Shown: piece after piece, positions 1 to 64,000 of the stretch
Numbering within the stretch: position 1 is the stretch's first letter
How the letters are laid out: the number at the start of each line of letters is the position of its first letter
DNA from: Sphingobacteriaceae bacterium
GTDB lineage: Bacteria > Bacteroidota > Bacteroidia > UBA7662
DNA length: 64,000 nt
NCBI GenBank assembly: GCA_030682795.1
Contig: JAUXNJ010000040.1
Span: 62,001-126,000 of the forward strand
Direction: 5' to 3'
Notes under the pieces: generated by a model
What the model was told of the DNA's origin: nothing
Seen by the model: the letters and a program-made list of their open reading frames with translations, nothing else
Database searches by the model: none
Made by a program: the position numbers and the translations under genes

Positions 1-3000
1 AAGGCGGACTGATTGTGATTTTTATCCTGATCCTGTTAATGGGTAATCTGCGCGCGGGTTTGGTAGTGGCCTCGGTGATTCCCCTGGCCATGCTGTTTGC
101 CTTGAGCATGATGCGCGTATTTGGAGTATCGGCCAATTTAATGAGCCTAGGCGCCATCGATTTTGGGTTGATTGTAGATGGAGCGGTGATCATTGTAGAG
201 AGCATTGTGCATCGCCTGCACTTGCGCCACAGCGACCGCAAACTCACGCGGCAGGAGATGGACGGCTTGGTGCTCGATGCTTCGGTCAAAATCCGCAGCT
301 CAGCGGCCTTTGGCGAAATCATCATCTTGATTGTGTATCTGCCAATCCTTGCTTTGGTGGGGGTAGAAGGCAAGATGTTTAAGCCCATGGCCATGACCGT
401 GAGCTTTGCCATTCTGGGGGCCTTGATTTTGTCGCTGACCTATGTGCCCATGATGAGTGCGCTGTTTTTGAGCCGCTCGCGCCAAGACAAGCCCAATTTT
501 AGCGACAAGCTCATGGCAATTTTCCAGCGTTGGTATGCACCGGTGAACCGACTCGCCTTGGCACATCCACGCAGGGTAGTGGCCAGTGCTGTGCTGGTAT
601 TTATGGGCAGCTTATTGCTCTTTACACGTTTGGGCGCCGTATTTATTCCTAACCTCGAGGAAGGCGATTTGGCCATGCAGATGGCCGTAACGCCAGGCAG
701 TTCCCTCGAAGAAAGCAAGGCCATGAGCACCCGTGCCGAGACCATTTTGCTGGCCAATTTCCCCGAAGTGAAGTCGGTAGTGAGTAAAATAGGCACCGCC
801 GAAATTCCCACCGACCCCATGGCTGTGGAGGATGCCGACATCATGATTTTGCTTAAACCCAAAAATGAGTGGGTATCGGCCAACAACCGCGACGAGCTCG
901 CTTCGCTCATGAAAGAAGCGCTCGAAGTGTTGCCCGGGGTGAGTTTCGAGTTTACCCAACCTATCCAACTGCGGTTTAACGAATTGCTCACGGGGGTAAA
1001 AAGTGATATTGCCGTGCAGATTTATGGGGAAGATTTGGAAGTGCTGGCCAATCAGGCCGAGCGTGTGGCCGCGGTGGTGCAGCAGGTACCGGGCGCAGGC
1101 GATGTACTGGTGCAGGCAACCGAGGGCTTGCCGCAGCTGATGGTGCGCTGGGACCGGGCCAAAATGGCCAGCTACGGCTTGAGCATTGAGCAGCTGAACC
1201 AACAATTGCAAATTGCCTATGCAGGTGGCATGGCGGGAACCGTTTACGAAGGCGACGCCCGATACGATTTGGTGGTTCGACTGCAACAAGCCAAGCGCAA
1301 CGAGCTCGACCGCATCGGTAATTTACCGGTTCGTACCGCCAATGGCAGTCTGGTGCCCATTCGTGCCGTGGCCAACATCAGCATGGAAGAAGGGCCGATG
1401 CTCATCAACCGCGAAAGCACCAAACGCTATGTGAACGTGCTTATCAATGTGCGTAACCGCGATATGCAAAGCGTGGTCGACGATATTCGGGCAAGACTCG
1501 AGGCCGAAGTGCGGCTGCCCGAAGGCTACTTTTACCATTACGGCGGTCAGTTCGAGAACCTCCAAGCCGCCAGCGCCCGCCTCAGCATTGCCGTGCCGGT
1601 GGCGCTTTTCCTCATTTTAGTACTGCTGTACTTTACCTTCGGCAGCTGGGTGCAGGCTTTGCTCATATTCAGCGCCATTCCGATGTCGGCCATCGGCGGC
1701 ATTTTGGCCCTTTGGCTCCGCGATTTGCCCTTTAGCATCAGTGCAGGCGTAGGCTTCATTGCGCTTTTTGGGGTAGCGGTGCTCAATGGCATTGTGCTCA
1801 TTGCCCAGTTTAACGCATTAAAAAAAGAAGGTATGTTGGATGTTAGAGCACGCATCAGAGAAGGCACCAAGGTGCGACTGCGTCCGGTGTTGATGACCGC
1901 GGCAGTAGCTTCGCTCGGCTTTTTGCCGATGGCCCTCAGCAGTTCGGCAGGGGGAGAGGTGCAGCGCCCCTTGGCTACGGTGGTGATTGGCGGCTTGATT
2001 ACAGCCACTTTTCTTACCCTACTCGTATTACCTGCCTTGTATTTGTTGATAGAAGAAGGCTTTTTTAAGAAGATGAAGCCGAAGGGATTGGTTGGCTTGC
2101 TGTTTTTAGTGGGATTTTGGCCGGCTTTGGCATCGGCACAAGCCCCCCTCAGTCTGGAAGATGCCATGGGTCGCGCCCTCCAAAAACATCCCGAGCTGCA
2201 ACAAGCACAATTACAGCTAGAGGCTGCTCGTGCCCAAGTGGCAGGTGCTTTTGTTTTGGGTGAAACGGAGCTGAGCTATCAACGCGGACAAATCAACTAC
2301 TTGCTTATTGACGGCAATTTTAACGTAGTGCAGCCTTTGGGGGCGCCTTTGGAAATGCTGAGCAATTACAAATACCGCAAAATGGCGGTCGATTTGGAGC
2401 GCAATCGCCTCGCAGCCCGTCAAAACCAAGTGCTGCGCGAAGTGCGGGACGCCTGGTTGCAAGCAGCTTTTTTGGAAGAACGCGAGCGCTTGTTAACCGA
2501 GCAATTGGCGCACTATGCCCGTTTCGACACCATTTTACAAAGCCGTTACCGAACTGGCAACATCAATTTATTGGCCAAGGCCTTGGGAGAGCAGCGTTAC
2601 GACAACCTGCGTTGGCAATTGCGCCAGTTGGGCATAGAAAAAGCTGCTGCTTTGCGGGTTTTGGCGGCTTTGCTGCAACTCGACAGTCTGCCTACGCTGG
2701 CCCTTTGGCCTGGTGGTAGCAGCGATTTACCCCAACTTCCCAGCAAAAAACACCCTAGCCTGCGCTTGCTCGAAGCACAGGCAGGTTTGGCACGTCAGCA
2801 ACAGCGGGTGGCGGCAGCGGCATATGGACCGAGCTTAGGACTGGGTTATTTCAACCAGTCGCTTGAGCAGGTGGCCGGCTTTCAAGGCTACCAGCTAACA
2901 GTGGGGTTGCCACTGGCTTTTTTCGACAGGCGGGCGGCGCATAAAGCCAGTCGCTTTCAAGCCCAAGGCGCACAAATTGCCAATGAAGCGGGCATGCTGA

Positions 3001-3269
3001 GGTTTCAATACGACCAAAGTCAGGCCGAGATAGAGTTGCAACTGCAGCAAGAGCGCCTCAGCTTCTACCAGGAGGTAGCTTTACCGCGTGCCACCACCAT
3101 TTTATCGCAGGCCAATCGCCTGTTTGAACAGGGGGAGATCGAATATTTTGAATATCTGCAAGGCTTAGATGCGGTTTTGAACGTCCGCCTCGAGCGCCTG
3201 CAACACGAATTTAGTTTTCAACTGGCCGCTAACAAATGGGCCGAAATGAACAATGCTTATGGCTACTAA
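1..3269 (+). CDS. CusA/CzcA-type heavy-metal RND efflux pump fused to a TolC-like outer-membrane domain (5' truncated)
   Basis: The reading frame is open from the window edge, so the N-terminal part of the pump is missing; 1088 residues are visible. The first ~690 residues are the RND transporter: the segment GAIDFGLIVDGAVIIVES carries the TM4 acidic residues typical of CusA/CzcA proton relay, and a second helical block ends at LPALYLLIEEGFF. A stretch that looks like a complete signal peptide (MKPKG, then LVGLLFLVGFWPALASAQA; internal ATG at 2073) follows without a stop. The last ~370 residues, beginning SLEDAMGRALQKHPEL, are a coiled-coil-rich outer-membrane efflux protein domain like CzcC/TolC. 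Such fusions are known in Bacteroidota. It should extrude Cu/Ag or Zn/Co/Cd together with the adaptor encoded next, whose start overlaps this stop. Metal specificity cannot be told from the visible part. Confidence 0.93.
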   Translation, partial: GGLIVIFILILLMGNLRAGLVVASVIPLAMLFALSMMRVFGVSANLMSLGAIDFGLIVDGAVIIVESIVHRLHLRHSDRKLTRQEMDGLVLDASVKIRSSAAFGEIIILIVYLPILALVGVEGKMFKPMAMTVSFAILGALILSLTYVPMMSALFLSRSRQDKPNFSDKLMAIFQRWYAPVNRLALAHPRRVVASAVLVFMGSLLLFTRLGAVFIPNLEEGDLAMQMAVTPGSSLEESKAMSTRAETILLANFPEVKSVVSKIGTAEIPTDPMAVEDADIMILLKPKNEWVSANNRDELASLMKEALEVLPGVSFEFTQPIQLRFNELLTGVKSDIAVQIYGEDLEVLANQAERVAAVVQQVPGAGDVLVQATEGLPQLMVRWDRAKMASYGLSIEQLNQQLQIAYAGGMAGTVYEGDARYDLVVRLQQAKRNELDRIGNLPVRTANGSLVPIRAVANISMEEGPMLINRESTKRYVNVLINVRNRDMQSVVDDIRARLEAEVRLPEGYFYHYGGQFENLQAASARLSIAVPVALFLILVLLYFTFGSWVQALLIFSAIPMSAIGGILALWLRDLPFSISAGVGFIALFGVAVLNGIVLIAQFNALKKEGMLDVRARIREGTKVRLRPVLMTAAVASLGFLPMALSSSAGGEVQRPLATVVIGGLITATFLTLLVLPALYLLIEEGFFKKMKPKGLVGLLFLVGFWPALASAQAPLSLEDAMGRALQKHPELQQAQLQLEAARAQVAGAFVLGETELSYQRGQINYLLIDGNFNVVQPLGAPLEMLSNYKYRKMAVDLERNRLAARQNQVLREVRDAWLQAAFLEERERLLTEQLAHYARFDTILQSRYRTGNINLLAKALGEQRYDNLRWQLRQLGIEKAAALRVLAALLQLDSLPTLALWPGGSSDLPQLPSKKHPSLRLLEAQAGLARQQQRVAAAAYGPSLGLGYFNQSLEQVAGFQGYQLTVGLPLAFFDRRAAHKASRFQAQGAQIANEAGMLRFQYDQSQAEIELQLQQERLSFYQEVALPRATTILSQANRLFEQGEIEYFEYLQGLDAVLNVRLERLQHEFSFQLAANKWAEMNNAYGY

Positions 3270-4413
3270 AATGTATAAAGGGTTATGCTTGCTACTGCTG
3301 TTGACCGCTTGTGGTCCGGCTGCCGACCCTGATCACGAAACAGAGAAGTCTGACTTACCCGAAAACCAAGTACAACTCAGCGAGGCGCAGCTCGAACAGT
3401 TTGAGCTGCAACTCGACAGCGCGCAGCTGCGGAAAATAGGAGGCAGCATCGAGGTCAACGGCATCATCGATGTTCCGCCGCAAAACCGCTCGCTGATGCA
3501 TCCACCTGTGGCAGCCTATGTACAAGATTTGCGGGTAAAAGTGGGACAAGTGGTGCGTAAAGGCCAGGTGCTGGCCGTGCTCGAACATCCCGAAATACTC
3601 GAAATCCAGCGCCGTTACCTCGATGCCAAGGCCCAGCTGAGCTTTTTAGAGCGCGATTTTGCCAGGCAAGAAGAGCTGGCACGCGACCAGGCCACGGCAG
3701 CCAAGCAACTCGACAAGTCAAGAGCCGATTTGTCCTCCGCCCAAGCCCTTACAGCTTCGCTCAAAGCCCAGGTGCAGCGCCTCGGCATTGCCCCCGCCCA
3801 GCTGCAAGCCACCAATTTGCAGTCTAGTTTGCAGCTGCTAGCCCCTTACGATGGCTACATTACTTCGGTAGAGGCGCAGCTCGGACAATTTGTGGGCGCC
3901 GACAAGCCGCTCATTGGACTGCTCAATAAAGAGCACCTCCATGTAGAGCTCGAATTGTACGAGCGCGATTTGGGCGCTGTGAAAAACGGACAAAAACTGC
4001 AATTTCAGCTCACCAATGTGCCTGGCAAAGTGTATACCGGCGATGTGTTTTTGATTGCGCAAACCCTTGATCCCGACAAACGCACCATCAATGTGCATGG
4101 TCATATCGATCAGGAAGACGACCCCTTGCTGCGCCCCGGTTTGTTTGTCACCGCCCAACTTTTGCTCGGTGGCGAAGCGGTTTTGTCGCTGCCCGAAGCG
4201 GCCCTCATCCGCATTGGTGCTGGTTTTGTAGCCTTCCGTTACTTGGCGCCCGGCTTGTTTGAGCGTGTGCCGATGGCCACAGCAGGCAGTCAAAAAGGCT
4301 ATGTAGCGCTACAACAGGAAGTATCGGCAGGAAGTCTTTGGGCCACCACTGGTGCCTACCGCCTCGAAGCGGCCTGGCAGGCGCGTTTTGCAGAAGAAGG
4401 CGCCGAGCACTAA
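3253..4413 (+). CDS. RND efflux periplasmic adaptor (CusB/CzcB-like), lipoprotein
   Basis: 386 residues from the first ATG; the ATG at 3271, just after the upstream stop, gives MYKGLCLLLLLTACG, a clean lipoprotein signal, and may be the true start. A lipoyl/biotinyl-like half follows (VAAYVQDLRVKVGQVVRKGQVLAVLEHPE), then an alpha-helical hairpin (residues ~115-180, rich in Q/A/L/R), the second lipoyl half (LLAPYDGYITSVEAQLGQFV) and beta-barrel domains. This order is that of membrane-fusion proteins that bridge an RND pump to its outer-membrane channel. It overlaps the CusA-TolC gene by 17 bases, so the two are surely cotranscribed and form one efflux complex. No His/Met-rich metal-binding extension is seen. 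Confidence 0.93.
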   Translation: MLMATKMYKGLCLLLLLTACGPAADPDHETEKSDLPENQVQLSEAQLEQFELQLDSAQLRKIGGSIEVNGIIDVPPQNRSLMHPPVAAYVQDLRVKVGQVVRKGQVLAVLEHPEILEIQRRYLDAKAQLSFLERDFARQEELARDQATAAKQLDKSRADLSSAQALTASLKAQVQRLGIAPAQLQATNLQSSLQLLAPYDGYITSVEAQLGQFVGADKPLIGLLNKEHLHVELELYERDLGAVKNGQKLQFQLTNVPGKVYTGDVFLIAQTLDPDKRTINVHGHIDQEDDPLLRPGLFVTAQLLLGGEAVLSLPEAALIRIGAGFVAFRYLAPGLFERVPMATAGSQKGYVALQQEVSAGSLWATTGAYRLEAAWQARFAEEGAEH

Positions 4414-4435
4414 TCCGATAACCAGTCGCAACTCC

Positions 4436-4443
4436 TATATTTG
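4436..4443 (+). promoter_or_regulatory. Candidate -7 promoter box (TATATTTG) of the VIT-family gene
   Basis: TATATTTG matches the Bacteroidota -7 consensus TAnnTTTG exactly and lies 15 bases before the ATG at 4459. No convincing -33 TTTG element is seen at the usual distance, so the promoter may be weak or the match fortuitous. Confidence 0.4.
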
Positions 4444-4458
4444 CAACAATCTCTACAC

Positions 4459-5190
4459 ATGGCCAAGCATCACGAACATAAATTACATGAGCAAGACAAA
4501 GGCTTTCTTACCAAATTCAGCGATTACCTCGGCGAGTTTGTGTACGGCGGCATCGACGGCAGCGTGACCACTTTTGCGGTGGTGGCGGGTGCAGCGGGAG
4601 CGGGCTTGAATTCCACTGTGGTGATTATTTTGGGCTTTGCCAACCTGCTGGCCGATGGTTTTGCCATGGCGGTGGGCGCCTATCTCAGTAAACAAACCGA
4701 GCAACAGAACTACGACAAACACAAAAAGGTGGAATACTGGGAGGTAGAGCATCTTCCCGAGAAGGAAAAGGAAGAAATCCGGGAGATTTACCGCGGCAAA
4801 GGCTTCGAAGGAGAGCTGCTCGAGCAGGTAGTGGCCACCATCACCGCCGATAAAGACCGCTGGGTAGATGTGATGATGAAGGAAGAACTGGAAATGATGG
4901 AGGAGTCGCGCTCTCCCTTGGCCATGGGCGCCGTTACCTTTTTGTCGTTCATCACCGTCGGCCTGATTCCGCTGCTGGTATATGTTTACGACTATTTCAG
5001 TCCAATTAGCTACGATTTATTTTCCGTTTCATCCATCATGACTGGCATCGCCTTTCTTTTTGTTGGCTGGATGAAGACCTTCATTACCCAAACCAGCAAG
5101 TGGAAGGGCATGTTAGAAACCCTCGCCTTAGGTGCCGCAGCAGCCATTGTGAGCTATGCCGTAGGCAATTGGTTGGAAAAATTGTTTTGA
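4459..5190 (+). CDS. VIT1/CCC1 family metal (Fe/Mn) transporter
   Basis: 243 residues from ATG 4459; an in-frame TTG at 4441 would add six residues but lies on the candidate promoter box. After a His-rich N terminus (MAKHHEHKLHEQ) comes the family hallmark YGGIDGSVTTFAVVAGAAGAG in TM1, a second helix (GFANLLADGFAMAVGAYLS), a cytosolic Glu-rich segment (residues ~85-150, EKEKEEIREIY...EELEMMEE) like the metal-binding domain of VIT1, and three C-terminal helices. VIT/CCC1 proteins move Fe2+ or Mn2+ out of the cytoplasm. It stands 45 bases after the efflux operon and could be cotranscribed or use its own promoter. The His-rich N terminus is an extra possible metal ligand site. Confidence 0.9.
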   Translation: MAKHHEHKLHEQDKGFLTKFSDYLGEFVYGGIDGSVTTFAVVAGAAGAGLNSTVVIILGFANLLADGFAMAVGAYLSKQTEQQNYDKHKKVEYWEVEHLPEKEKEEIREIYRGKGFEGELLEQVVATITADKDRWVDVMMKEELEMMEESRSPLAMGAVTFLSFITVGLIPLLVYVYDYFSPISYDLFSVSSIMTGIAFLFVGWMKTFITQTSKWKGMLETLALGAAAAIVSYAVGNWLEKLF

Positions 5191-5456
5191 GCAGGAAGGT
5201 GGTAGGCGAAGTTGAGCCTTAAGTCTCCATGAATAAGGCTTGAAAATTCTGTTTACGCCAAAAGTAAAAACACCCATAGCTCCAATGGGTAGATTGGGTC
5301 AAATATTTTTACATAACTAATGTTGAAGTGGTATAAAGGCCGAATCCGACTTTGGGAATAATCAGCCCAAAAATTTACTTGCTAACTTGCGGGTGAGTAT
5401 GTGAAACCCGAGAAAAACTTTTCTAGCTCCATTAAAGCTTTTAAATGATTTGAAAC

Positions 5457-6545
5457 ATGGATAACCGTTTTTTTGAAATTGTTTCGCTTATCCGTTCGGC
5501 ATAAGCTTCCGCTTATCGGGCTGTAAACAAAGAGCTGATTAACCTTTATTGGAATGTGGGATACTACATTGCACTTCAAGTAAATGCAGCACAATGGGGC
5601 GATAAAACCGTGGATGAATTGGCGAATTTCATTCAAAAAGAGCATCCTGAACTAAAAGGTTTCAATAGAAGAGGCTTATATCGCATGCGCCAATTTTTCG
5701 AATCCTACAAAGATGCCGAAATTGTGTCATCGACTCGGACACAATTGCAAGGAGCTGAAAATGAAATAGATATAACTGTGTCATTGGCAATGACACAATT
5801 TGCAGTGTGGGATATACGGAACTCTGTACTTACTGAAATTGGTTGGACCCAACATCTTACTTTGCTGAGCCGTTGCAAATCAGAGGAAGAGCGTTTCTTT
5901 TATTTGTACCTAACTAAAAAGGAGAATTACACAGTAAAAGAACTCGACCGACAAATTTCAGCAGCTGTTTTTGAAAGGACCTTGTTATCTCAAAAAAATG
6001 AACTTCCGAAAAGTTTATCGCCTTTGGACAACATAAAGCCCCATTTCAAAGACGTATATATTTTTGAATTTTTGAACTTGCCTGATTCCTTTACCGAAAA
6101 TGAATTGCAAAAAGGGCTCATCCAAAAGTTGAAATCCTTTTTGCTCGAATTAGGCAAAGATTTCCTTTTTGTAGGTCAAGAGTACCGCTTGCAAGTTGGC
6201 AACAAGGATTTTTTCATTGACTTGCTGTTTTACCACAGACAGTTGCAATGCTTGGTTGCATTTGAACTCAAAACTGTTGATTTTGCACCTGAGCACTTGG
6301 GCCAATTGAATTTTTATCTCGAAGCACTCGATAGGGATGTAAAGAAAGCACATGAAAATCCCAGCATCGGTATTTTACTTTGCAAGGGCAAAGACAGTGA
6401 AGTGGTTGAATATGCTCTCAGCCGAAACCTTTCGCCGGCATTGGTGAGTCAATACCAAATGGCCATGCCCGATAAAAAGCTATTGCAAGCAAAATTACAT
6501 GAATTGGTGGAGTTGTGGGAGAATCAGAAAAGAGAGGAGGCATGA
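5457..6545 (+). pseudogene. DUF1016 (YhcG-like) PDDEXK nuclease, interrupted by one in-frame stop
   Basis: From ATG 5457 the frame reads MDNRFFEIVSLIRSA, hits TAA at 5502-5504, and continues in the same frame as ASAYRAVNKELINLYWNVG, a standard start of the DUF1016 N-terminal domain. The rest is intact: a winged-helix-like part (LTEIGWTQHLTLLSRCKSEEERFFYL) and a C-terminal PDDEXK nuclease domain with FFIDLLFYHR and VAFELK, where the catalytic Asp and Glu-x-Lys are present, ending LPDKKLLQAKLHELVELW-like. One base change (for example CAA to TAA) explains the break. Translation could restart at GTG 5556, losing about 33 residues. The gene is visibly more AT-rich than its neighbours, suggesting transfer. 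DUF1016 proteins often sit in defence or restriction contexts; none is seen here. Confidence 0.8.
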
Positions 6546-6784
6546 ATCTCTCGGGCTATTTTGAAAATTGCACACAATTTTTTTGGCTGCCAGAATCAGC
6601 TGAGGTATTTGCGAGCGCATTTTTTTTGAAAAAAGAACTGATATTGCAGACGAGACATTTATGCGGAAAACAGTTTCACTTCATTTTTCTTTGGGTAAGC
6701 ATCTTGTTGTTTTAAGTTTGCATGGAGTATTGGTTTGGTCTAGAGTGAATGGCTGATAAGATTATAATGAATGGGATGCTAACA

Positions 6785-6799
6785 ATCCATTAAATGGAT
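6785..6799. promoter_or_regulatory. Short perfect palindrome before the penicillin-binding protein gene
   Basis: ATCCATTAAATGGAT is a 7-bp inverted repeat around one central A, ending 11 bases before the TTG start at 6811. It could be an operator or a hairpin in the leader. The rest of the 265-base gap (6546-6810) is AT-rich and shows no recognisable gene. Confidence 0.25.
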
Positions 6800-6810
6800 G
6801 GACGCTTGTT

Positions 6811-9030
6811 TTGAGAAGACTAATTGTTTACATAGTTGTTGCCCTCATCTTGTTACCGCTGGCCTTTTTGGCAGCGGTGTACGGGGGATTATTTGGTGCG
6901 CTACCATCACAAGAGGAGTTGGCCAACATTCGGCAACAGCAAGCCAGTTTGGTGTACAGTACGGATGCGCGCTTGATTGGCAAGTTTTTCGCTCAAAATC
7001 GCACCAATATTGCTTTTGAAGACTTCCCAGAGGTGTTGGTGCAGGCCCTGGTAGCTACCGAAGATGCCCGTTTTTTTGAACATGAGGGGGTAGATGTGCG
7101 GGCTACTTTGCGGGTGCTTTTTAAATCGGTTTTACTTGGTGATAAGTCGGCTGGGGGTGGCAGCACGCTCTCGCAGCAGCTGGCTAAAAATTTATACGGC
7201 CGCAAAAGTTACGGTCGTTTGTCGATGCCTGTGGCCAAAATCCGCGAAATCATCATTGCGCGGCGACTTGAGGAAGTGTATAGCAAGGAAGCTTTGCTGG
7301 AACTCTACCTCAATACCGTGCCTTTTGGAGAAGATGTATATGGTGTGGAAGCCGCGGCCATGCGGTTTTTTGGTCAGGGTGCCAGCAAACTTAACGTGGT
7401 GCAAGCCGCCACCTTGGTTGGTTTACTCAAGGCCAATACGGCATACAATCCCCGTTTATATCCCGAAAAAGCCCTTGATAGGCGCAATGTAGTATTGCGG
7501 CAAATGGAAAAGGCGGGCTACTTGACGGCCGAGGCGCGCATGAAAGCGAGTGAGCAGCCTATAGGTTTGAGCTATACCCACCCCGAAACCGATGGTCCTG
7601 CCGCGTATTTTTTGGTGTTGGTAAAACAAGAGGCCAATCGGCTCTTAGATTCGATCAATGCCGCCACGGGCAGCGATTGGCAGCTGGAGCGGGATGGACT
7701 TCGCATCCGCACGAGTCTACATGCAGGCTTGCAGCAAGCCGCTTTGGTAGCCCAGAAAAAGCACCTCCAGCGCATGCAGGAGCTGTTGAATCAGCAATAC
7801 CGCAGTGGAGCATCGGCTCGAAATCTGCATAAATATGCAGTTCAGGAGCTGAAAAGAGCAGGTGTTACAGGAGACCAGAAGGCGCCGCGCACCATTTTTA
7901 CTTGGGAGGGGGTGAAAAGTCCGGAAATCACAGCCCTCGACAGTGCCAAGCACAGTCTGCAGCTGCTGCATGCAGGCATGCTGGCCTTGGATCCACGCAC
8001 GGGTGCTATTCGGTTGTGGTCGGGGGGCATCGATTTTCGCACCCAGCCTTTCGATCAGGTGTTGGCGCGGCGACAACTCGCCTCTACTTTTAAGCCGATT
8101 TTGTTTGCAGCCGCGCTCGAAAACGGCTTTGAGCCCTGCCACTGGCTGAGTAACAATGCGGCCGATTTGAAGTCGTACGAAGACTGGAAGCCTGCCAATT
8201 ACGACGGCCAATCGGGCGGCGAATACAGCTTTGCGGCGGTATTGCGCAAATCGTTGAACTTGCCCAGCGTGCAATTGTATCAGCAGTTGGGTTATGGGGC
8301 TTTGAATCAAGTTTGGAAATCGTTTGGCTTTGCGCGCGACCTGCCCGACGGTCCTGCCGTAGCCCTGGGCGCCGGCGAAGGCAGCGTATACGAACTGGCG
8401 CAGTTTTATGCAGCGCTGGCCAATGGTGGACAAAAAATCACGCCTTACACCATCGAAAGCATTGAAAGCGCGCAAGGCGAGGAGCTGTATCGCCACCGGG
8501 GCCATATGGGAGAGCGCGTTTTATCGCTTCAAACCACCGACTACCTCAATGCCATGCTGCAACAGGTGGTAGATTCGGGTACAGCTGCTTCGTTGCGGGG
8601 CAAATTTGGCATCCGACAAGCCTTAGCTGGCAAAACAGGCAGCTCGCAGGATTATGCAGATGCTTGGTTTGCGGGTTATTCGCCTGCCTTGGTGCTGGTA
8701 AGTAGAGTTGGTGCAGCCAAGCCCACCATCCATTTTAACAGCGGTGCTTATGGCACGGGCAGTGCCCTCGCGCTCCCGCTTTTTGGCCATACCATGGCGG
8801 TGGTGCAAGCCAACAGCAGCATGCGGAGTCAGTTTTTTGCGCCTTTTGCCAACAGTTATGCCTTGCCGCTGTGTAAAGATTACCGCGAGCCCACTTTGGT
8901 AGATGAGTTCTTAGACATCTTCAAGCCTAAGCCTGGAAGAAAAACTGAGAAAGCCGCTGAAAAGGAGCAGAAAAAGGCCGAACGCAAAGAAAAGCGCAAG
9001 AATTTATTCAAGAAGTTGTTCGGAGAATGA
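6811..9030 (+). CDS. Bifunctional penicillin-binding protein (GT51 transglycosylase + transpeptidase, class A PBP)
   Basis: 739 residues. The start is TTG 6811: the frame is closed upstream by TAA at 6757 with no ATG or GTG in between. One N-terminal membrane anchor (residues ~4-25) is followed by the glycosyltransferase 51 domain with ATEDARFFEHEGVD (catalytic Glu) and GGGSTLSQQLAKNL, then the transpeptidase with STFKP (active-site Ser), KSLNLPS (SxN) and KTGSS (KTG). It polymerises lipid II and crosslinks peptidoglycan from the periplasmic side. The C terminus is a Lys/Glu-rich tail (residues ~700-739). The domain order fits PBP1A/PBP1C-type enzymes; there is no PBP1C C-terminal Ig-like domain. 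It is flanked by gaps and looks monocistronic. Confidence 0.94.
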   Translation: MRRLIVYIVVALILLPLAFLAAVYGGLFGALPSQEELANIRQQQASLVYSTDARLIGKFFAQNRTNIAFEDFPEVLVQALVATEDARFFEHEGVDVRATLRVLFKSVLLGDKSAGGGSTLSQQLAKNLYGRKSYGRLSMPVAKIREIIIARRLEEVYSKEALLELYLNTVPFGEDVYGVEAAAMRFFGQGASKLNVVQAATLVGLLKANTAYNPRLYPEKALDRRNVVLRQMEKAGYLTAEARMKASEQPIGLSYTHPETDGPAAYFLVLVKQEANRLLDSINAATGSDWQLERDGLRIRTSLHAGLQQAALVAQKKHLQRMQELLNQQYRSGASARNLHKYAVQELKRAGVTGDQKAPRTIFTWEGVKSPEITALDSAKHSLQLLHAGMLALDPRTGAIRLWSGGIDFRTQPFDQVLARRQLASTFKPILFAAALENGFEPCHWLSNNAADLKSYEDWKPANYDGQSGGEYSFAAVLRKSLNLPSVQLYQQLGYGALNQVWKSFGFARDLPDGPAVALGAGEGSVYELAQFYAALANGGQKITPYTIESIESAQGEELYRHRGHMGERVLSLQTTDYLNAMLQQVVDSGTAASLRGKFGIRQALAGKTGSSQDYADAWFAGYSPALVLVSRVGAAKPTIHFNSGAYGTGSALALPLFGHTMAVVQANSSMRSQFFAPFANSYALPLCKDYREPTLVDEFLDIFKPKPGRKTEKAAEKEQKKAERKEKRKNLFKKLFGE

Positions 9031-9107
9031 GTGGGAGGGTTTGGTAAGTGATCATTCGTTAGAATGAGTAGCGTTGCAGATTTCTTTCTGGATAAAGCAC
9101 TCTAAAA

Positions 9108-9140
9108 TTGTGAGACTAAGCGCCAAAAGCCTTAAATTCG
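9108..9140 (+). promoter_or_regulatory. Candidate promoter of the methylmalonyl-CoA mutase operon
   Basis: TTG at 9108-9110, then TAAATTCG at 9133-9140, 22 bases apart. This is close to the Bacteroidota -33/-7 arrangement (TTTG and TAnnTTTG), with one mismatch in the -7 box. The mutA start is 28 bases downstream. Confidence 0.35.
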
Positions 9141-9168
9141 CAACGCTAATCACCTTACCCCACCACCT

Positions 9169-10920
9169 ATGGCCAATGCAACATTTTGGGAAGGCTTTGA
9201 ACCGCAGTCGCTAAGCGATTGGGAGCAAGTCGTAAGCAAAGAATTGAAAGGGGCGCCGCTCGACAAACTCCGGCACCGCACCTCAGACGGGTTGGAACTG
9301 GCTCCCTTCAGCACCGCCGCCGAATTGCCTGCTAACAGCACGACTTATTTACCTGGCGAATTTCCGTACCGCAGGGGGTTGCGTATTTTAAACAACGCTT
9401 GGAGCAGCGCTGCCTTGATTAGCTTTTCGGAGGTAAAAGGGGGCAATCGACAAGCCCTGCATGCCCTCAATCACGGGGCTGATGCCTTGATTTTTGATGG
9501 TCCTGTGCCTAACGAAGCAGCTTTTAATCTCCTGGTGGCTGATATTTTGCCGCAATATGTAGCCTTGGTGTTTCGCAACTTACCGGCTTTGGAAGTGGGA
9601 CAATGGCTCCTACACTGGGCCAAAAGCTTGGGCATTAGTCCGTTCGCCCTCAAAGCCGGCCTGGCCTACAACCCCGACCAACTTCCCGAAAGCACAGCCT
9701 TCCGCAGCATCGCCGATTTTTATCGCCAACAACTGCCTGCTGTATCGCCCTTTATTATTCGTTTGGCACCCGCACGTGTGCAAGGAGCAGGCTTAGTAGA
9801 GGAAACGGCTTTGGCCTTGGCGGCTGGACATGAGGTTTTGCATGCCTTGGTGGCGGCCGGACTCCAAGTAGACGAGGCAGCCCCTTTGCTGCAGTTCGAA
9901 TTGGGTTTAGATACCGATTATTTTGGGGAAATGGCCCGCATCCGCGCCTTTCGACAGGCTTGGGCGCAGGTAGTGAAGCCCTATGCGCCCAAACACAGCT
10001 GTTCGAGTGCTACCACTTTGCACCTCACTGGAGGCAGTCAGGTCTTGTACAGTCTCGATAAACATACCAACCTCCTGCGCCTCACCACCATGGGCATGTC
10101 GGCGGTCATTGCAGGCGTGCAATCGCTTTGCTTGCCTTCCTTCGACCAATCCTTGGGCAGTCAGGACGATTTTTCACTTGAATTATCCCTCCAGATACAA
10201 TTGCTGCTGAAGCACGAAGCACATCTCGATGAGGTGGTAGATCCTGCTGCGGGCTCCTACTTCCTCGAGCAGCTCACCGATCAAATCGGCAGCAAAAGCT
10301 GGCAGCTTTTCCAGTCCATTGAAGCCGCCGGAGGCTGGACGACCTGGCAACAAAGCGGCGCCCTCGACCAATTGCTGCAAAACGGCACCGCCCAACGCGC
10401 ACAGGCCCTAGCCAACCGCAAGCAGGTGCGGGTTGGGGTAAATCAATATCCCAATGCGCAAGACAATTTAGCCGATTGGTCGCCACAAGCCGTGCACAAC
10501 GACTTCGATGCGCTCCGTTTTGCTGTGGCGCAAGCCGCGCACAAGCCGCGCATATTTTTATTGCCGGTTGGGGATGTGGCCATGCGCATGGCCCGACTCA
10601 ATTTCAGCATCAACTTTTTGGGTTGTGCAGGCTACGAGCTACTTACGAACAACGGTTTTGACGATTTGTCTGCCGCCATCAAAGCCGCCCAAGCCGCCCA
10701 AGCCGATGCCATTGTGCTTTGCAGCGACGATGCCAGCTGGCCAGAAGCCGTTCAAGCACTCGGAAAAGCCTTTGGAGGCCGTACCCAGCTCATTTTAGCA
10801 GGCGCTCCAGGCGAAGCAGAAGCCGATTTTCAAGCTGCTGGATTCCATCATTTTATTCATTTACGGGCCCCTTTACTCGCTACTTTGCAAGCCCTTCACG
10901 CACAATTGCTGCCGTTATGA
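9169..10920 (+). CDS. mutA: Methylmalonyl-CoA mutase small (beta) subunit
   Basis: 583 residues. It is homologous in layout to the large subunit downstream: an N-terminal stretch ([20 protein letters not shown]) and a TIM-barrel with [20 protein letters not shown] and [18 protein letters not shown], which matches the [15 protein letters not shown] segment of the large subunit. Its C-terminal domain keeps the flavodoxin-like fold outline but lacks the cobalamin-binding DxHxxG motif, as expected for the non-catalytic subunit. With MutB it interconverts succinyl-CoA and (R)-methylmalonyl-CoA in the cytoplasm. Its stop overlaps the mutB start (ATGA at 10917). Confidence 0.95.
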
Positions 10921-13046
10921 AAAGACCCGATTACAGTCAACTAAGCTTTGCCGCGGAAGCGCGCAACGAGTTTTTTGAAGAAGCCAAGCAGGGCAGCTGG
11001 ACCACCTCAGAGCAGTTGGAGTTGAAGTCGGTGTACACCGCTGCCGACCTCGCCGAGCTCCCGCACATGGGCTTTGGTGCAGGAAAAGCGCCTTTTTTAC
11101 GCGGTCCCTACGCCAGCATGTACACCCAGCGGCCCTGGACCATCCGCCAGTACGCGGGCTTTAGTACCGCCGAAGAGTCGAACGCCTTTTACCGCCGCAA
11201 CCTCGCAGCAGGACAAAAAGGCTTGTCGGTGGCCTTCGATTTGGCGACCCACCGCGGCTACGACTCCGATCATCCCCGTGTGGAAGGCGATGTGGGCAAG
11301 GCTGGCGTGGCCATCGATTCGGTAGAGGACATGAAAATCCTCTTCGACCAAATTCCCCTCCAAGAAATGAGTGTGAGCATGACCATGAACGGGGCCGTTT
11401 TGCCCGTCATGGCCTTCTACATTGCCGCCGGTCTCGAGCAAGGCGTGTCTGTGGAGCAGCTTAGTGGCACCATCCAAAACGACATCCTCAAGGAGTTCAT
11501 GGTGCGCAACACCTACATTTATCCGCCGGCGCACAGCATGCGCATCATTGCCGATATTTTCGCTTACACTTCCCGCAAAATGCCCCGCTTCAACAGCATC
11601 AGCATCAGTGGTTACCACATGCACGAAGCAGGTGCTCCCGCCGATTTGGAGCTCGCCTACACCCTCAGCGACGGACTCGAATACATCCGCACTGGTCTAG
11701 CTGCCGGCCTTAAAATCGATGAATTTGCACCCCGATTGAGCTTTTTCTGGGCCATCGGCATGAATCATTTTATGGAAATTGCCAAGTTACGTGCGGGTAG
11801 ACTGCTGTGGGCCAAGCTCGTACAGCAGTTTGAGCCGCAATTGGCCAAATCGATGGCGCTGCGCACCCATTGCCAAACTTCGGGCTGGAGTTTAACCGAG
11901 CAAGATCCTTTTAACAACGTGGCCCGAACCTGCGTGGAGGCCCTGGCTGCTGCTTTGGGACATACCCAGAGCTTGCACACCAACGCCCTCGACGAAGCCA
12001 TTGCCCTGCCTACCGATTTTTCGGCCCGCATTGCCCGCAACACCCAGTTGTATTTGCAGGACGAAACCAACATCACCAAGGTGGTTGATCCGTGGGGAGG
12101 CTCTTATTATGTAGAAAAACTCACTGCTGAGCTGGTCGACAAAGCCTGGGCGCACATTCAGGAAGTGGAGCAGCTGGGGGGGATGGCCAAGGCCATTGAA
12201 ACCGGTTTGCCCAAGATGCGCATTGAGGAAGCCGCCGCCCGCAAGCAGGCCCGCATTGATGCCGCCAAAGACATCATTGTAGGCGTAAACCGCTTCAACA
12301 CAGGGCGCCCGGCCAACATCGAGCTCCGCGACATCGACAACACCAAAGTACGGGCCTCGCAGCTCGAACGATTAGCAGCCGTGAAAGCCGGCCGCGATCA
12401 AGCCGCCGTTACTGCCTCCCTCGACGCGCTCACCCGCTGTGCAGCGGGAGAAGCTGGTAATTTGCTCGAGTTGGCGGTGGTGGCAGCCCAAAATCGTGCT
12501 ACCTTAGGGGAGATTTCCGACGCTTTGGAAAAGGTGTACGGACGCTACCAAGCCACCATTCGCTCCATCAGTGGGGTGTATGCCAAAGAAATTATGCAAG
12601 ACGAAGATTTTAAATCGGCCCGAGAGGCGGTAGAAGCTTTTGCAGCTGCGGAAGGCCGTCGCCCACGCATCATGGTGGCCAAAATGGGCCAGGATGGGCA
12701 CGATCGTGGCGCCAAGGTAATTGCCACCAGCTTTGCCGACCTGGGTTTTGACGTCGACATCGGTCCGCTTTTCCAAACCCCAGCTGAAACCGCCCGTCAG
12801 GCCATCGAAAACGATGTACACGTGGTGGGGGCTTCTTCGCTGGCAGCCGGCCACAAAACCCTGGTGCCGCAACTCATCGCTGAGCTCGCCAAGCAAGGCC
12901 GCCCCGATATTTTGGTGGTGGCCGGCGGGGTGATTCCGCAACCCGACTACGACTTTTTGTACCAGGCGGGGGTAGCTGGCATTTTTGGCCCCGGCACCGT
13001 CATTGCCAAAGCTGCCCTCGATATTTTAAACAAGCTCAGCCGCTAA
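10917..13046 (+). CDS. mutB: Methylmalonyl-CoA mutase large (alpha) subunit, B12-dependent
   Basis: 709 residues from ATG 10917. An open frame runs further upstream, but only as a shadow of mutA; the ATGA overlap with the mutA stop and the start [15 protein letters not shown] decide the start. The TIM-barrel holds the substrate/adenosyl-cobalamin site ([52 protein letters not shown]). The C-terminal B12 domain has [20 protein letters not shown], giving the DxHxxG motif with the His that ligates cobalt. The length is that of the family. The reaction links propionyl-CoA metabolism to the TCA cycle. The next gene, MeaB, starts on the very next base after the stop. Confidence 0.97.
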
Positions 13047-14024
13047 TTGCGACCGCTTCCCGACATAGCGCAACTTACAGCTGGCATTTTGGCCGGCGAT
13101 CGTGCTGCCTTGGCGCGCGCCATTACCTTGGTAGAAAGTCAGGCAGAGGCACACCAGCCTTTGGCGGCTGCCCTGCTCGATGCCGTGCTGCCGCATACTG
13201 GTCAGGCCTTGCGCATTGGCATTACCGGTGTACCGGGTGTGGGTAAGAGTACTTTTATAGATGCTTTGGGCACCCTGCTTACCTCGGCCGGGCACAAAGT
13301 AGCGGTGTTGGCCGTTGACCCCAGCAGTGCCCGCACCGGCGGCAGCATTTTGGGCGACAAAACCCGCATGGAAAGGCTGGCGTATGACCCGCAGGCCTTT
13401 ATTCGTCCCACCGCGGCCGGCACCGCCCTCGGCGGCGTGGCTCGTGCCACCTGGGAAGCCATGGTGCTGTGCGAAGCCGCGGGCTACAACATCATCCTCA
13501 TAGAAACCGTGGGGGTGGGGCAAAGCGAAATTGCCGTAGCTGGCTTGGTTGATTTTTTCATGCTCCTCATGCTCAGCGGGGCGGGAGACGAATTACAGGG
13601 CATCAAGCGCGGCATCATGGAGATGGCCGATTTGTTGGTGATAAACAAAGCCGAGGGCGACAACCTGCAGGCTGCCAAACGCGCAGCTGTGAATTACCGC
13701 AATGCACTGCATCTCTTTCCGCCGCATCCCGGTCAGTGGACGCCCTTGGTGCAATTGTGCTCAGCGCTTGAAGGCAGCGGGATTGAAGAAATCTGGAAAA
13801 GTGTGACTTCCTACTTTGATTTATGCGTTCCTAACGGTTACCGCGACCATAAAAGAGCCGAGCAGCGCCTGCAGCATTTCCACGAATACACCCGACAGCG
13901 GCTCGAGCAGCAATTGTTGGGTCGCCCCGAGCAGCAAAAGCAGCTTCGTGCGCTCGAAAAATCGGTTACAGCAGGACTAATTAGTCCGTACGCCGCCGCC
14001 CGCCAATTATTGGCCGGATTGTAA
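13047..14024 (+). CDS. meaB: Methylmalonyl-CoA mutase-associated GTPase (G-protein chaperone)
   Basis: 325 residues. The start is TTG 13047, directly after the mutB TAA with zero spacing. The G3E-family P-loop GVPGVGKST, the switch segments VDPSSARTGGSILGDKTRM and ETVGVGQSE, and the guanine-recognition element NKAEGD (family usually NKxD) are all present; the C-terminal helices serve for dimerisation. MeaB gates loading of adenosylcobalamin into the mutase and protects it from inactivation. The zero-gap position after mutB fits translational coupling and equal dosage. Confidence 0.94.
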   Translation: MRPLPDIAQLTAGILAGDRAALARAITLVESQAEAHQPLAAALLDAVLPHTGQALRIGITGVPGVGKSTFIDALGTLLTSAGHKVAVLAVDPSSARTGGSILGDKTRMERLAYDPQAFIRPTAAGTALGGVARATWEAMVLCEAAGYNIILIETVGVGQSEIAVAGLVDFFMLLMLSGAGDELQGIKRGIMEMADLLVINKAEGDNLQAAKRAAVNYRNALHLFPPHPGQWTPLVQLCSALEGSGIEEIWKSVTSYFDLCVPNGYRDHKRAEQRLQHFHEYTRQRLEQQLLGRPEQQKQLRALEKSVTAGLISPYAAARQLLAGL

Positions 14025-14073
14025 ACTGTACGAAAAAAGGGAATTTCCGTTCAATTGAAACGGAGCCGAAAGC

Positions 14074-14763
14074 CTACTTCACCAAGCTCAACAGACTTTC
14101 TAAAATGCGCAAACCGTCGGTATTGCTCAGGATGTCTTCAGCAGCTCGCTCCGGATGCGGCATCATGCCAAATACATTGCGGCCTTTGTTGGTAACGCCG
14201 GCAATGTTGTCGAGCGCCCCATTCGGATTACTTTCGGCGGTGATGTTGCCAGCAGCATCGCAATAACGAAACAGCACTTGGTCGTTGTCGTTAAGCGCCT
14301 TCAAGCCATCGGCATCGATGTAATAATTACCTTCTCCATGCGCAATGGGCACTTGCAGCACGTCGCTCGTACTCAGGCCCTGGGTAAGCAAGGTATTGGT
14401 AGTTTGCGGCTTCAAAAACACGTTTTTACAAATGAATTTGCGGCTTTCGTTGTGCAAAAGCGTGCCGGGCACCAATTTGGCCTCCGTTAAAATCTGAAAT
14501 CCATTACAAATGCCCATCAAATAACCCCCACGGTTGGCGTGGGCAATAACTTGTTCCATGATAGGCGAAAAGCGGGCAATGGCGCCTGAGCGCAGGTAGT
14601 CGCCATACGAAAATCCACCAGGCAAAACCACCATATCTACCCCTTGCATATCGGTTTCTTTGTGAAAAAGTGGCACCACTTGCTGGCCCAAAACTTCACC
14701 AAAAACATGCAGGGTATCGCGATCGCAATTAGAACCAGGGAAAATGACAACTCCGATTTTCAT
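14074..14763 (-). CDS. purQ: Phosphoribosylformylglycinamidine synthase, glutaminase subunit
   Basis: 229 residues, class I glutamine amidotransferase fold. The nucleophile is Cys86 in GICNGFQ, and His203/Glu205 in PHPER complete the triad; LPGGFSYGDYLRSGAIARF is the PurQ signature. It releases ammonia from glutamine for PurL in the fourth step of purine synthesis (FGAR to FGAM). It is convergent with meaB. A short hairpin (TCCGTT...AACGGA, 14046-14064) lies just past its stop, with a T-run on the minus strand a few bases further, a possible weak terminator. Confidence 0.96.
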   Translation of the reverse strand: MKIGVVIFPGSNCDRDTLHVFGEVLGQQVVPLFHKETDMQGVDMVVLPGGFSYGDYLRSGAIARFSPIMEQVIAHANRGGYLMGICNGFQILTEAKLVPGTLLHNESRKFICKNVFLKPQTTNTLLTQGLSTSDVLQVPIAHGEGNYYIDADGLKALNDNDQVLFRYCDAAGNITAESNPNGALDNIAGVTNKGRNVFGMMPHPERAAEDILSNTDGLRILESLLSLVK

Positions 14764-14809
14764 ATGATTTCTTTAGAAGCTGCAAAGTTCGGAAAAATTG
14801 CGGCAATTT

Positions 14810-15781
14810 TTAGAAAATACCGCTGCTCCACAAGAGCAAGCCCAACCAGCTTAGGATTAATAAATTGAACAGCCAATTTTTTTGGATGGCTTCCAAAAAC
14901 CTACCCATGTAAAAGGCCGCTACCGGAATGTAGATGCTTGCATTTTGCCAGCCATCGCCTGGTAAAAAAAAGACACTTAAAATCCCACAAATCAACAAAA
15001 TGAAAAATATCCGTTGGGCATTGCGCAGGGCGTTGGTTTTGAGATTTCCTCCTGTAAAGCTGATGGCCACTCCCATCGCAAAAATAGTCATCCCAAACGC
15101 AAGCAAAGTTTTATCGCCAGTACTTAAAAAATGAACAGAGGCGAAGTCTATGGTATCCACGTAAAAAAGCGGTGCAAGCAGGTCGGTTTGATTGCTTAAA
15201 TAGGCCAAGGCTGCCAGTAAATACAAAGGGGTGATGTATCCAAAGAACCAAAGAATCAAGGCTTTAAATCTGAAGATGCCTCCTAAGGCAATGCTCAATA
15301 AACTTACTGGTAACAGCACCCAGGCTGGTTGGTAAAGTAAAAACGAGAGCCCCCCCAGCCAGCCTGCATCAAACACTAGGCTCAACTGTTTGCGAGAGTT
15401 GCCTGCAATCATCATGTTGCGGATGATGAATAAAAAAAGAAAGGAAGTGTAAAGGGCAGGTTGTATTTCGGTCCAAGGCCAATAGCTGAAGGCCGCAAGC
15501 AAGTAGGCGAAAAAAAAGAGGCTGTTGTATTCGCGACTCACTTTTTCGCCAATGATTAATTGGTTGAAAACAACGGCAGAACCCATGATGCTGATGAGAT
15601 TAAGGATATAAAGTGCCCATAACGGTAATTGCAACAGGAGTTCCATGAGCCATTGCGAGCCAAGAGGAGGCGTCAAGGGGCTTATCCCTAAAAAATGCAT
15701 GGCCAATATGGCTAAAGTGAGTGCCAGACCTGCAGCATAGGCCAAGAGCAGGCGGTTAGACTGAAAAAGTGCAGCAATCAT
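14810..15781 (-). CDS. Multi-spanning membrane protein, DUF6427-like
   Basis: 323 residues with about 8-10 hydrophobic helices and almost no soluble part. The start MIAALFQSNRLLLAYAAGL and the segment ALYILNLISIMGSAVVFNQLI recall the DUF6427 membrane proteins of Bacteroidota, an assignment made from memory. It overlaps the stop of the upstream secreted-protein gene by one base (TGATG), so the two are translated together. There is no catalytic motif to suggest a reaction; a transporter-like or assembly role is possible but not shown. Confidence 0.6.
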   Translation of the reverse strand: MIAALFQSNRLLLAYAAGLALTLAILAMHFLGISPLTPPLGSQWLMELLLQLPLWALYILNLISIMGSAVVFNQLIIGEKVSREYNSLFFFAYLLAAFSYWPWTEIQPALYTSFLFLFIIRNMMIAGNSRKQLSLVFDAGWLGGLSFLLYQPAWVLLPVSLLSIALGGIFRFKALILWFFGYITPLYLLAALAYLSNQTDLLAPLFYVDTIDFASVHFLSTGDKTLLAFGMTIFAMGVAISFTGGNLKTNALRNAQRIFFILLICGILSVFFLPGDGWQNASIYIPVAAFYMGRFLEAIQKNWLFNLLILSWLGLLLWSSGIF

Positions 15782-17253
15782 CAGTCGGCAAAGGTAAGTC
15801 GAAAAACACCTTTCTTTTTACGTTTGTTGGCGGGAATTAAGATGGTTGTCGGAGAAATGATGCGCGCATCCGCTGGTACAATCATAGCATCGGAGGCATC
15901 GGCATTGAGAAGTGTCCTGGGATTTACCATGCCGGTATGACTTATGCTGTACATCATAACGTTGGTTTTGCTGCGCCCTTCTTCATTAAAAATGATGTGC
16001 ACATTGGGCCCTGCAGCAAAGGTTACATACGAAAAATAGGGGCTAGGAGTAACGCTGGTTTGTTTTTTAGGAATAATTTGCCGCCAATCAATGCTGCCAT
16101 TGGGATTGATAGAGACCATGACGATTTCATCGTAGTGGTAGTAGATGATTTCTCGATAAATAGGGAAACCCTGACTGTATTGTACATAGGTTTGATTGGT
16201 TTGATAATTTGATTCGCCCATCAAAACCACACCACCATCATCCCTCATTACCAAATCGCCTAAAAAATAGTCGGTAAGCTCTTTTTCCTTTTTGCTCGAC
16301 TTGTAACCTTGCACTTTAGCTGCAAATTCAAGGTCAAACTTGCTGAAACCAATGGTATCGAAGTAAAAGCTATCGGGTTGAATACTGGCCAATACCACAC
16401 CGCTGAGGGGTGGACGTGATTTGTCTGAGTAAAAGCCTGCCATTTTGATACGTTTGTTCAGGCGATCAAAACCAAGCTGCATGCTGTTCAAAAAATAAAT
16501 ACTTGAACCCAGTTTGAGCTCATCCGCTTGCAGACTAAAACGGTCGATTTTGATAAGTTTATAAGCAATGCGTTCGGGGTCGCTCAATTTTTTGTCTTTC
16601 TGCAGACTTTGCATCATGATGTATAGATTGTAGCGGTCATCATGAGTAAGTCGACTGATTTCATATCGTTCGCCAGTCATGGGAAGCAGCAAGCGGGTAT
16701 TGCTAACAGGTTGAATCAATGCGTCGTAAAAAGCGATTTCAAGGATTGTTTCGTCGGGACGGTGTTGGTTTTCATGCATGGCGCTAAAACCGCTCAAGTC
16801 ATCATTGGGAAGGATCCTAAAAAAGGAGCGCGCCCTGTTATTAACCTGATCCATATCCATTAAAATAACGGGTTTGCTGGGCTCTCCTTGGTGTGGTAAA
16901 ATCATGTAAAAAAGCCCATGCTTTCTTAAACTCCCATTGAAGATGGAGAAAAATACAATTACATCATTCCTTCGCACGAGCAGTTCTTCAATCTCAATAC
17001 TGCGGTCGTCCAGCGGTATTTTATGTGCGTATGCTAAAGTATTATTGTAATTGTATTTTTCAATCACACGCTCTCTGCCAGACGACTGATATACATAATA
17101 ACCTTGCAAATCTGCCCCTAATACTTTGTGTTGATAGGCGCCTTTTATGGTATTGTTGCTGATGTTAAACCAGCCTTCGTCGGGAGCTTGGGCCCGTCCA
17201 TGCTGCCAAAACAAAAGGAATACCACTAAAAATGACCAGCGACTACACTTCAT
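15781..17253 (-). CDS. Secreted protein of unknown function
   Basis: 490 residues with a signal peptide (WSFLVVFLLFWQHGRAQA) and a mature part rich in beta strands: repeated aromatic/Gly turns such as YNNTLAYAHKIPLDDRSIEI and DLVMRDDGGVVLMGE suggest a beta-propeller-like fold. No enzyme motif, sorting domain or lipobox is seen, so it should be periplasmic. It shares a TGATG junction with the membrane protein downstream, which may be its partner. Confidence 0.65.
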   Translation of the reverse strand: MKCSRWSFLVVFLLFWQHGRAQAPDEGWFNISNNTIKGAYQHKVLGADLQGYYVYQSSGRERVIEKYNYNNTLAYAHKIPLDDRSIEIEELLVRRNDVIVFFSIFNGSLRKHGLFYMILPHQGEPSKPVILMDMDQVNNRARSFFRILPNDDLSGFSAMHENQHRPDETILEIAFYDALIQPVSNTRLLLPMTGERYEISRLTHDDRYNLYIMMQSLQKDKKLSDPERIAYKLIKIDRFSLQADELKLGSSIYFLNSMQLGFDRLNKRIKMAGFYSDKSRPPLSGVVLASIQPDSFYFDTIGFSKFDLEFAAKVQGYKSSKKEKELTDYFLGDLVMRDDGGVVLMGESNYQTNQTYVQYSQGFPIYREIIYYHYDEIVMVSINPNGSIDWRQIIPKKQTSVTPSPYFSYVTFAAGPNVHIIFNEEGRSKTNVMMYSISHTGMVNPRTLLNADASDAMIVPADARIISPTTILIPANKRKKKGVFRLTFAD

Positions 17254-17394
17254 GCCTTAAAAATACCAAGCTTTACGCAGCTCTAACGTTTTTTTGGTGT
17301 ATTTAATGTCAAAAATTTTAGAAACGGGGTAGCTTTTCAAAAGAAGGGTGTATTTTTACCACCTATAAATTGCGCAATAACCAAACGTCACCGC

Positions 17395-18150
17395 ATGTCT
17401 TCTCCAATTTTAGCTCAAATGCAACAAGCTGCCCAACTCGGAAGAAAGCAGCTGGCGGTGCTCATTGACCCCGACAAGGCTAATGAACAGCATTTATTGC
17501 ATTTGGTAAGAAAGGCAGAACAAATGGGGGCAGATTATTTTTTTGTTGGGGGAAGTTTGTTGAGTTCCGATCAACTGGCACAAACCATCGCTTACATCAA
17601 GCAATATGTCGAAATTCCCGTTGTGATTTTTCCAGGAGGAGCTACGCAGGTAACAGACAATGCGGATGGGATTTTATTGCTTTCTTTGATTTCTGGCCGC
17701 AATCCTGAATTTTTAATTGGCGCACACGTGGTTGCAGCACCAGCCTTGCGACGTTCAGGCATTCAGGTGCTGCCAACAGGTTATATGCTCATAGATGGCG
17801 GTGCCCCAACCACAGTTTCGTACATTTCGAATACCACGCCAATCCCTTCCAATAAGCCGGATATTGCTGCTTGTACCGCCATGGCTGGAGAAATGCTTGG
17901 GCTTCAATTGATTTATATGGATGCAGGCTCAGGAGCGCCGCAACCCATTCCTGCTGCCATGATCAAAGCTGTAAAACGCTCAGTTAAACTGCCCCTCATT
18001 GTAGGTGGAGGCATGCGCAGTGCAGATGCTGCTCAAGCTGCCTGGCAAGCGGGCGCGGATGTAGTTGTGATTGGAAATGCATTGGAAGAGCAACCTAGCT
18101 TTATCGAGGAACTGGCTGTAGCCCTGCGCGGAGCCAACCATCAATACTAA
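17395..18150 (+). CDS. Geranylgeranylglyceryl/heptaprenylglyceryl phosphate synthase (GGGPS/PcrB family)
   Basis: 251 residues forming a TIM-barrel. Family signatures: LAVLIDPDKA near the N terminus (Mg/phosphate site), GADYFFVGGSLL, VIFPGGATQV, LISGRNPEFLIGAHV, the YMDAGSGAPQPIP loop and LIVGGGMRSADAA with IGNALEE for phosphate binding. The enzyme joins glycerol-1-phosphate to a polyprenyl diphosphate, the first step of archaeal-type ether lipids. Bacteroidota carry a group II GGGPS whose product in the cell is not settled. No G1P dehydrogenase is visible nearby. It is convergent with the next gene, with a 4-base overlap of the 3' ends. Confidence 0.92.
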   Translation: MSSPILAQMQQAAQLGRKQLAVLIDPDKANEQHLLHLVRKAEQMGADYFFVGGSLLSSDQLAQTIAYIKQYVEIPVVIFPGGATQVTDNADGILLLSLISGRNPEFLIGAHVVAAPALRRSGIQVLPTGYMLIDGGAPTTVSYISNTTPIPSNKPDIAACTAMAGEMLGLQLIYMDAGSGAPQPIPAAMIKAVKRSVKLPLIVGGGMRSADAAQAAWQAGADVVVIGNALEEQPSFIEELAVALRGANHQY

Positions 18151-20147
18151 GTCAATACTGCTTTGGCTTCGGCTAGATCGGTAATAGGCAATTGACATTC
18201 ACGATTTTCACAAATGTAAATGAGGGTGCTATTGGGCTTCAAGCGCTGCAGTAGTAAAGGATGGTTTTCGATACTTCCAAAAGCCCAAACCGTTTGAGGT
18301 TGATAATTTTGGCGCAGTGACCGGGCCATTTCACTGGCCTTTTCTCCCACAATGGCTACTTCCCGCATAGGAACATTTAAGAGCAAGGCCGCTTGTCCCC
18401 AACCACCAAAATACAACCAACCACTGCTTCCTGTTTCTGGAAGGATGCGCAAAACCATGTCTTGGGCGCGCTGCCGGAGCTCGTTACGGCCGCTGTGGGC
18501 CGATAAACGCAGCATCAACCGGGCATAAACACTGCTGGCGGCAGGAATTACATTATCGCTTTTTTCGTATTGGCGACTGATAAAATCCGCTTCTTGTAGG
18601 GGCGTCATGCTGAGCAAACATTGGGCTGGATCGTAAAACTGTTCGCTCAACAGGGCTTCAAGGGCTAATGACTGCTCATAATAGCTAATAATGCCTGTTG
18701 CTTCATATAAATCGAGTAGGGCAGTGGCCGTAAAGCTGAGGTCTTCGGCTTGCGCCAATACCTTTTCGTGCTCGGTATAAAGTCTGTACCACTGACTTTC
18801 TAAGTAAAATTGCTTGTGTATTGCAGTAAATAAAGCGGTTGCTTGCTCCAATAGGGCGGCATCTTCTAAGGCAGTAGCAGCAGCAATGAGGCCCGAAAGG
18901 AACATGGCATTCCATCCTAAAAGCGCTTTATTGTCTTGGGCTGGAGCTATGCGCTTTCCCCGCCAGGCAAGCATTTTGGCTTGGGCGCTGGCCAAGAGCG
19001 TTTCAAGCTGCACAAGCGCCTGGTAGTTGGCGAGGGCTATTTGCTCAAGCGACTCAAATACCATCAATACCTGGTTGCCGTGCTCCCAATGACCTTTGCC
19101 ACCTAGGTCGTAATGCTGCTGCACCACAGCATATTCTTCAGCGGTTAAGAGCTGCTGTAGCTCGGAAAGCGTCCATACATAATATTTACCTTCTTCCCCT
19201 TCTCTGTCAGCATCCAAGGCACAAGCAAATAAACCATTGGGGAGCAACAACTCGCGTGTAGCCCAGCCAATGGTTTGGCGCATTACCTTTTCATAAAGTG
19301 GTTTTGGATTTTGCTGGAAGGCGTGTGCGTACAATTGTAACAATTGCCCATTGTCGTACAGCATTTTTTCGAAATGAGGCACGTGCCAAAAGCCATCTAC
19401 CGAATAGCGGGCAAAGCCGCCTCCAATTTGATCGTAAATGCCGCCTAAAGCCAGTTTTTCGAGCGTAAAGTGGGTTTGTTCAAGCATTTCAGGCTGTTTT
19501 TGCACGCTGCCGTAGTGCAAGCCAAATTCCCAAAGTTGAGGCATGGGGAATTTAGGCGCCTGTCCATACCCACCCCAACGCCGGTCGAAGTGCAGCCGCA
19601 TGCTATCGGCACGATCGCTGATATCGGTACTGCGGAAGGCCTCGCGGATGTTGTCGGGTAGCAGGTTTACCGCTTGTAAGCCTTCCCGCAATTTTGTAGC
19701 GTATTGCATGACCTTTTCGGGGTCGGTTTCCCAAAGCTGCTGCAGCTGCGCGAGCACGCCCAGCCAATCTTCTCGCTTGAAATAGGTGCCGCCGTAAATG
19801 GGCCGGCCGTCTGGCAAAGTAATTACATTCAATGGCCAGCCGCCTCGGCCGCTCATTATTTGTACTGCTTGCATGTATAAGGCATCCAAATCGGGACGTG
19901 CTTCCCGGTCGATTTTGATGCTTATAAAGTGTTGATTCATCACCGCCGCCACCTCCTCGTTTTCAAACGATTCACGTTCCATCACATGGCACCAATGGCA
20001 AGCGCTGTAGCCGATGCTCACAATCATCAAGCGCTGCGAATGCCGGGCTTCGAGCAGGGCTTCGTCGCTCCAGGGGTACCAGTTAACAGGATTGTGGGCG
20101 TGTTGGCGTAAATAAGGACTGGCGCTGTTTTGCAGACGGTTGGGCAT
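18147..20147 (-). CDS. DUF255 thioredoxin-fold / GH-like barrel protein (YyaL, SPATA20 family)
   Basis: 666 residues. The start MPNRLQNSASPYLRQHAHNPVNWYPWSDEAL is the family hallmark, followed by SACHWCHVMERESFEN with a thioredoxin CxxC, then a long (alpha/alpha)6-barrel-like region with GGIYDQIGGGFARYSVDGFWHVPHFEKMLYDN, and a C-terminal region. Length is normal for the family. The biochemical role is not established; the family combines a thioredoxin-like domain with a sugar-epimerase-like barrel. Gap to the next minus-strand gene is only 24 bases, so they may be cotranscribed. Confidence 0.92.
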   Translation of the reverse strand: MPNRLQNSASPYLRQHAHNPVNWYPWSDEALLEARHSQRLMIVSIGYSACHWCHVMERESFENEEVAAVMNQHFISIKIDREARPDLDALYMQAVQIMSGRGGWPLNVITLPDGRPIYGGTYFKREDWLGVLAQLQQLWETDPEKVMQYATKLREGLQAVNLLPDNIREAFRSTDISDRADSMRLHFDRRWGGYGQAPKFPMPQLWEFGLHYGSVQKQPEMLEQTHFTLEKLALGGIYDQIGGGFARYSVDGFWHVPHFEKMLYDNGQLLQLYAHAFQQNPKPLYEKVMRQTIGWATRELLLPNGLFACALDADREGEEGKYYVWTLSELQQLLTAEEYAVVQQHYDLGGKGHWEHGNQVLMVFESLEQIALANYQALVQLETLLASAQAKMLAWRGKRIAPAQDNKALLGWNAMFLSGLIAAATALEDAALLEQATALFTAIHKQFYLESQWYRLYTEHEKVLAQAEDLSFTATALLDLYEATGIISYYEQSLALEALLSEQFYDPAQCLLSMTPLQEADFISRQYEKSDNVIPAASSVYARLMLRLSAHSGRNELRQRAQDMVLRILPETGSSGWLYFGGWGQAALLLNVPMREVAIVGEKASEMARSLRQNYQPQTVWAFGSIENHPLLLQRLKPNSTLIYICENRECQLPITDLAEAKAVLT

Positions 20148-20171
20148 AAAAAGAGGCTTTTCGACAGCCCA

Positions 20172-21491
20172 CTAACGCAGTCCTGCCGGATTTAGTTGCG
20201 TTTTTTCAGCACTTGACTCAAACGAATTTTCGATGGTTACAAATACAGGGTCGTTGGGTCGCACCAAAAAGAGTGCCGTGAAAGTCATAAAAAAGCTGAT
20301 GCCTGCCTGGGTGCCAAACGTAGAGTCGCTCCACATGCTCACAAAAATGAGGATGCTGAATAAATAGCCTAGCTTTCGGAAGCCGGGGTTAAACGAACGA
20401 ATGGTCAGGGTCCAGATGGTTAAGAACAGTAGCAGTCCTGCCAATCCAAACTTAATGGCCGTTTCGTAAAATTGGTTGTGTGGCTTTTGAAAGGGGATGT
20501 GAAAAGGATTGTCTTCAAACAATGGCTTCCCTTCGAGTACTAAGTCGCCAGTGCCAACGCCGAATACCGGATTTTCTAGAAAAAGCGGCCAAAATTCTTG
20601 GTAAAACGCTACCCTTTGTCCGATAGATGAATAGGTTGGTTCGCTGGTTGGGTAGCCGGTTTGGCTTTCGATGAGCTCGTCTACCGCCTCGTTAAAAGGT
20701 TGCCGCACTCCTTCAAAGCCAAAGTACATGGTGGTGGCAAGTAATAAGCTCAGTCCACCCGCCCACAGCCAGCGCAGCGTACTGCGTTTGGTAAACTGCA
20801 GGTAATGCACCACAAATGCGGGGGTGAGCACCACAAAACCCAGTTGTCCGATCCTGCCTTTCATCAAAATCAAGCCACCTAACAACATCCCTGAAAAAAT
20901 AAAAAGCGTGGTTTTGGCCTCATTGCTCAGCTCGTGCCATTTGCTGATGAGGTATTCTCCAAAGATAAAAATACTGAAGCAGAGAAACAGGCTGGCCCGG
21001 GGCCGCTGTTCAAAGGCGCTGGGGATGTGAGGCGAGCCATGGAGCAAGTTGTTACCGGTGGCGGTGATGTAAAAAACACTTACGGCTACTATTACATTGG
21101 CGATGGCGAAGCTCAGAAAGGCCCAACGCAGCTGGTCGCGACTCATTTTAAGTGTGCCTACCAAAAGCGGCAAACTAAAAAAGTAGTGCTTCATATTGAG
21201 CTCCTTGAGCCCTTCGGCCATATCAGTTGTGTACAGGAGTCCGAGCGGATAAATCAAATAAAAAGCCGGAAATAGCAGTAAATAAGGGGCTGTTTTGAGT
21301 GTGTGAAAGCGACGGGTACGGATGTTGGGATCTGAAAAGCCGATGATCCAGCTAATGGCCAGCAGTACCTCGGCAATGCTTGCAACAGCTTTAGATAGCG
21401 GAATAGCAGCCAGCAGTATGGCTAAGAAGCCAAAGGAAACAAGTTCCGAATTAAATTTGAAGGTTGCGCTGGTTGTTGGTTTTAGGCTCAT
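20172..21491 (-). CDS. O-antigen ligase / Wzy-like membrane protein
   Basis: 439 residues, about 10-12 hydrophobic helices. The large periplasmic loop and following helix hold NPVFGVGTGDLVLEG and QKPHNQFYETAIKFGLAGLLLF, matching the Wzy_C/O-antigen ligase signature (NPxxGxGxG, then PHNxF with a His). Such proteins polymerise O-polysaccharide or attach it, or other glycans, to lipid A or proteins on the periplasmic face. No glycosyltransferase cluster surrounds it, so the substrate is unknown; the similar TIGR families include bacterial protein O-oligosaccharyl-transferases. Confidence 0.85.
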   Translation of the reverse strand: MSLKPTTSATFKFNSELVSFGFLAILLAAIPLSKAVASIAEVLLAISWIIGFSDPNIRTRRFHTLKTAPYLLLFPAFYLIYPLGLLYTTDMAEGLKELNMKHYFFSLPLLVGTLKMSRDQLRWAFLSFAIANVIVAVSVFYITATGNNLLHGSPHIPSAFEQRPRASLFLCFSIFIFGEYLISKWHELSNEAKTTLFIFSGMLLGGLILMKGRIGQLGFVVLTPAFVVHYLQFTKRSTLRWLWAGGLSLLLATTMYFGFEGVRQPFNEAVDELIESQTGYPTSEPTYSSIGQRVAFYQEFWPLFLENPVFGVGTGDLVLEGKPLFEDNPFHIPFQKPHNQFYETAIKFGLAGLLLFLTIWTLTIRSFNPGFRKLGYLFSILIFVSMWSDSTFGTQAGISFFMTFTALFLVRPNDPVFVTIENSFESSAEKTQLNPAGLR

Positions 21492-21727
21492 CCGCTCAGG
21501 TCGATAGCTATAAACGTAAGTTCGTTGGCTAAATTATACTTTTTAAAAGTAAATGAGAAGCACATATTAAATATCAAAACTTGTTGAAAGGTGTACGAGC
21601 ATGCTTTTGGGCTGGGTAGATTGAACCAAAGGTCGTTCGGATTTGATTTAATGGTGCAGGGGTGAACATTCGGTTAGGCCAGTGGTTCTTATTCTTGTAA
21701 GGACTTAAAGCTTAGGCGAAGTATCCG

Positions 21728-21735
21728 TATCTTTG
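21728..21735 (+). promoter_or_regulatory. Candidate -7 promoter box (TATCTTTG) of ribBA
   Basis: TATCTTTG matches TAnnTTTG and lies 16 bases before the ribBA ATG. No well-spaced -33 TTTG is seen. The 260-base gap 21492-21751 shows no conserved FMN riboswitch elements and no other gene. Confidence 0.4.
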
Positions 21736-21751
21736 CAGCAATTTTTTAAAC

Positions 21752-22972
21752 ATGCAGGACAAAATCAAGCTCGACAGCATTGAATCGGCCATTGAGGACA
21801 TCAAAAATGGCAAAATCATCATTGTGGTGGACGATGAAGATCGCGAAAACGAAGGCGATTTTTTAGCTGCCGCCGATTGTGTGACGCCCGAAATGGTGAA
21901 TTTTATGGCAACGCATGGTCGCGGTTTGATTTGTGCACCCATCATTGAAGACCGATGCGAGGCCTTAGGGCTCGATTTGATGGTGGGTAAAAACACCACC
22001 CTGCACGAAACTCCTTTTACCATTTCTATTGATTACCTCGGCAAAGGCTGTACCACTGGTATTTCGGCACACGACCGTGCGGTAACCATTAAAGCCCTGG
22101 TTGACCCCGACACCAAGCCCGAAGATTTCGGCAAGCCTGGCCATATTTTTCCATTGAAAGCCCGAAAAGGCGGCGTGTTGCGCCGTGCTGGTCACACCGA
22201 AGCGGCCATCGATTTTGCACGCTTAGCTGGCTTGTCGGCGGTAGGAATCATCTGCGAAATCATGAACGAAGATGGCTCTATGGCCCGTTTGCCCGATCTT
22301 AAGGTAGTGGCCGACAAATTCAACATGAAATTGGTGAGCATTAAAGACCTCATCGAATACCGATTACAAAAGGAAAGTTTAATCAAGCGAGAAATTGCGG
22401 TAGAAATGCCAACGGCTTGGGGCGACTTTAACCTGGTTGCTTTTCGTCAGATAAACAACGATCAGGAGCATTTGGCCTTGATAAAGGGCGAGTGGACGGA
22501 GGATGAGCCTGTGTTGGTGCGCGTACATTCAAGCTGTTTGACGGGCGATATTTTTGGTTCTTGTAGATGCGATTGCGGAGAGCAGTTGCATGCAGCCATG
22601 CAGATGGTAGAAGCAGCTGGCAAAGGGGTGATTGTGTACATGAACCAGGAGGGCCGTGGCATTGGCTTGCTCAACAAGCTCAAGGCCTACAAACTGCAAG
22701 AGCAGGGTATGGATACAGTGCAGGCCAATTTGGCCTTGGGCTTTAAAATGGATGAGCGAGATTATGGCATCGGTGCGCAAATTTTGCGCAATTTAGGCGT
22801 GCGTAAAATGCGTTTGATGTCGAACAATCCCACCAAACGAGCTGGTCTGATTGGCTACGGTTTGGAAGTGGTTGACCACGTAGCCATTGAAATGGCAGCC
22901 AATAAGCATAACGAAAGTTATTTGTTGACCAAACGCGACAAAATGGGTCATGAGATTTTGAAAGGCCATTGA
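21752..22972 (+). CDS. ribBA: Bifunctional 3,4-dihydroxy-2-butanone-4-phosphate synthase / GTP cyclohydrolase II
   Basis: 406 residues. N-terminal RibB domain: [13 protein letters not shown] (acidic metal site), [18 protein letters not shown] and [13 protein letters not shown]-terminal RibA domain from about residue 205: [23 protein letters not shown] with the three zinc Cys, [16 protein letters not shown], and [13 protein letters not shown]. It makes both precursors of riboflavin: DHBP from ribulose-5-phosphate and the pyrimidine from GTP. All catalytic and metal residues seen are present, so both halves should be active. Other rib genes are not in the window. Confidence 0.97.
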
Positions 22973-23111
22973 ATCTGAGCGCTTAAGCGATTGATTTTCT
23001 GAAACACCACTTTCAAAATTTGGTTTTTTGCTTTAGGATAAGGTAATTGAGGCCTTGGGACGCAGCAAGACTGCGTAATATTTGCTAATTTGTGGACCCA
23101 AAACCCGCGTA

Positions 23112-24662
23112 ATGGTAGTATTAGGAAGTTTGTTCAAACGGGGTTTGCAGCTGCGCATTAAGTTATCGCTGCAACAGTTTGAACCCGCCAAGCAGCAGGA
23201 AATTGTGTTGCGAAAGTTGCTCAGTAAAGCTAAAGACACCGAAATTGGTCGGTACTATGGCTTCGCCTCCATGCTTAAAAAGCAGGATATTTTTACAGAA
23301 TTTGCTCACCGGGTCGATCTCAACGATTACAATTCGATGTACAACCGTTGGTGGTCGAAAGCGCGCGATGGTCAAGCCAACGTAGCCTGGCCTGGTCACA
23401 TCAAGTACTTTGCTTTGAGTTCAGGCACTTCTGAGGCTTCAAGTAAGTTTATCCCGGTTAGCAGCGATATGATTTTGGCCATGCGCAAGGCCAGTATGAA
23501 GCAGATTTATACGCTGGCGCAGTACAACTTTCCCTCGGACTATTACGAGAAGGGCATGTTGATGTTGGGGGGCAGCACGCACCTTAATTTCACGGGTCGT
23601 TATTACTACGGCGATTTAAGCGGCATTAATACTGGCAAGATTCCCTTCTGGTTCCAGCGGTTTTACAAGCCAGGCAAAGAGATTTCGCGGATCAGCGACT
23701 GGAATGCTAAGATTGATGACATTGTTAAAAACGCTCGTAGCTGGGACATCTGGGTAATTGCCGGAGTGCCGGCTTGGTTGCAGATCATGATGGAGCGCAT
23801 CATTGCCCACTATGGGGTAAAAAATATCCATGAAATATGGCCCAATTTAACGGTTTATGCCTTCGGAGGCGTGGCCTTCGAGCCATACCGAAAGAGTTTT
23901 GAGAAGTTGTTAGCCAAGCCGCTCATTTATTTTGAGACCTATTTGGCTTCTGAAGGCTTTATTGCTTACGATGCTAGGCCACATACCCAGCGAATAGGTA
24001 TGCGCTTAGTATTGAACAATGGTATTTATTATGAATTTGTGCCTTTCACCCCTGAAAATTTCGATGACGAGGGTGCCATGAAGCCAGGAGTAAAGGCGCT
24101 TAACCTCACACAAGTAGAGGAGGGGGTAGATTATGCCATCCTGCTGAGTACTTGTGCTGGTGCCTGGCGATACCTTATTGGCGATACCATTCGCTTTACT
24201 TCTTTAGAGCACATGGAAATCCGTATTACGGGCCGCACGAAACACTTTTTGAGCTTGGTAGGCGAGCACTTGTCGGTTGACAATATGAACACCGCCATCC
24301 GCCGATTGAGCGAAAATACAGGACTTGAGATCAAAGAATTTACCGTGCATGGTCAACCGCACGGCAGTCTTTTTGCCCATCAGTGGTATGTGGGTTGCGA
24401 CGAAGCGGTAGATCCTGCCTTGGTACGGCAACACATCGATCAGGTGCTGTGTGAGATCAACGACGACTATGCCGTGGAACGCAAACACGCCTTAAAAGAG
24501 GTGTTTGTAAAAGTGGTGCCAACTGCCTGGTTTACGGGTTGGATGGCCGAACAAGGCAAATTGGGTGGACAGCATAAGTTTCCACGGGTACTCAAGGGCA
24601 AGGCCTTAGAAAGCTGGCAAGCCTACCTGCAAGCGCAAGAAAAGGCTGGTGACGGTGTTTGA
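23112..24662 (+). CDS. GH3-like acyl-adenylate-forming enzyme
   Basis: 516 residues from ATG 23112; the frame is open 30 bases further upstream but without ATG. The adenylation signature SSGTSEASSKFIPVS lies near residue 100, followed by YETYLASEGFIAYD-like and LSLVGEHLSVDNMN segments and a C-terminal Lys-rich tail (HKFPRVLKGKALESW). The family is named after plant GH3 proteins that conjugate amino acids to jasmonate or auxin through acyl-AMP. Bacteroidota have many GH3-like proteins of unknown substrate. It overlaps the LysE gene downstream, hinting that its product (perhaps an amino-acid conjugate) might be exported. Confidence 0.88.
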   Translation: MVVLGSLFKRGLQLRIKLSLQQFEPAKQQEIVLRKLLSKAKDTEIGRYYGFASMLKKQDIFTEFAHRVDLNDYNSMYNRWWSKARDGQANVAWPGHIKYFALSSGTSEASSKFIPVSSDMILAMRKASMKQIYTLAQYNFPSDYYEKGMLMLGGSTHLNFTGRYYYGDLSGINTGKIPFWFQRFYKPGKEISRISDWNAKIDDIVKNARSWDIWVIAGVPAWLQIMMERIIAHYGVKNIHEIWPNLTVYAFGGVAFEPYRKSFEKLLAKPLIYFETYLASEGFIAYDARPHTQRIGMRLVLNNGIYYEFVPFTPENFDDEGAMKPGVKALNLTQVEEGVDYAILLSTCAGAWRYLIGDTIRFTSLEHMEIRITGRTKHFLSLVGEHLSVDNMNTAIRRLSENTGLEIKEFTVHGQPHGSLFAHQWYVGCDEAVDPALVRQHIDQVLCEINDDYAVERKHALKEVFVKVVPTAWFTGWMAEQGKLGGQHKFPRVLKGKALESWQAYLQAQEKAGDGV

Positions 24663-25305
24663 TTTACCGATCATAAAGGGTATCGGATTCGGACTGCTGA
24701 TTGCAGTGCTGCTGGGTCCGGTATTTTTTGCCCTTATCCAAACCAGTATTACCAAAGGATTTAGGGCCGGGGCTGGCATGGCAATTGGCATTGTATTGAG
24801 TGATGCCTTTTGCGTGGCAATCAGTTTTTTAGGCTTGATGCAGGTAGTGCAAGGACCGGTGGCGCTGCGTTGGATCGGGATTTTTGGTGGCTTGTTTATG
24901 CTGATTTATGGCTTGGTGCTACTGCTTAGTCGTAAAGTGCAAAACGAAGCGGTGCATCTGCCCGAGGTCAATACAGGCTTGGTGGTGGGCGGTAGTATTG
25001 CTAAAGGCTTTTTACTCAATATTTTAAATCCTTTCGTAATTGTGTATTGGCTTGGGGTATCGAGTTTTGTGTCTTCGATGCCAGAACTCGATCGCACCGA
25101 TAAGCTTTGGTTTTTTGCAGGTACTTTGGGGACCATTTTGGCCACCGATTTGCTCAAAAGCTGGGGTGCTAAAAAGCTTCGGCGCTACGTAACACGCAAG
25201 GTAATTATGTGGTTGAATCGCATTTCGGGCAGTGCGCTGCTGCTCTTTGGCATCAAAATACTGTACGACGTATTGGTGCTCAATAAGAGTTTTCTCGCAT
25301 CATAG
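24649..25305 (+). CDS. LysE/RhtB family exporter
   Basis: 218 residues, about six hydrophobic helices. The N-terminal GIGFGLLIAVLLGPVFFALIQTSITKGFRAG is the LysE signature (GPxxxxxxxxxxxxGxxxG), and LNILNPFVIVYWLGV corresponds to the conserved NP motif of the second half. The family exports amino acids or similar small molecules using proton motive force. The GTG start overlaps the GH3-like gene by 14 bases; GTG 24655 is an alternative. Substrate unknown. Confidence 0.88.
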   Translation: MTVFDLPIIKGIGFGLLIAVLLGPVFFALIQTSITKGFRAGAGMAIGIVLSDAFCVAISFLGLMQVVQGPVALRWIGIFGGLFMLIYGLVLLLSRKVQNEAVHLPEVNTGLVVGGSIAKGFLLNILNPFVIVYWLGVSSFVSSMPELDRTDKLWFFAGTLGTILATDLLKSWGAKKLRRYVTRKVIMWLNRISGSALLLFGIKILYDVLVLNKSFLAS

Positions 25306-25428
25306 CACATGGTACATGCTTCTTTTTCAAGGGGATGCATGGATGGGTGCATGTTAAACGTCTGTCAAAAGGTTTAGCTAAAGAGCAACTAGACCAAGGT
25401 TGTAGGTTTGTTGATTGCTTTACAAGTT

Positions 25429-26049
25429 TTAATTAGCCAGAAGTCGCATCACCAAAGGCTCGTTTTCTGGCGTTTTAAACGACTGGCCATCATCTAACTT
25501 TAGTTGAATAGACAAGCGCAAGCTGCTAGACAGGGCCAATGCTGCGTTCCAGCGCATTCGCAAAGGCACAAACGGCGTTTGGAAATGAGGTTTTTGAGCT
25601 AAAAAATTAGAAATGCCCTGACTGCGTGGGTATTCGGAATATTCCCAGAGTACATCGAAGAACGCATTTACATTGCTTTGTGGCAGCAGCCAGTCACCAT
25701 TTTGCAACTGCAGACTGTCGAGTAGGGTAATGTTGAATTGCGTTATAAACTGTTTGCTTTGTGGGTCGGCCGGTTCATAAGCTAAACTGGTTGGGATGGG
25801 CGTCCACAAGGCGGCTCGTTCTAGGTAGTAAATACGCCGTAGCCGCGTGTTGATTACCAGGCTATCGCGGTGATAAGAACGATTGGGTACCAATGAATCG
25901 GCTCGCAAGGGCCCCACGGTCCAATCCAAATCTTCAATTACAAAACGTATTGGATCGCCTCCACCAAAAGGTGGACCGCATCTCTGCAAGAGTGCGCCTC
26001 CTCCTAAATAGAGGAGACAAATTAGGCCTAGTGAAAAGGGCTTTTTCAT
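25429..26049 (-). CDS. Putative exported protein, Bacteroidota-specific, function unknown
   Basis: 206 residues. The N terminus MKKPFSLGLICLLYLGGGALLQRCG is an export signal; the Cys could be lipidated, but QRC is a poor lipobox. The mature part alternates hydrophilic and aromatic residues (beta-rich) and has no familiar motif. The gap 25306-25428 on its downstream side holds nothing recognised. Confidence 0.55.
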   Translation of the reverse strand: MKKPFSLGLICLLYLGGGALLQRCGPPFGGGDPIRFVIEDLDWTVGPLRADSLVPNRSYHRDSLVINTRLRRIYYLERAALWTPIPTSLAYEPADPQSKQFITQFNITLLDSLQLQNGDWLLPQSNVNAFFDVLWEYSEYPRSQGISNFLAQKPHFQTPFVPLRMRWNAALALSSSLRLSIQLKLDDGQSFKTPENEPLVMRLLAN

Positions 26050-26225
26050 TGCCTAAAAATAAGGCATAGTTTTGAAAATCAATGCTTTTACTCGCGAGTA
26101 TGTGTCGAATTAAAATCGGTTTTTACGCAAGCTAAATCCAAACGATGGTATGCGATGGTTGAATTTCGTTTTCCTGAATTGATGCTGCGAGAAAAGTAAT
26201 TGTCCGGCTACTTTCAAGCGGATGC

Positions 26226-26510
26226 TTAGTTACCTGCCCAAGGACTTCCAAACAAGCCCACCGCCAATTCCCCCCAAATGAGTAAAAAAAGCAGGATAAC
26301 GGCTGCCATGATTGCCGTTTTGAAGGTTTTGGAAGACTGGAGTCCGTTAGCCACTCTTAATAAAAGGCCTGTTGCAAGGAGCAGCGCGCCCATGATCACA
26401 AAGTCGGAGGCCGACCAGTTAACAGCTGTGGTGAATTGCATGGCAAGGAGTGGTATGAGCAGCAAAAGGCCAATGCCAACGAAAAGGTAAGGGGTTTGTA
26501 GGTATTTCAT
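26226..26510 (-). CDS. Small three-helix membrane protein
   Basis: 94 residues with three hydrophobic segments (residues ~8-25, 36-52 and 66-86) joined by short loops. No conserved motif is recognised. Coding is supported by the ATG start, the clear transmembrane periodicity and length; it stands alone between two gaps. Confidence 0.5.
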   Translation of the reverse strand: MKYLQTPYLFVGIGLLLLIPLLAMQFTTAVNWSASDFVIMGALLLATGLLLRVANGLQSSKTFKTAIMAAVILLFLLIWGELAVGLFGSPWAGN

Positions 26511-26807
26511 AAGCTGGGTTTTAGGAAAGACATTCTTTAACGTAAATAAATTAAGAATATTTTAATAAGACCGTTTTTCTTCCTGGTTGTGCTGCCGCTT
26601 TTTTGCGGCTTGCACTTTAGGAGTTGCCATTTCGCGCAGAGATATACCAGGGCTCAAAGTCGCAAGGGAAAGCTTCTTGTTGGTTTCGCTAAGCTGCTTT
26701 TGAGTGTTAGATGGCTTCGTAAATAGCGTAAAGTCTGGTGTGAACGTTCAAACCTCAGTGCCGGTCGTTGGATGTAAAACGGACAATCGAGCAGGGGATG
26801 GGCGTTT
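26511..26807. other. 297-base gap without recognised gene
   Basis: Mixed-composition spacer. It has one small hairpin, GCCGC-T6-GCGGC near 26592-26607, without a following T-run. No open frame with coding character, RNA gene or promoter pair was found. Confidence 0.4.
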
Positions 26808-27728
26808 TTAGCTTGCTTTTTTGCTGGGAAGCGCTTTGATTTTCCAGCTCACACCGCCTGAAACGAACCAGTAGTTTTCGCGCAGGGCGGGACCGTATAC
26901 GAAGGGGCCGGGGCCGAGATTGGGTAGCAGTTGGTGGGTTTGAACCCAGCCGCCGAACAGGTCGAATTGGAAATTGGGGGCGAGCAGCCAAGTAAAACCA
27001 CCGTCGAACAGGGCTGCATGGCCGCCATCACCTTGGAAGAATTGGTTGTTTTTGGTTTCGACGAAAAAGCCCACGTTTTTGCCGAGGTCGAAAGCAAAGT
27101 TGACCAAATAATAGAGCTCGGGAAGCTGGTTGTTCAGACTCCAGTTGGTGCCTATGTTGCCCAAGGCAGCGATGCGGTTGCTGATGCTTTTGCCGGCTAG
27201 GAGGCCGATTTGCAGGTTGTTGCCGCCACCGAAACGGGTAGTGGTTGGGGCACTGTTGAGGCTTAGGCTGCTGATTAGGGCGAGATCGAAGGCTTTGCTG
27301 CGGGCGCTGCTGAGCAGGTTGTGGCGCAGGCCGAGTTCGAGGTTGTTGGCGCTGAGGCTGGGGATTTGGTTGTAGGCGTCCAAAAATTCGTTGGATCCAG
27401 GCGGGAGCAGGCCGAGGTAGATGTTGCTGGCAGAAAAACGGTCGAGGGTGCTGGCGAGGTGGATTTCGGTGCGTTGGCTGAGGCCGAAGCGCAGGAAGAG
27501 GTTGGTTTGTTGTACTTGTCCTGCGGCGCTGAGTTGGACGGCATATTGGGCGGCGTTGAGGGCGCCAAATTCGTGGCCGAGCTGTATTTGCAGGTAGTGT
27601 TTGCCCACGGTGATGGGCGTTTGGCCTTGTCCTGGCCTATCGGAGCTGATTTTTGAGCGTTGTGCCGAGGCCAATACAGGGAAAAGCAGCAGGAGAAATA
27701 GGGTTTTGCGCAGCATACTAAGAGTCAT
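26808..27728 (-). CDS. Outer-membrane beta-barrel, MetA/phenol-degradation-like transporter family
   Basis: 306 residues with a signal peptide (LRKTLFLLLLFPVLASAQ); the second Met (MLRKTLF, four residues in) is an equally good start. The mature N terminus SSDRPGQGQTPITVGKHYLQIQLG resembles the TDRP.QTE.P..VP.G..Q.E opening of the phenol MetA-degradation (PF13557-like) barrels, and the rest is amphipathic strands ending near the C terminus with VSWKI. It should form a small outer-membrane channel. The substrate is unknown; the next gene upstream on the same strand is a secreted amylase, 200 bases away across a repeat element. Confidence 0.65.
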   Translation of the reverse strand: MTLSMLRKTLFLLLLFPVLASAQRSKISSDRPGQGQTPITVGKHYLQIQLGHEFGALNAAQYAVQLSAAGQVQQTNLFLRFGLSQRTEIHLASTLDRFSASNIYLGLLPPGSNEFLDAYNQIPSLSANNLELGLRHNLLSSARSKAFDLALISSLSLNSAPTTTRFGGGNNLQIGLLAGKSISNRIAALGNIGTNWSLNNQLPELYYLVNFAFDLGKNVGFFVETKNNQFFQGDGGHAALFDGGFTWLLAPNFQFDLFGGWVQTHQLLPNLGPGPFVYGPALRENYWFVSGGVSWKIKALPSKKAS

Positions 27729-27761
27729 GCATTAAAAATAAGGAAAGAAATTTTCCCGTGT

Positions 27762-27883
27762 GGCATTCGGGCTGCTTTTTTGCGTGAGGGATAGCAGCGG
27801 AAAGCCCACAGCCCCGACGCAGGAGGGAGCGAGGACTTGTAGCGAATAGCCCGACCCTGCGCAGCAGGGGCACGCCCAAAGTC
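27762..27883. repeat. Intergenic structured repeat element
   Basis: GC-rich block unlike flanking spacer. It contains two related 20-mers in tandem arrangement, GGGATAGCAGCGGAAAGCCC (27788-27807) and GGACTTGTAGCGAATAGCCC (27833-27852 region), sharing GnAGCGnAnAGCCC, and a perfect hairpin CCCTGC-GCA-GCAGGG near 27856-27870. The phrase pattern (GTGAGGGAT..AGCGGAAAGCCC ... GAGCGAGGACTTGTAGCGAATAGCCCGACC) matches, from memory, an interspersed intergenic repeat common in Bacteroidota genomes. Only one copy is in this window. Confidence 0.55.
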
Positions 27884-27930
27884 AATGGTACTATGCTTAG
27901 TCGAACCTCTTAAGAAAAGCAACTGTTTAT

Positions 27931-29796
27931 TTACTCTTCTAGCAACATGATAAAACCTTTGCTTGGCAACACACAACTGTTTTTTACAACAGTGCTGTTG
28001 TTTGACTGGTACAAGATTTTAGTTTTAGCCGCAAGGCTTTGTAAACGAACCTCTTGTTGCTGTGCGCTGTTGTTGAATACCACGACAATACCTTTGTGCT
28101 TGCCGTTTTCATGCCGGCGGAAGGCGTATATTTCCTTTTCGTCGGCGGTCAGCAGGGTGGTAAATGCACCCGTTTGGAGCAGCGGCTGACTGTTGCGCAG
28201 CTGAATGAGCTTTTGGTAATGGGCCAGCATATCACCGTTGGGAGCCACCAGCTGGGGCTCGGGGTAGGTGCTGCCATCGGCTTTGTATTGCTCGGGGGCG
28301 TAGCGCAACTCGCGCCACACCATGGGCTTGCGGCAGTCGGGGTCGTTGGCGCCCCACATGCCCACTTCATCGCCGTAATACACCATGGGCGCGCCCAAAT
28401 AGGTCATTTGAAACACAGCAAATAGCTGCTGGATGGCGTACTCTTCGGCGGTTGGCTTGCGGGTGTTGTAGGCGGGGTTTTCGGATTTCGACTTGCCGAA
28501 GTACTCGCCCCAGTCGCCGTAGCGTGCAAAATCGCGGTTTACGATGTGGGAGGCGAGGCGGTTGGCGTCGTGGCTGCCGAACAAATTTTGCTGTACATAG
28601 GCCACTTCCAAGCCGTAGGCCTGCCGTAAATCGGCCAGCCGCCGGTCGAATTCGCTGGTGCGGATGCGCTTTTTTTCGTTCACAAACCAGTCGGCGCTGA
28701 TGAACGCAAAGTTGTAGTTCATGATGGCGTCGAATTCATCGCCTTGCAAATAGGGCTTCACTTTTTCAATTTCGTCGATTACTTCGGCGGTGAGGTAGGC
28801 TTCCGGGTTGATGTTTTTGACGAATTTGCGCCAATCTTTCCAAAAGGGATGCGCTACGCAAAAGGCCACATCGAGCCGCCAGCCGTCGATGCCTTTGCTG
28901 AGGTCGCCGGTGCCGCTGGGATCCATCCAGCGCCGGGTGCTGGCAAAAATGTATTCCTTGGGACCAGCCACAATGCCGTTGCTGTCTTCCTTGATTTCGG
29001 GCAGCGATTTTACCCCAAACCAGCCTTTGTAGTCGAATTTGGTGCCTTTTTCGGCATCGTCCCAGCTGTCAATCTCAAACCAATTGGCATACACCGAGGC
29101 TTGTTGCTTGGCCAGCACATCTTGAAAAGGGATGCTGCCGGAGCCTAAATGGTTGAACACCCCGTCGAAAATGAGGCGGATGCCGCGGCGGTGGCACTCA
29201 GCAATGAGTTGCAGGGCCAGCTTGTCGGCAGCGGTCCATTGCCAGCTGGCGGGGTCGTGGAACACTTCTTTTTCAATGAGGGCAATGTCGCCAGCGGGGT
29301 CGGGACCCAAGTACGGATCCACATGGTGGTACATAAAGCCGTCGTATTTGTGGTGCGAGGGCGACCAAAAAATGGGGTTGAGGTAGAGGGCCGTAATGCC
29401 GAGGCCTTGTAAATAGTCGAGTTTGTCGAGGATGCCCTGCAAATCGCCCCCATACCTGCGGCGGGTGAGGTTGTGCGAGAGGCCCTTGCCGTTGGCCTGC
29501 TCCCAAGGCTGTAGCTCGTACCAATCGCTGGTCCAGGGGTGGATTTGCCATGCATTCACCGTATCGTGCGGCCAGGCGTGGTACTGACTGCCCAACGGTG
29601 GGTCGTTGCTGGGGTCGCCGTTGTGAAACCGGTCGGGAAAAATCTGGTACCACACCACAGTTTTGGCCCAGGGGGGAAGAGAGGGTTGGGCGTAAAGTTG
29701 GCTAGGTGCCAGCAAAAGGCTTATATAAAGTGAAACGAAACCTAGTGGAATGGCCCATGAACGTGACTGACCGTGGGTACGTTTAAATGCGTTCAT
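27931..29796 (-). CDS. Secreted GH13 alpha-amylase / neopullulanase-like glycoside hydrolase
   Basis: 621 residues with a signal peptide (residues ~12-36, ending LYAQ). The TIM-barrel carries the GH13 regions: IFDGVFNHLG (region I, ~209-218), GIDGWRLDVA with nucleophile Asp309, LTAEVID with acid/base Glu338, and LFGSHDANRL with the third carboxylate Asp410. The sequence WYQIFPDRFHNGDPSNDP at the start recalls neopullulanase/cyclomaltodextrinase types. A C-terminal all-beta domain ends the protein. It should cleave alpha-1,4 glucans in the periplasm or at the surface; no T9SS sorting domain or lipobox is seen. No SusCD genes are in the window. Confidence 0.93.
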   Translation of the reverse strand: MNAFKRTHGQSRSWAIPLGFVSLYISLLLAPSQLYAQPSLPPWAKTVVWYQIFPDRFHNGDPSNDPPLGSQYHAWPHDTVNAWQIHPWTSDWYELQPWEQANGKGLSHNLTRRRYGGDLQGILDKLDYLQGLGITALYLNPIFWSPSHHKYDGFMYHHVDPYLGPDPAGDIALIEKEVFHDPASWQWTAADKLALQLIAECHRRGIRLIFDGVFNHLGSGSIPFQDVLAKQQASVYANWFEIDSWDDAEKGTKFDYKGWFGVKSLPEIKEDSNGIVAGPKEYIFASTRRWMDPSGTGDLSKGIDGWRLDVAFCVAHPFWKDWRKFVKNINPEAYLTAEVIDEIEKVKPYLQGDEFDAIMNYNFAFISADWFVNEKKRIRTSEFDRRLADLRQAYGLEVAYVQQNLFGSHDANRLASHIVNRDFARYGDWGEYFGKSKSENPAYNTRKPTAEEYAIQQLFAVFQMTYLGAPMVYYGDEVGMWGANDPDCRKPMVWRELRYAPEQYKADGSTYPEPQLVAPNGDMLAHYQKLIQLRNSQPLLQTGAFTTLLTADEKEIYAFRRHENGKHKGIVVVFNNSAQQQEVRLQSLAAKTKILYQSNNSTVVKNSCVLPSKGFIMLLEE

Positions 29797-29806
29797 GGCT
29801 AATTTT

Positions 29807-30103
29807 TTAGAGTTGAGTTGGCCGGAGAAGTCTTGCGGTGTGGTGTACCGTTAGGATGAATATGGTGTTTTCCTCGTGAATTTCGTGAATGATCCTGAAT
29901 TCACCTTCCAAAAGTTCTCGCAGATTGGGATTTTGCAGTTCGGGCACCATTCTGCCAGAAAGCGGGAAGGTTTTGAGTATTTCAGTTTTTTTGAATAATT
30001 GTTGAACCACCATTTTGGCGTAGCGAATGGAGTCCAACGCAATGTAGTCGGCTATTGCTTCAATGTCGCTCAGTGCTCGGTCAGTCCAAATTATTCGAGC
30101 CAT
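29807..30103 (-). CDS. ParE/RelE superfamily toxin
   Basis: 98 residues. The core ALSDIEAIADYIALDSIRYAKMVVQQLF, then LSGRMVPELQNPNLRELLEGEFRIIHEI and ILTVHHTARLL, is the ParE fold signature including the R-E-L and final His/Arg segment. ParE toxins poison DNA gyrase, RelE relatives cleave mRNA; the sequence favours ParE. The start overlaps the end of the antitoxin gene by 13 bases. It sits 10 bases past the start of the amylase gene on the same strand, so transcription may run on into it. Confidence 0.87.
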   Translation of the reverse strand: MARIIWTDRALSDIEAIADYIALDSIRYAKMVVQQLFKKTEILKTFPLSGRMVPELQNPNLRELLEGEFRIIHEIHEENTIFILTVHHTARLLRPTQL

Positions 30104-30282
30104 TTGTTAAGCTGCTTTTTGGCCTCTTCTTCAGATTTTACCCTGCCTGCTGCCACATCTTGCTGGCCCATTTCAATTTTTTGAAGCAAAATCAGTTTGT
30201 CGAGCATCTCATCGATCGAAAACTCATTGGGCATTTCATTGACCATCGAAAGCACGGCTTGTTTTTTCACGGACGTTTTCAT
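30091..30282 (-). CDS. Antitoxin of the ParE-like module
   Basis: 63 residues, acidic and helical: QAVLSMVNEMPNEFSIDEMLDKLILLQKIEMGQQDVAAGR then a second helix KSEEEAKKQLNKWLE. The 13-base overlap with the toxin start, upstream position and size identify it as the partner. The conserved IDELIDKL-like and EEA-K..-W patterns are seen in many Bacteroidota antitoxins next to ParE. No ribbon-helix-helix motif is evident, so autoregulation is not clear. Confidence 0.82.
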   Translation of the reverse strand: MKTSVKKQAVLSMVNEMPNEFSIDEMLDKLILLQKIEMGQQDVAAGRVKSEEEAKKQLNKWLE

Positions 30283-30381
30283 GTTTATAAAAATACGAAA
30301 ATTTTATTTTGACTCGTTGTTTTTGTTTGAACATTGACCCAGCCGGTTGCTTTGGCAAATCGTTTTATCTGACTTGTGACT

Positions 30382-30984
30382 TCAACTTAATCCCCCCAAC
30401 GTAATCTTGTATTTCACAGCCAAAAACCGAATGCTGGCGATGCAGCAAACCGAGGCAATCAGGTTGAATTCGCGGGGAAAGCCAAATTCCCGAAGCAGCA
30501 GGTAAATGATGGCGCCCATGAGGCAGGCGCTGGCGTAAATTTCTTTGCGGAAGAGCACCGGGATTTCGTTGGTGAGCGTATCGCGGATGACGCCGCCCAT
30601 AACGGCCGAAAACATGCCCATGATGGCCGCGATTTCTTCTTGAACGCCGAGTGAAAGGGCCTTTTCAGTGCCAAGAATGGTGAACAAACTGAGCCCAAGG
30701 GTGTCGAAAAAGAAGAGGGTGCGGCGTAATTGCAGCAGGTATTTGAGGCCGAAGTAGGTTACGGCCACGCCCGCAATGATGGCGTAAAGCAGATTTACGT
30801 TGTTTACCCAGGCCAGCGGGTAGCTGCCAAGCAGAACATCGCGCAGCGAGCCGCCGCCGATGGCCGTGATGAAGCCGGTAAAGCCCGCTCCAAACCAGTC
30901 GTGCTCCTTGTCTTTGACCGCCAAAGCGCCGGAAATAGCAAAAAAGAAGGTGCCGGTAAGTTCAAAAGCGCTGAGGATGGTCAT
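30382..30984 (-). CDS. TRIC-type cation channel family protein (UPF0126/YadS)
   Basis: 200 residues from ATG 30984; a longer frame to 31023 lacks support. Seven hydrophobic helices in two inverted repeats, each with the glycine-rich motif: AIGGGSLRDVLLG in the first and VMGGVIRDTLTNEIP in the second. Prokaryotic TRIC proteins form trimeric K+/Na+ channels; in some bacteria the family is annotated as a glycine transporter. Acts in the inner membrane. Downstream is a 100-base gap before the antitoxin. Confidence 0.9.
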   Translation of the reverse strand: MTILSAFELTGTFFFAISGALAVKDKEHDWFGAGFTGFITAIGGGSLRDVLLGSYPLAWVNNVNLLYAIIAGVAVTYFGLKYLLQLRRTLFFFDTLGLSLFTILGTEKALSLGVQEEIAAIMGMFSAVMGGVIRDTLTNEIPVLFRKEIYASACLMGAIIYLLLREFGFPREFNLIASVCCIASIRFLAVKYKITLGGLS

Positions 30985-31036
30985 TCGGATAAGCTTTGAT
31001 GTATGTTGTGGCTTGCGACACAAAATACGGTTAAAC

Positions 31037-31582
31037 TTAGATTTTAGGCCGATTTGCCTCGAAATTTGACCTTAAAAGCAACCACTGCCTCACCTCCTGC
31101 TCAAAATTGATGCTTCCTGGAGTAGTACGGTAGGTTTTGACCAAACTAAAGCCTGCTTTGGCTAAAAGGGCGTTCGGGGCAGGATTGAACGCATAAGGCT
31201 CACAAATAATTTGTTGCAATTGCAACAAATTGAAAAATACTGGCAAGCTTAGTTTTAACAGGGGAAGCCCCAAGCCCATTCGACGGTGCTCAGCTTGCCA
31301 GAGGTGTAGGTGCATGTGGCCCGTTTCTCCAAAAACAAAAGGGTTGAGGTTGCAATGACCAATAGCTGTTCCATTGAGCCGCCATGCCAAAGCAAACGAC
31401 CTCCTTTCTGCTGGTAACAAAGCCAATTGTTGACCGATTTGTGCCAAAAAACCGGCGCGATCAGGCAGTTTTCGCACATCCACGCCCATTCCTTCCAAAT
31501 ACAATTTGGGCGAATCAAACCAATAGGCTGCTAAGGCGGGTAAATCCTCATGCTGCAATTCACTTACGCTGATATTGTTCAT
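31037..31582 (-). CDS. GNAT family N-acetyltransferase
   Basis: 181 residues from ATG 31582; the frame is open 33 bases upstream but that extension lies in the DUF1801 gene. Core GNAT motif A is RRMGLGLPLLKLSLPVFF, preceded by GHMHLHLWQAEH and followed by PNALLAKAGFSLVKTYRTTPG. The family moves acetyl from acetyl-CoA to an amine; the substrate is unknown. The start overlaps the end of the DUF1801 gene by 23 bases, so the two form a transcription unit. Confidence 0.87.
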   Translation of the reverse strand: MNNISVSELQHEDLPALAAYWFDSPKLYLEGMGVDVRKLPDRAGFLAQIGQQLALLPAERRSFALAWRLNGTAIGHCNLNPFVFGETGHMHLHLWQAEHRRMGLGLPLLKLSLPVFFNLLQLQQIICEPYAFNPAPNALLAKAGFSLVKTYRTTPGSINFEQEVRQWLLLRSNFEANRPKI

Positions 31583-31925
31583 TTTCTTGTTTGCGAAATA
31601 GGATGATGGCTTCAATCAAGGTCCAAGGCATGTCTTCATGCAGCGGAAACTGCACCGATCCCTTGCCTTGTTTGTAAGCAGCAAGCTCGTTAGCGAAGGC
31701 AGCATGCCCAGTGGGCGTGGTATAAAAGCCGATGTGCTTGGCAAATGCTGCAAAATAAACCAACGGTTTGCCGTGCAGCTTATAGGCGGGCATGCCGTAA
31801 GCCATGCTTTCTTCAGCATCAGGCACCAAGCTTTGGATGCGTTCTCGGAAAGCGCTCAAGCGCGCTTGCACCTCAGCAGGAAACTGTAGGATGTAAGTAT
31901 CAACGGCGGGGTCAGCAAGGGGCAT
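31560..31925 (-). CDS. DUF1801 / YdhG-like protein
   Basis: 121 residues. Signature: DTYILQFPAEVQARLSAFRERIQSLVPDAEESMAYGMPAYKLHGKPLVYFAAFAKHIGFYT followed by GSVQFPLHEDMPWTLI and a helical tail. The fold is that of the YdhG/iron-chaperone-like (frataxin-like, DUF1801) proteins, of which some bind iron; the role is not settled. It is the first gene of a two-gene unit with the acetyltransferase. Confidence 0.88.
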   Translation of the reverse strand: MPLADPAVDTYILQFPAEVQARLSAFRERIQSLVPDAEESMAYGMPAYKLHGKPLVYFAAFAKHIGFYTTPTGHAAFANELAAYKQGKGSVQFPLHEDMPWTLIEAIILFRKQENEQYQRK

Positions 31926-32046
31926 GCACGCAGGGCTTTAGGAATCAAGCTACCAAGGTCCTACAAGATCAGTCTTTTTGCTGAAAATTCACCCCGTTTG
32001 GAAGGGATTTAAGTAGCAAGGTTGTATCTTGGTTTTGATTTAGCAA

Positions 32047-32454
32047 ATGAAATTGTACCGTCTTCGCATTGTATTGCCGGTCTTTGTAGGACTATTGCTT
32101 TTGGGATGTACCAAAGAAATTCCCCAAGGATTGCTTGGTCAATGGCATTGGGAGGGGTATATCTATACGGTGAGCTCAGGTTCCTATCAATCAAATGCTC
32201 CATTCAAGGCCAGTGGGGTCATTGTATTTGAACCAAACAATGTGGTACACGCCACCTCTAATCTTTGTTTGCTTTTTCCGTTAGGAGAGCCAACAGGAGG
32301 GACCTATTTTTTGGAAGACAGCAGCATGGTGGTGAGTTGTGCCAATGGGGGGTTGCGTGCCGATACCCTCTATTTTTCGATCTCTAATCAAAAATTGCTC
32401 ATACACCACCCTAATCAATCAGGTACGGCGGCTGTTTATGTTCGGAAGCCCTGA
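32047..32454 (+). CDS. Small lipoprotein, possibly lipocalin-like
   Basis: 135 residues with a clear lipoprotein signal ending VGLLLLGC. The mature part opens with IPQGLLGQWHWEGYIYTVSSG and runs as eight-to-nine short beta strands with LYFSISNQKLLIHH near the end, a pattern like Bacteroidota 'lipocalin-like' proteins (G-x-W near the start). Function not known. It stands alone. Confidence 0.65.
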   Translation: MKLYRLRIVLPVFVGLLLLGCTKEIPQGLLGQWHWEGYIYTVSSGSYQSNAPFKASGVIVFEPNNVVHATSNLCLLFPLGEPTGGTYFLEDSSMVVSCANGGLRADTLYFSISNQKLLIHHPNQSGTAAVYVRKP

Positions 32455-32563
32455 TGGATTTGGGGTTCTGGACCTGGGGTGCTGCCTTAGGGGCTGACTC
32501 GGTTAATTTAAAGCTGGCTTATTAATAAAATAAAGCGGAACTTACATCCTTAAACATATTGCC

Positions 32564-32692
32564 ATGGCAAAGGGAAAAGACATTAAGAAAGGCTCTGATA
32601 AGACGGCAGCAGCCAAAACGCCAAAGGAAAAAAAGGCTGACAAAGCTGCTAAAAAGAACGAAAAATTAAGTTCGAGCAAACTCGGATCTTAA
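32564..32692 (+). CDS. Very small Lys/Ala-rich basic protein (42 residues)
   Basis: ATG 32564 to TAA 32692 encodes MAKGKDIKKGSDKTAAAKTP... and ends KNEKLSSSKLGS. About one third is Lys, with Ala and Ser making most of the rest; there is no hydrophobic helix. A typical intrinsic terminator begins eight bases after the stop, which supports a real transcript. It resembles the basic tails of histone-H1-like nucleic-acid-binding proteins, but it may equally be an unstructured housekeeping mini-protein. It lies in an otherwise gene-free stretch (32455-32913). Confidence 0.6.
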   Translation: MAKGKDIKKGSDKTAAAKTPKEKKADKAAKKNEKLSSSKLGS

Positions 32693-32699
32693 AACGAAG

Positions 32700-32721
32700 C
32701 CAGGCCATGCCTGGTTTTTTT
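32700..32721 (+). terminator. Intrinsic terminator after the Lys-rich mini-gene
   Basis: Perfect 6-bp stem CCAGGC-CAT-GCCTGG followed by seven T. It is placed eight bases after the stop at 32692. Confidence 0.85.
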
Positions 32722-32913
32722 ATGCCCTTACCATGCTGTGGTTGCCTTCACGCCTATTTCTGGCAAAGGTGTGCTCAAGTCAAACAAACAAGCTGTGAAT
32801 CAGCGACTCTAACATTGAAATATGCATATATTTCTTTCAATCATGTAACATTAAAGGACATTTAAGCTGGAGTTTTGTGATACAGAAATCCTTCTGTTTC
32901 AAATACTACCCCG

Positions 32914-33339
32914 ATGAAAAAATCAATGCAAACACTTGCCATTTTAGTAGCCTTTTCAGGCCTGTTATTGGCTTGCAGCACGCCTGCCGAGAAAGTAACC
33001 AAAGCCGAAAATGACGTGATAGAGGCGGAAGCTGCCTTGGAGCTTAGCCAGGAGCAATATCTTCAAGACATGGAAGACTTTAAGCGCTTAAACAACGAAA
33101 AAATTGCTGCCAATGAAAAAACCATTGCTGAGTTTAATGCACGGGTAGCCAGTCAAAAGAAAGAGGCGAAAGAAGATTACCGCAAAAAAGTAGCTGCTTT
33201 AGAGGCTAAAAATGCGGATCTGAAAAGCCGTATGTCGGACTTTAAAGCCGAAAGTCAGGATGGCTGGGCACGTTTCAAAGCCGATTTTAATGCTGAAATG
33301 GATGCATTAGCAGCATCATTTAAAGCCATGGGCGAATAA
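32914..33339 (+). CDS. Coiled-coil lipoprotein
   Basis: 141 residues. Lipobox LLLACS (Cys21), then a long uninterrupted helix from about residue 28 to the end, rich in Glu, Lys, Ala and Gln with heptad spacing (AENDVIEAEAALELSQEQYLQDMEDF, AALEAKNADLKSRMSDF). It should be a membrane-anchored periplasmic coiled coil. Similar proteins are common in Bacteroidota and have no assigned role. A terminator follows about 48 bases after the stop. Confidence 0.75.
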   Translation: MKKSMQTLAILVAFSGLLLACSTPAEKVTKAENDVIEAEAALELSQEQYLQDMEDFKRLNNEKIAANEKTIAEFNARVASQKKEAKEDYRKKVAALEAKNADLKSRMSDFKAESQDGWARFKADFNAEMDALAASFKAMGE

Positions 33340-33386
33340 GCAGCTACAAAGCTGGTGCACAGAAATAGTGCTTTTTAACAGACGCA

Positions 33387-33427
33387 CGCTTCAACTTTGC
33401 CTTTGGGTAGGGTTGGAGCGTTTTGTT
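33387..33427 (+). terminator. Intrinsic terminator after the coiled-coil lipoprotein gene
   Basis: A 10-bp stem with two G-T pairs, CGCTTCAACT (33387-33396) with GGTTGGAGCG (33411-33420), followed by TTTTGTTT. Confidence 0.6.
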
Positions 33428-33553
33428 TAGTAGCTTCTAGATTAGTTGAAAGCATGAAAAATGGCTCTGTTTGAACGATAAAGGATTTAAGCTTTTCTGA
33501 ATAATTGGTTGTACTTTGGCTGAACAATGGCAACCAGTTTGCCAGCCTGAACC

Positions 33554-34138
33554 ATGCACTACATTATCGACCAAGATTTTACCAAAGCACAGCTGCTCGA
33601 AGCACCACTTCATCAAGGCGAATACGAAAACTGCAACTTTAATGAGCTAGATCTCAGTGAGACAGATTTTTCGCAGTTTAAGTTTATCAATTGCAGCTTT
33701 AACGACTGCAACCTGAGCTTGAGTCGCCTTTCGAAAACCGCTTTTCAAGATGTACGGTTTAAAGGCTGCAAAATGGTGGGCTGGCGCATGGACCAGTGCA
33801 GCGACTTTGGTTTGCAAGTGGGTTTTGAAAATTGCATCCTCAAAAACGCTTCCTTTTACAAGAAAAAACTGGCTCGCACTCGCTTCGAAAATTGCCAGCT
33901 GCAAGAGGCCGACTTTTCGGAATGCGATTTGAGTCATGCCGAATTTGTGAACTGCGACCTTGATTTGGCGGTTTTTATGGGGACTAATCTGGAGAAAGCC
34001 GATCTACGTAGCGCCAGTCGCTACACCATCGACCCCGAGCTAAACCGCCTCAAGCGTGCTAAGTTCAGTTGGCCAGCCTTGTCCGGTTTGCTAAGCAAGT
34101 ATGACATAGACCTAAGTGAGGATGATGAGGCTTTTTAG
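33554..34138 (+). CDS. Pentapeptide-repeat protein (Qnr/McbG-like)
   Basis: 194 residues built almost wholly of A(D/N)LxX-type pentapeptides: NCNFNELDLSETDFSQFKF, CSFNDCNLSLSRL, KGCKMVGWRMDQCSDFGLQ, ENCILKNASFYKKK and ADFSECDLSHAEFVNC. These fold into a right-handed quadrilateral beta-helix. The split into two stacks by a helix-prone middle and the final ASRYTIDPELNRLKRAKFSWPALSGLLSKYDIDL helix resemble Qnr/MfpA-like DNA mimics that protect gyrase, but most members have no known function. It is convergent with the Kunitz-like gene. Confidence 0.9.
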   Translation: MHYIIDQDFTKAQLLEAPLHQGEYENCNFNELDLSETDFSQFKFINCSFNDCNLSLSRLSKTAFQDVRFKGCKMVGWRMDQCSDFGLQVGFENCILKNASFYKKKLARTRFENCQLQEADFSECDLSHAEFVNCDLDLAVFMGTNLEKADLRSASRYTIDPELNRLKRAKFSWPALSGLLSKYDIDLSEDDEAF

Positions 34139-34151
34139 GGCCTCCTTCAAT

Positions 34152-34397
34152 TCAATCGCACAAACAGGCTTCACATGCTGACTGAGTGGCAAAACCATAG
34201 GCTCCACACCCACTATAAGCAATCATTTCACACTTATTGGTGCCTGCATCGTAAAACCAGCGTTCAAAGTAGGCAGCGCAAGCTTCGTTGTTGGGTGGAC
34301 GCTCGCTGCAAGGAGCGGGTTTGTTGTCGCAGTTTTTTTGGCAGGCGCCTAGCAGTAAGCTCGTGCTTAGCAAAAAGCACATGGAGAAAATTTTCAT
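34152..34397 (-). CDS. Kunitz/BPTI-like domain lipoprotein
   Basis: 81 residues. Lipobox LLLGAC (Cys19), then a Kunitz-like core with Cys at 30, 40, 56, 64, 75, 78 and 80. Spacing from Cys30 is 9, 15, 7, 10 and 2 (canonical 8, 15, 7, 12, 3), and the diagnostic ACAAYFERWFYDAGTNKCEMIAYSGCG segment fits the F-x-x-W/Y-Y-D and C-x-x-x-x-Y-x-G-C pattern. A further Cys is at 23. The P1-equivalent residue is Ala41, which argues against trypsin inhibition. Kunitz domains are rare in bacteria; as a lipoprotein it could block a secreted protease. Its 5' boundary (MKIFSMCFLL) is a good signal peptide. Confidence 0.8.
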   Translation of the reverse strand: MKIFSMCFLLSTSLLLGACQKNCDNKPAPCSERPPNNEACAAYFERWFYDAGTNKCEMIAYSGCGAYGFATQSACEACLCD

Positions 34398-34441
34398 AGG
34401 TTTAATTAACTAAGAAACTTAGACTTTCTTGTCAATCCAAG

Positions 34442-35113
34442 CTAGAATTTTTTGCCTTGCGAGATGGTTTTGAACAAACCAAGGTGGAAACCTGGTCCAA
34501 AACTCGGATTCGCTTGTAAAATTGATGGCGAAACAAGCACGTTCACCTCTCCCCGAAAAGTCCATTGAGGAGCCAATTGGTACTCAAAGCCGGCACCTAA
34601 ATGGGGTGTGATGTTGAGGCCTAGGCCACGTGAATAACCCGATGCTGATTGCACAGTTTGTCCTTCATAGTTAATCCTACGTGTTCGATATCGGACCAGA
34701 CTGCCACCAGCCGCCAGTATTTGGACATTGGCAGTAAATCGCCATTTTTCACCTCCACTGCGGTAGCGAACCCCTACTGGAATCAGTAAAGCATGTGTGG
34801 TATTATTCCTGAATTCTCCAGCAATGCCATTATAATTTATTCTACTGTAGGTGGTCGCTCCTTGGCTATTAAAATAGGTCAATCCGGACTCAAGGTAGAA
34901 GGAGCGATTGAGCCGAAAGCCATAAATAAAATCGAGCTGCATATTCATTTCTCGTGGTCCTGAGTACAACACTCCATTGTATAACCGATACGAAGTAGGA
35001 GTAAATCCTTGGCGGATGCCCCAATAATTTCTGCCAAGCGTTGTTTCCATGCTTTGCGCTGAAGCGGTCATGCTGGCGGTGATGACCAAAATAAATAGGA
35101 CTAATTTCTTCAT
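34442..35113 (-). CDS. Outer-membrane beta-barrel protein (PorT-like), copy 1 of three
   Basis: 223 residues with a signal peptide ending ASAQ. Eight-plus amphipathic strands with alternating aromatic residues, for example YWGIRQGFTPTSYRLYNGVLYSG, FYLESGLTYFNSQ and GLNITPHLGAGFEYQLAPQWTF. It is a small barrel of the OmpW/PorT-like type common in Bacteroidota. Function unknown. Confidence 0.7.
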   Translation of the reverse strand: MKKLVLFILVITASMTASAQSMETTLGRNYWGIRQGFTPTSYRLYNGVLYSGPREMNMQLDFIYGFRLNRSFYLESGLTYFNSQGATTYSRINYNGIAGEFRNNTTHALLIPVGVRYRSGGEKWRFTANVQILAAGGSLVRYRTRRINYEGQTVQSASGYSRGLGLNITPHLGAGFEYQLAPQWTFRGEVNVLVSPSILQANPSFGPGFHLGLFKTISQGKKF

Positions 35114-35206
35114 CTTGCTTAGGCTTTAGGTGCTATTTGTTGAAGACGGATTGTAAGGCTTTTGGGTTGCTTTCAATGGCATTTTGCCTTATTTGTATAG
35201 GAACTG

Positions 35207-35941
35207 CTATCGCGACTTTTTGAGTTTTGAGGGAGGTAAATAGAACAGCAGTTTGGCGTAGGGTAATAAAAATAAGCTCGGCACCCCCAATACACCCAGT
35301 TGCAAGCCATATTTTTTATGGCCGTTGCTGGTGTAGCTCAGACCTGTTCCCAACCGAGGCAGGGGAGCAGCCAAAAACGTGCTACTCCTGGTTTGGAATG
35401 GCTCGCTACTTGAAAAACCCGGTTGATCAATGCTGAAAAAGGAGACATGGCCATTTTCAATGCGATGTTGTAGGAAAAAGAATTGCACACCACCTTCTGC
35501 TTCATAGCGCCACTTTTTTTGACCAAAGGTCCATTTAGCTAGGATAGGAGCAGATAGCAGCAAAACCCGCTCATCAAATCCGAAAATTTTAACCTGCTGC
35601 TCCACAGACCTTACTGTGCTTTGGCCGAACTCGCGTACGTAAAACATTTCTAGGCCCGCTTCCCAACTGAACCGCTGGTATTTTTTGCCTAAATGAAGCG
35701 CTAAGCTGGGTTTAAAAATCTGGAGATAGTCGGTAAAGGCGTATGGTGCCGGGTACATTTGCGGTTGCGTTTCTCCAAAGGGAGCCGTGCCAATGCCTAT
35801 ATATACGTAATAGGGAGATTGTTTATTGGGAAAATAAGTTGTCGAATCCTGCGCATGGCTATTAAAAAACAGGCAAGGCATGCACACGAAGCATAAAATG
35901 GCGTTGCTCCTTGGCCGCAACTGTTTTAGAATTTTTTTCAT
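35207..35941 (-). CDS. Outer-membrane beta-barrel protein, copy 2 of three
   Basis: 244 residues; the signal is in the first ~30 residues (ILCFVCMPCLFFNSHAQ). The body keeps the same layout as the adjacent proteins: a Trp/Glu-containing strand WEAGLEMFYVREFGQST and C-terminal strands ending with KLLFYLPPS. It overlaps the start of the upstream barrel gene by four bases (ATGA), so both are cotranscribed on the minus strand. Confidence 0.65.
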   Translation of the reverse strand: MKKILKQLRPRSNAILCFVCMPCLFFNSHAQDSTTYFPNKQSPYYVYIGIGTAPFGETQPQMYPAPYAFTDYLQIFKPSLALHLGKKYQRFSWEAGLEMFYVREFGQSTVRSVEQQVKIFGFDERVLLLSAPILAKWTFGQKKWRYEAEGGVQFFFLQHRIENGHVSFFSIDQPGFSSSEPFQTRSSTFLAAPLPRLGTGLSYTSNGHKKYGLQLGVLGVPSLFLLPYAKLLFYLPPSKLKKSR

Positions 35942-36591
35942 AAACGATAACCTATGTTGGTTTCAAAGGCATACACCATACGGGGTACGCTACCAGGAAA
36001 TATGAGTACGCCCGATTTTACTCCCAACACCATTTGCCTGGGTAATTGGTAGTACAGTCCTATTCCAGCCCTGCTGATGTAATCGATGCCCACAAAATGT
36101 TGCTGCTCACTGGCGAGCAGACTGCTTGGTCCTTGATTGGGAGGGGAATAAAAGTCATGACGAAAACTGCTAGCAACAAGTATGTTAAAGCCTGCCTCGG
36201 CTTCAATGCGGAGGTTTCGAAAGGGAAGTCCTATTTTGGCAAGCAGTGGAATCATGTACAACTGTGCTTGTATCTGCATTGGCAGTTCTGGTTCACTACC
36301 GTCATTGAGTTTAATTCGGCCTAAACCCTGACCCTCAAGCTGCATATAAGTTAGACCAGTTTCCCACCCTGTGAATTTGGTGCTGCGCCCATAACTTACA
36401 CCCATTTGGTAACTGGCATTGAGCGGCCAATAACTATTGATATTGCTTGCTCTCCCGTTCGATGACCAAGCAGCGTTATCAACCAATTTGCTGGCATGCA
36501 AACCTACCCTGCTTTCTGACAAGCTTGGTGGCTGTGCCCAGCCCACAGGCACGAACCACAATAGCAGCCAACTGGTTATGATTATTTTCAT
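35938..36591 (-). CDS. Outer-membrane beta-barrel protein, copy 3 of three
   Basis: 217 residues from ATG 36591 (MKIIITSWLLLWFVPVGWAQ signal); a longer frame to 36618 adds nine residues that break the signal. It carries the strand WETGLTYMQLEGQGLG, matching WEAGLEMFYV and LESGLTYF in the neighbours, and ends YAFETNIGYRL with a C-terminal aromatic strand. It overlaps the middle copy by four bases. The three genes look like tandem diverged duplicates. Confidence 0.65.
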   Translation of the reverse strand: MKIIITSWLLLWFVPVGWAQPPSLSESRVGLHASKLVDNAAWSSNGRASNINSYWPLNASYQMGVSYGRSTKFTGWETGLTYMQLEGQGLGRIKLNDGSEPELPMQIQAQLYMIPLLAKIGLPFRNLRIEAEAGFNILVASSFRHDFYSPPNQGPSSLLASEQQHFVGIDYISRAGIGLYYQLPRQMVLGVKSGVLIFPGSVPRMVYAFETNIGYRL

Positions 36592-36760
36592 TAGAATTAA
36601 AAACACTAATCTAATCAATCATTTGAAAGCAAACAAATCGAAATGCTTGGCAATCAATGTGAGGGTAAGATGGATAAGAATAGGGGGGAGTATTGCGACT
36701 ACATTAATTTTCAGTTGGTTAGTTGGTAGGGTCATAAATTTTTATCAATTTTAAAAGCGA

Positions 36761-37690
36761 ATGCCTTTTATGAAGAACAGACTTGGTTTGGTTGTAAGCA
36801 TGCTCGTTGTGGTGGCCTTGTTGGGGTGTCGCAAAACCACCCAGGTGGTGGTGCCCGACAATGTAGCGCCTTGGTACGATGGCATTCCTACGGTTTTGAT
36901 AGAGAATTACGTCAATCGCCTATTCATCGACTTACAAGGCCGCGAGCCCATTGATTCGGAGATGGTGATTCATGTGGATTTTCTGCGCAGCAACAAACTC
37001 AGTTTGAGCAGTCGTGCTGCGCTCATTGAGCAACTGCAGTTCGATACCATTCCTGCCGCCGGTGATTCATCATACCAAAGCATTTACTTTAAGCGCTTAT
37101 ATGAGCAAATGAAGGTGCGGCTCATAGAGGGCGCCAGTGATGCTTATTTGCAAGGCGAGATGGGTGTAATTCGTTTCAATGCCATCTTAGATTCACTCAA
37201 CGGCGATACGACTGGCTATAACAGAAATATGGCTGAAATTGCAAAATTTCAGCGGGTGCTCGACAGCCAATGGCATTACCGGGCGGGTACTTATAACCTC
37301 GACAGCATGTGCGCTTATTTGGTGAATAATCCAGTCTACGATTTCATCAACATGAACTCCTTCAACTTTATCAATGCCACTTTTGATAATTTGTACTTCC
37401 GTTTTCCTACCCAAAGTGAATTTGAACGAGCTTATAGAATGGTGGATGCTGAAGTGCCAGCCAGTTTATTTGGACGCAGCGGCACCAACAAATCTGATTA
37501 CATCAACATCATTGTATCACAAAATGAGTTTTGGCAGGGGCTGATTATTTGGGCCTACAAAACGCTGCTGGCGCGAGATCCGAACACTACCGAGTTGTAT
37601 TTGGCCATGCAAGAGCTCAAAAGCACGGGCGATTTTCACAGCATCCAACGAAAAATTTTAATGACCGATGAATATGCCAACTTCCGTTAA
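36761..37690 (+). CDS. Lipoprotein with DUF1549/DUF4214-like features
   Basis: 309 residues; ATG 36761, or 36770 (MKNRLGL). Lipobox VALLGC. Early segment IENYVNRLFIDLQGREPIDSEMVIH resembles the NRLFxDLxGRxPTPxE motif of DUF1549-type secreted proteins, and the end AYKTLLARDPNTTELYLAMQELK...ILMTDEYANF resembles DUF4214 repeats (LYxxLLGRxPDxxGLxYWxxxL...SxEYxxx). It is the first gene of a six-gene plus-strand cluster and overlaps the next lipoprotein gene by 23 bases. Function unknown. Confidence 0.7.
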   Translation: MPFMKNRLGLVVSMLVVVALLGCRKTTQVVVPDNVAPWYDGIPTVLIENYVNRLFIDLQGREPIDSEMVIHVDFLRSNKLSLSSRAALIEQLQFDTIPAAGDSSYQSIYFKRLYEQMKVRLIEGASDAYLQGEMGVIRFNAILDSLNGDTTGYNRNMAEIAKFQRVLDSQWHYRAGTYNLDSMCAYLVNNPVYDFINMNSFNFINATFDNLYFRFPTQSEFERAYRMVDAEVPASLFGRSGTNKSDYINIIVSQNEFWQGLIIWAYKTLLARDPNTTELYLAMQELKSTGDFHSIQRKILMTDEYANFR

Positions 37691-38171
37691 ACAGCTACTA
37701 GCGCCAATCTTACTGCTGCTGGTGCTGGCCACTGGCTGCCGGCGCGATGAATACCTTATTTACGAGGTAGATCCGGTGAAAGTACAAGGGGTGAACTATG
37801 GTAAAAACAAGCAAAAAACTACCGAACAGTACATTGCCATTTTGCATGCCAATTTGTTTCAGAAGGCTTTATCGGCCAACCAGCAAGTCGAAATTAGTAA
37901 TTTGATTGAGTCGATTGGCGACAAGCAAATAGGCTTTGAGATGGTGGTTAGCAACTTTATGAACCGTCCCGATGTGGTGCTACCGAGTATGCAGGAGATG
38001 CGGGGGGATGTAGATGCCTTTATTGTAAATACATACCGACGGTTTTTAATCAGACTGCCCACCGAAGCGGAAAAGGCTTGGTTTAGAAATTTTATTACGA
38101 CCAACACCTTTGTAACGCCGGAGATTGTGTATTTGAGTTTTGCTTTGTGTGATGAATACCAGTATTATTAA
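37668..38171 (+). CDS. Lipoprotein with a related C-terminal module
   Basis: 167 residues; ATG 37668 or 37674. Lipobox LVLATGC. The C terminus, VNTYRRFLIRLPTEAEKAWFRNFITTNTFVTPEIVYLSFALCDEYQYY, parallels the end of the preceding protein (Y-x-x-L/F-L-x-R-x-P, then a final DEYxxY/F), suggesting a duplicated domain. The upstream overlap of 23 bases points to translational coupling. A repeat-rich gap follows. Confidence 0.7.
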   Translation: MNMPTSVKQLLAPILLLLVLATGCRRDEYLIYEVDPVKVQGVNYGKNKQKTTEQYIAILHANLFQKALSANQQVEISNLIESIGDKQIGFEMVVSNFMNRPDVVLPSMQEMRGDVDAFIVNTYRRFLIRLPTEAEKAWFRNFITTNTFVTPEIVYLSFALCDEYQYY

Positions 38172-38297
38172 AAACACGGAGGACACGGAGAGCACGGAGA
38201 TTTATGATTTTAGATTTCAGATTTGGATTTATGATTTGATTTTGAATGCTTTGAACATGCTCAACACTCCGCGACTTCAATGTTTGATCCGTTATCT
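38172..38297. repeat. Inverted copy of the 38.3-kb repeat plus AT-rich GATTT repeats
   Basis: Directly after the lipoprotein stop, AAAACACGGAGGACACGGAG (38171-38190) is the reverse complement of the tandem unit core that starts 108 bases further. It is followed by a degenerate run of (A/G)GATTT, ATGATTTT and AGATTTCAGATTT elements (38200-38245). Both kinds of element resemble common intergenic repeats of Bacteroidota genomes. Nothing codes here. Confidence 0.6.
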
Positions 38298-38494
38298 CAC
38301 TCCGTGTCCACCGTGACCTCAGTGTTTTGACTAGTAACCACTCCGTGTCCACCGTGACCTCAGTGTTTTGCCCTAATAACCACTCCGTGTCCTCCGTGAC
38401 CTCAGTGTTTTACCCTAATAACCACTCCGTGTCCTCCGTGACCTCAGTGTTTTGCCCAGTAACCACTCCGTGTCCTCCGTGACCTCAGTGTTTT
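38298..38494 (+). repeat. Five tandem 31-bp units, period 41-42 bp, directly before the DUF1501 gene
   Basis: Units start at 38298, 38339, 38381, 38423 and 38464; each begins CACTCCGTGTCC(A/T)CCGTGA and ends CTCAGTGTTTT. The 10-11-base linkers are also nearly alike (GACTAGTAAC, GCCCTAATAAC, ACCCTAATAAC, GCCCAGTAAC). Variation is limited to CCACC versus CCTCC and the linkers. The last unit ends 11 bases before the ATG at 38506, so any promoter or ribosome-binding signal of that gene lies within or just after the array. Each unit has CACT...AGTG ends followed by TTTT, allowing only a weak hairpin. Confidence 0.9.
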
Positions 38495-38505
38495 AAAAGA
38501 ATAAA

Positions 38506-39852
38506 ATGAAGAGACGTACATTTCTGAAAAAGCTAGGAGTTGCCACGGCAGGAGCGGTAGTAGTACCCTACATCTTGCCAAGTGGCAGGTTGTTTGCTGC
38601 AACGGGCATGCAATTGGCACAGCACGTGGTATATGTGATGTTTGCAGGAGGTGTGCGACAGCAGGAGTCAGTCTTGCAACGCTATCTGAGTGATTCGCAG
38701 CAATTCCCTGTAGCGGGTAATATCATGCTCAACATGCTCAATGGCGCCCAACCTATTACCAAGCGGGTATACGGCACCGATCCAGTGGGTGAACCTCGTG
38801 GAAGCGCACCTATCCCTGCCATCTTGCAAAATACTTTGCAGTCGCAGGGAACCCTTTTCCCCGAAATGCGCACCACCACGGCTGGGCATTTTTCGGGACT
38901 GAATACCTTGTTGACTGGCAACACTGGGGTTACCCAAGGCCTGCGCCAGAAGCCGGTGTTTCCTACCATTTTTGAATACCTGCGTCGCCATCTGAACACC
39001 CCTGCTAGCAAGGTTTGGTTTATTGGCAACCGCATTGGCAACAGCATTCCGCTATTGAATCACAGTGAACACCCGAACTATGGGATGCAATACGGAGCCA
39101 ACTTTTTGGCGCCCAACGTTACTTTTTCGCAAGCCGGCTACACGCATCTGAGCAACGCTAAAATTTACCATCCCGAAGAGGAGCTGGCGCCGATGTTACA
39201 GATGAAGTATTTCCTCAATAACACCTACAACAGTAACGGCGGCATCGCCTTGCCAGAAATTGGCAATACGGAAGAGGAAAAACTGGCCATCCGCGAGTTT
39301 ATACGGCAGATGTATCAGAAACAGCTGTTAGGACAAGTGAGCATGCCGCCAGTGGCCGATAATGGCGATTTGCGTAACGTAGGTTATGCTTGCGAGGTAA
39401 TGAAGACTTTCAAACCAGCGCTCACCGTTGTAAATATGGATGCCGTTGATGGCTGTCACAGTAATTTTACGGGTTATTTGCGGGCGCTGCACCGGGCCGA
39501 CCATGCGGTGGGTTATTTGTGGAATTACATTCAAACGCAAATTCCTGAAATGGCAGGCAATACCATCCTCATGGTGTCGCCAGAGCACGGCCGCAACCTG
39601 AATCCAAATCCTATTCAGGATGAAAACGACTGGTATGCCTATGACCATAGCGATCAAAACTCTTTGCGCACCTTCAGCTTGATGGCTGGACCTAATGTGC
39701 CCAGCAATTTGAGTGTGGGCACGCCTACCAATCCAGTGGGGTTGGCCATGGACCATGTGCTCACCATTGCCGAGATTTTGGGCTGCAAAAACGAAGTGGC
39801 TTCCAGTGGCTTGTTGGCGGGCGGGGTACAATCTTTATTTGACAGGATATGA
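38506..39852 (+). CDS. Tat-exported DUF1501 protein
   Basis: 448 residues. The twin-arginine signal MKRRTFLKKLGVATAGAVVV marks folded export. The body fits DUF1501: GGVRQQESVLQRY, GHFSGLNTLLTGN, VDGCHSNFTGYLRALHRADHAVGYLWNYIQ and ILMVSPEHGRNLNPNP, which recalls the alkaline-phosphatase/sulfatase-like fold of the family with conserved H-x-x-N and Asp/His. No enzyme activity is established for DUF1501. In Planctomycetes such genes accompany DUF1549/DUF1553 and cytochrome genes; here the same company is found. The stop overlaps the next start (ATGA at 39849). Confidence 0.85.
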   Translation: MKRRTFLKKLGVATAGAVVVPYILPSGRLFAATGMQLAQHVVYVMFAGGVRQQESVLQRYLSDSQQFPVAGNIMLNMLNGAQPITKRVYGTDPVGEPRGSAPIPAILQNTLQSQGTLFPEMRTTTAGHFSGLNTLLTGNTGVTQGLRQKPVFPTIFEYLRRHLNTPASKVWFIGNRIGNSIPLLNHSEHPNYGMQYGANFLAPNVTFSQAGYTHLSNAKIYHPEEELAPMLQMKYFLNNTYNSNGGIALPEIGNTEEEKLAIREFIRQMYQKQLLGQVSMPPVADNGDLRNVGYACEVMKTFKPALTVVNMDAVDGCHSNFTGYLRALHRADHAVGYLWNYIQTQIPEMAGNTILMVSPEHGRNLNPNPIQDENDWYAYDHSDQNSLRTFSLMAGPNVPSNLSVGTPTNPVGLAMDHVLTIAEILGCKNEVASSGLLAGGVQSLFDRI

Positions 39853-40661
39853 GGCAGTTGTTGATTTTTACGCTTTTAGGTATGTTGGCGTTGGGGGCTT
39901 GTAAAAAGAGCAATCGGCCCGACAATCCGTTTGACGACCCTAAAAACAAACCGCCTGTGAATACAGGGCCAACCGACCCCTTGAGTTTGGCGAATTTTGC
40001 AGGCTTGCATCGGCAAATTTTTAAGCCCACATGTTCTAATAGCGGTTGTCACGATGGCACCTTTGAGCCCGATTTCCGCACCATTGAGAGTTCTTACAAT
40101 ACCATGGTGTATCAGCCGGTAATCAAAAACAATGCTGCTGGCAGCTTTTTGTACCGGGTGCTGCCAGGCAATGCCAATGGCTCGGTACTGCATGAGCGTG
40201 TGGTGGTAGATATTGACGGCATTTCGGGCATCATGCCGCTGTTGGTTGACCCGCAAAGCGACTGGCCAGCGAAGAAAGCCGAGTACATAGCCGCCATTGT
40301 AGCTTGGATCAACGGCGGTGCGCGCGATATGTTCGGTAACCCACCGGTAAACGGCCCTGCCAATCCACGTTTACAAGGCTTGATGACTTTAGGAACAGGT
40401 TATGCTTTGAGTTTTGAACAAGGTGAAGTGTCTGAGTACGTATTGCTAACCGATAAAGTGAGCAGGAAAGTTATTCGTAGACCGATTCAGCCACTGTCAC
40501 AGCCAGTGCAAGGGAGCAATGTATTCGACGAGCCCAGCAGCTTCACACATTTTTTAAGTTCAGAAGGTTTGCAGGCAGGGAAATACCAGCTGGTAGTGCC
40601 TGGTAGGGAAGCACCAGTTTTTGAAAGTTTACAGGATGAATTGTGTATTGAAGTGCGTTAG
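39849..40661 (+). CDS. Lipoprotein with CX4CH cytochrome-like motif
   Basis: 270 residues. Lipobox MLALGAC. Motif FKPTCSNSGCHDGTFEPD has C-x4-C-H rather than CxxCH, a pattern seen in many Bacteroidota and planctomycete cytochrome-like lipoproteins where a c-type heme is assumed but not always present. The later GSFLYRVLPGNANGSVLHERV and GGARDMFGNP are typical of this group. Could carry a heme and pass electrons outside the cytoplasm. Overlaps the DUF1501 gene by four bases. Confidence 0.8.
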   Translation: MRQLLIFTLLGMLALGACKKSNRPDNPFDDPKNKPPVNTGPTDPLSLANFAGLHRQIFKPTCSNSGCHDGTFEPDFRTIESSYNTMVYQPVIKNNAAGSFLYRVLPGNANGSVLHERVVVDIDGISGIMPLLVDPQSDWPAKKAEYIAAIVAWINGGARDMFGNPPVNGPANPRLQGLMTLGTGYALSFEQGEVSEYVLLTDKVSRKVIRRPIQPLSQPVQGSNVFDEPSSFTHFLSSEGLQAGKYQLVVPGREAPVFESLQDELCIEVR

Positions 40662-41088
40662 TTTTTGGGGCTGGCTACTGCTGCTGTCAAGCTGTAAGCC
40701 TAATCCCATTGTAAAACTCGATGAAGCCCCGCTGATTCGTATTGAATCGGTTACACCAACGACCATTAGAGAATTTGCAGGACGAGTTACAGTGGTGCTT
40801 CAATACGAAGATGGCGACGGGGATATGGGTAGTGTACATCCCGACAGTTTGTTGTTGGAAGTGCAAGATGACCGTTTAACTGCTCCAGATTACTATTTTG
40901 TTCCACCTTTGAGTCCAGTGGGTAGTAATGTGCCCATCCGTGGGAAACTCAATTTTACATTAAACGGCACTTTTATATTTGGGAATGGTAGTTTTGAAGA
41001 GACTATCTACAGTATTCGGCTACGCGATCGTTCGGGTAAATGGAGTAATAAAGTTAATACTCCAGCCATCCTCATAAACAGGAATTAA
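40636..41088 (+). CDS. Small lipoprotein of the surface-protein operon
   Basis: 150 residues from ATG 40636; the frame is open from TTG 40621. Lipobox-like LLLLSSC. The mature part is beta-rich, with LQYEDGDGDMGSVHPDSLLLEV (Asp-rich, possible Ca2+ site). It overlaps the upstream gene by 26 bases and its stop shares one base with the next start (TAATG), so it is coupled to the large surface protein. Confidence 0.7.
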   Translation: MNCVLKCVSFWGWLLLLSSCKPNPIVKLDEAPLIRIESVTPTTIREFAGRVTVVLQYEDGDGDMGSVHPDSLLLEVQDDRLTAPDYYFVPPLSPVGSNVPIRGKLNFTLNGTFIFGNGSFEETIYSIRLRDRSGKWSNKVNTPAILINRN

Positions 41089-44000
41089 TGCACAGGTTAG
41101 GTTTGGTTTTGCTGTTGCTACTCACTGCACTGATGGGTGCGGCGCAGCCTACCTATGTGATGAGTAATCGCACAGTGACCGATTGTAGGGCTTTTTTTGA
41201 AGATTCAGGGGCCAATACGATAGCCGCTGGCAATTATAATAATAATGAAAATTTCACTTTCGTTATTCTCAATCCCACGGCCACGCAGATCATCATGACT
41301 TTTCAGAGCTTTTGCACCGAGCCATTTGGCGCGGGTTTTGGCGATAGGCTCCGCATTTTCGATGGCCCCGATACCAACGGGGTACTTTTGGGTAGTTTTT
41401 CAGGGCCAAATGTGGTTTTCCCGCCGCTGGTGGCTACAAGCGGGGCCATGACCATCCATTTTCAGAGCGATTTGAGTGTGACTTGTACGGGTTGGAATGC
41501 CTATTGGTACAGCATTGTGCCACCACCAATTCCCCCAAACATCAATCAAATTACCGCCAGCTGTCTCACCAATACCATCGATGTGGTACTCGACAGCAGC
41601 GTGCATTGCGATTCGGTGTACGCTTCAGCCTTTGTGCTAAGCGGAGCGCCTGCCCGTACCATAGTTGGGGCGCAGGCTTTGAACTGCGTTAATAATCGCA
41701 CCAATACCCTGCGCTTAACGGTGAATACGGCATTTTCCGACTGCGCAACTTATGGTCTTGCCTGGAATTTAAACCTGCTAGATGTCTGCGACAGCTTGTA
41801 CACCTTTTTAATCAACAGCAGTTTTGTGATTAATAACTGCCCACTTTCGGGTACTTTGACGGCCAGCGATGATTCGATTTGTATCGGCGAGTGCATATTA
41901 CTCACAGCTGCAGGGGTGGGGGGCGATTGCAATTACAATTACATTTGGAACAACGGCTTGCCGCCTACTGCCGGTCCGCACTTGGTTTGTCCTCCGCCAG
42001 GAACCACCACCTATACTGTGATAATCAATGATGGGGCGGGCAACGGACCGGATACGTTGAGCATCAACATTTTGGTGACTACACCGCCCGAGGCTGGCAA
42101 CGATACCTTGGTGTGTTTGTCGTCCGCTCCTTTTAACCTGGCAAGCCGGGCATCACCACCCGGTGGCGTGTTCTTTGGCCCCGGTATTACCGCGGCGGCG
42201 GCGGGCACCTTCAACCCAGCCCTCGCCAACCAAACCCAAGTCCGCATTTTTTACTCCGTTAACGGCTGCGCCGACTCGCTCACGATCAACATCGCCAACG
42301 TCACCGCCGGACCAACGGCAGGCAGTTGTCCAGGAGGCCCGCCCGTTCCGCTCGGCGGGGCAAGCCCGCCTGGAGGTTACTGGACTGGCCCGAATACCGA
42401 TTCCGCGGGCAACTATACGCCGCCGCCTACCCCGCGCATCGATACCGTTTTCTACCACTTTGCCGGCTGCTCCGCCCAAAAATTGGTGTACATCGATACC
42501 ATTGCGATGAACAAAATCGACACCATCTGCCAAAGTTCTCCGCCCTACCAATTGGTGTTTAGTCCGCCCGGGGGCAGCTGGACCGGCGTAGCCCTGGTAA
42601 ATCCGCTCACCGGCATCATCGACCCGCAACTCACCCTGCCCGGAAATCACCAGCTCATTTACAACCTCAATGGCTGCACCGATACACTCAACCTGCACAT
42701 CAAAGCCATTCAAGCGGGGGCCAATTTTATTACCTGTCCGCTCAACGCCCCCTTTAACTTACCTGCCGGCACGCCCGCTGGTGGCTACTGGACCGGCCCC
42801 GGCATTACCGACAGTCTGCTCGGCACCTTCAACCCCGGCGTAAATGGCACTGGCAACAGCCAAATCATGCTCGCCTACAACCTCGATGGTTGCGTAGATT
42901 CGCTGCAAATAAATTTGGTGCGTACCAATGTGCCCGCCGACACCCTGCGCCGCTGTATCACTGGCGCCGTGTGGGCGCTCAATTTTGCGAATACGGGGCG
43001 TGGACCAGCAGGAGGCACTTGGAGCGGTCCGGGCGTGAACCCAGCAGGACAAGGCAGTTTTAATCCAGCTGCAGCTGGCGTGGGCTGGCACCGACTGTAC
43101 TACACGGCCAACAACTGCACCGACAGCCTTTGGATGGAAGTGCAGCCTGTTCCGCAGCTCCAGGCCGACACCGTGGTTTGTTTGTCTACCCCAGCTTTTG
43201 CCATCCAAAGCAGTTATGCAGGCGGCCGCTGGTCTGGAACTGGCATCACCGACACCCTCCTCGGCATCTTCAATCCCGCAACGGCTGGTACAGGCAATCA
43301 CCGCATTTATCAATTTTTATTTGGCGGCTGCATCGATTCAATTTTGATCACCGTTCAGCCTATCCCCATTATTAGTTTTGGCGGTTTCGACACCAGTTAT
43401 TGCTTTGTAAATACGAATTATCCCGTACCGGTAACGCCAGCAGGGGGTACACTCACGGGCGCAGGCATAACAGGTCTCACTTTCAATCCCCGACAAGCTG
43501 GCGTTGGCACGCACTGGCTACGCTATACTGCGGGCACGGGCGACTGCGAACGCAGCGACAGCCTGCGTATTACCGTTGGCGACAGCCTCAGACTGCAGCT
43601 CTTTGCTTCGGCCGACACCCTTTGCTACGGCGACAGCGTACGCCTGCGAGCGCGACTTACAGGTGGTCGCCCAGGCGCGACGCTAAACTGGCAACCCGTT
43701 GGCAGCAGCGACACCGTACTTACACTTTTCCCTACCACGCCTACCTGGTACGTGGTTACGGCTACCGATGGCTGCTCCGACCCCATCATCGACTCCATTC
43801 GAGTGTTTGTGCACCCCGATTTTGTGTACCAGCGCACGCAAATCAACATCAATTGCTACGATAGCCTGGGCACCATGCGCATTGATTATGCGGTTGCAGC
43901 TCCTTACCAGGTGTTGTGGCTTACCAATCCGCCGGTAACCGGACCGGTGCTACAAGCCCGGCAAGGCAATTACCGCGTGCAAATTACCGATACCAGCACG

Positions 44001-44582
44001 GGTTGCGTCCGCATCGATACTGTTACCATCATTGCCCACGATCCTATATCAGCCAATTTTACCCCCAATCCCAACCGCAACAGCTGCTACGACCTTTCCG
44101 AAGCCTTTATCACCCTAATAGATTTGAGTTTGGGTGCACAATCGGGTTACTGGGATTTTGGCGACGGTACCATCGAGCCTTACATTTTTGGGCAGTACCC
44201 CAGTCACCAATACACCGATACAGGTAGGTTTGAACTTCGGCTTTATGTAGAAAATACTGCCGGTTGCAGCGATTTGGCATTCCGCAGTATTTGTGTGGTG
44301 GTTTTGCCGCGCATTTATGTGCCTACTGCCTTCACCCCAAATTTCGACCTTACCAACGACCGATTCAAAGTAGCCACGGTTGGCATTACCAGTCTTGAAA
44401 TTACTGTTTTCGATCGATGGGGCATGGAGGTATACCGCGGCTCAGGCATCGATTTTGAATGGGATGGCACCAAGAATGGGGCTGAACTTCCTCCGGGAGC
44501 TTATCCTTATGTGATTTATTACACCGATTTTACCAACCTTGGTAGGCGCATCCAAAGTGGTGTGGTGCGGCTCATCAAGTAA
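41088..44582 (+). CDS. Large surface protein: CUB, seven Cys-bearing modules, PKD and type B T9SS sorting domain
   Basis: 1164 residues. Signal peptide of ~20 residues (LGLVLLLLLTALMGAAQ). A CUB-like domain (~25-145) contains FGAGFGDRLRIFDGPDTNG and the FQSDLSVT...GWNA end. From about residue 337 to 831 come seven modules of ~65-80 residues: each has a Cys near its start, a GG(x)(W/F)xGPG turn (for example GGYWTGPG, GGTWSGPG, GGRWSGTG), a TFNP segment and a closing NGC(A/T/V)DSL Cys. A PKD repeat (YWDFGDGT) and a gliding-motility C-terminal domain (VPTAFTPNFDLTNDRFKV...YRGSGIDFEWDGTKNG) end the protein. The latter directs type IX secretion and surface attachment. Confidence 0.93.
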   Translation: MHRLGLVLLLLLTALMGAAQPTYVMSNRTVTDCRAFFEDSGANTIAAGNYNNNENFTFVILNPTATQIIMTFQSFCTEPFGAGFGDRLRIFDGPDTNGVLLGSFSGPNVVFPPLVATSGAMTIHFQSDLSVTCTGWNAYWYSIVPPPIPPNINQITASCLTNTIDVVLDSSVHCDSVYASAFVLSGAPARTIVGAQALNCVNNRTNTLRLTVNTAFSDCATYGLAWNLNLLDVCDSLYTFLINSSFVINNCPLSGTLTASDDSICIGECILLTAAGVGGDCNYNYIWNNGLPPTAGPHLVCPPPGTTTYTVIINDGAGNGPDTLSINILVTTPPEAGNDTLVCLSSAPFNLASRASPPGGVFFGPGITAAAAGTFNPALANQTQVRIFYSVNGCADSLTINIANVTAGPTAGSCPGGPPVPLGGASPPGGYWTGPNTDSAGNYTPPPTPRIDTVFYHFAGCSAQKLVYIDTIAMNKIDTICQSSPPYQLVFSPPGGSWTGVALVNPLTGIIDPQLTLPGNHQLIYNLNGCTDTLNLHIKAIQAGANFITCPLNAPFNLPAGTPAGGYWTGPGITDSLLGTFNPGVNGTGNSQIMLAYNLDGCVDSLQINLVRTNVPADTLRRCITGAVWALNFANTGRGPAGGTWSGPGVNPAGQGSFNPAAAGVGWHRLYYTANNCTDSLWMEVQPVPQLQADTVVCLSTPAFAIQSSYAGGRWSGTGITDTLLGIFNPATAGTGNHRIYQFLFGGCIDSILITVQPIPIISFGGFDTSYCFVNTNYPVPVTPAGGTLTGAGITGLTFNPRQAGVGTHWLRYTAGTGDCERSDSLRITVGDSLRLQLFASADTLCYGDSVRLRARLTGGRPGATLNWQPVGSSDTVLTLFPTTPTWYVVTATDGCSDPIIDSIRVFVHPDFVYQRTQININCYDSLGTMRIDYAVAAPYQVLWLTNPPVTGPVLQARQGNYRVQITDTSTGCVRIDTVTIIAHDPISANFTPNPNRNSCYDLSEAFITLIDLSLGAQSGYWDFGDGTIEPYIFGQYPSHQYTDTGRFELRLYVENTAGCSDLAFRSICVVVLPRIYVPTAFTPNFDLTNDRFKVATVGITSLEITVFDRWGMEVYRGSGIDFEWDGTKNGAELPPGAYPYVIYYTDFTNLGRRIQSGVVRLIK

Positions 44583-44614
44583 GATCGTTGCTACGTCTGC
44601 TTTTAAAACTTCTT

Positions 44615-44650
44615 CAAAAAATAAGCCCGACCACCATTTGGCAGCCGGGC
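44615..44650 (-). terminator. Intrinsic terminator of the first paralogous lipoprotein gene
   Basis: Read on the minus strand: an 11-bp stem with three wobble pairs, GCCCGGCTGCC-AAAT-GGTGGTCGGGC, followed by TTATTTTTT. It ends transcription of the gene at 44698-45285 and lies just past the opposing surface-protein gene. Confidence 0.75.
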
Positions 44651-44666
44651 ATTCCCATGAACAAAC

Positions 44667-44687
44667 CCTGTTTGCATCTCAAACAGG
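44667..44687 (-). terminator. Second hairpin before the terminator of the same gene
   Basis: Perfect 8-bp stem CCTGTTTG / CAAACAGG with a 5-base loop; the minus strand after it reads TTTGTT. It lies 10 bases past the stop of the gene at 44698 and probably acts with the stronger hairpin downstream. Confidence 0.45.
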
Positions 44688-44697
44688 ATTGGTACAT

Positions 44698-45285
44698 TTA
44701 GTCTCTAGCAAAAGGACTCACTACCAAATAAGTGGTTAAATCGGTGGTGCTAATGGCCTGCAGCGGGTCGTGTACCACCAAAAAGCCTTGGTAATTGCTT
44801 GTGAGATATTCAAAAGTGCGGTTTACTTCTTGTCCGCCTTTGGCTGTGATGTGCGATACGCGGTGACCGTGTCCGCCGCCATGACCGTGGTCGTGCCCGC
44901 GGCTGGTGAGGGCCAGGGTTAACACTTCGCTATTAGGTGTTTCAATGTAAGGCGTGCCGTTGGGTGTGGTTGCGGGATCTGCAGCATCATGTGCATGAAC
45001 CATGTACACCGCGCCTTCAACGGTATTGTGCAATTCAACCTGCACCAGGCACCGGTTAGCGGCAAGCTCCGTGATGATCATGGTGCCCGTCATATTCGTT
45101 GGATGATTGCCATTGTAAGCAGTGCCATCGCCCAGCTGGCCAATATTGAAGTTGTACGAATAGGTCATACTACGGCCCTCAGCTGGAGTAGGTTCAGGCG
45201 TCATGGGCTCGGTTTGACAAGCAGTAAAAGCAAAGGCGCCAGTCAAGATGAAAGCGCTTAAGGAAAGGGATTTGAGTATTTTCAT
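44698..45285 (-). CDS. Lipoprotein, paralog A, with His-rich insert
   Basis: 195 residues from ATG 45285 (MKILKSLSLSAFILTG); a longer frame upstream has no signal peptide. Lipobox AFTAC. Shares with the neighbour at 45487 the segments YMVHAHDAADPATTPNGTPY and VVHDPLQAISTTDLTTYLVV. The overall outline (xxHxHDxxD near the middle, VVHDP near the end) is faintly like Cu/Zn superoxide dismutase or CHRD folds, a speculation only. Paralog A alone has the insert GHDHGHGGGHGHR, likely to bind metal. It lies downstream of the neighbour on the minus strand but has its own region behind a terminator. Confidence 0.78.
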   Translation of the reverse strand: MKILKSLSLSAFILTGAFAFTACQTEPMTPEPTPAEGRSMTYSYNFNIGQLGDGTAYNGNHPTNMTGTMIITELAANRCLVQVELHNTVEGAVYMVHAHDAADPATTPNGTPYIETPNSEVLTLALTSRGHDHGHGGGHGHRVSHITAKGGQEVNRTFEYLTSNYQGFLVVHDPLQAISTTDLTTYLVVSPFARD

Positions 45286-45400
45286 TTTGTGTGTTTTTGG
45301 TTTGTTGAAGAGATATACGGCGGCTGTGAGAGGTTGGATTGGGTAGGAAGAAAAAAAGATTGAAGCTTGTAAATGCCTCACCGCAGGCTGCTGTGGTCTC

Positions 45401-45436
45401 AAAAAAAATCCCGATTGCCTTAATGACAATCGGGAT
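45401..45436 (-). terminator. Intrinsic terminator of the second paralogous lipoprotein gene
   Basis: On the minus strand a perfect 10-bp stem ATCCCGATTG / CAATCGGGAT with a 9-base loop is followed by eight T. It closes the transcript of 45487-46023, so paralog A is a separate unit. Confidence 0.88.
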
Positions 45437-45486
45437 ACCCAAATACAAACCCTGCTGCAGCTAGCGCAACAGGGTTTGAGCTTGAA

Positions 45487-46023
45487 TTAGTTGCGGGCAA
45501 ACACGCCAACCACCAAATAAGTAGTGAGGTCGGTAGTGCTGATGGCCTGCATTGGATCATGCACCACAAAAAACGCATTGTAGCTGTTCACAATGTTGTC
45601 GAACGAGCGGTTGGCTTCTTGCATGCCCATTACACTGCTGCCAGTAGCGTTGAGCGCAAGCGTCAACACATTGGTGTTTGGCGTTTCGTTGTAAGGCGTG
45701 CCATTTGGCGTAGTCGCTGGATCTGCGGCGTCGTGGGCATGTACCATGTAGGTTTGACCGGCTACCGCGTTGTTCAAGGTTACATCGATTCGCGATTTGT
45801 TGGCGTCGATCTCTGTTACCTTCAAAGTGGCGGTGAGGGTGCTGGGGTGCATACCGTCATAGGCAGTGCCCGCGCCAACCTGGCCCGTGTTGAAGGCGTA
45901 AGTGAAAGTCGCCGTGCGTGGCTCCGGGGTTGGCTCCGGCATTGCTTCCTTTTTGCAAGAGCTGAAAGACATGGCACCAGCGATGAGCAGTGCAGAGATC
46001 GAAAGGATTTTGAAATTTTTCAT
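45487..46023 (-). CDS. Lipoprotein, paralog B, without His-rich insert
   Basis: 178 residues. Lipobox SFSSC after MKNFKILSISALLIAG. Same modules as paralog A: Tyr-Ala-Phe-rich start (YAFNTGQVGAGTAYDGMHPS), HAHDAADPATTPNGTPYNETPN and VVHDPMQAISTTDLTTYLVV, but in place of the His-rich stretch it has ATGSSVMGM. The pair arose by duplication. The AAACCCTG...CAGGGTTT hairpin at 45447-45477 lies just past its stop. Confidence 0.78.
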   Translation of the reverse strand: MKNFKILSISALLIAGAMSFSSCKKEAMPEPTPEPRTATFTYAFNTGQVGAGTAYDGMHPSTLTATLKVTEIDANKSRIDVTLNNAVAGQTYMVHAHDAADPATTPNGTPYNETPNTNVLTLALNATGSSVMGMQEANRSFDNIVNSYNAFFVVHDPMQAISTTDLTTYLVVGVFARN

Positions 46024-46115
46024 TTTGTATAAAATTTTTGGTTTGTGACATCATTTACGAGGCCTGCTGCCGCTTGGATTTAGCTAGATGAAAAAAAATA
46101 GAATTAAATTTGAGG

Positions 46116-46301
46116 ATGAGCCTACAAACCCGTTATCGCTTGCTGTTTATTGTGCTGTATCTGGCAGCAGCTTATCTCTTAGATGTTGTATTTGGCTGGG
46201 GGTTATTGGCCCGCTATCCATTCTTTTTTGGCATGCTTCCCGTTTTATTGGGGATGTATACAGCCAATTATGTGTTAAAAAGGAAGTCTAAAAAAGCTTA
46301 A
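46116..46301 (+). CDS. Small two-helix membrane protein
   Basis: 61 residues from ATG 46116 (MSLQTRYR); two hydrophobic segments (residues ~9-25 and 33-52) and a basic tail KRKSKKA. No known motif. It abuts the convergent acyl-carrier-protein phosphodiesterase gene without a gap. Confidence 0.5.
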   Translation: MSLQTRYRLLFIVLYLAAAYLLDVVFGWGLLARYPFFFGMLPVLLGMYTANYVLKRKSKKA

Positions 46302-46883
46302 TCAACCTTCAAATTGCGCTACATGCGCTTCTAACTCGGGGAAAAAGCGATTAAATTCTGCTTCAAAGGCACCATAGGCTTGTTCCAACAACGCTGGGGC
46401 TTCATGCATGCGTGATTCAAACTTGCTGCGGCGGCTCATGCCGCCCATCACCCTTTGGATACCTTCCATATGGGCATAACCGCTCAGCCAGTCGTGCTGC
46501 CGCATAAAAGGCAACATGTGCTGAGCACCTGCGGGGAGCTCTTCAAACCGACTTTGCAGCAGGTCATAAGTCTGTTGCGCATAAGCAGGAAGCAGCATGG
46601 CATGGTAACGTTCCCAGTTAGCAGCTAAAAAATGGTCATAAAATACATCTACAATCACCGGGGCATATTTCCCAAAAGAGCTACGCACACGCATCTTACT
46701 TTCCGTTACCACTAAATGGCCATCTGTGAAGGCATCGATGCTGCGGTGCAGGGCAATGCCTCGTTTTATTGATTCGGGATAGAGGCGTTTGCGATCTTCG
46801 CCCTTGAGGTGGTCGGCAATAAAATTACCCAGCAGCAAATCGGTGTCGTTGCCCGATAAATACAAATGTGCTAGGTAATTCAT
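46302..46883 (-). CDS. acpH: Acyl-carrier-protein phosphodiesterase
   Basis: 193 residues from ATG 46883 (MNYLAHLYLSG), which fits the family start better than the first possible ATG at 46901. Motifs: LLLGNFIADHLKG, GIALHRSIDAFTD, DVFYDHFLAANWERYH and HDWLSGY give the conserved metal-binding His and Asp residues of the HD-like AcpH fold. The enzyme removes the 4'-phosphopantetheine arm from holo-ACP. The C-terminal coiled region is typical. Confidence 0.92.
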   Translation of the reverse strand: MNYLAHLYLSGNDTDLLLGNFIADHLKGEDRKRLYPESIKRGIALHRSIDAFTDGHLVVTESKMRVRSSFGKYAPVIVDVFYDHFLAANWERYHAMLLPAYAQQTYDLLQSRFEELPAGAQHMLPFMRQHDWLSGYAHMEGIQRVMGGMSRRSKFESRMHEAPALLEQAYGAFEAEFNRFFPELEAHVAQFEG

Positions 46884-47042
46884 ATCCTTAAAAGTAGGCA
46901 TTATCTCAATAAGTTCCGGACCCCGTTTTTGGCAAAAAACATTTTCTTAACTCTTAAAAACCCTTTAGGGCTGTTCCTGTTGTTTTTTTGTTCTTAGCAT
47001 GCAAAAGCAAGCTTTTTATCTCCTAAATTAGACCCTCTTTAG

Positions 47043-48143
47043 ATGTATAGCCGGCTTCTGATATCGAGCGTTTTGCTGTTGCTTTTAGGGCTATCTAGGA
47101 GTCATGCTGGCGTTTTGCCCACCGATACTACAAAAAAAGAAGGCTTCACGGTCATCCCCTTATTTTACTACACACCCGATACCCGTTTTGCATTGGGTGC
47201 CGCGGGCGTGTATTACTTCCGTACCAAAAGTACCCGCGACAGTGTGCCCGAGCCGCGTTTGTCGTACATCCAGGCTTTGGGCGATTATACGCAAAACAAC
47301 CAGCTCGATTTGTGGTCGGTTTGGTCGGTTTTTACCAACAATGAAGATTATCTCTTGCGCGGTGAAATGCGCTATCGCAATTTTCCAGACCGTTACTACG
47401 GGGTAGGTAACAACAGCAGCGAAGCCGATATGGAGCGCTATTATTACGATTTGATGAGCTTCAAGGCCTTATTTATGAAGCGTTTTGGCAAGCATTTGTT
47501 TGCTGGCTTCGATTACAATTTGCGACGAGAGTATAATTTTGAGTACTACGATGATAAAAACCTGGTGCTAGGCAATGTGCCAGGCTATGCTGGCGGCATA
47601 GGATCGGCATTTGGTGGGGTGGTGTCGTTCGACAGTCGCGACAATGTGATTAACGCCTTTAAAGGCCGTTTTTTTGAATTTTCTTCTTACTTCTACAACA
47701 AGGCATTTGGCGGATCTTTCAATTTTGTGGCCCTCAATGGTATTTACAATTCGTACACCGAAGTGCGACCAGGTTGGATTTTGGCCACCAATTCACGTTT
47801 AAACCTCAATTTTGGCGAGGTGCCCTTTTTAGACATGGCCAAAGCCGGTGGGGAGGAGATGTTGCGGGGGTATGCCGCCAACCGCTACCGCGATCATCAC
47901 TTTATTGGGAGTCAAGCCGAATTGCGCCTGCCCCTCTACAAGCGTTTTGGTGCCGTGGCCTTTGTGGGCTTGGGAGAGGTGTTCCGCGAACCGGCAGACT
48001 TGCGGCTCGATTTACTGAAGTATAGTTTTGGAGGTGGCTTGCGGTATGCCATGAATAAATCGGAGCGCCTCAACATCCGGCTCGATTACGGCATTGGTCG
48101 CGGTTCAAGCAGCTTTTACTTTTCTGTTACCGAGGCATTTTAA
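47043..48143 (+). CDS. BamA/TamA-like Omp85 barrel protein
   Basis: 366 residues. Signal peptide (LLISSVLLLLLGLSRSHA). The mature protein is the surface-antigen (Omp85) barrel without POTRA domains: strands GVVSFDSRDNVINAFKGRFFEFSSYF, LRGYAANRYRDHHFIGSQAELRLP (the LRGY motif that ends in RxGxE-like elements) and a final aromatic strand FYFSVTEAF. Probably an assembly- or export-related or phospholipase-like outer-membrane protein; a POTRA-free version is not a BamA. Stands alone. Confidence 0.85.
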   Translation: MYSRLLISSVLLLLLGLSRSHAGVLPTDTTKKEGFTVIPLFYYTPDTRFALGAAGVYYFRTKSTRDSVPEPRLSYIQALGDYTQNNQLDLWSVWSVFTNNEDYLLRGEMRYRNFPDRYYGVGNNSSEADMERYYYDLMSFKALFMKRFGKHLFAGFDYNLRREYNFEYYDDKNLVLGNVPGYAGGIGSAFGGVVSFDSRDNVINAFKGRFFEFSSYFYNKAFGGSFNFVALNGIYNSYTEVRPGWILATNSRLNLNFGEVPFLDMAKAGGEEMLRGYAANRYRDHHFIGSQAELRLPLYKRFGAVAFVGLGEVFREPADLRLDLLKYSFGGGLRYAMNKSERLNIRLDYGIGRGSSSFYFSVTEAF

Positions 48144-48254
48144 GGGGACTTAAACGCTGCATTCGCTCGAAGCTCATGCTTTAGGTTTGCTACCGTGCTT
48201 TTAGTTTTTTCATTGGGCGGCTTTCATCACCATATTGTCATCAATAAAAAATAG

Positions 48255-48286
48255 CTTGTCAGGAAGATGGCTGGGGTATGACTAAT
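48255..48286 (+). promoter_or_regulatory. Candidate ECF-sigma promoter of the DM13 gene
   Basis: CTTGTCAGGAAG (48255-48266), 14 bases, then ACTAAT (48281-48286), ending 16 bases before the ATG. It matches, less closely, the bipartite motif TTTGTCAGGATG-N14-ACCAAC found before two operons near the sigma factor at 54517-55083. Confidence 0.4.
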
Positions 48287-48302
48287 ACCTAAAAATCCAT
48301 CG

Positions 48303-48731
48303 ATGAAACAAAAACTTGCCACACTGCTAATGATGAGTTTGTTATTAGCCTGCCAAAAATCTGAAGAGGTAATGCCACAACCTCAACCGCTTCCTACTAT
48401 TGGGGAAAGTTTTACATTGCTTAGTAGAACAAGCTTTTCTTCTCGCAATGGTTATACCGTTTCCGGAACGCTGGAAGTGTGGCGCGATAGTACGCAATAT
48501 GAATTTAGATTTATTGATTTCCAATCTTCCAACGGTCCGGATTTAGACATCCTCGTGGCCAACGGGACTTCCGCCAATCCTTCAATCCATTTGGGTGCTA
48601 TCCAAGGACTTCAAGGCAATTATGTGTACACTTATACCGATGTTGATAACCGCATCAAAGACTTTTCGAGCGTGGTAGTATGGTGCAGTAGATTTTCAGT
48701 GGCCTTTGGATTGGCCAGTTTTGAGCCTTAA
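48303..48731 (+). CDS. DM13-domain lipoprotein
   Basis: 142 residues. Lipobox MSLLLAC. The DM13 signature is complete: GYTVSGTLEVWRDSTQYEFRF then DFQSSNGPDLDILVAN, HLGAIQGLQGNYVYTYTDV and the single conserved Cys in VVVWCSRFSVAFGLA. DM13 is proposed to bind a cofactor through this Cys and take part in redox chemistry. The candidate ECF promoter upstream and the presence of thioredoxin/peroxiredoxin in the same putative regulon fit an oxidative-stress role, an inference. Confidence 0.88.
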   Translation: MKQKLATLLMMSLLLACQKSEEVMPQPQPLPTIGESFTLLSRTSFSSRNGYTVSGTLEVWRDSTQYEFRFIDFQSSNGPDLDILVANGTSANPSIHLGAIQGLQGNYVYTYTDVDNRIKDFSSVVVWCSRFSVAFGLASFEP

Positions 48732-48924
48732 ACTCTGATTAGTACTTAGGATACAAAAGGATTGGGCTTTAAGGTGCCTTTGAAGGTGATCTGTGAATGG
48801 TGAAAGGCTTTTTGACTTTGAGATCAAAAGCTCCCTTTCAGATAACTAGTTATGATGCACAATTTAAATAGTCAGAAATTTTGGCAATAATAGGCTAAAC
48901 GGCAGCATATTGAACTAAATCAAT

Positions 48925-48940
48925 TTTGGCCTAGGCCAAA
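48925..48940. promoter_or_regulatory. 16-bp perfect palindrome in the 48.7-49.05-kb gap
   Basis: TTTGGCCTAGGCCAAA at 48925-48940, with outer CAATT...AATTG (48921-48925 and 48943-48947). The 323-base gap 48732-49054 between the DM13 gene and the opposing protease gene holds only this and the terminator at 48995. It is a candidate protein-binding site, or an added hairpin. Confidence 0.4.
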
Positions 48941-48994
48941 TGAATTGGTTATTTGATACAAACAAGGGAGGGTTGAAAATTAGGTAGTGCTATA

Positions 48995-49033
48995 TAAAAC
49001 CAAAGCCCGAGCAATGCCCGGGCTTTGGTTTTA
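48995..49033. terminator. Strong bidirectional terminator between the DM13 and protease genes
   Basis: A 15-bp perfect stem, TAAAACCAAAGCCCG with CGGGCTTTGGTTTTA, and a 9-base loop (AGCAATGCC). The A-rich and T-rich arms give a T-run in both directions, so it serves the plus-strand DM13 gene and the minus-strand protease gene. Confidence 0.88.
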
Positions 49034-49054
49034 CAGCTGTAATGAGCAGTTGTC

Positions 49055-52000
49055 TTAGCGCAAACTCACCACTAAAGGTAGGTGCAAGTGGCGGCCAGCA
49101 TTCGACCAGTTTACCACGTACATACCAGCAGCGAGAAAGTCGAGGGCAAAACGGTGATCAATCGCGCTTAAACCAGCAGCGATGCTTTCGTTGTATACCA
49201 GCCTTCCCTGCAAATCACGCACTTCTAAGGTGCTTGGAGCCGTGGCATCCAAACCATTTAACCGCAACTCGAAAATGCCCTTTCCAGGATTCGGGAAAAG
49301 AACGGCTTTGAACTCAGCGAGTGATTGCACCGCAGTTGCAAAGGCAATGACTGTTTGACTTATTGTATCGTTTTCGCAGCCATTAATAGCTACGTGTTCT
49401 ACTTGATAAACATTAGAGGATGCATAGTTATGGGTTGGATTGGCATCGGTGGAAGTGCTGCCATCCCCAAAATTCCAAAAATAGCTCGTGGCGTTGGTGG
49501 AGGTGGTGCTGAAGTTTACAGTAGCACCCGTTGCGCTGAAACTGAAGCCAGCATTTGCTGGAGAGCTTATATTGAATGTTTGGCTGGCGTTGCTGCTTCC
49601 TGCCGGGCCAGTGATGGTTAAACTAGCAGTTTTTAGTCCAGTTGAGGCATACCGTACCAGGTGTGGGCCCGCTGTATTTGCAGTTGCAGGTGTGGCGCCT
49701 ACACCAAAATCCCAACTATAACTATTGATGTTGCCCGCACTGCTATTGGTAAAGGTGAGGTCGGTATTGACGCAATAATCGCCGTTTAAAGCAAAACCTA
49801 CTGACATACCGCTGCTGGTGTTCACCGCAATATTGCTCAGATAGAGGTTGTTGCCATAACCACAAATGCCTACAAATTTGATTCGAATTCGGCTGCCTAA
49901 ATAAGGGGTCAAATCTACCGAATCACGGCGCCATTGCGAAGCAAGGTTAGGTGTGAAGGTTGAAGTAAGCGTGCCAACCGTGGCCAAATTAAGCCCTTCC
50001 TTGAAATAGCTACTTGGCTGGTAAGTTTGACCGCAATCGTTCGATACCTCAATACGTAAACCATCAAATAAGGTGGCGCTAAATTGCGCATAAGAAACGT
50101 CAAAGTACAAATATGGTGCAACAACACCCCCGGTGAGGTCGATAACAGGACTCACCAGCGCATCTATTTGGCCTGCCGCGTTGTAGCTAAAAAAGTTGAT
50201 CCAGGCCATGCCGGTATTGGAGGCACCGCTCGCACCTACTCCTGTTCGGAATTGCCAAGTAGCGGCATTGTCGGGATTTTCAATGCGCCAATTTGCAGGG
50301 AGACTGGCCGTGGCAAAAGTTTCGGTAACGGGAATTGCCATGCCATTGCCCACACTAATGTAATTAGAGCGAATGGATGTGTCTGCACCATACTGGTTAC
50401 TGGCGATGAGCTGCACGGTATAAGCCCCATTGGCGGTGAAGGCTACAACAGGACTTTGACTGCTGTCGTTGGTGCCATTCATATAAGTAAAACTGCTCGG
50501 TGTGATGCTCCAACGCCAGCTGGTGGCGCCATTGAGGCTTTGGTCGGTGAGAATGATTTCTTGGTTCGGACAAGTCGCTGTGCTGCTAGCTACAAAATTG
50601 GCCGCAGGGGCAGCCTGACAGCCAAAAGTGGTATTAAGTGGCTTGATTACTGCCAAGGAGCGACGGCCTTTGATGCCATTTGCGCCTATTGGCGCCACTG
50701 CAAACCAAGTGGTATCGCTTGGTGTAATGCCCGTAACGGTAAAGTTTGTGGTAGCAGTAACACCAATTGAATCCATGTAGCGCTGACCCAAACGATATAT
50801 AATGTACCCCTCTGCATTGGTTACAGGATTCCAACTCAAACCAAGTTCGGTTGGACAAATAAAGGAATAGATGATGTTGCTTACTAGCGGAATAATCGTA
50901 AAGTTTTGAGCCGATTCTGAACTAATGCTGCCAGCTACTACTCGAATTCTAGCGCGTCCCGTGATGGTATTGGGTACGGTCCAGCTTACATGGCGCACAT
51001 TGTTCGCCAAATTGGTGGCTATATTCGTCCAAGTGCCGCCGTTATTGGTCGTAAACTGGACGGTAAATGTACCGGGTACCCCAACAGCATCCCAACGAAT
51101 CAATTCAGTTTCACCTGGCACAAAGCCTTCACCACCCATGGGATAGGCTACGGTTATTTCTTCGGTATACCATTCGTATACAATCCAGTAGCGTTGCGGA
51201 CCAAAAGGCACGGCAGTACCGTGCACACGGATGCTATAATTGCCCTCAGTAGGATCGGTGATGGTTACCTGTTCTGCATTGTTGAGGGTGTCTACACCAC
51301 GCACAGCAGGACTATTCAAGGCAGCTACCGTTGGAGTAGGATTCAGTACCCAAGGCAACACCACACTTCCGCCGGGAGCATGCACCCGCAAGTCGAGGTT
51401 GTTTACCAAGGCCTTGGTGGTATTGGCTACCCCCGCTTTGTCGGCCCAATACACCATGATGCGAAGTTCTTTTACGTTGGCAGGTACTTGCAAGGCATGT
51501 ACGGCACTATCGCCTGTGCTGATGTTACCAGTAAAGAAGCGGTTGTTTTCTATGGTTTGAACGGCGCGTAAGGCGTTAATGCGGCCCCAGCCGAAGCGGA
51601 AATCTGGACCAGGATTGCCTAAATCCTGTGCCGTATTTAACATGGCGGCCTTTAAAAAGGCTGATGGGGGAACCGAATCGTTGTTGTTAGCGCGGTAAGC
51701 ATGGCTTAACTGCGCAAAAATGCCTGCGATGCCGGGAGAAGCGGCTGAAGTGCCTCCACCAACCAAATAGGTATTATTGGGGCCAGTAGATAGTTGATTA
51801 AAGCCGTTTGCTGCAATATCTGGCTTTATACGGCCATCTTGTGCGGGCCCCCTGCTACTGCTGTTTTCTAATGAATCGGTATTGCGCAAATTGGCAACGG
51901 CCATTACGTTTTTAGCAGCCTTATAACCGCCTGTAATATTGCCCCAACCGGCACCTGCACCGTAGTTGTGGTTAGCCGTGCCCGCATTTCCTGCTGAAAA

Positions 52001-53083
52001 TACATGCATGAGCATGGTATTGTTGCGGATTTGGTCGTCGATGGTGGCTGCATCTGCTGTATAAACGCCTCCATTGCCTTGACTGTAGGAAGTAGAAGTG
52101 ATGGTGGTGCCCAGATTAGCATAATTGGCTACAGCAGGAACAACATGTGGATAGTTGCTAATGGCATACAAATGCAAGTAAGCACCTGGAGCCATGCCCT
52201 TTTTGGTAGGGTCGAGGTTAGCAGCACCTACAGCAATGCCCGATACCATATCTCCATGGGTGTTGTTTAAGGCAAAATTGGTGGTGTACTGCGTGAGACG
52301 GCCAGTGAAGTCGATGTGTGGACCAATAGCCCCGTCGTCGGCAATGCCCATCACCACGCCCGTGCCGTCGTAGCGGCGGCCGCCTTGCATTTGGTTATCG
52401 ATGCTGTGCGAGCGGTGCAAGGAGCGACCTTCGCGGTCTTCTGGCTCGCTAAAAGGCGCAGCGGGTTCCACAAATTGTATGGCAGGATGGGCAGTGAGTG
52501 TTTTTAAATCGCGCGGATGTACATAGCCGCTCACCAAATGCTCGCTGTAGCGGTTTTTGGTAGGACTAAAGCTCGAGGTGCTCCATATAAAGTGGTTTAG
52601 CTTTCCCAGATCAACCGTTTCGAAGGCTTGAATGCTTACCAAAATGCGGTCACCATTGCGTTCCAACGGACGGTGCTCCAAGGGCTTTACCAAGGCCGGG
52701 TCGAGTTTGATATTGGCTGGGATGGCTGCTATAGAAATTACATTTGCTGCCTGTAGTGAGCGCAAATCATAATTAGTTTTAGCAGAAGCAAAGTAAGAGG
52801 CTTTTCCAGCATAACCTTCAAAATACAAGCCTGAGGCCTGTAACTGGTCAAAAGTTTTTTGGTTAGGTAGCTTCTCGAAACTCAATAAAAAGTATTTTTT
52901 TGATTCGAAAGCAGCTAGTTTCTCCCAAGCCAATTGCATTTGCTCCATGGTTTGCGGGACGATGCGTACTTGGCCATTTTGAAAGGAAAGCACCGTACTG
53001 GCAGGTTGCAATTGTGAAACAGCTGGGCCGCTCCATAAGCTAAAAGCAAGCAGTACTGAAAACAGGATAGAAGTTCTTTTCAT
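49055..53083 (-). CDS. Subtilisin-like (S8) secreted protease with PKD domains and T9SS sorting domain
   Basis: 1342 residues. Signal peptide (~24), a propeptide to about residue 215, then the S8 domain: Asp249 in GIADDGA, His276 in NTHGDMVSG, oxyanion Asn366 in FSAGNAG and Ser446 in GGGTSAASP, all present. After it come Ig-/fibronectin-like domains, a PKD-like region (DQSLNGATSWRWS), a jelly-roll-like domain with cysteine turns, another PKD (YFWNFGDGSTSTDANP) and a type A T9SS sorting domain (VLFPNPGKGIFELRL...AAGMYVVNW). It is a cell-surface or released protease, probably degrading proteins outside the cell. It is expressed from its own promoter on the minus strand. Confidence 0.95.
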   Translation of the reverse strand: MKRTSILFSVLLAFSLWSGPAVSQLQPASTVLSFQNGQVRIVPQTMEQMQLAWEKLAAFESKKYFLLSFEKLPNQKTFDQLQASGLYFEGYAGKASYFASAKTNYDLRSLQAANVISIAAIPANIKLDPALVKPLEHRPLERNGDRILVSIQAFETVDLGKLNHFIWSTSSFSPTKNRYSEHLVSGYVHPRDLKTLTAHPAIQFVEPAAPFSEPEDREGRSLHRSHSIDNQMQGGRRYDGTGVVMGIADDGAIGPHIDFTGRLTQYTTNFALNNTHGDMVSGIAVGAANLDPTKKGMAPGAYLHLYAISNYPHVVPAVANYANLGTTITSTSYSQGNGGVYTADAATIDDQIRNNTMLMHVFSAGNAGTANHNYGAGAGWGNITGGYKAAKNVMAVANLRNTDSLENSSSRGPAQDGRIKPDIAANGFNQLSTGPNNTYLVGGGTSAASPGIAGIFAQLSHAYRANNNDSVPPSAFLKAAMLNTAQDLGNPGPDFRFGWGRINALRAVQTIENNRFFTGNISTGDSAVHALQVPANVKELRIMVYWADKAGVANTTKALVNNLDLRVHAPGGSVVLPWVLNPTPTVAALNSPAVRGVDTLNNAEQVTITDPTEGNYSIRVHGTAVPFGPQRYWIVYEWYTEEITVAYPMGGEGFVPGETELIRWDAVGVPGTFTVQFTTNNGGTWTNIATNLANNVRHVSWTVPNTITGRARIRVVAGSISSESAQNFTIIPLVSNIIYSFICPTELGLSWNPVTNAEGYIIYRLGQRYMDSIGVTATTNFTVTGITPSDTTWFAVAPIGANGIKGRRSLAVIKPLNTTFGCQAAPAANFVASSTATCPNQEIILTDQSLNGATSWRWSITPSSFTYMNGTNDSSQSPVVAFTANGAYTVQLIASNQYGADTSIRSNYISVGNGMAIPVTETFATASLPANWRIENPDNAATWQFRTGVGASGASNTGMAWINFFSYNAAGQIDALVSPVIDLTGGVVAPYLYFDVSYAQFSATLFDGLRIEVSNDCGQTYQPSSYFKEGLNLATVGTLTSTFTPNLASQWRRDSVDLTPYLGSRIRIKFVGICGYGNNLYLSNIAVNTSSGMSVGFALNGDYCVNTDLTFTNSSAGNINSYSWDFGVGATPATANTAGPHLVRYASTGLKTASLTITGPAGSSNASQTFNISSPANAGFSFSATGATVNFSTTSTNATSYFWNFGDGSTSTDANPTHNYASSNVYQVEHVAINGCENDTISQTVIAFATAVQSLAEFKAVLFPNPGKGIFELRLNGLDATAPSTLEVRDLQGRLVYNESIAAGLSAIDHRFALDFLAAGMYVVNWSNAGRHLHLPLVVSLR

Positions 53084-53145
53084 CTTACAGGTTGAAGGTA
53101 ATCAATTGGCTAACTTACTGCTTTCTTGGGATTTTGTCAAGTCGT

Positions 53146-53751
53146 TTACTCTGTTAGTTGTTCTAAAATCGCTGCCACACTACTTCGATGACGGTAGTCT
53201 TGGTCAAAATGGCGCCAAAGCACTACGCCTTCCCGACTAATTAAATAAGTAGCCGGTACAGGTAGTTGCTCACTATCGTCCCCAGAGGCGGTAGCCAAAC
53301 GCGCACGCAAGAGGGTATTGTATTTTTTGCGTGTTCCAGCCTCTGGTTGATGCGATACATCGAAGGCTTTACCGATTTTATGGCCTTCATCCCACAAAAA
53401 GGTAAAGCTGGCTTTTGTTTTTTCTTGCATCTGCAACAAAAATTCCGGCTTTTCAGGGGATATGGCGTATACACGAATACCCTTTGCTTCGAGCAGCTCC
53501 AAGCTGTCTTGCAAATTATTGAGGTGGCGATTGCAATAAGGGCACCATTGCCCGCGGTAAAAAACCAACAATACGGGTCCATCCGCTAATGCTTCGGTTA
53601 ATGAAACTTTGTCACCCAGCTGATTGAGCGCCGTAAAAGGCGTTACTTGCGATCCCACCGCCAAACCAGCGGTTTGTGATTCGGTTTTGTATTGCGCTTG
53701 CGTAAAAGTGCTTAAGCAAAGTAGCATTATAAATAGGAAGGATTTGGTCAT
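53146..53751 (-). CDS. AhpC/TSA-type peroxiredoxin-like protein, exported
   Basis: 201 residues with a signal peptide ending TFTQAQ. The thioredoxin fold has the redox motif RGQWCPYCNRHLNNLQ (Cys-x-x-Cys at the peroxidatic position), preceded by GDKVSLTEALADGPVLLVFY and followed by VYAISPEKPEFLLQMQEKTKASFTFLWDEGHKIGKAF. Such two-Cys AhpC/TSA relatives reduce peroxides or act as thiol-disulfide reductases in the periplasm. It overlaps the thioredoxin gene upstream by four bases, and so shares the candidate ECF promoter. Confidence 0.88.
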   Translation of the reverse strand: MTKSFLFIMLLCLSTFTQAQYKTESQTAGLAVGSQVTPFTALNQLGDKVSLTEALADGPVLLVFYRGQWCPYCNRHLNNLQDSLELLEAKGIRVYAISPEKPEFLLQMQEKTKASFTFLWDEGHKIGKAFDVSHQPEAGTRKKYNTLLRARLATASGDDSEQLPVPATYLISREGVVLWRHFDQDYRHRSSVAAILEQLTE

Positions 53752-54200
53752 TTTTGAATGGTTAGTGTTTTGGAAAGATTTAATAATTGCGAAGCGCTAA
53801 TGAAGCCTATGTGTTGTTTCGCAAGACTACCATCGGCTTGCACCCAATACAAACTCGGGTAGGCACGCAAGCCAAATTTTTGCACCAGGCCTGGACCTTC
53901 GCCTTTTTCGCCATCCACAGCAATGGCTATAAAGTGCTCTTTAAAGTACGCGCCCAGTTCGGGGTCACGAAAGGTAGTGGCTTTGAGCCGTTTGCAAGGA
54001 CCACACCAACTGGCATAAATGTCTACAAATAAGTGTTTGTTTTCTGCTTTCGCTTTTGCCAAGGCTTCCGCATAACTGCCTTCAAAAAACTGGATACCCA
54101 GCTCGTCGGGGGTATTGGCGTAATTTTTAGCTTCTAACGCACGCATGCCGAACCAGCCCAGCACAAATAAAGAGAGGAAGAGAATGGTTAATTTTTTCAT
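53748..54200 (-). CDS. Exported thioredoxin-family protein
   Basis: 150 residues with an N-terminal signal anchor (LTILFLSLFVLGWFGMRAL). The active-site stretch DIYASWCGPCKRLKATTF gives WCGPC; the cis-Pro region is GLRAYPSLYWVQ. It should reduce or exchange periplasmic disulfides. The start lies 15 bases after a candidate ECF promoter box on the minus strand, and the stop overlaps the peroxiredoxin start by four bases (ATGA). Confidence 0.9.
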   Translation of the reverse strand: MKKLTILFLSLFVLGWFGMRALEAKNYANTPDELGIQFFEGSYAEALAKAKAENKHLFVDIYASWCGPCKRLKATTFRDPELGAYFKEHFIAIAVDGEKGEGPGLVQKFGLRAYPSLYWVQADGSLAKQHIGFISASQLLNLSKTLTIQK

Positions 54201-54213
54201 AATGCATTTTGCT

Positions 54214-54249
54214 AAGTTGGTCTTTGCAAACTTGGCATCCTGACAAATT
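54214..54249 (-). promoter_or_regulatory. Candidate ECF-sigma promoter of the thioredoxin-peroxiredoxin operon
   Basis: Minus strand: TTTGTCAGGATG (54247-54236), 14 bases, ACCAAC (54221-54216) followed by TTA. It is identical in both boxes and in spacing to the site at 55130. The thioredoxin ATG lies 15 bases after the second box. Confidence 0.6.
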
Positions 54250-54520
54250 AATCTGCTTTTTCTGAGAGGCGGGCTTTTATTTTATTTCTGGAAGCCTCAT
54301 CTAATTTGTAAAGCAAGGGGGCGTCTGGTTTTTGCAGGGCTTTGTCGATGAGCAGACTTTGGTTTTCGTAGTATTTACAATACACACACATTTTTTGGTG
54401 CAGGTGAAGCTTGAGGTGTTCCCACCAGCCGAGGCCACGCAGTAGTTTGAGCTCGCTGAGCCGCGTGGATTCGCGGCATGAGATCATTAACCAACTCAAC
54501 ACAAAAGGGACTATTTTCAT
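54248..54520 (-). CDS. Zinc-type small anti-sigma factor
   Basis: 90 residues from ATG 54520; a longer frame to 54544 is less likely because the ATG overlaps the sigma-factor stop by four bases (ATGA). The segment LKLHLHQKMCVYCKYY has H-x3-C-x2-C, the zinc-binding anti-sigma pattern. No membrane helix is seen beyond the first ~15 residues (VPFVLSWLMIS), so it is probably soluble and senses the cytoplasm. It should bind and silence the sigma factor encoded upstream. Confidence 0.75.
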   Translation of the reverse strand: MKIVPFVLSWLMISCRESTRLSELKLLRGLGWWEHLKLHLHQKMCVYCKYYENQSLLIDKALQKPDAPLLYKLDEASRNKIKARLSEKAD

Positions 54521-55083
54521 TGAAACCAATTCGACTGCAGACATTGTTGCATGGCTAATTTAGCTCTGCGATTGATCTGCCAATAATTAGTCTGCGTGAG
54601 TTTGAGTTCCTGACAAAGTAATTGTGTTTCTTTCTCGAGTAAATATTTGCTTTCAAGTACCGATTTCCAGAGCAGCGGTAGTTTGTCGAGGCAAGCATAA
54701 AGCACCCTTAAAAATTCAGGTTGATCCAGCAAGGAGCCATGGGTATCGGGTACGTCGGTTTTGGGCGCGTTTTTCCAACTGCCGTCGGCATTAAAGTAAG
54801 TGTCCAAATCAGCTTCGCCCTCTAGCGCATCCTCTAAGTCTTTACGCTTGTATTTGGTTTTGTAGTAATCCATGATTTTATGACGCAAGATGCCAAAGAG
54901 CCAAGTCCGACCTTGACTGTCGCCTCTAAATTTATCAAAGCCCTTGATGGCAGCTTCAAAAGTATCTTGCACCAAATCAGCGGCAACGGCGGTGTCGTTT
55001 ACTTTTATACGCGCATAATTATAAAGGGCATCACCATGTGCTTCGAGTAAAGTTTGTAATTGTTGGCGTTTAGAAGGATTCAT
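54517..55083 (-). CDS. ECF RNA polymerase sigma factor
   Basis: 188 residues. Region 2: YNYARIKVNDTAVAADLVQDTFEAAIKGFDKFRGDSQGRTWLFGILRHKIMDYYK, with the DLVQDTF and WLFGILRH hallmarks of sigma-70 ECF proteins; region 4: LPLLWKSVLESKYLLEKETQLLCQELKLTQTNYWQINRRAKLAMQQC. The ATG start is decided by this N terminus, which has no upstream in-frame extension. It is coupled to the small anti-sigma gene by a four-base overlap, a common cis-encoded pair. A shared motif upstream of both neighbouring operons is its likely target. Confidence 0.94.
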   Translation of the reverse strand: MNPSKRQQLQTLLEAHGDALYNYARIKVNDTAVAADLVQDTFEAAIKGFDKFRGDSQGRTWLFGILRHKIMDYYKTKYKRKDLEDALEGEADLDTYFNADGSWKNAPKTDVPDTHGSLLDQPEFLRVLYACLDKLPLLWKSVLESKYLLEKETQLLCQELKLTQTNYWQINRRAKLAMQQCLQSNWFQ

Positions 55084-55126
55084 CGGCGCTAAAACTAAGG
55101 GATTTAGGAATGAAAAAAAAATCTGG

Positions 55127-55164
55127 AATTTTGTCAGGATGGGCAGCCAATTCCTACCAACCTA
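55127..55164 (+). promoter_or_regulatory. Candidate ECF-sigma promoter of the 55.2-kb operon
   Basis: TTTGTCAGGATG at 55130-55141, 14 bases, then ACCAAC at 55156-55161 and CTA. The first box is identical over 12 bases to the minus-strand site at 54236-54247, with the same 14-base spacer and ACCAAC box. The ATG of the first gene is at 55187, 25 bases after the second box. Confidence 0.6.
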
Positions 55165-55186
55165 CAAAACCATTTAACTTTTAAGT

Positions 55187-55861
55187 ATGAAAAAGATTGT
55201 ATTGTTAGGCTTGGTCCTTGGTATGGCAGTCCCGGCTGCAAAGGCGCAAAACGTAAAGCCACACTGGGTAGCAAATGCTCAGTTATCCTTTGCACCTGCT
55301 GAATTCAGTGGTGCAGTGGGAATGGGGCGACAGCATCAGTTGGGCAAAAAAGACCGATTGCTGTTGGGGTATGGCTTGCGCTACAATGGATATCGAGGTA
55401 ACGGCATCGATTTTATTACTGCGCCTGCAGCACTCACCTTAGATGATAAACTCGATACTTTTACCATGGCCAGTGCCGCAACCCATGCTTTCAATGTTTA
55501 TTTGGCGTTAGGTTATCAAATTACTAGTAAATTGAGCTTTATGTTCGACATCGATTTAATAGGCGCCACTTTAGGTGCGGAGCGTTCTGGACTGTTCACT
55601 TCCACCGATCAACTGGGCTTTAATGGCAATTATCAAGCGACTCCAACAGCTTTAAATGCCTTGTTGGTGGGTGATAACGACCGCGGGACTTTGGGCTCCA
55701 ACTTCAGTATTCATTACCAATTAAAAGAGCAATGGGGCTTAAAACTCGGTATGGCTTATCTTTTTACAGAGTACACCACACAGCAAACATTGGCCTTTGC
55801 GAATGATCGTTTTCGTCGTAAAAGTGCGCAAGCCATGCTCGGAATTACATACAAATGGTAA
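55187..55861 (+). CDS. Small outer-membrane beta-barrel protein
   Basis: 224 residues with a signal peptide (IVLLGLVLGMAVPAAKAQ). Strand-rich: AGMGRQHQLGKKDRLLLGYGLRYNGYRG-like, HAFNVYLALGYQITSKLSFMFDIDLI and a C-terminal strand ending QAMLGITYKW with the terminal aromatic typical of outer-membrane proteins. It is the first gene of a five-gene overlapping operon, and its 3' end overlaps the YceI gene by seven bases. Confidence 0.7.
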   Translation: MKKIVLLGLVLGMAVPAAKAQNVKPHWVANAQLSFAPAEFSGAVGMGRQHQLGKKDRLLLGYGLRYNGYRGNGIDFITAPAALTLDDKLDTFTMASAATHAFNVYLALGYQITSKLSFMFDIDLIGATLGAERSGLFTSTDQLGFNGNYQATPTALNALLVGDNDRGTLGSNFSIHYQLKEQWGLKLGMAYLFTEYTTQQTLAFANDRFRRKSAQAMLGITYKW

Positions 55862-56382
55862 AGTTGTTTAAGATAGTAGTGTTTGCCATAGCGTTTTTGA
55901 GCGCTTCAAACACCCTGGCCCAGCAAAAAAACTGGACAGCCGTTAAAACCGACATCCGATTTTACATCCGAAATGCAGGCTTGGAAGTAGAAGGCAAATT
56001 TGACCAAGTGCAAGGTACTTTTGTGACCGATGAACGCAACCTCCCGGTTTTGGTAGTAGGTACTGCTAAAGTCAAAAGCATCGACACGGGCATAGGCCTG
56101 CGCGACAGTCATTTGCAAGGCAAGGATTATTTCAATGCCGCTGCCTTCCCAGAGCTACGCATGCAATTGCTTAGCGTAACTGAAAAGACCATCAAGTTCA
56201 ACGTTACCATCAAAGGCAAATCCAAAACCTATGAAATGCCGTATGTATGGAAGGTCGTGAAAGAGCAAGGGCAGTTTTCGGTGAGTTTTAAGCTCAACCG
56301 CCGTGATTTTGGAGTGGGTGGAAGCAGTCTGATGCTGAGCGACGATTTATTTGTTAAAATTGACCTGATGCTCCAACCATGA
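55855..56382 (+). CDS. YceI-family periplasmic lipid-binding protein
   Basis: 175 residues with an N-terminal signal (IVVFAIAFLSASNTLAQ). YceI features: IRFYIRNAGLEVEGKFDQVQGTFV, AKVKSIDTGIGLRDSHLQGKDYFNAAAFPELRM and the final strand FKLNRRDFGVGG. YceI proteins form a lipocalin-like barrel that binds isoprenoid lipids. The start overlaps the previous stop by seven bases and the next start overlaps this stop by four (ATGA). Confidence 0.93.
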   Translation: MVKLFKIVVFAIAFLSASNTLAQQKNWTAVKTDIRFYIRNAGLEVEGKFDQVQGTFVTDERNLPVLVVGTAKVKSIDTGIGLRDSHLQGKDYFNAAAFPELRMQLLSVTEKTIKFNVTIKGKSKTYEMPYVWKVVKEQGQFSVSFKLNRRDFGVGGSSLMLSDDLFVKIDLMLQP

Positions 56383-56882
56383 GTACCCTGATTCACCAAA
56401 CCCAGCAATGTTTCGAATTGTTGACGCAATTTTTGCAACAACTGCCAGAAGCCCGGTACCAACAGGCATATCCTCAGTTTTTCGGCGGTACCATAGGCAA
56501 ACATGTTCGTCACATTTTAGAGTTTTATCAGCAGCTTTTAGCGGCAGAAGCGGCTGAAAGTGTAAATTACGATGCCCGTGAGCGACAACTTGCGCTTGAA
56601 AATAAGCCGCAACAAGCCTTGGATGTAATCGACCAATTGTCGCGCTTACTCGCAGCACCGATACACGACCGCGCCTTAGCGGTTGAGGGCGCAGTGCTGG
56701 TGGACGTTGGGCCGGTTGGCAGCACTTTTCGCCGGGAATTGTACTATGCTTACGAGCATATGGTGCATCACATGGCGCTGATCAAAGTGGGGTGTTTTGG
56801 CTTGGAGGACTTTCAATTTCCTGAAACCTTTGGTTTGGCTTATGCCACTGCAAAACACCGCGAAGTAGCATGTGCACAGTGA
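56379..56882 (+). CDS. DinB-like four-helix bundle protein
   Basis: 167 residues, all helical. Conserved His residues at the expected places of DinB/YfiT metal-binding proteins: FGGTIGKHVRHILEFYQQLL near the start and YEHMVHHMALIK in the last helix. Members bind divalent metals and some act as thiol-transferases (bacillithiol or mycothiol) or DNA-damage proteins. Coupled to YceI by ATGA and to the NRDE gene by a 13-base overlap. Confidence 0.82.
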   Translation: MSTLIHQTQQCFELLTQFLQQLPEARYQQAYPQFFGGTIGKHVRHILEFYQQLLAAEAAESVNYDARERQLALENKPQQALDVIDQLSRLLAAPIHDRALAVEGAVLVDVGPVGSTFRRELYYAYEHMVHHMALIKVGCFGLEDFQFPETFGLAYATAKHREVACAQ

Positions 56883-57592
56883 GTTTTTTGCCGGTAACGA
56901 CGGCAGGGTTGGGCTTCATTTTCACTTCTAACCGCGATGAAACGTCGCTACGACCAGCCGCTCTGCCCTCCTGGCAAGTGTTGCCAGCCGGGAGATGGTT
57001 TGGCCCAAGCGACCCCCTTTCTAAGGGCAGTTGGTTTGGTACCGATGGTGAGCGCTGGGCTTTGTGCGTGCTCAATGGCGCCTTTGTGAAACACCAGCAT
57101 CAACCTCCTTACAGTCGCAGCAGGGGGCGGCTCATTCCAGATTTTTTGACCGCAGGAAGTACCGATAACTTTTTAAGCACCTATGATTTTGCCGGCATGG
57201 AGCCCTTTACTTTTTTGATTGTGCAGTTTGGTGAAAGTCCTTGCACCTTGCTTGAGTTGCGTTGGGATGCTCACCAATTGCACCAGCGCTATTTATCGGC
57301 AGATCAACCCCATCTTTGGTCCTCCGCCACCCTCTACAATGCCGAACAGGCGGCCATCAAAAAGCAGTGGTTTAATGTTTGGTTGGCGCAACAAGAAGGC
57401 GTTTTTACACAAGAGGCCATTTTTCGTTTCCACCAAGAAGCCGGCATAGGCGACCCTGGTCTTGATTTGGTGATGAACCGAGGAACTGTTCGTACTACCA
57501 GCATCAGTTCATTGGCACTGCAAAACAACACCTTACAGCTACGTTATTTACAAATCGACCCGCCGCAAGCCCATGCCTACTCCCTTTTTTGA
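56870..57592 (+). CDS. NRDE-family protein (TANGO2-like)
   Basis: 240 residues. Start MCTVSFLPVTTAGLGFIFTSNRDE contains the NRDE motif and the N-terminal Cys2; LPSWQVLPAGRWFGPSDPLSKGSWFGT and VLNGAF follow as in the TANGO2 family. The N-terminal Cys and its NTN-hydrolase-like setting suggest an amidohydrolase fold. The family has a heme-homeostasis role in eukaryotes; in bacteria it is unassigned. It overlaps both neighbours. Confidence 0.9.
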   Translation: MCTVSFLPVTTAGLGFIFTSNRDETSLRPAALPSWQVLPAGRWFGPSDPLSKGSWFGTDGERWALCVLNGAFVKHQHQPPYSRSRGRLIPDFLTAGSTDNFLSTYDFAGMEPFTFLIVQFGESPCTLLELRWDAHQLHQRYLSADQPHLWSSATLYNAEQAAIKKQWFNVWLAQQEGVFTQEAIFRFHQEAGIGDPGLDLVMNRGTVRTTSISSLALQNNTLQLRYLQIDPPQAHAYSLF

Positions 57593-58628
57593 TCGCCGGC
57601 GCAGTTACCAAACCAAGGCAGCTGAGTTTTGGCCCGCCTGGGTATTACAAGCAGCCTTGTACATGCAAGGCATTCCTTTGGGGTGGTGGCGTGGGGGACT
57701 CACTTGGTTTGCTCGGGTAAATCCGGGCATGGACTGGGGTGGCATGTTGGCGTATTCGAAGTCTGATGCCATGTTGTCTTTGCCCAAGGTCAATAAAGCA
57801 GCAGCATTCACTTTTGATTGGCCCATAGCGCAAGCCGTATTGCAGGAGCAACGACTAGCTGTTGGTTTGAGCTGGCCGTTGGTACTCAAGCCCGATCAGG
57901 GCGAGCGCGGTCGTGATGTATACCAACTCCACAATGAATTGCAGCTTTCAATCACCTTACAGCAGTTGCCACCTGGGAAATACCTGCTCCAAGAGTTTCT
58001 GGAATTGCCGTTTGAATTTGGTGTTTTTGTTTCCAAATCGCTTCGAAACCAGCAATTTGAAGTTTTATCGCTTAGCTGGAAGGTGCCGTTGGGGGTAATG
58101 GGTGATGGGGTCTCAACCATTGGGGAGTTACTCGCGCAACATCCCCGTGCCCGGCATTACCCAGCGCTGTTGGCAGCCCTATCGGCCGAGGTCAAAAACA
58201 CAGTACCTGCCGCAAACGTTTGGCGTCAGTTGCATTTTTCGGGCAACCACTGTCGCGGTGCTGCCTTTTTCGATGCCCAGGAGCTCATCGACCAGGCTTT
58301 AAACGACAGCATGCATCATGTTTTGAAGGAAATAGAGGGTTTTCGTTTTGGAAGATTGGATGTTTTGGTAGCCCAGCCGCAAGACCTTTGGCATCCCGAA
58401 GCTATTAAAGTGATTGAAATCAATGGCGCCAATGCGGAGCCAGCCCACATTTATGACCCCAAAATGCCCTTTTGGAGGATGTTGGCCGAGGTTTTGCGCT
58501 TCCAGCGTTTGATGTGGCACCAAGCCCGCTGGATGCAAAAGCAAGGTGCTTCGGCGCCACCGCTGCGCCAGCTTTGGCCTGTTTTGAAGGCGTACCGAAG
58601 TCAAATGCGTGCTGCAGCGGGAAGATGA
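57573..58628 (+). CDS. ATP-grasp-like protein of unknown substrate
   Basis: 351 residues. ATP-grasp elements: LVLKPDQGERGRDVYQLH (lid and lysine), YLLQEFLELPFEFGVFVSKS, RFGRLDVLVAQ and IKVIEINGANAEPAHIYDP, where Glu and Asn line up with the metal-binding carboxylate and Asn of carboxylate-amine ligases. A long N-terminal part (AFWPAWVLQAALYMQGIPLGWWRGG) is tryptophan-rich, possibly membrane-associated. No nearby peptide or amine substrate gene is seen. It overlaps the NRDE gene by 20 bases and closes the operon. Confidence 0.75.
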   Translation: MPTPFFDRRRSYQTKAAEFWPAWVLQAALYMQGIPLGWWRGGLTWFARVNPGMDWGGMLAYSKSDAMLSLPKVNKAAAFTFDWPIAQAVLQEQRLAVGLSWPLVLKPDQGERGRDVYQLHNELQLSITLQQLPPGKYLLQEFLELPFEFGVFVSKSLRNQQFEVLSLSWKVPLGVMGDGVSTIGELLAQHPRARHYPALLAALSAEVKNTVPAANVWRQLHFSGNHCRGAAFFDAQELIDQALNDSMHHVLKEIEGFRFGRLDVLVAQPQDLWHPEAIKVIEINGANAEPAHIYDPKMPFWRMLAEVLRFQRLMWHQARWMQKQGASAPPLRQLWPVLKAYRSQMRAAAGR

Positions 58629-58699
58629 AGGGCAACATTATTAAATTTACTGAGATATAACTATTTACTCGTGGAAGTGTTGTTAATTGGATTTTTTAT

Positions 58700-59575
58700 G
58701 TGAAAATGATTTGGAAATCCCCTGCCTTCCGCCATTTGCGCTTGCCTTTTTCGTGGTTTTTGCTGCCCGCATTTTTGATGGGCATGTTGGCCGTGCCGGA
58801 GGTGGATTTCTCAAAAACTTTACTGCTTTTTGTGGTACTGCATTTTTTGGTGTATCCAAGCAGCAATGCTTTTAACAGCTTGCAAGACCAAGACGAAGGT
58901 CCCATAGGAGGGATGGAGCACCCTCCAAAAGCTCCAGCCAGTTTGCGGTACATTAGTCTCGGTTTCGATGCGCTGGCCCTCCTCTTTGGATTTTGGCAGC
59001 ATTGGGCGCTTGGACTGGGCCTGCTGGCCTACATCTTGGCTTCTCGTGCGTACAGCTACCGTCCCATTCGACTCAAAAAACACCCTTGGACGGGGTTTTT
59101 TACCGTGCTGCTATTTCAAGGCCCTTGGGTGATGTTGCTGGCGGCACTTTTTACAACTCCGGTATTTGGTTGGGAAAATGCTACCACACCCGGATTGCTG
59201 TATGTAGCAGCAGCCTTGGTGTTGGGAGGAAGTTACCCCCTGACTCAAATCTATCAGCATGAGGCCGATCGCAACGATGGCGTGTTGAGCTTGAGCGCCT
59301 GGCTCGGCATTCAAGGCACTTTTAAATTTTGTGCTGTTGCCTTTGCCTTGGGTGGTCCCGCTTTGCTTTTTCCGCTCTGGCAAGCCGACAGAATAGCAGC
59401 TTTATTACTGTTGACTACCGCTTTGCTGCCGGTGCTGCTGTACTTTTTTTGGTGGTGGCAACAAACCACAAAAGATCCTGCTGCGGCCAATTTCAAAAAT
59501 ACCATGCGCATGAATTTATTGGCTTCTAGCAGTTTGAACCTGGCCCTTGGGCTTATTTTAGTATTGAATTTATGA
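58700..59575 (+). CDS. UbiA-family prenyltransferase
   Basis: 291 residues from GTG 58700 (ATG 58706 is an alternative start). Nine or so hydrophobic helices. First Asp-rich motif NSLQDQDEGPIG (Asn59, Asp63, Asp65), second motif YQHEADRNDGVLSLS, both diphosphate/Mg binding sites, though the first is a variant of NDxxDxxxD. UbiA proteins transfer a prenyl chain to an aromatic or other acceptor in the inner membrane. It overlaps the type III PKS gene by four bases (ATGA at 59572), which hints that the PKS product is the acceptor. Confidence 0.88.
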   Translation: MKMIWKSPAFRHLRLPFSWFLLPAFLMGMLAVPEVDFSKTLLLFVVLHFLVYPSSNAFNSLQDQDEGPIGGMEHPPKAPASLRYISLGFDALALLFGFWQHWALGLGLLAYILASRAYSYRPIRLKKHPWTGFFTVLLFQGPWVMLLAALFTTPVFGWENATTPGLLYVAAALVLGGSYPLTQIYQHEADRNDGVLSLSAWLGIQGTFKFCAVAFALGGPALLFPLWQADRIAALLLLTTALLPVLLYFFWWWQQTTKDPAAANFKNTMRMNLLASSSLNLALGLILVLNL

Positions 59576-60669
59576 GTTTTCTCACCGCCATACACAGTGC
59601 CGTACCCAGTTTTGAGATCAAAGCAGCCGATTTTGAAGCCTTTGTAGCTGCTCGCCATCCCAACGAGCCTGATACGCTGCGCAAACTACGTTTTTTGAGC
59701 AGTCGCACCGGTATAAACCAGCGTTTTGCTGTATTACCCGATTATGCCGACCGCCAAAAAGCGCGTTTGTATTGGAAACATGGCGAAATTGAACATGCCA
59801 GCATCCAAAAACGCATGGAAATTTACAGGGAAGAAGCCCTGCGGCTGTCATTAGCAGCCATCCGGCCCGTGCTCGCTGCCAATGCTTTGCCACCTACCCA
59901 TTTGGTTTTTACCAGTTGTACAGGACTTTCAGCGCCAGGCATTGAAGTGCAGCTGGTTCGGGCACTCGGACTACCTGCCCACACTTTTCGCCACACCGTT
60001 AATTTTATGGGCTGTTATGCGGCGCTCCATGCCCTGCGCACAGCGCATTACATTTGCGAGGCGGAGTCTGAGGCCCGGGTGCTGGTGGTGTGTACCGAGT
60101 TGTGCTCGCTGCATTATCAGGAGGCCACGCACGACGATGCCATGCTGTCGAATTTGCTTTTTGGAGATGGTTCGGCGGCTTTGATGCTGTGCGGAGCCGC
60201 CCATGCGGCGGAGGCAGTTTTAGAAATAGATGGCTTTTTCGCCAGTTTGCTACCAGGCGGTGAAAGCGATATGAGCTGGGACCTCAGCGGCACCGGCTTC
60301 GAAATGAAACTAAGCAGTTATGTACCTGCGCTGCTGTCGGGGCACCTCGATCAAGCCTTAGCGGGTGCTTGGGAGGCGTGGGGACTGCAGCAAAGCGACA
60401 TCCAGCATTGGGCCTTGCACCCAGGCGGCCGTAGCATTCTTGAAAAACTGCAGCAGGCGCTCAAACTACAACGCAGCGATTTGGCGGCTTCCTATGAGGT
60501 GCTCGAACGGCATGGCAATATGTCGTCGGCCACCGTGCTTTTTGTACTCCAGCAATTGCTCGCCAATGCCCCCAAAGCAGGTGAACGCGTAGTGCTAGCA
60601 GCTTTTGGTCCCGGCTTGAGCATGGAGCTCGGTACGGCTCGTTTTTTAACCCCTGCTTCCAACGCATGA
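59572..60669 (+). CDS. Type III polyketide synthase (chalcone/stilbene synthase family)
   Basis: 365 residues. Catalytic triad: Cys148 in VNFMGCYAALHALR, His283 in ALHPGGRSIL and Asn316 in ERHGNMSSATV. Other family marks are TSCTGLSAPGIE, LLFGDGSAALML and AFGPGLSMELGTARF. The enzyme condenses malonyl-CoA units onto an acyl starter, which in bacteria often gives alkylresorcinols or alkylpyrones. The product is unknown; size of the starter cannot be told from sequence alone. Four-base overlaps link it to the UbiA gene before and the methyltransferase after. Confidence 0.96.
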   Translation: MSFLTAIHSAVPSFEIKAADFEAFVAARHPNEPDTLRKLRFLSSRTGINQRFAVLPDYADRQKARLYWKHGEIEHASIQKRMEIYREEALRLSLAAIRPVLAANALPPTHLVFTSCTGLSAPGIEVQLVRALGLPAHTFRHTVNFMGCYAALHALRTAHYICEAESEARVLVVCTELCSLHYQEATHDDAMLSNLLFGDGSAALMLCGAAHAAEAVLEIDGFFASLLPGGESDMSWDLSGTGFEMKLSSYVPALLSGHLDQALAGAWEAWGLQQSDIQHWALHPGGRSILEKLQQALKLQRSDLAASYEVLERHGNMSSATVLFVLQQLLANAPKAGERVVLAAFGPGLSMELGTARFLTPASNA

Positions 60670-61373
60670 AAATATGGCACTACCCAGCGCGTTCACCGCG
60701 TTTAGAGCTGCTCGATGCCGACGACCTACCGGTGGCAGCCCTGCACAGCAATTTGCGGGAGTTGGCCGTGATCAATCGCTGGCTGGGCGGGTACCGCATT
60801 TCTGAACTCGCTTTGAAGTCCATTCAACCACATTTTCAATACCATACATTTATAGACATAGGCTGCGGCGGCGGCGATACCTTGCACCGGTTGTTGCCCC
60901 TTATTCCGCAGGAGGTTCAGATAGAGGGCTGGGACCTCAAAGCCGACTGCCTGGTTTTTGCACGAAATAACTTTGATCACCGCCGCATACAGTGGCGCTT
61001 GGGCGATTTTAGGGAAGCGGTGCGGGAGCGACCCCCCGGGGTGCTGTTCCATGCAAGCTTGTTTTTTCATCATTTTAAAGACGATGAAATAGTGGCCTTT
61101 GTTCAAGAAATCACGGCGGCGGGCCATGGCCTGTTGATCAACGAGCTCGAGCGGCACCGTTTTGCACGACAGAGCATAGCCTTAATCACGCAATTATGGC
61201 CTGGGGCCTCGCATTTGGTGCGACACGATGCGCCCCTGAGTGTGGAACGGAGTTTTGTACGCCACGACTGGGAGCTGCTCTTGGCCCAAGTGCCAAATAT
61301 TCGCTTCAGCATCGACTACCGCTGGGCATTTCGCCACCAAATTTGCATCTGGCCCAACCTTCCCACGGTATGA
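60666..61373 (+). CDS. Class I SAM-dependent methyltransferase
   Basis: 235 residues. SAM-binding motif FIDIGCGGGDTLHRLLP; the motif after it is EIQW-like (VQIEGWDLKADCLVF), and LLINELERHRFARQS follows. N-terminal region (residues 1-60) is helical and substrate-facing. Placed directly after the PKS with an ATGA overlap and overlapping the FAD gene by four bases; it likely methylates the polyketide on O or C. Confidence 0.92.
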   Translation: MKIWHYPARSPRLELLDADDLPVAALHSNLRELAVINRWLGGYRISELALKSIQPHFQYHTFIDIGCGGGDTLHRLLPLIPQEVQIEGWDLKADCLVFARNNFDHRRIQWRLGDFREAVRERPPGVLFHASLFFHHFKDDEIVAFVQEITAAGHGLLINELERHRFARQSIALITQLWPGASHLVRHDAPLSVERSFVRHDWELLLAQVPNIRFSIDYRWAFRHQICIWPNLPTV

Positions 61374-62479
61374 AAGCACAGTTAGCCATCATTGGAGGAG
61401 GATTGGCAGGTTTATCGCTGGCCATTTTGGAGGCAAAGGCCGGCCAACAGGTGCTGCTGTTTGAGAAAAAGAGCTACCCAGCCCACAAAGTCTGCGGCGA
61501 ATACATCAGTCTTGAAAGCTGGCGTTTTTTAGAGGCCTTGGGTGTGCCCTTGGTGCAGTGGGACTTGCCCATCTTAAAGCGACTCCAACTCAGTTCACCA
61601 GCAAAAATGATTGATTTGGAGCTCGATTTAGGGGGATTTGGCGTAAGTCGCTATAAACTCGAAGCCGAAATGCTCCAGCTGACCAAGGCGGCAGGGGTGG
61701 AGGTGCATGCCGAATGTGAGGTGCGTGCGGTTAGCGCCCAAGCCAAGGGCTTTCTCCTTCAAACCGAAGCCGGGAATTTTGAAGTGGAGCGTGCCGCTGG
61801 CAGTTGGGGGAGGCGCTCGTTGCTCTACAAGCAGGCCCCGCAACCGCATAACTTTGTAGGCGTTAAATGGCATTTGAAGGGGGAGATGCCCAACGACCTC
61901 ATTGCCTTACATAATTTCGAAGGGGGGTATGCTGGGATGTCGCGCATTGAAGATGACTTAAGCTGTTTTTGTTACCTCGTGAGCAGCGAACGTTTAAAAA
62001 AAGCCGGTAGTATTCCTGCGCTGGAGCAAGCCATGCGTCGCGAAAATCCTTTCCTGGAGGCACGTTTGAACACCCTTGAGCCTGTATGGAACGAGCCCTT
62101 AACCATTTCGCAGGTCAGTTTTAGTCCAAAAGCCACCTCCCACCAAGGTGTTTTTTTATTAGGTGATGCCGCTGGCAGCATTGCACCCCTTGCAGGCAAT
62201 GGCATGAGCATGGCCCTGCATGCCGCCTATTTGCTGCACCTGCAGCTCGAAAAAGTGAGAAACGGTCAGCTCACCGAAAGTCAGTTGGTATCTGCCTACG
62301 ACCAGGCCTGGAAAAAGCAATTCAAGCTGCGAACGGCGGTGAGTTACCGCATACAGGGACTTTTTGGTCGCAATGCGCTTACCACACCTTTGCTGTACAG
62401 TGTAGGCGCTTTGCCCTTTTTAGGCAAGCAGCTCATGAAACTCACCCATGGACGCGATTTTATGCCGCTTCAAACATAA
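61370..62479 (+). CDS. FAD-dependent oxidoreductase (geranylgeranyl-reductase/monooxygenase type)
   Basis: 369 residues from ATG 61370 (MKAQLAIIGGGLAGLS), chosen because it overlaps the methyltransferase stop by ATGA; the frame is open further upstream only inside that gene. The GxGxxG dinucleotide motif (IIGGGLAGLSLAILEAKAGQQVLLFEK), the HKVCGEYIS loop after it and the FAD motif FLLGDAAGSIAPLAGNGMSMAL are typical of PHBH-like monooxygenases and geranylgeranyl reductases. It may hydroxylate a phenolic ring or reduce double bonds of the prenyl chain. Confidence 0.92.
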   Translation: MKAQLAIIGGGLAGLSLAILEAKAGQQVLLFEKKSYPAHKVCGEYISLESWRFLEALGVPLVQWDLPILKRLQLSSPAKMIDLELDLGGFGVSRYKLEAEMLQLTKAAGVEVHAECEVRAVSAQAKGFLLQTEAGNFEVERAAGSWGRRSLLYKQAPQPHNFVGVKWHLKGEMPNDLIALHNFEGGYAGMSRIEDDLSCFCYLVSSERLKKAGSIPALEQAMRRENPFLEARLNTLEPVWNEPLTISQVSFSPKATSHQGVFLLGDAAGSIAPLAGNGMSMALHAAYLLHLQLEKVRNGQLTESQLVSAYDQAWKKQFKLRTAVSYRIQGLFGRNALTTPLLYSVGALPFLGKQLMKLTHGRDFMPLQT

Positions 62480-63657
62480 CTCACCCACCATTTACCCCGG
62501 TGCTTGCTTTTGAACTTGAGCCAGTAAATACACATCGGATACAACATCCATAATAGGCCCAGCCAAACCACATACACCATCCCGAGCGAAAAGCCATAAC
62601 CTTTGAGTTGTGGCTCGTAGCTCACCCAGCCCTTGAGTAACATGCTTTGCCAGCCAAAACCGCTGAGCTCAGCAGCAACCAGGGCAAGCAAGTGAATTGC
62701 GAACAGATGCACCACATAATAAAAGAGGGGCACCCGGCCAATGGTAATGAAGGCTTGGTGCCACTTTTTGGGAGCACTTAGCTGTTCCCAGCGGGCAAGC
62801 AACAGCAGGGCAGGTCCCAGTGTCATCAATAAGTACAACAGCGATGGCGGGTACTTGGTGAGATTAAAGAAGGATAGCAGGGTATAAACAGGCTCTTGGT
62901 ACTGTACCCACACAAATGGATCGCCGTAAAGCCCGGTGAAACGGAGCAACACAAATAACAAAACAGCGAAATAGCCCGTATTACTCAGCCAACGCTTGCG
63001 CAGGTCAGCCGGAAAACCCGGTGCAAACCAGCTGCCTATGGCATATCCTACCCACAATACCCCCGTCCAAGGGAGGATGGGGTAGGCGGCAAACAGACTC
63101 CCACCCTCGAAAACAAAATAATTAGTTTGATGCACAATGGCCCAAGCAATGCTAGTGAGGCCGTTGCCTCCAAGCTGGAAGGCATCTAGCAAGTTGTGAC
63201 CAAAAATCATCAGCAGTCCGAGCCCAGCAATGTAACGCAGCGGCAACCAAATCACTGCTGCCAGCAGCATCATCGATACTCCAATCACCCAAATTACAAT
63301 CAGTAATTGATGCTCGAAACTGGGATTGAAAAACCAGGCGAAGTTGATAACGGTGAGCTCGAGCACCACCAGCCACAAGCCGCGACTGAGCAGGTAACGG
63401 GCCAATTCGGGCTTGGTATGCTTTTTTCCGTAGAGATAGGCAGCTGCCCCGGCCAACAGTACAAATACAGGAGCGCAAAAATGGGTAATCCAGCGGGTAA
63501 AAAACAGCCAGGGCGATGCCTGGTCGAGGTCGTTGGGCTCAAATAAAAAGGCATCGGCGTGAAAATAGTCGCGTACATGGTCGAGGGCCATCACCACCAT
63601 CACCAAGCCGCGCAGCAGGTCAATGGCAGGCAGGCGTTTTTGGGAGGGTGTTTCCAT
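62470..63657 (-). CDS. DUF1624 / heparan-alpha-glucosaminide acetyltransferase-like membrane protein
   Basis: 395 residues from ATG 63657 (METPSQKRLPAIDLLRGL); the longer frame to 63711 lacks support. About ten hydrophobic helices; the family motif IDLLRGLVMVVMALDHVRDYFH is at the N terminus, with THFCAPVFVLLAGAAAYL after it. Related proteins transfer acyl groups across the membrane to sugars. It is convergent with the FAD oxidoreductase gene, with a 10-base overlap of the 3' ends. Confidence 0.88.
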   Translation of the reverse strand: METPSQKRLPAIDLLRGLVMVVMALDHVRDYFHADAFLFEPNDLDQASPWLFFTRWITHFCAPVFVLLAGAAAYLYGKKHTKPELARYLLSRGLWLVVLELTVINFAWFFNPSFEHQLLIVIWVIGVSMMLLAAVIWLPLRYIAGLGLLMIFGHNLLDAFQLGGNGLTSIAWAIVHQTNYFVFEGGSLFAAYPILPWTGVLWVGYAIGSWFAPGFPADLRKRWLSNTGYFAVLLFVLLRFTGLYGDPFVWVQYQEPVYTLLSFFNLTKYPPSLLYLLMTLGPALLLLARWEQLSAPKKWHQAFITIGRVPLFYYVVHLFAIHLLALVAAELSGFGWQSMLLKGWVSYEPQLKGYGFSLGMVYVVWLGLLWMLYPMCIYWLKFKSKHRGKWWVSYV

Positions 63658-63662
63658 GCTTT

Positions 63663-64000
63663 TTATTTTGAAGTTGAATTCGTCATACTCGAAGTGAGCG
63701 CCTGCACCCATTTGGTATGGGTAAAAAAGGCCTTCACCACTACCCTAAAGAGGGTGTATACCGGGATGGCGGCCAACATGCCCACAATGCCAAACAAACT
63801 CCCGGCAACAAGTACCACTAGAAAAATTTCGAGCGGATGCGCCATCACACTTTTAGAGAAGATGAGCGGCTGTAGAATAAAGTTGTCGAGCATTTGGGTG
63901 ATTACAAATACGCCCATGATTTTTAGTCCGTACGGCAGCAGCGGCAAGTCACTGCCCACAGCCAATTCGGCAGTGAGGGCAATTACTACGCCGAGGGTGC
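63663..64000 (-). CDS. AI-2E family transporter, C-terminal part
   Basis: The frame is open to the window edge; 112 residues are seen. FVITQMLDNFILQPLIFSKSVMAHPLEIFLVVLVAGSLFGIVGMLAAIPVYTLFRVVVKAFF is the conserved C-terminal half of PF01594 membrane proteins, which include AI-2 exporters and Na+/H+-linked transporters. The ATG of DUF1624 lies five bases after its stop on the same strand, so they may be cotranscribed. The substrate is unknown. Confidence 0.85.
   Translation of the reverse strand, partial: TLGVVIALTAELAVGSDLPLLPYGLKIMGVFVITQMLDNFILQPLIFSKSVMAHPLEIFLVVLVAGSLFGIVGMLAAIPVYTLFRVVVKAFFTHTKWVQALTSSMTNSTSK

Follow-up and report, generated by a model that had tools for sequence, protein, structure and literature searches.

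A family of Bacteroidota Kunitz-domain lipoproteins with a variable P1 residue, candidate surface inhibitors of foreign serine proteases

Textbooks present the Kunitz domain as an animal inhibitor, and the original prediction for the locus studied here likewise called it mainly animal. The canonical cysteine spacing of BPTI is 8, 15, 7, 12 and 3 residues, and the canonical reactive loop comprises Gly12, a small P1' residue, Gly36 and Gly37. The animal emphasis has to be qualified, however, as a bacterial Kunitz inhibitor has already been published (PMC11511053). That paper describes a Kunitz protein of Acinetobacter baumannii F6W77 with domains KABP1-5, of which those with Leu at P1 inhibit elastase and those with Arg at P1 do not (PMC11511053). 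Both PF00014 and bacterial Kunitz inhibitors are known already.

Here we describe a small lipoprotein gene in a window of 64,000 nucleotides (the whole stretch of DNA that was analysed) from a Sphingobacteriaceae bacterium. By a slight balance of probability, we regard its product as a surface-anchored inhibitor of foreign serine proteases.

Domain architecture, predicted fold and lipid anchor

The features of the gene are collected in Table 1. Residue conservation was read from a site table of 53 rows (the window and 52 further loci), in which locus L058 is cut at a contig end and has no first core Cys, and locus L025 is represented by the middle one of its three copies (P1 Gln).

Table 1. 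Features of the Kunitz lipoprotein gene (positions in the window)
Feature	Position	Strand	Basis
Whole ORF, Kunitz-domain lipoprotein precursor	34152..34397	-	81 aa, stop codon included; PF00014 31.8 bits
Signal peptide and lipobox, residues 1-19, ending LLLGA-C19	34341..34397	-	Sequence; Cys in this column in 51/51 rows reaching it; lipid-modified Cys expected
Tether, residues 20-29, with extra Cys23	34311..34340	-	Cys23 in 49/53 rows
Kunitz core, residues 30-79, Cys 30, 40, 56, 64, 75, 78	34161..34310	-	PF00014 alignment 30-77; predicted strands 43-50 and 55-62, helix 72-80
Putative reactive-site loop, residues 38-45 (E-A-C-A-A-Y-F-E), P1 = Ala41	34263..34286	-	Site table: E38 49/53, C40 53/53, P1 variable, A42 52/53, F44 52/53
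Extra C-terminal Cys80, last of the C-x2-C-x-C tail	34158..34160	-	Cys in 46/53 rows

A single Pfam family, PF00014 (Kunitz_BPTI), was matched by the ORF, over residues 30-77 and above its cut-off (31.8 versus 21 bits, E = 1.7e-7). A profile search of the whole genome found this family at one place (32.5 bits), and none of 14 control genomes contained it above the cut-off. Among PDB chains, phmmer retrieved SmCI (4.5e-12), boophilin (2.2e-10) and ShPI-1 (3e-6). NCBIfam contains no model for the family; its best match scored 13.1 bits, where 150 would be needed.

The core cysteines of the ORF at 34152-34397 (30-40-56-64-75-78) enclose 9, 15, 7, 10 and 2 residues. Their order is that of a Kunitz domain, but three of the five spacings are altered compared with the canonical ones, and this alteration is common to the family. 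The original prediction of a Kunitz domain with exactly this spacing and with Ala at P1 (Ala41) was borne out. Cys40, Cys56, Cys64 and Cys75 are present in all 53 rows, Cys30 in 52 and Cys78 in 51. Other sites are nearly or fully invariant as well, namely Trp47 (52 of 53), Phe48 (53), Tyr61 (53), Ser62 (47), Gly63 (53), Gly68 (53) and Phe69 (53).

An AlphaFold2 model based on 51 aligned sequences (mean pLDDT 75.3, pTM 0.54; averages of 84-90 for blocks of ten residues between 31 and 80) displays a short helix at residues 29-31, strands at 43-50 and 55-62 and a helix at 72-80, as in BPTI. The alignment left out the scan loci L023, L051, L058 and L060, added L006 and L003 and represented L025 by its middle copy; the resulting model supersedes a poor earlier one from 7 sequences (pLDDT 63.7). 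The best Foldseek match had an E value of 2.2e-3, a probability of 1.00 and a TM score by target of 0.63. None of the 291 matches had an E value of 0.001 or better; the best 50 of them are Kunitz chains, judged by their titles and, for some, by their known identity. VIA-align over 462 chains gave Z values up to 6.0 (HAI-1), with BPTI at 5.9 (54 residues, rmsd 2.6) and alignments to both spanning 54-55 residues; a Z of 6.0 is middling for a domain this small (about 50 residues), and the confidence of the model is moderate. The Kunitz assignment is carried by the sequence profile, and the AlphaFold2 model and the Foldseek search agree with it in pointing to a Kunitz fold rather than to a different one. 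The mature part of about 50 residues would accordingly be a folded Kunitz domain by both profile and structure prediction.

The lipobox is clear and suggests that the precursor would be exported by the Sec pathway and then anchored in the outer membrane through a lipid on Cys19. Cys19 occurs in 51 of the 53 rows, and the other two have a gap there. The surface export signal of Capnocytophaga lipoproteins is given as C-X-K-(D/E)2-X (PMC5080379). Of our 53 rows, 32 have Lys at +3, 27 have Asp or Glu at +4 and 49 have Cys at +5; the window ORF reads C-Q-K-N-C-D, with Lys at +3 and Asp at +6, a partial likeness to a consensus that comes from another genus. Exposure at the cell surface is plausible, and the lipoprotein probably faces outwards, if on weak support.

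Two additional cysteines that the original prediction left unmentioned, Cys23 in the tether and Cys80 at the C-terminus, may form a pair that ties the C-terminal helix to the lipid-bearing tether. Canonical Kunitz disulfides join cysteines 1-6, 2-4 and 3-5; here, either Cys78 or Cys80 may be the partner of Cys30. By a hand count, 43 of the 53 rows have both, six have only Cys23, one has only the C-x2-C-x-C tail, two have neither and one is truncated. Joint loss of the two residues was considered as support for a fourth disulfide and set aside because of the six rows with Cys23 only and the one with the tail only.

Distribution, neighbourhood and origin of the family

A scan of a genome collection covering 84,980 species with two family-specific peptide patterns, which is blind to other bacterial Kunitz types and to variants in other phyla, returned 106 stretches, 54 of them confirmed and corresponding to 52 distinct loci with relatives of the window protein. 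By title, all of these are Bacteroidota except L044 (VHAX01000015.1), which is titled Sphingomonadales. This locus encodes the same protein as G003, a genome from the GTDB family to which the window belongs, and its label is probably wrong. Isolates account for five loci by title (Pontibacter FD36, Taibaiella KBW10, Edaphocola aurantiacus, E. flava and Portibacter marinus).

By GTDB rank, PF00014 was found in 3/3 genomes of the genus, 5/17 of the family, 5/21 of the order and 6/395 sampled genomes of the phylum, one of the last six being the genome of L010. There, a Kunitz-like ORF (L010:1408-1614) seems to be broken in frame after the first strand, which could mean a pseudogene or an assembly error, and it was excluded from the family rows. 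The family profile matched 29 of 395 sampled Bacteroidia genomes, a count that takes in G154, which is of canonical type, and several weaker matches. The lipoprotein branch is scattered through Bacteroidota, and restricted to this phylum as far as scanned. Carriage by viruses or plasmids was rejected, with no relative confirmed among viral contigs and no match among plasmids and phages.

In the window, the nearest upstream gene, 44 bases from the Kunitz gene and in the same orientation, is beta-barrel-like (PF13505, 25.4 bits, below the cut-off of 28.7) and belongs to a run of three consecutive exported, partly beta-barrel-like genes (34442-36618, minus strand). These three have no match at locus L011 of a congener; a pentapeptide-repeat gene adjoins the Kunitz gene in both genomes. 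When 487 neighbouring ORFs from 53 loci were clustered (a crude longest-ORF pick, with some loci cut by contig ends), the commonest cluster occurred in 6 loci. A conserved operon partner was rejected on this ground, and the Kunitz gene appears to travel alone. The window also harbors a tandem array at 38298-38504 (42-base unit, 4.7 copies, 94% match), located in the gap before a 448-aa ORF.

The neighbourhood bears on the idea that the protein inhibits the cell's own exported proteases, either of the periplasmic HtrA/Deg type or secreted subtilases, and so guards the envelope from self-digestion. Its own genome would offer targets: we found nine PF00082 (S8) and five PF00089 (S1) places, and two of the S1 frames look HtrA-like by their signature, judged by eye. 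The window itself encodes a large exported S8 subtilase of 1342 aa with PKD-like repeats (by eye) at 49055-53083 on the minus strand, a possible endogenous target. However, no protease gene is a conserved neighbour, given that the commonest cluster of any kind is limited to 6/53 loci. Such proteases are also widespread (PF00089 in 11/14 control genomes), whereas the family is patchy (29/395), and the diversification of P1 described below suggests changing targets. We consider this self-protective role unlikely.

A maximum-likelihood tree of 61 rows separated 52 family rows from seven animal domains, L006 and L007 with a branch support of 100/100. It is based on 49 columns, with an unsettled bootstrap, long branches and a tiny animal sample; L058 was left out and L025 was represented by its middle copy. 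The tree speaks against recent transfer from the sampled animals, and it gives neither a date nor a direction for an older transfer. The original prediction had brought up horizontal transfer as a possible source of the gene, and the mainly animal occurrence of Kunitz domains would favour a recent import from an animal or animal DNA contaminating the assembly. Yet the gene sits amid bacterial genes on a contig of 242,271 bases, and all three genomes of the genus are positive. The lipobox Cys precedes the domain in every row that reaches this column (51/51), and the 52 family rows stand apart from the seven animal domains at 100/100, albeit with few columns and long branches. Five isolate genomes carry the gene, which argues against contamination as its cause. 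This animal explanation is hardly credible to us: contamination and recent transfer are both very unlikely, recent import from the seven animal relatives being disfavoured by the split in the tree and by a Bacteroidota-wide family under apparent purifying selection, while an old transfer is possible.

P1 variation and the putative inhibitory role

The reactive-site loop departs from the canonical one in several respects. Cys40 follows Cys30 at a distance of 10 in 48 of the 52 readable rows and of 9 in the other four, which means that 48 rows have one residue more before Cys40, the second core Cys. Glu38 falls roughly at the site of Gly12 in BPTI-type inhibitors, and Ser62 at BPTI position 36, normally Gly. 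Among the canonical loop residues, the small P1' (Ala, 52/53) and Gly63 (equivalent to Gly37, 53/53) are kept, while Gly12 and Gly36 are mostly replaced and one residue is inserted. The P1 residue itself (position 41) is Gln in 23 of the 53 rows, Leu in 12, Ala in 10, Thr in three, Met in two and Asn, Arg or Asp in one each.

The extra residue, Glu38 and Ser62 make this loop non-standard, which counts against canonical inhibition. They would suit a Kunitz fold that no longer inhibits proteases and instead serves the cell envelope for binding or structure, the more so as Glu38 and Ser62 replace Gly residues typical of inhibitors; the Foldseek matches include, by their titles, Kunitz chains with other activities. 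On the other hand, P1' (Ala42) and P3' (Phe44) are nearly invariant while P1 varies, a pattern that is hard to explain if the loop makes no contact with a protease. A non-inhibitory module seems unlikely to us. Near-invariant P1' and P3' residues around a variable P1 would fit a canonical inhibitor whose target changes.

Variation at P1 was also evident among close relatives. Of 54 sequences (without L058, with all three L025 copies), the 50 that share the most frequent core length contain 25 pairs that are at least 75% identical across the 46 core residues. P1 differs in 12 of these pairs, the second highest value of the 46 sites after residue 33 (13 pairs), P1' in 1/25 and P3' in 0/25; because the pairs are non-independent, these figures are a description and not a test. 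NG86 dN/dS could be estimated for 18 of these 25 pairs and ranged from 0.00 to 0.13; the other seven, including the window ORF versus L011, gave no dS estimate. The family appears to be under strong purifying selection. Taibaiella sp. KBW10 (L025:5415-6246) encodes three tandem Kunitz lipoproteins with a nearly identical scaffold and Leu, Gln and Lys at P1. The two-copy genomes JAHBUE01 (Arg and Asp) and MKTB01 (Gln and Thr) complete the picture: in 3/3 genomes read with more than one copy, P1 is different in every copy. This is mild support, since P1 differs in 73% of random row pairs anyway. The variability could also reflect mere lack of constraint, because P1 lies at the surface.

Protection from a secreted protease, as originally proposed, is compatible with these findings, and putative inhibition of foreign proteases is the reading we prefer. 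By analogy with the BPTI family, the Cys40-Ala41-Ala42 loop would bind tightly to a serine protease in the manner of a substrate, placing residue 41 in the S1 pocket. Given that P1 is Ala in the window protein and usually Gln, Leu or Ala in its relatives, non-trypsin-like targets are likely; elastase-, chymotrypsin- or subtilisin-like enzymes would be more probable than trypsin-like ones. Possible sources of such proteases are grazers, an animal environment or competing bacteria. Trypsin inhibitors have Arg or Lys and chymotrypsin inhibitors Leu or Met at P1 (PMC5107962), and Leu at P1 is reported to have improved neutrophil-elastase inhibition by SmKI-1 (PMC7846107). One Foldseek match is, by its entry title, the ShPI-1 Lys13Leu structure solved with pancreatic elastase. 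A point against this reading is that Gln, the commonest P1 of the family, is atypical for inhibitors of elastase or chymotrypsin.

As a tentative extension of the inhibitor reading, the phylum-specific eight-Cys Kunitz subfamily might consist of diversifying surface inhibitors whose P1 is switched among copies, as in the Leu/Gln/Lys tandem, to keep up in an arms race against grazer proteases or those of competing bacteria, the lengthened loop and the conserved Glu at P4 accepting Gln at P1. This would amount to a Gln-P1 specificity atypical of animal Kunitz inhibitors. The natural P1 variants Leu, Gln and Lys in one strain make the inhibitor hypothesis directly testable.

Comparison with known Kunitz proteins

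Few bacterial Kunitz domains have been studied, and the Bacteroidota branch is a tractable system for their bacterial use and for the origin of the domain. A search of the literature on bacterial Kunitz proteins found one paper on such a protein, that of Acinetobacter (PMC11511053), and none on the Bacteroidota lipoprotein family. Within that literature, the branch with its own Cys pattern and loop length seems undescribed.

With the Kunitz/BPTI family (PF00014; MEROPS I2, including BPTI, ShPI-1, SmCI and boophilin), it shares the six core cysteines in order, the W-F-Y strand motif, the Y-x-G-C hairpin end, the small P1' and the predicted fold. It differs in the 9-15-7-10-2 spacing (versus 8-15-7-12-3), two extra cysteines, the lipoprotein anchor, Ser at position 36 and a mostly non-basic P1.

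A second, canonical-type Kunitz lipoprotein was observed in other Bacteroidia (L006:1414-1659 and L007:1483-2016), the domain of L007 following about 120 other residues. These proteins resemble the family in their lipobox and Kunitz core. They have higher PF00014 scores (52 and 49.3 bits), a Trp-Gly-Gly-Cys hairpin end, the canonical first spacing of 8 residues and no equivalents of Cys23 or Cys80, and in the 49-column tree the 100/100 branch puts them together with the animal domains.

The Acinetobacter protein is likewise bacterial, exported and Kunitz. As described (PMC11511053), it has five domains (KABP1-5) with the classical six-Cys frame and Arg or Leu at P1, and is presented as a secreted exotoxin. 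Judged against that published description, the Bacteroidota family is set apart by its one domain and its predicted lipid anchor.

Follow-up and report, generated by a model that had tools for sequence, protein, structure and literature searches.

The window, as we call the whole 64,000-nucleotide stretch of Sphingobacteriaceae DNA analysed here, holds six consecutive same-strand genes for predicted envelope proteins. These genes raise two questions: do they belong together, and what might they do? The initial annotation had treated them as one unit resembling the DUF1501 and cytochrome gene sets of Planctomycetes.

Layout of the operon

The six open reading frames, named A to F, occupy positions 36761–44582 on the + strand, as first described. 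Their coordinates confirmed the reported overlaps of 23 bases (A/B), 4 bases (C/D), 26 bases (D/E, using the ATG of E) and 1 base (E/F). The described make-up of the components was also recovered: lipoboxes in A, B, D and E, a Tat signal in C, a CX4CH motif in D, and CUB, PKD and CHU_C domains in F. Opposite-strand genes bound the operon on both sides, at 36618 and 44698, which makes 36761–44582 a natural transcription unit. Scanning the operon for promoters and terminators gave promoter-like sites at a level not above chance.

Divergent from A on the − strand, three consecutive ORFs (34442–36618) resemble outer-membrane beta-barrel proteins and had no NCBIfam match over cut-off. On the other side, also on the − strand, two tandem paralogous lipoproteins (44698–45429 and 45487–46023) have the motif HAHDAADPATTPNGTPY in common; they gave no NCBIfam match either.

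The only gap of the operon separates B from C. It is 334 bp long and contains 4.7 copies of a 42-bp tandem repeat (38298–38494, + strand), whereas in other loci B and C lie close together (median gap 13.5 bp). The repeat, a local insert that lies outside the conserved unit, is missing from this gap in a sister operon, L035, whose C is 98% identical. As the repeat belongs to a local family with 25 matches in the window's genome and is not conserved, we rejected the gap as a regulatory element. Related repeats occupy the B–C gap of locus L031, not that of L035.

Conservation, spread and two operon types

A survey of Bacteroidota for the same gene order had been proposed, with scattered genes as the outcome that would speak against a single set. 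Instead, the order was kept in about 90 loci, that is, in every testable one. Counting loci where both genes are covered, same-strand adjacency was found in 86/86 loci for A–B, 87/87 for B–C, 86/86 for C–D, 83/83 for D–E and 54/54 for E–F (90 loci; 45 loci were extracted from genome contigs). Because some of these loci represent one genome twice, the counts are not independent, and the distribution across families is the more reliable guide. Relatives of C were detected in 40 of 100 relatives' genomes (E 1e-3) and in 77 of 295 genomes of the class (E 1e-30), about a quarter, from 29 families. In a phylum-wide sample C occurred in 2 of 392 genomes (E 1e-40), indicating that the operon is a patchy, class-level trait. 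Protein lengths are nearly constant across loci; F, for instance, measures 1151–1194 aa in 25 complete copies. The six genes could in principle be unrelated neighbours, and their differing predicted folds, with nothing beyond these, would fit. We rejected this reading, which has next to no chance of being right, because it is contradicted by adjacency conserved in every testable locus and by a C that occurs across 29 families.

A tree of C splits into two clades at a single 100/100 branch. In type 1, F directly follows E (45/45 scored loci); in type 2, ABCDE occurs without F (9/9 loci), and C is ∼40–45% identical to that of type 1. Since the type-2 clade lacks F, F falls outside the core. Thus, the neighbours belong together and A–F are one conserved unit in type-1 loci, the core of the operon is the five genes ABCDE, and F is a type-1 addition. 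The six-gene unit originally described holds as the ABCDE set, joined by F in type 1, and fails in counting the type IX secretion system (T9SS) protein F as core. Loci L123–L131 are type-2 operons with ABCDE only; in L124–L126 two F-like proteins lie upstream and are divergently transcribed.

Genomes usually carry one or two copies of the operon. Two copies were found in 20 genomes (one split gene was left out of the count), and one copy of each type in G021, G029, G061, G068 and G076. Both types have the same ABCDE and reside together in some genomes, so the unit seems to have been duplicated as a set. Flanking genes differ by lineage and none recurs in general (61 loci), which marks the unit as discrete; constant extra partner genes were therefore rejected. 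PorG–UppS and a gene for 681 aa recur beside the operon in one lineage only.

In a sister genus of the same family (g2; G003, G006, G008, G010 and G012–G016), genomes of 1.2–1.9 Mb are without the operon, and most of these small genomes still keep SprA. As SprA is near-universal (92 of 100 relatives), its co-occurrence with the operon was uninformative on a dependence on T9SS. One locus, L034, comes from a record titled Sphingomonadales. Its C, 78% identical to that of the window, falls among Bacteroidota sequences in the tree, and the taxon in the title is probably wrong.

A and B resemble linker-type proteins

A (36761–37690, + strand, 309 aa) is predicted from its ORF, orthologue profiles and a structural model to be an all-helical lipoprotein; a second ATG lies at 36770, and the gene may start there. 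B (37668–38171, + strand, 167 aa) is a smaller predicted lipoprotein related to A. The window's own A and B matched no Pfam or NCBIfam family over cut-off, and their relations emerged only with orthologues and profiles: DUF4214 was matched in 18 of 25 A orthologues (best 3.1e-7) and 21 of 30 B orthologues (best 8.6e-6), and PBS_linker_poly in 9 of 25 A orthologues. The A profile also matched solved PBS-linker chains in the PDB (E 1.6e-8), and a profile search of solved structures with B gave nothing useful. The two proteins are related to each other (hhalign probability 94.3, E 9.9e-8, partly owing to their common lipoprotein signal region), and their profiles cross-match each other's proteins. 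The model of A has a pLDDT of 90.5 and is nearly all helix. As Foldseek returned no significant match for it, its kinship with phycobilisome linkers rests on sequence profiles. By these profiles A and B are DUF4214/phycobilisome-linker-like.

The initial annotation had called A and B DUF1549/DUF4214-like and had named the lack of any such profile relation as evidence against its reading. The DUF4214 half stood. Kinship of A with DUF1549/DUF1553 is only suggestive, with weak PSD1/PSCyt2 (DUF1553/DUF1549) matches in 4 of 25 A orthologues (best E 0.003–0.012). Comparing A and B with PSCyt2/PSD1 proteins by hhalign gave E 0.013–0.031 over short stretches, which is not significant, and we set a direct relation aside as weak.

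C is a DUF1501-like protein with a predicted alkaline phosphatase fold

C (38506–39852, + strand, 448 aa) has a Tat signal (TIGR01409, above cut-off). The Pfam model for DUF1501 (PF07394) did not match the window's C at E 1, nor at E 10 within its own genome, and matched none of 30 C orthologues at E 0.1. Profile comparison, however, aligned C with DUF1501 proteins linked to DUF1800 over 324 columns (hhalign probability 94.6, E 6.6e-8). This is the group with which C aligns best; for the PSCyt-linked group the probability was 43%, over the C-terminal part. A joint alignment of C and DUF1501 proteins revealed five common motifs: GGx4(D/E), a His before a TG-type motif, xDxxH, E-x-GR and DH. The first of these follows strand 1 and has Asn instead in the DUF1800-linked group. 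By profile relation and shared motifs we thus assign C to the DUF1501 superfamily, outside the Pfam model. The DUF1501-like character first ascribed to it is upheld, although that model gives no match.

The AlphaFold model of C (pLDDT 82.6) predicts an alkaline-phosphatase-superfamily fold. The best Foldseek matches were sulfatases (probability 1.00), and realignment to PafA gave Z 25.9 with an rmsd of 3.6 over 292 residues. A profile search of solved structures with C gave nothing useful. The conserved centre comprises carboxylate 54, His128, D315/H318, E360 and D380/H381, and the putative metal residues are invariant. His128 (38887–38889, + strand) lies nine residues before the TG motif; every C in the alignment has this His, as do the 19 canonical DUF1501 sequences aligned with them. 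Sulfatases and ENPPs have TG-anchored nucleophile motifs, C/S-x-P-S-R...TG and T-F-P-N-H...TG, respectively, and it is by alignment to these that the His128 column would correspond to the nucleophile column of sulfatases and phosphodiesterases. At this column no Ser, Thr or Cys nucleophile is recognisable in C. When C was compared by profile with Bacteroidota phosphodiesterases, the alignment was confined to the C-terminal half, with its metal motifs, and did not reach the putative nucleophile column. By motif alignment, Glu54 and Glu360 appear to occupy positions that are Asp in other members of the superfamily.

Could C then work as a conventional phosphatase or sulfatase, scavenging nutrients or degrading glycans, with the other proteins aiding substrate binding? 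The fold, with its match to PafA and many sulfatases, and weak Sulfatase/Phosphodiest matches in a few orthologues are what such an enzyme would show. We nevertheless consider it improbable, given an invariant His in what would be the nucleophile column and no recurring flanking gene set of the polysaccharide-utilisation type among the 61 loci.

D and E and the orientation of the lipoproteins

D (39849–40661, + strand, 270 aa) and E (40636–41088, + strand) matched no Pfam or NCBIfam family over cut-off in the window. Among 30 D orthologues, C62, C67 and H68 (the CX4CH motif, 40032–40052, + strand), M129-P130 and W153-I154-x2-G157-A158 are invariant; Met129 (40233–40235, + strand) is the candidate axial ligand. 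The profile of D aligned with the PSCyt1-like region of DUF1501-neighbour proteins (hhalign probability 94.5, E 7.7e-8) and matched proteins encoded beside canonical DUF1501 (E 4e-6 to 4e-4). Pfam PSCyt1 matched none of the 30 orthologues at E 0.1, and the motif is CX4CH in all 30, not the CXXCH of PSCyt1. By its profile relations D is a PSCyt1-like, putatively monoheme c-type lipoprotein, in keeping with the cytochrome-like character and planctomycete parallel first proposed for it. D has ∼315 aa in most orthologues, and the full C-terminal domain is missing in the window's clade. In the window's family (the window, L033 and L062) D ranges over ∼180–290 aa, its C-terminal domain lost or replaced.

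E is a short Asp-rich lipoprotein that probably starts at ATG 40636 (a TTG at 40621 is the alternative). Pfam and NCBIfam yielded no family for it, and a profile search of solved structures gave nothing useful.

The lipobox is present in 24/25 A, 27/30 B, 28/30 D and 29/29 E orthologues. A rule exists for the surface export signal (LES) of Bacteroidota lipoproteins (PMC5080379). With LES taken as an export signal at +2 to +6, LES-like tails were found in 2/25 A, 3/30 B, 7/30 D and 8/29 E orthologues, by a rule that is uncalibrated for this clade. The initial annotation had raised the idea of a surface complex that might bind or modify an extracellular polymer. Since most orthologues lack an LES-like tail, the four lipoproteins are more likely to be turned towards the periplasm, F being the member outside.

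The Tat route suits the export of proteins whose cofactor is loaded in the cytoplasm. The Tat export of C, along with the invariant CX4CH and Met of D, would fit a cell-surface electron-transfer device in which D exchanges electrons with extracellular acceptors and C is a metal cofactor protein. We regard this as very unlikely: each operon has a single heme motif, no cytochrome or porin partner recurs in the flanks (61 loci), and Pfam and NCBIfam found no oxidoreductase domain in any member.

F and type IX secretion

F (41088–44582, + strand, 1164 aa) adjoins E in type-1 operons only. It has a CUB domain (41232–41504, + strand; Pfam 2.9e-8), about seven Ig-like GG-x-W-x-G repeats (42075–43667, + strand), a PKD domain and a type-B sorting domain (CTD; 44319–44534, + strand). 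The latter matched TIGR04131/CHU_C with 49.9 bits against a cut-off of 35 and 57.2 against 27, by which F is identified as a type-B T9SS substrate. In five loci a PorP/SprF-family gene directly follows F; one representative matched TIGR03519 at 2.3e-54. In the window's genome the two PorP/SprF genes lie away from the operon. PorP-like proteins keep type-B CTD proteins attached to the cell surface, as PorE–PorP does with PG1035 (PMC9143113).

With this precedent, A–E might be a non-enzymatic apparatus that anchors or matures surface proteins, with A and B as scaffolds, C as a dead enzyme and F as an adhesin held as PG1035 is. The linker-type sequence of A and B, a C without a recognisable nucleophile, the constant adjacency of F to E and the PorP gene after F in five loci all point this way. 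Type-2 operons, on the other hand, retain all of A–E without an adjacent F, and the putative metal residues and heme motif are invariant, which would be needless in a dead scaffold. We see this explanation as possible, if rather unlikely.

A possible role for the operon

We tentatively favour a reading of A–E as an outer-membrane DUF1501-type module, probably metal- or redox-dependent, that serves a surface polymer or F. In this picture the four lipoproteins would be attached to the outer membrane, probably on its periplasmic side, and would keep C in a complex, with A and B as helical DUF4214-type scaffolds, D as a monoheme c-type protein once loaded with heme, and E as a small acidic protein. 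C, a Tat-exported protein of alkaline phosphatase fold with an altered metal site, would perform a metal- or redox-dependent step on the polymer or on F. In type 1, the product or client might be displayed by F, envisaged as a T9SS-secreted rod of 1,160 residues that PorP/SprF-type barrels could hold at the surface.

This reading builds on the gene order in every testable locus, the 29 families and the same ABCDE in both types, and on the fold and DUF1501 kinship of C, the kinships of D with PSCyt1 and of A and B with linkers, and the type-B CTD of F with its PorP/SprF neighbours. Given the conserved centre of C and its heme partner, a modification that depends on metal or redox chemistry is a better fit than hydrolysis of the usual phosphatase or sulfatase kind. 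We counted against it that the Pfam DUF1501 and PSCyt1 models match neither C nor D, that the putative heme motif of D departs from CXXCH, that the nucleophile column comes from motif alignment while the phosphodiesterase profile covers only the C-terminal half of C, and that type 2 has no adjacent F. It is conceivable, and on balance unlikely, that the operon encodes an envelope machine in which the phosphatase-fold C has turned into a redox or metal-transfer enzyme, with His in the putative nucleophile position and the CX4CH heme lipoprotein as its partner, coupled in one clade to a T9SS-displayed surface protein. If this were true, the operon would offer a simple, genetically separable model for DUF1501/PSCyt modules.

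Comparison with known systems

Our search found no published description of the operon; subscription journals and preprints were mostly outside that search. Alkaline phosphatase superfamily enzymes (PafA, sulfatases, ENPPs) share the predicted fold of C, with Z 25.9 to PafA, and C would differ from them in its His at the putative nucleophile column and its Glu54 and Glu360 in place of Asp. PorP/SprF systems (SprB–SprF, PG1035–PorP–PorE) resemble type 1 in the type-B CTD of F and the PorP/SprF gene after F in five loci, whereas the window's genome has its PorP/SprF genes away from the operon. DUF1501–DUF1800 pairs have been linked to bacterial chitin synthase genes (PMC5122149). C aligns best with the DUF1501 group of these pairs, and a weak alignment links the C-terminal part of A to the neighbouring DUF1800-type proteins (E 4e-4, probability 35); the operon described here, however, has neither DUF1800 nor chitin synthase and adds D, E and F.

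Planctomycetes and Verrucomicrobia have many DUF1501-centred gene sets, and the function of these PSCyt/DUF1501 modules is described as unknown (PMC5615132); in Rhodopirellula baltica the PSD1 and PSCyt2 domains each occur 41 times (PMC2754498). Similar modules of PSCyt1–PSCyt2(DUF1549)–PSD1(DUF1553) with DUF1501 were found in Bacteroidota (L107–L116). Some Bacteroidota carry several copies of canonical DUF1501 modules with PSCyt1-like neighbours; genome G155 has 10 DUF1501 matches. The likeness to the ABCDE operon lies in a DUF1501-fold Tat protein, a PSCyt1-like heme domain and helical partner domains, and the profile relations of C with DUF1501 and of D with PSCyt1 bear out the planctomycete parallel drawn at the outset. 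In those modules the heme and helical domains are fused and the motif is CXXCH; in ABCDE they are separate small lipoproteins, D has CX4CH, C lies outside Pfam DUF1501, and E and, in type 1, the T9SS protein F are added.

Taken together, the combination of DUF1501, a heme domain and helical partners is of a known kind, and this operon is a previously undescribed relative and, as far as the literature searched shows, the first such module to be connected with type IX secretion. Because parts that are fused elsewhere are here separate genes in one discrete unit, the role of each part is directly testable.

Follow-up and report, generated by a model that had tools for sequence, protein, structure and literature searches.

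Introduction

Among the described systems, the closest to the locus reported here is that of Neisseria sigma-E, which is held by the ZAS anti-sigma factor NMB2145 and controls msrA/msrB and its own operon through a promoter with the -35 element GTMAGBWTT, a spacer of 12–13 and the -10 element CGTCTAAH (PMC2893595). Its relative in H. influenzae, RpoE2/HrsE, acts in the hypochlorite response and is designated "ECF group 13" (PMC7907618). Both share with our locus an ECF sigma factor beside a small cytoplasmic ZAS anti-sigma factor. The Neisseria promoter and spacer are nearly the same as the consensus of the Bacteroidota relatives, although the -10 elements of the sites studied here lack the CG found in that wider consensus. 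The sigma-E regulon is likewise very small, and methionine sulfoxide reductase and thiol genes are targeted in the Bacteroidota relatives, while the targets at our locus are thioredoxin, peroxiredoxin, YceI and DM13 instead of msrAB. The Neisseria operon is reported to be autoregulated as a whole (PMC2893595), unlike an anti-sigma promoter embedded in the sigma gene. Because of the near-identical promoter and the zinc HxxxCxxC anti-sigma factor, the system is, judged from sequence, the Bacteroidota version of the Neisseria sigma-E redox switch, the release of the sigma factor by an oxidant being inferred. The promoter type and the ZAS switch are already known from Neisseria sigma-E; what is new is that a copy of the promoter lies within a gene.

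For this intragenic copy, a parallel exists in C. glutamicum, where the SigH-dependent promoter PrshA drives the ZAS anti-sigma gene rshA alone, from a start 62–66 nt before rshA, and has been proposed to maintain a surplus of RshA, so that shut-down is fast (PMC3489674). As in our case, a sigma-type promoter lies between the sigma and anti-sigma starts; it serves the anti-sigma factor only, which at our locus is inferred from sequence alone. PrshA, however, has been reported in one species and belongs to a different promoter type, with no codon-level conservation described there, whereas the putative embedded promoter of Bacteroidota is conserved across the phylum and overlaps helix-turn-helix codons. 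In the open-access papers searched, PrshA was the only precedent found for a conserved intragenic anti-sigma promoter; subscription papers were not covered. The targets of SigR in S. coelicolor include thioredoxin. The anti-sigma factor RsrA of that species is a zinc-thiol protein that carries the C and HxxxCxxC residues (comparison in PMC2893595), and sigR is preceded by a SigR-dependent promoter (PMC3489674). The SigR/RsrA pair has the same anti-sigma type as our locus but a different promoter sequence.

Organization of the locus

The window, i.e., the whole stretch of DNA analyzed, comprises 64,000 nucleotides (positions 62,001 to 126,000 of the forward strand of contig JAUXNJ010000040.1) of the 3.14 Mb genome of Sphingobacteriaceae bacterium, assembly GCA_030682795.1. 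Its relevant features are as follows:

48255–48286 (+), one-mismatch motif copy 5' of the DM13 lipoprotein gene, 16 bases before ATG 48303
48303–48731 (+), DM13-domain lipoprotein (Pfam)
53146–53751 (-), AhpC/TSA-type peroxiredoxin (Pfam)
53748–54200 (-), thioredoxin-like protein (Pfam)
54216–54247 (-), putative promoter of the thioredoxin-peroxiredoxin operon; exact motif with -35 TTTGTCAGGA and -10 ACCAAC, 15 bases 5' of ATG 54200
54248–54520 (-), ZAS anti-sigma factor of the zinc type, C...HxxxCxxC (assigned from this motif and homologues)
54517–55083 (-), ECF sigma factor (scoring best against the curated family TIGR02943, but under its cut-off)
54586–54617 (-), putative intragenic promoter in the sigma CDS, in the codons of CQELKLTQTN (region 4.2); exact motif, proposed driver of the anti-sigma gene
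55130–55161 (+), putative promoter of the barrel-YceI-DinB-NRDE/TANGO2-ATP-grasp-like operon; exact motif, 25 bases 5' of ATG 55187
55187–55861 (+), barrel-like exported protein, gene 1 of the plus-strand operon ("barrel" being taken from the original prediction)
55855–56382 (+), YceI-domain protein (Pfam)
56379–56882 (+), DinB-like protein (weak Pfam match)
56870–57592 (+), NRDE/TANGO2-family protein (Pfam)
57573–58628 (+), ATP-grasp-like protein, last gene of the plus-strand operon ("ATP-grasp" likewise taken from the original prediction)

The products of 55187–55861 and 57573–58628 had no match in Pfam, NCBIfam or PHROGs. The sigma factor contains ECF regions 2 and 4 (Pfam Sigma70_r2, and a full-length match to sigma70-ECF TIGR02937), and its best-scoring NCBIfam family is TIGR02943, with 128.8 bits against a curated cut-off of 162.2 that none of the control genomes passes. 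In the anti-sigma factor, the zinc residues C23, H49, C53 and C56 are invariant among 8 homologues. Judged from homologue N-termini, its start is likely at 54520, where an ATGA joins it to the stop codon of the sigma gene, and not at 54544.

No orthologue of the sigma factor was found in the genomes searched from the same genus, family and order, so no close comparison was possible. The window sigma forms a very long branch in the tree, and because it is without close relatives its placement is unsure. The gene could have entered by horizontal transfer, or the relatives could have lost it.

Motif copies in the window and genome

The original prediction held that the sites at 54247–54216 (-) and 55130–55161 (+) are identical over 12 + 6 bases with 14 bases between them, and placed them 15 and 25 bases before start codons; all of this was confirmed. 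At up to 3 mismatches, TTTGTCAGGATG-N14-ACCAAC has 2 matches in the window against 0.08 expected, and none of 100 shuffles gave two. Exact matches of TTTGTCAGGA-N16-ACYAAY number three in the genome, where about 0.006 would be expected by simple base counting, so that with its spacing fixed it does not occur often at random sites. They are the two sites above and a third one, 54617–54586 (-), within the sigma gene, which had not been predicted. When the spacer was set one base too long, at 17 rather than 16, as a negative control, no exact match was found in the genome. Only two matches have one mismatch. One is the looser copy that had been reported before the DM13 gene, located here at 48255–48286, and the other (C26:135977) lies inside an argS-like CDS and was rejected as a regulon site, being probably due to chance. 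At up to 3 mismatches, the genome-wide total of 81 matches is not above the 103 of a reversed-letter control, which implies a very small regulon.

We interpret the motif as a promoter with -35 and -10 elements that is read by the neighbouring ECF sigma factor, itself held by the ZAS protein, with the embedded copy providing negative feedback through the anti-sigma gene; we give this interpretation a probability of about 0.83. It draws on the observed conservation of the sequence, its fixed spacing and its specificity across the genome, the constraint on synonymous positions, and the mutual exclusion of copies. According to this model, the zinc-thiol ZAS protein would hold the sigma factor until oxidation of the anti-sigma factor, an inferred step, frees it. 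The free sigma factor would then transcribe the thioredoxin-peroxiredoxin operon, the divergent barrel-YceI-DinB-NRDE-ATP-grasp operon and the DM13 gene, as well as the anti-sigma gene, the last via the copy in the sigma factor's own region 4.2 codons. Extra anti-sigma factor without extra sigma factor would amount to negative feedback, leaving the inhibitor in excess and shutting off the response. Such an arrangement would be a concrete answer to the problem of keeping an inhibitor ahead of its sigma factor without autoamplification. Sigma binding, the transcription start, the redox signal and the feedback are all inferred, as no transcription-start, binding or expression data were available.

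The copy within the sigma factor gene

The copy at 54617–54586 (-) stands 65 nt before the anti-sigma start. Sigma orthologues were identified in 75 of 395 genomes of the class, 80 further named loci were fetched, and the codon analysis was performed with 153 distinct sigma genes. The copy is conserved in 106 of these 153 orthologues, including members of Bacteroidales, Marinilabiliales, Flavobacteriales, Cytophagales, Saprospirales, Chitinophagales and Ignavibacteria, and it was absent from the six proteobacterial homologues examined. We infer, without transcription data, a conserved promoter that overlaps the codons of the sigma factor's helix-turn-helix across most Bacteroidota. If so, overlapping codes are seen here with a clarity unusual for bacteria: in several orders, a regulatory element has been kept within the codons of a conserved DNA-binding domain.

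It could be argued that only the flanking sites are sigma promoters and that the intragenic copy is a by-product of protein conservation, the codons of CQEL/CKEL...(S/T)N resembling the motif by chance. The residues are conserved, and the motif does follow the reading frame, but the choice among synonymous codons makes this explanation very unlikely. Over the 153 genes, region 4.2 reads TGT, followed by a Q codon that is CAG in 56 of 58 cases or a K codon that is AAG in 49 of 52, and then by GA, with an NCG codon, just before the -10, seven codons after the Cys. When the third bases of the whole gene were compared with local codon usage (708 tests), the top three were the wobble bases of the embedded motif (z of 16, 12 and 9), far beyond expectation: 103 G against 29.9, 109 G against 46.9, and 128 T against 75.8. 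The same three wobbles emerged from 72 loci obtained without any DNA pattern. With a PSSM built from intergenic sites only, which the wobble bias fits, the embedded site scored 21.0 on average and its synonymous recodings, in which the motif is lost, only 2.4; for the window sigma gene alone, the synonymous null gave p = 0.001. The class of 106 genes was defined by the internal score, but the per-column wobble test was not.

A weaker synonymous bias was observed at the codons of DLVQETF (alignment columns 41–47, 153 loci). An origin wholly in the DNA search pattern was rejected, since ascertainment accounts for only part of it. The bias is weaker yet persistent in the loci obtained without a DNA pattern, with z up to 5.4, and its cause is unexplained.

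The promoter reading of the embedded copy is also supported by genes in which the motif lies elsewhere. In 23 genes, the named ones belonging to Sphingobacteriales and a Chitinophaga, the motif is upstream of the sigma gene; in all of them the embedded copy is degraded and no synonymous bias is left, the residue being in most cases A, S or T, which speaks against a mere by-product of protein conservation. No gene carries both copies, 23 carrying only the upstream and 106 only the internal one. Three Chitinophagales loci have a copy at or just after the sigma stop, i.e., at the sigma/anti-sigma junction, and 21 genes have no copy in any of the three places. The embedded promoter thus appears to have been replaced by one upstream of the sigma gene in Sphingobacteriales, and by a junction promoter in a small Chitinophagales clade. 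The former is a natural control, in that the constraint on the codons has eased where the element was relocated. On the tree, the upstream arrangement arose about once or twice (some two changes) and the junction arrangement once. With so few changes, the Fisher p of the mutual exclusion overstates independence, and we rejected its reading as many independent events. In the Ferruginibacter locus L092:4836-5438, the junction promoter is followed by an apparent second ECF sigma gene, not by a ZAS anti-sigma gene.

A different function for the intragenic element, as a sigma-binding decoy or as the promoter of a small RNA derived from the sigma gene's 3' end instead of an anti-sigma mRNA, cannot be separated from an anti-sigma promoter by sequence alone. 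We nevertheless consider it very unlikely, because a ZAS anti-sigma gene follows the element in 105 of the 106 carriers at a steady distance (median 75 nt), one clade has its promoter moved to the sigma/anti-sigma junction, and a SigH-dependent promoter serves rshA alone in C. glutamicum (PMC3489674).

Covariation of the -35 base

The embedded -35 base is A where the residue is Lys and C where it is Gln. In 43 of 45 loci (p = 7e-11), the intergenic site has the same -35 base as the embedded one. The tree requires six changes for the embedded base and six for the intergenic one, and in an independent-pair test of the K/Q switch about 4 of 4 pairs changed in the same direction, too few for significance (p = 0.125). 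Either the embedded and the intergenic sites are both adapted to a single reader, or the K/Q residue itself helps to read the -35 base. We propose only tentatively that the promoter in the sigma factor's own helix-turn-helix codons constrains the protein: the residue would be almost exclusively K or Q because its codon must be [AC]AG. As a switch between K and Q shifts the embedded -35 in step with the regulon, sigma specificity, feedback promoter and regulon would co-evolve via one codon.

The motif and its targets in Bacteroidota

Near the sigma orthologues across Bacteroidota, the consensus is TTGT[CA]AGGWWT-N12-CG[AT]CTAA. At the single spacing TTGT[CA]AGG-N15-CG[AT]C[TC]A, 77 copies were found outside and 34 inside the sigma gene; six further copies are one base shorter, and there are none at other spacings from 10 to 21. 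In the 75 genomes that have the sigma factor, the strict motif gave 63 matches and its control 8; in the 320 genomes without it, the numbers were 16 and 34. Within the 395 class genomes it is concentrated in those bearing the sigma gene (28 of 75 against 14 of 320, p = 4e-13), although the relatedness of the genomes inflates such simple p values. Although no binding data exist to exclude that the motif is the operator of a separate regulator, near the sigma gene by chance, this is hardly credible for an element that tracks the sigma gene across genomes, matches the Neisseria sigma-E promoter and has -35/-10 geometry at 15–25 nt from the start codons that it precedes.

The sigma promoter reading also agrees with the targets. 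In many relatives, the motif is placed after the anti-sigma gene, as at 54216–54247, and the genes behind 131 copies belong mainly to the DUF1223, thioredoxin, redoxin, AhpC, DsbD, MsrA, MsrB, YHS and YceI families. Among the relatives there are 6 MsrA-domain and 6 MsrB-domain targets; no msr gene lies behind a copy with 0–1 mismatch in the genome studied here. The DM13 gene recurs behind the motif in Daejeonella (L108), and DinB genes do so in relatives. The motif therefore precedes redox genes beside orthologous sigma genes, and its original reading as a regulon element of redox genes is supported. Of the "redox or envelope-stress regulon" then suggested, the redox part stands, while thiol/methionine-oxidation stress is a more apt description than envelope stress, the signal itself being without data. 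Bacteroidota would thereby gain a redox sigma regulon that is well delimited and whose promoter can be tested.

In the set, no target is as common as the DUF1223 genes, most of which stand divergent from the sigma gene in Sphingobacteriales (L098, L104, L106, L112, L126 and others). Because this family of unknown function is the commonest target of the sigma promoter, a redox role is suggested for it. In three related genomes (L295, L296 and L298), a conserved distal site, TTGTAAGGAATATRTA...GCCGACTA, was observed before the gene of a 150-aa exported protein.
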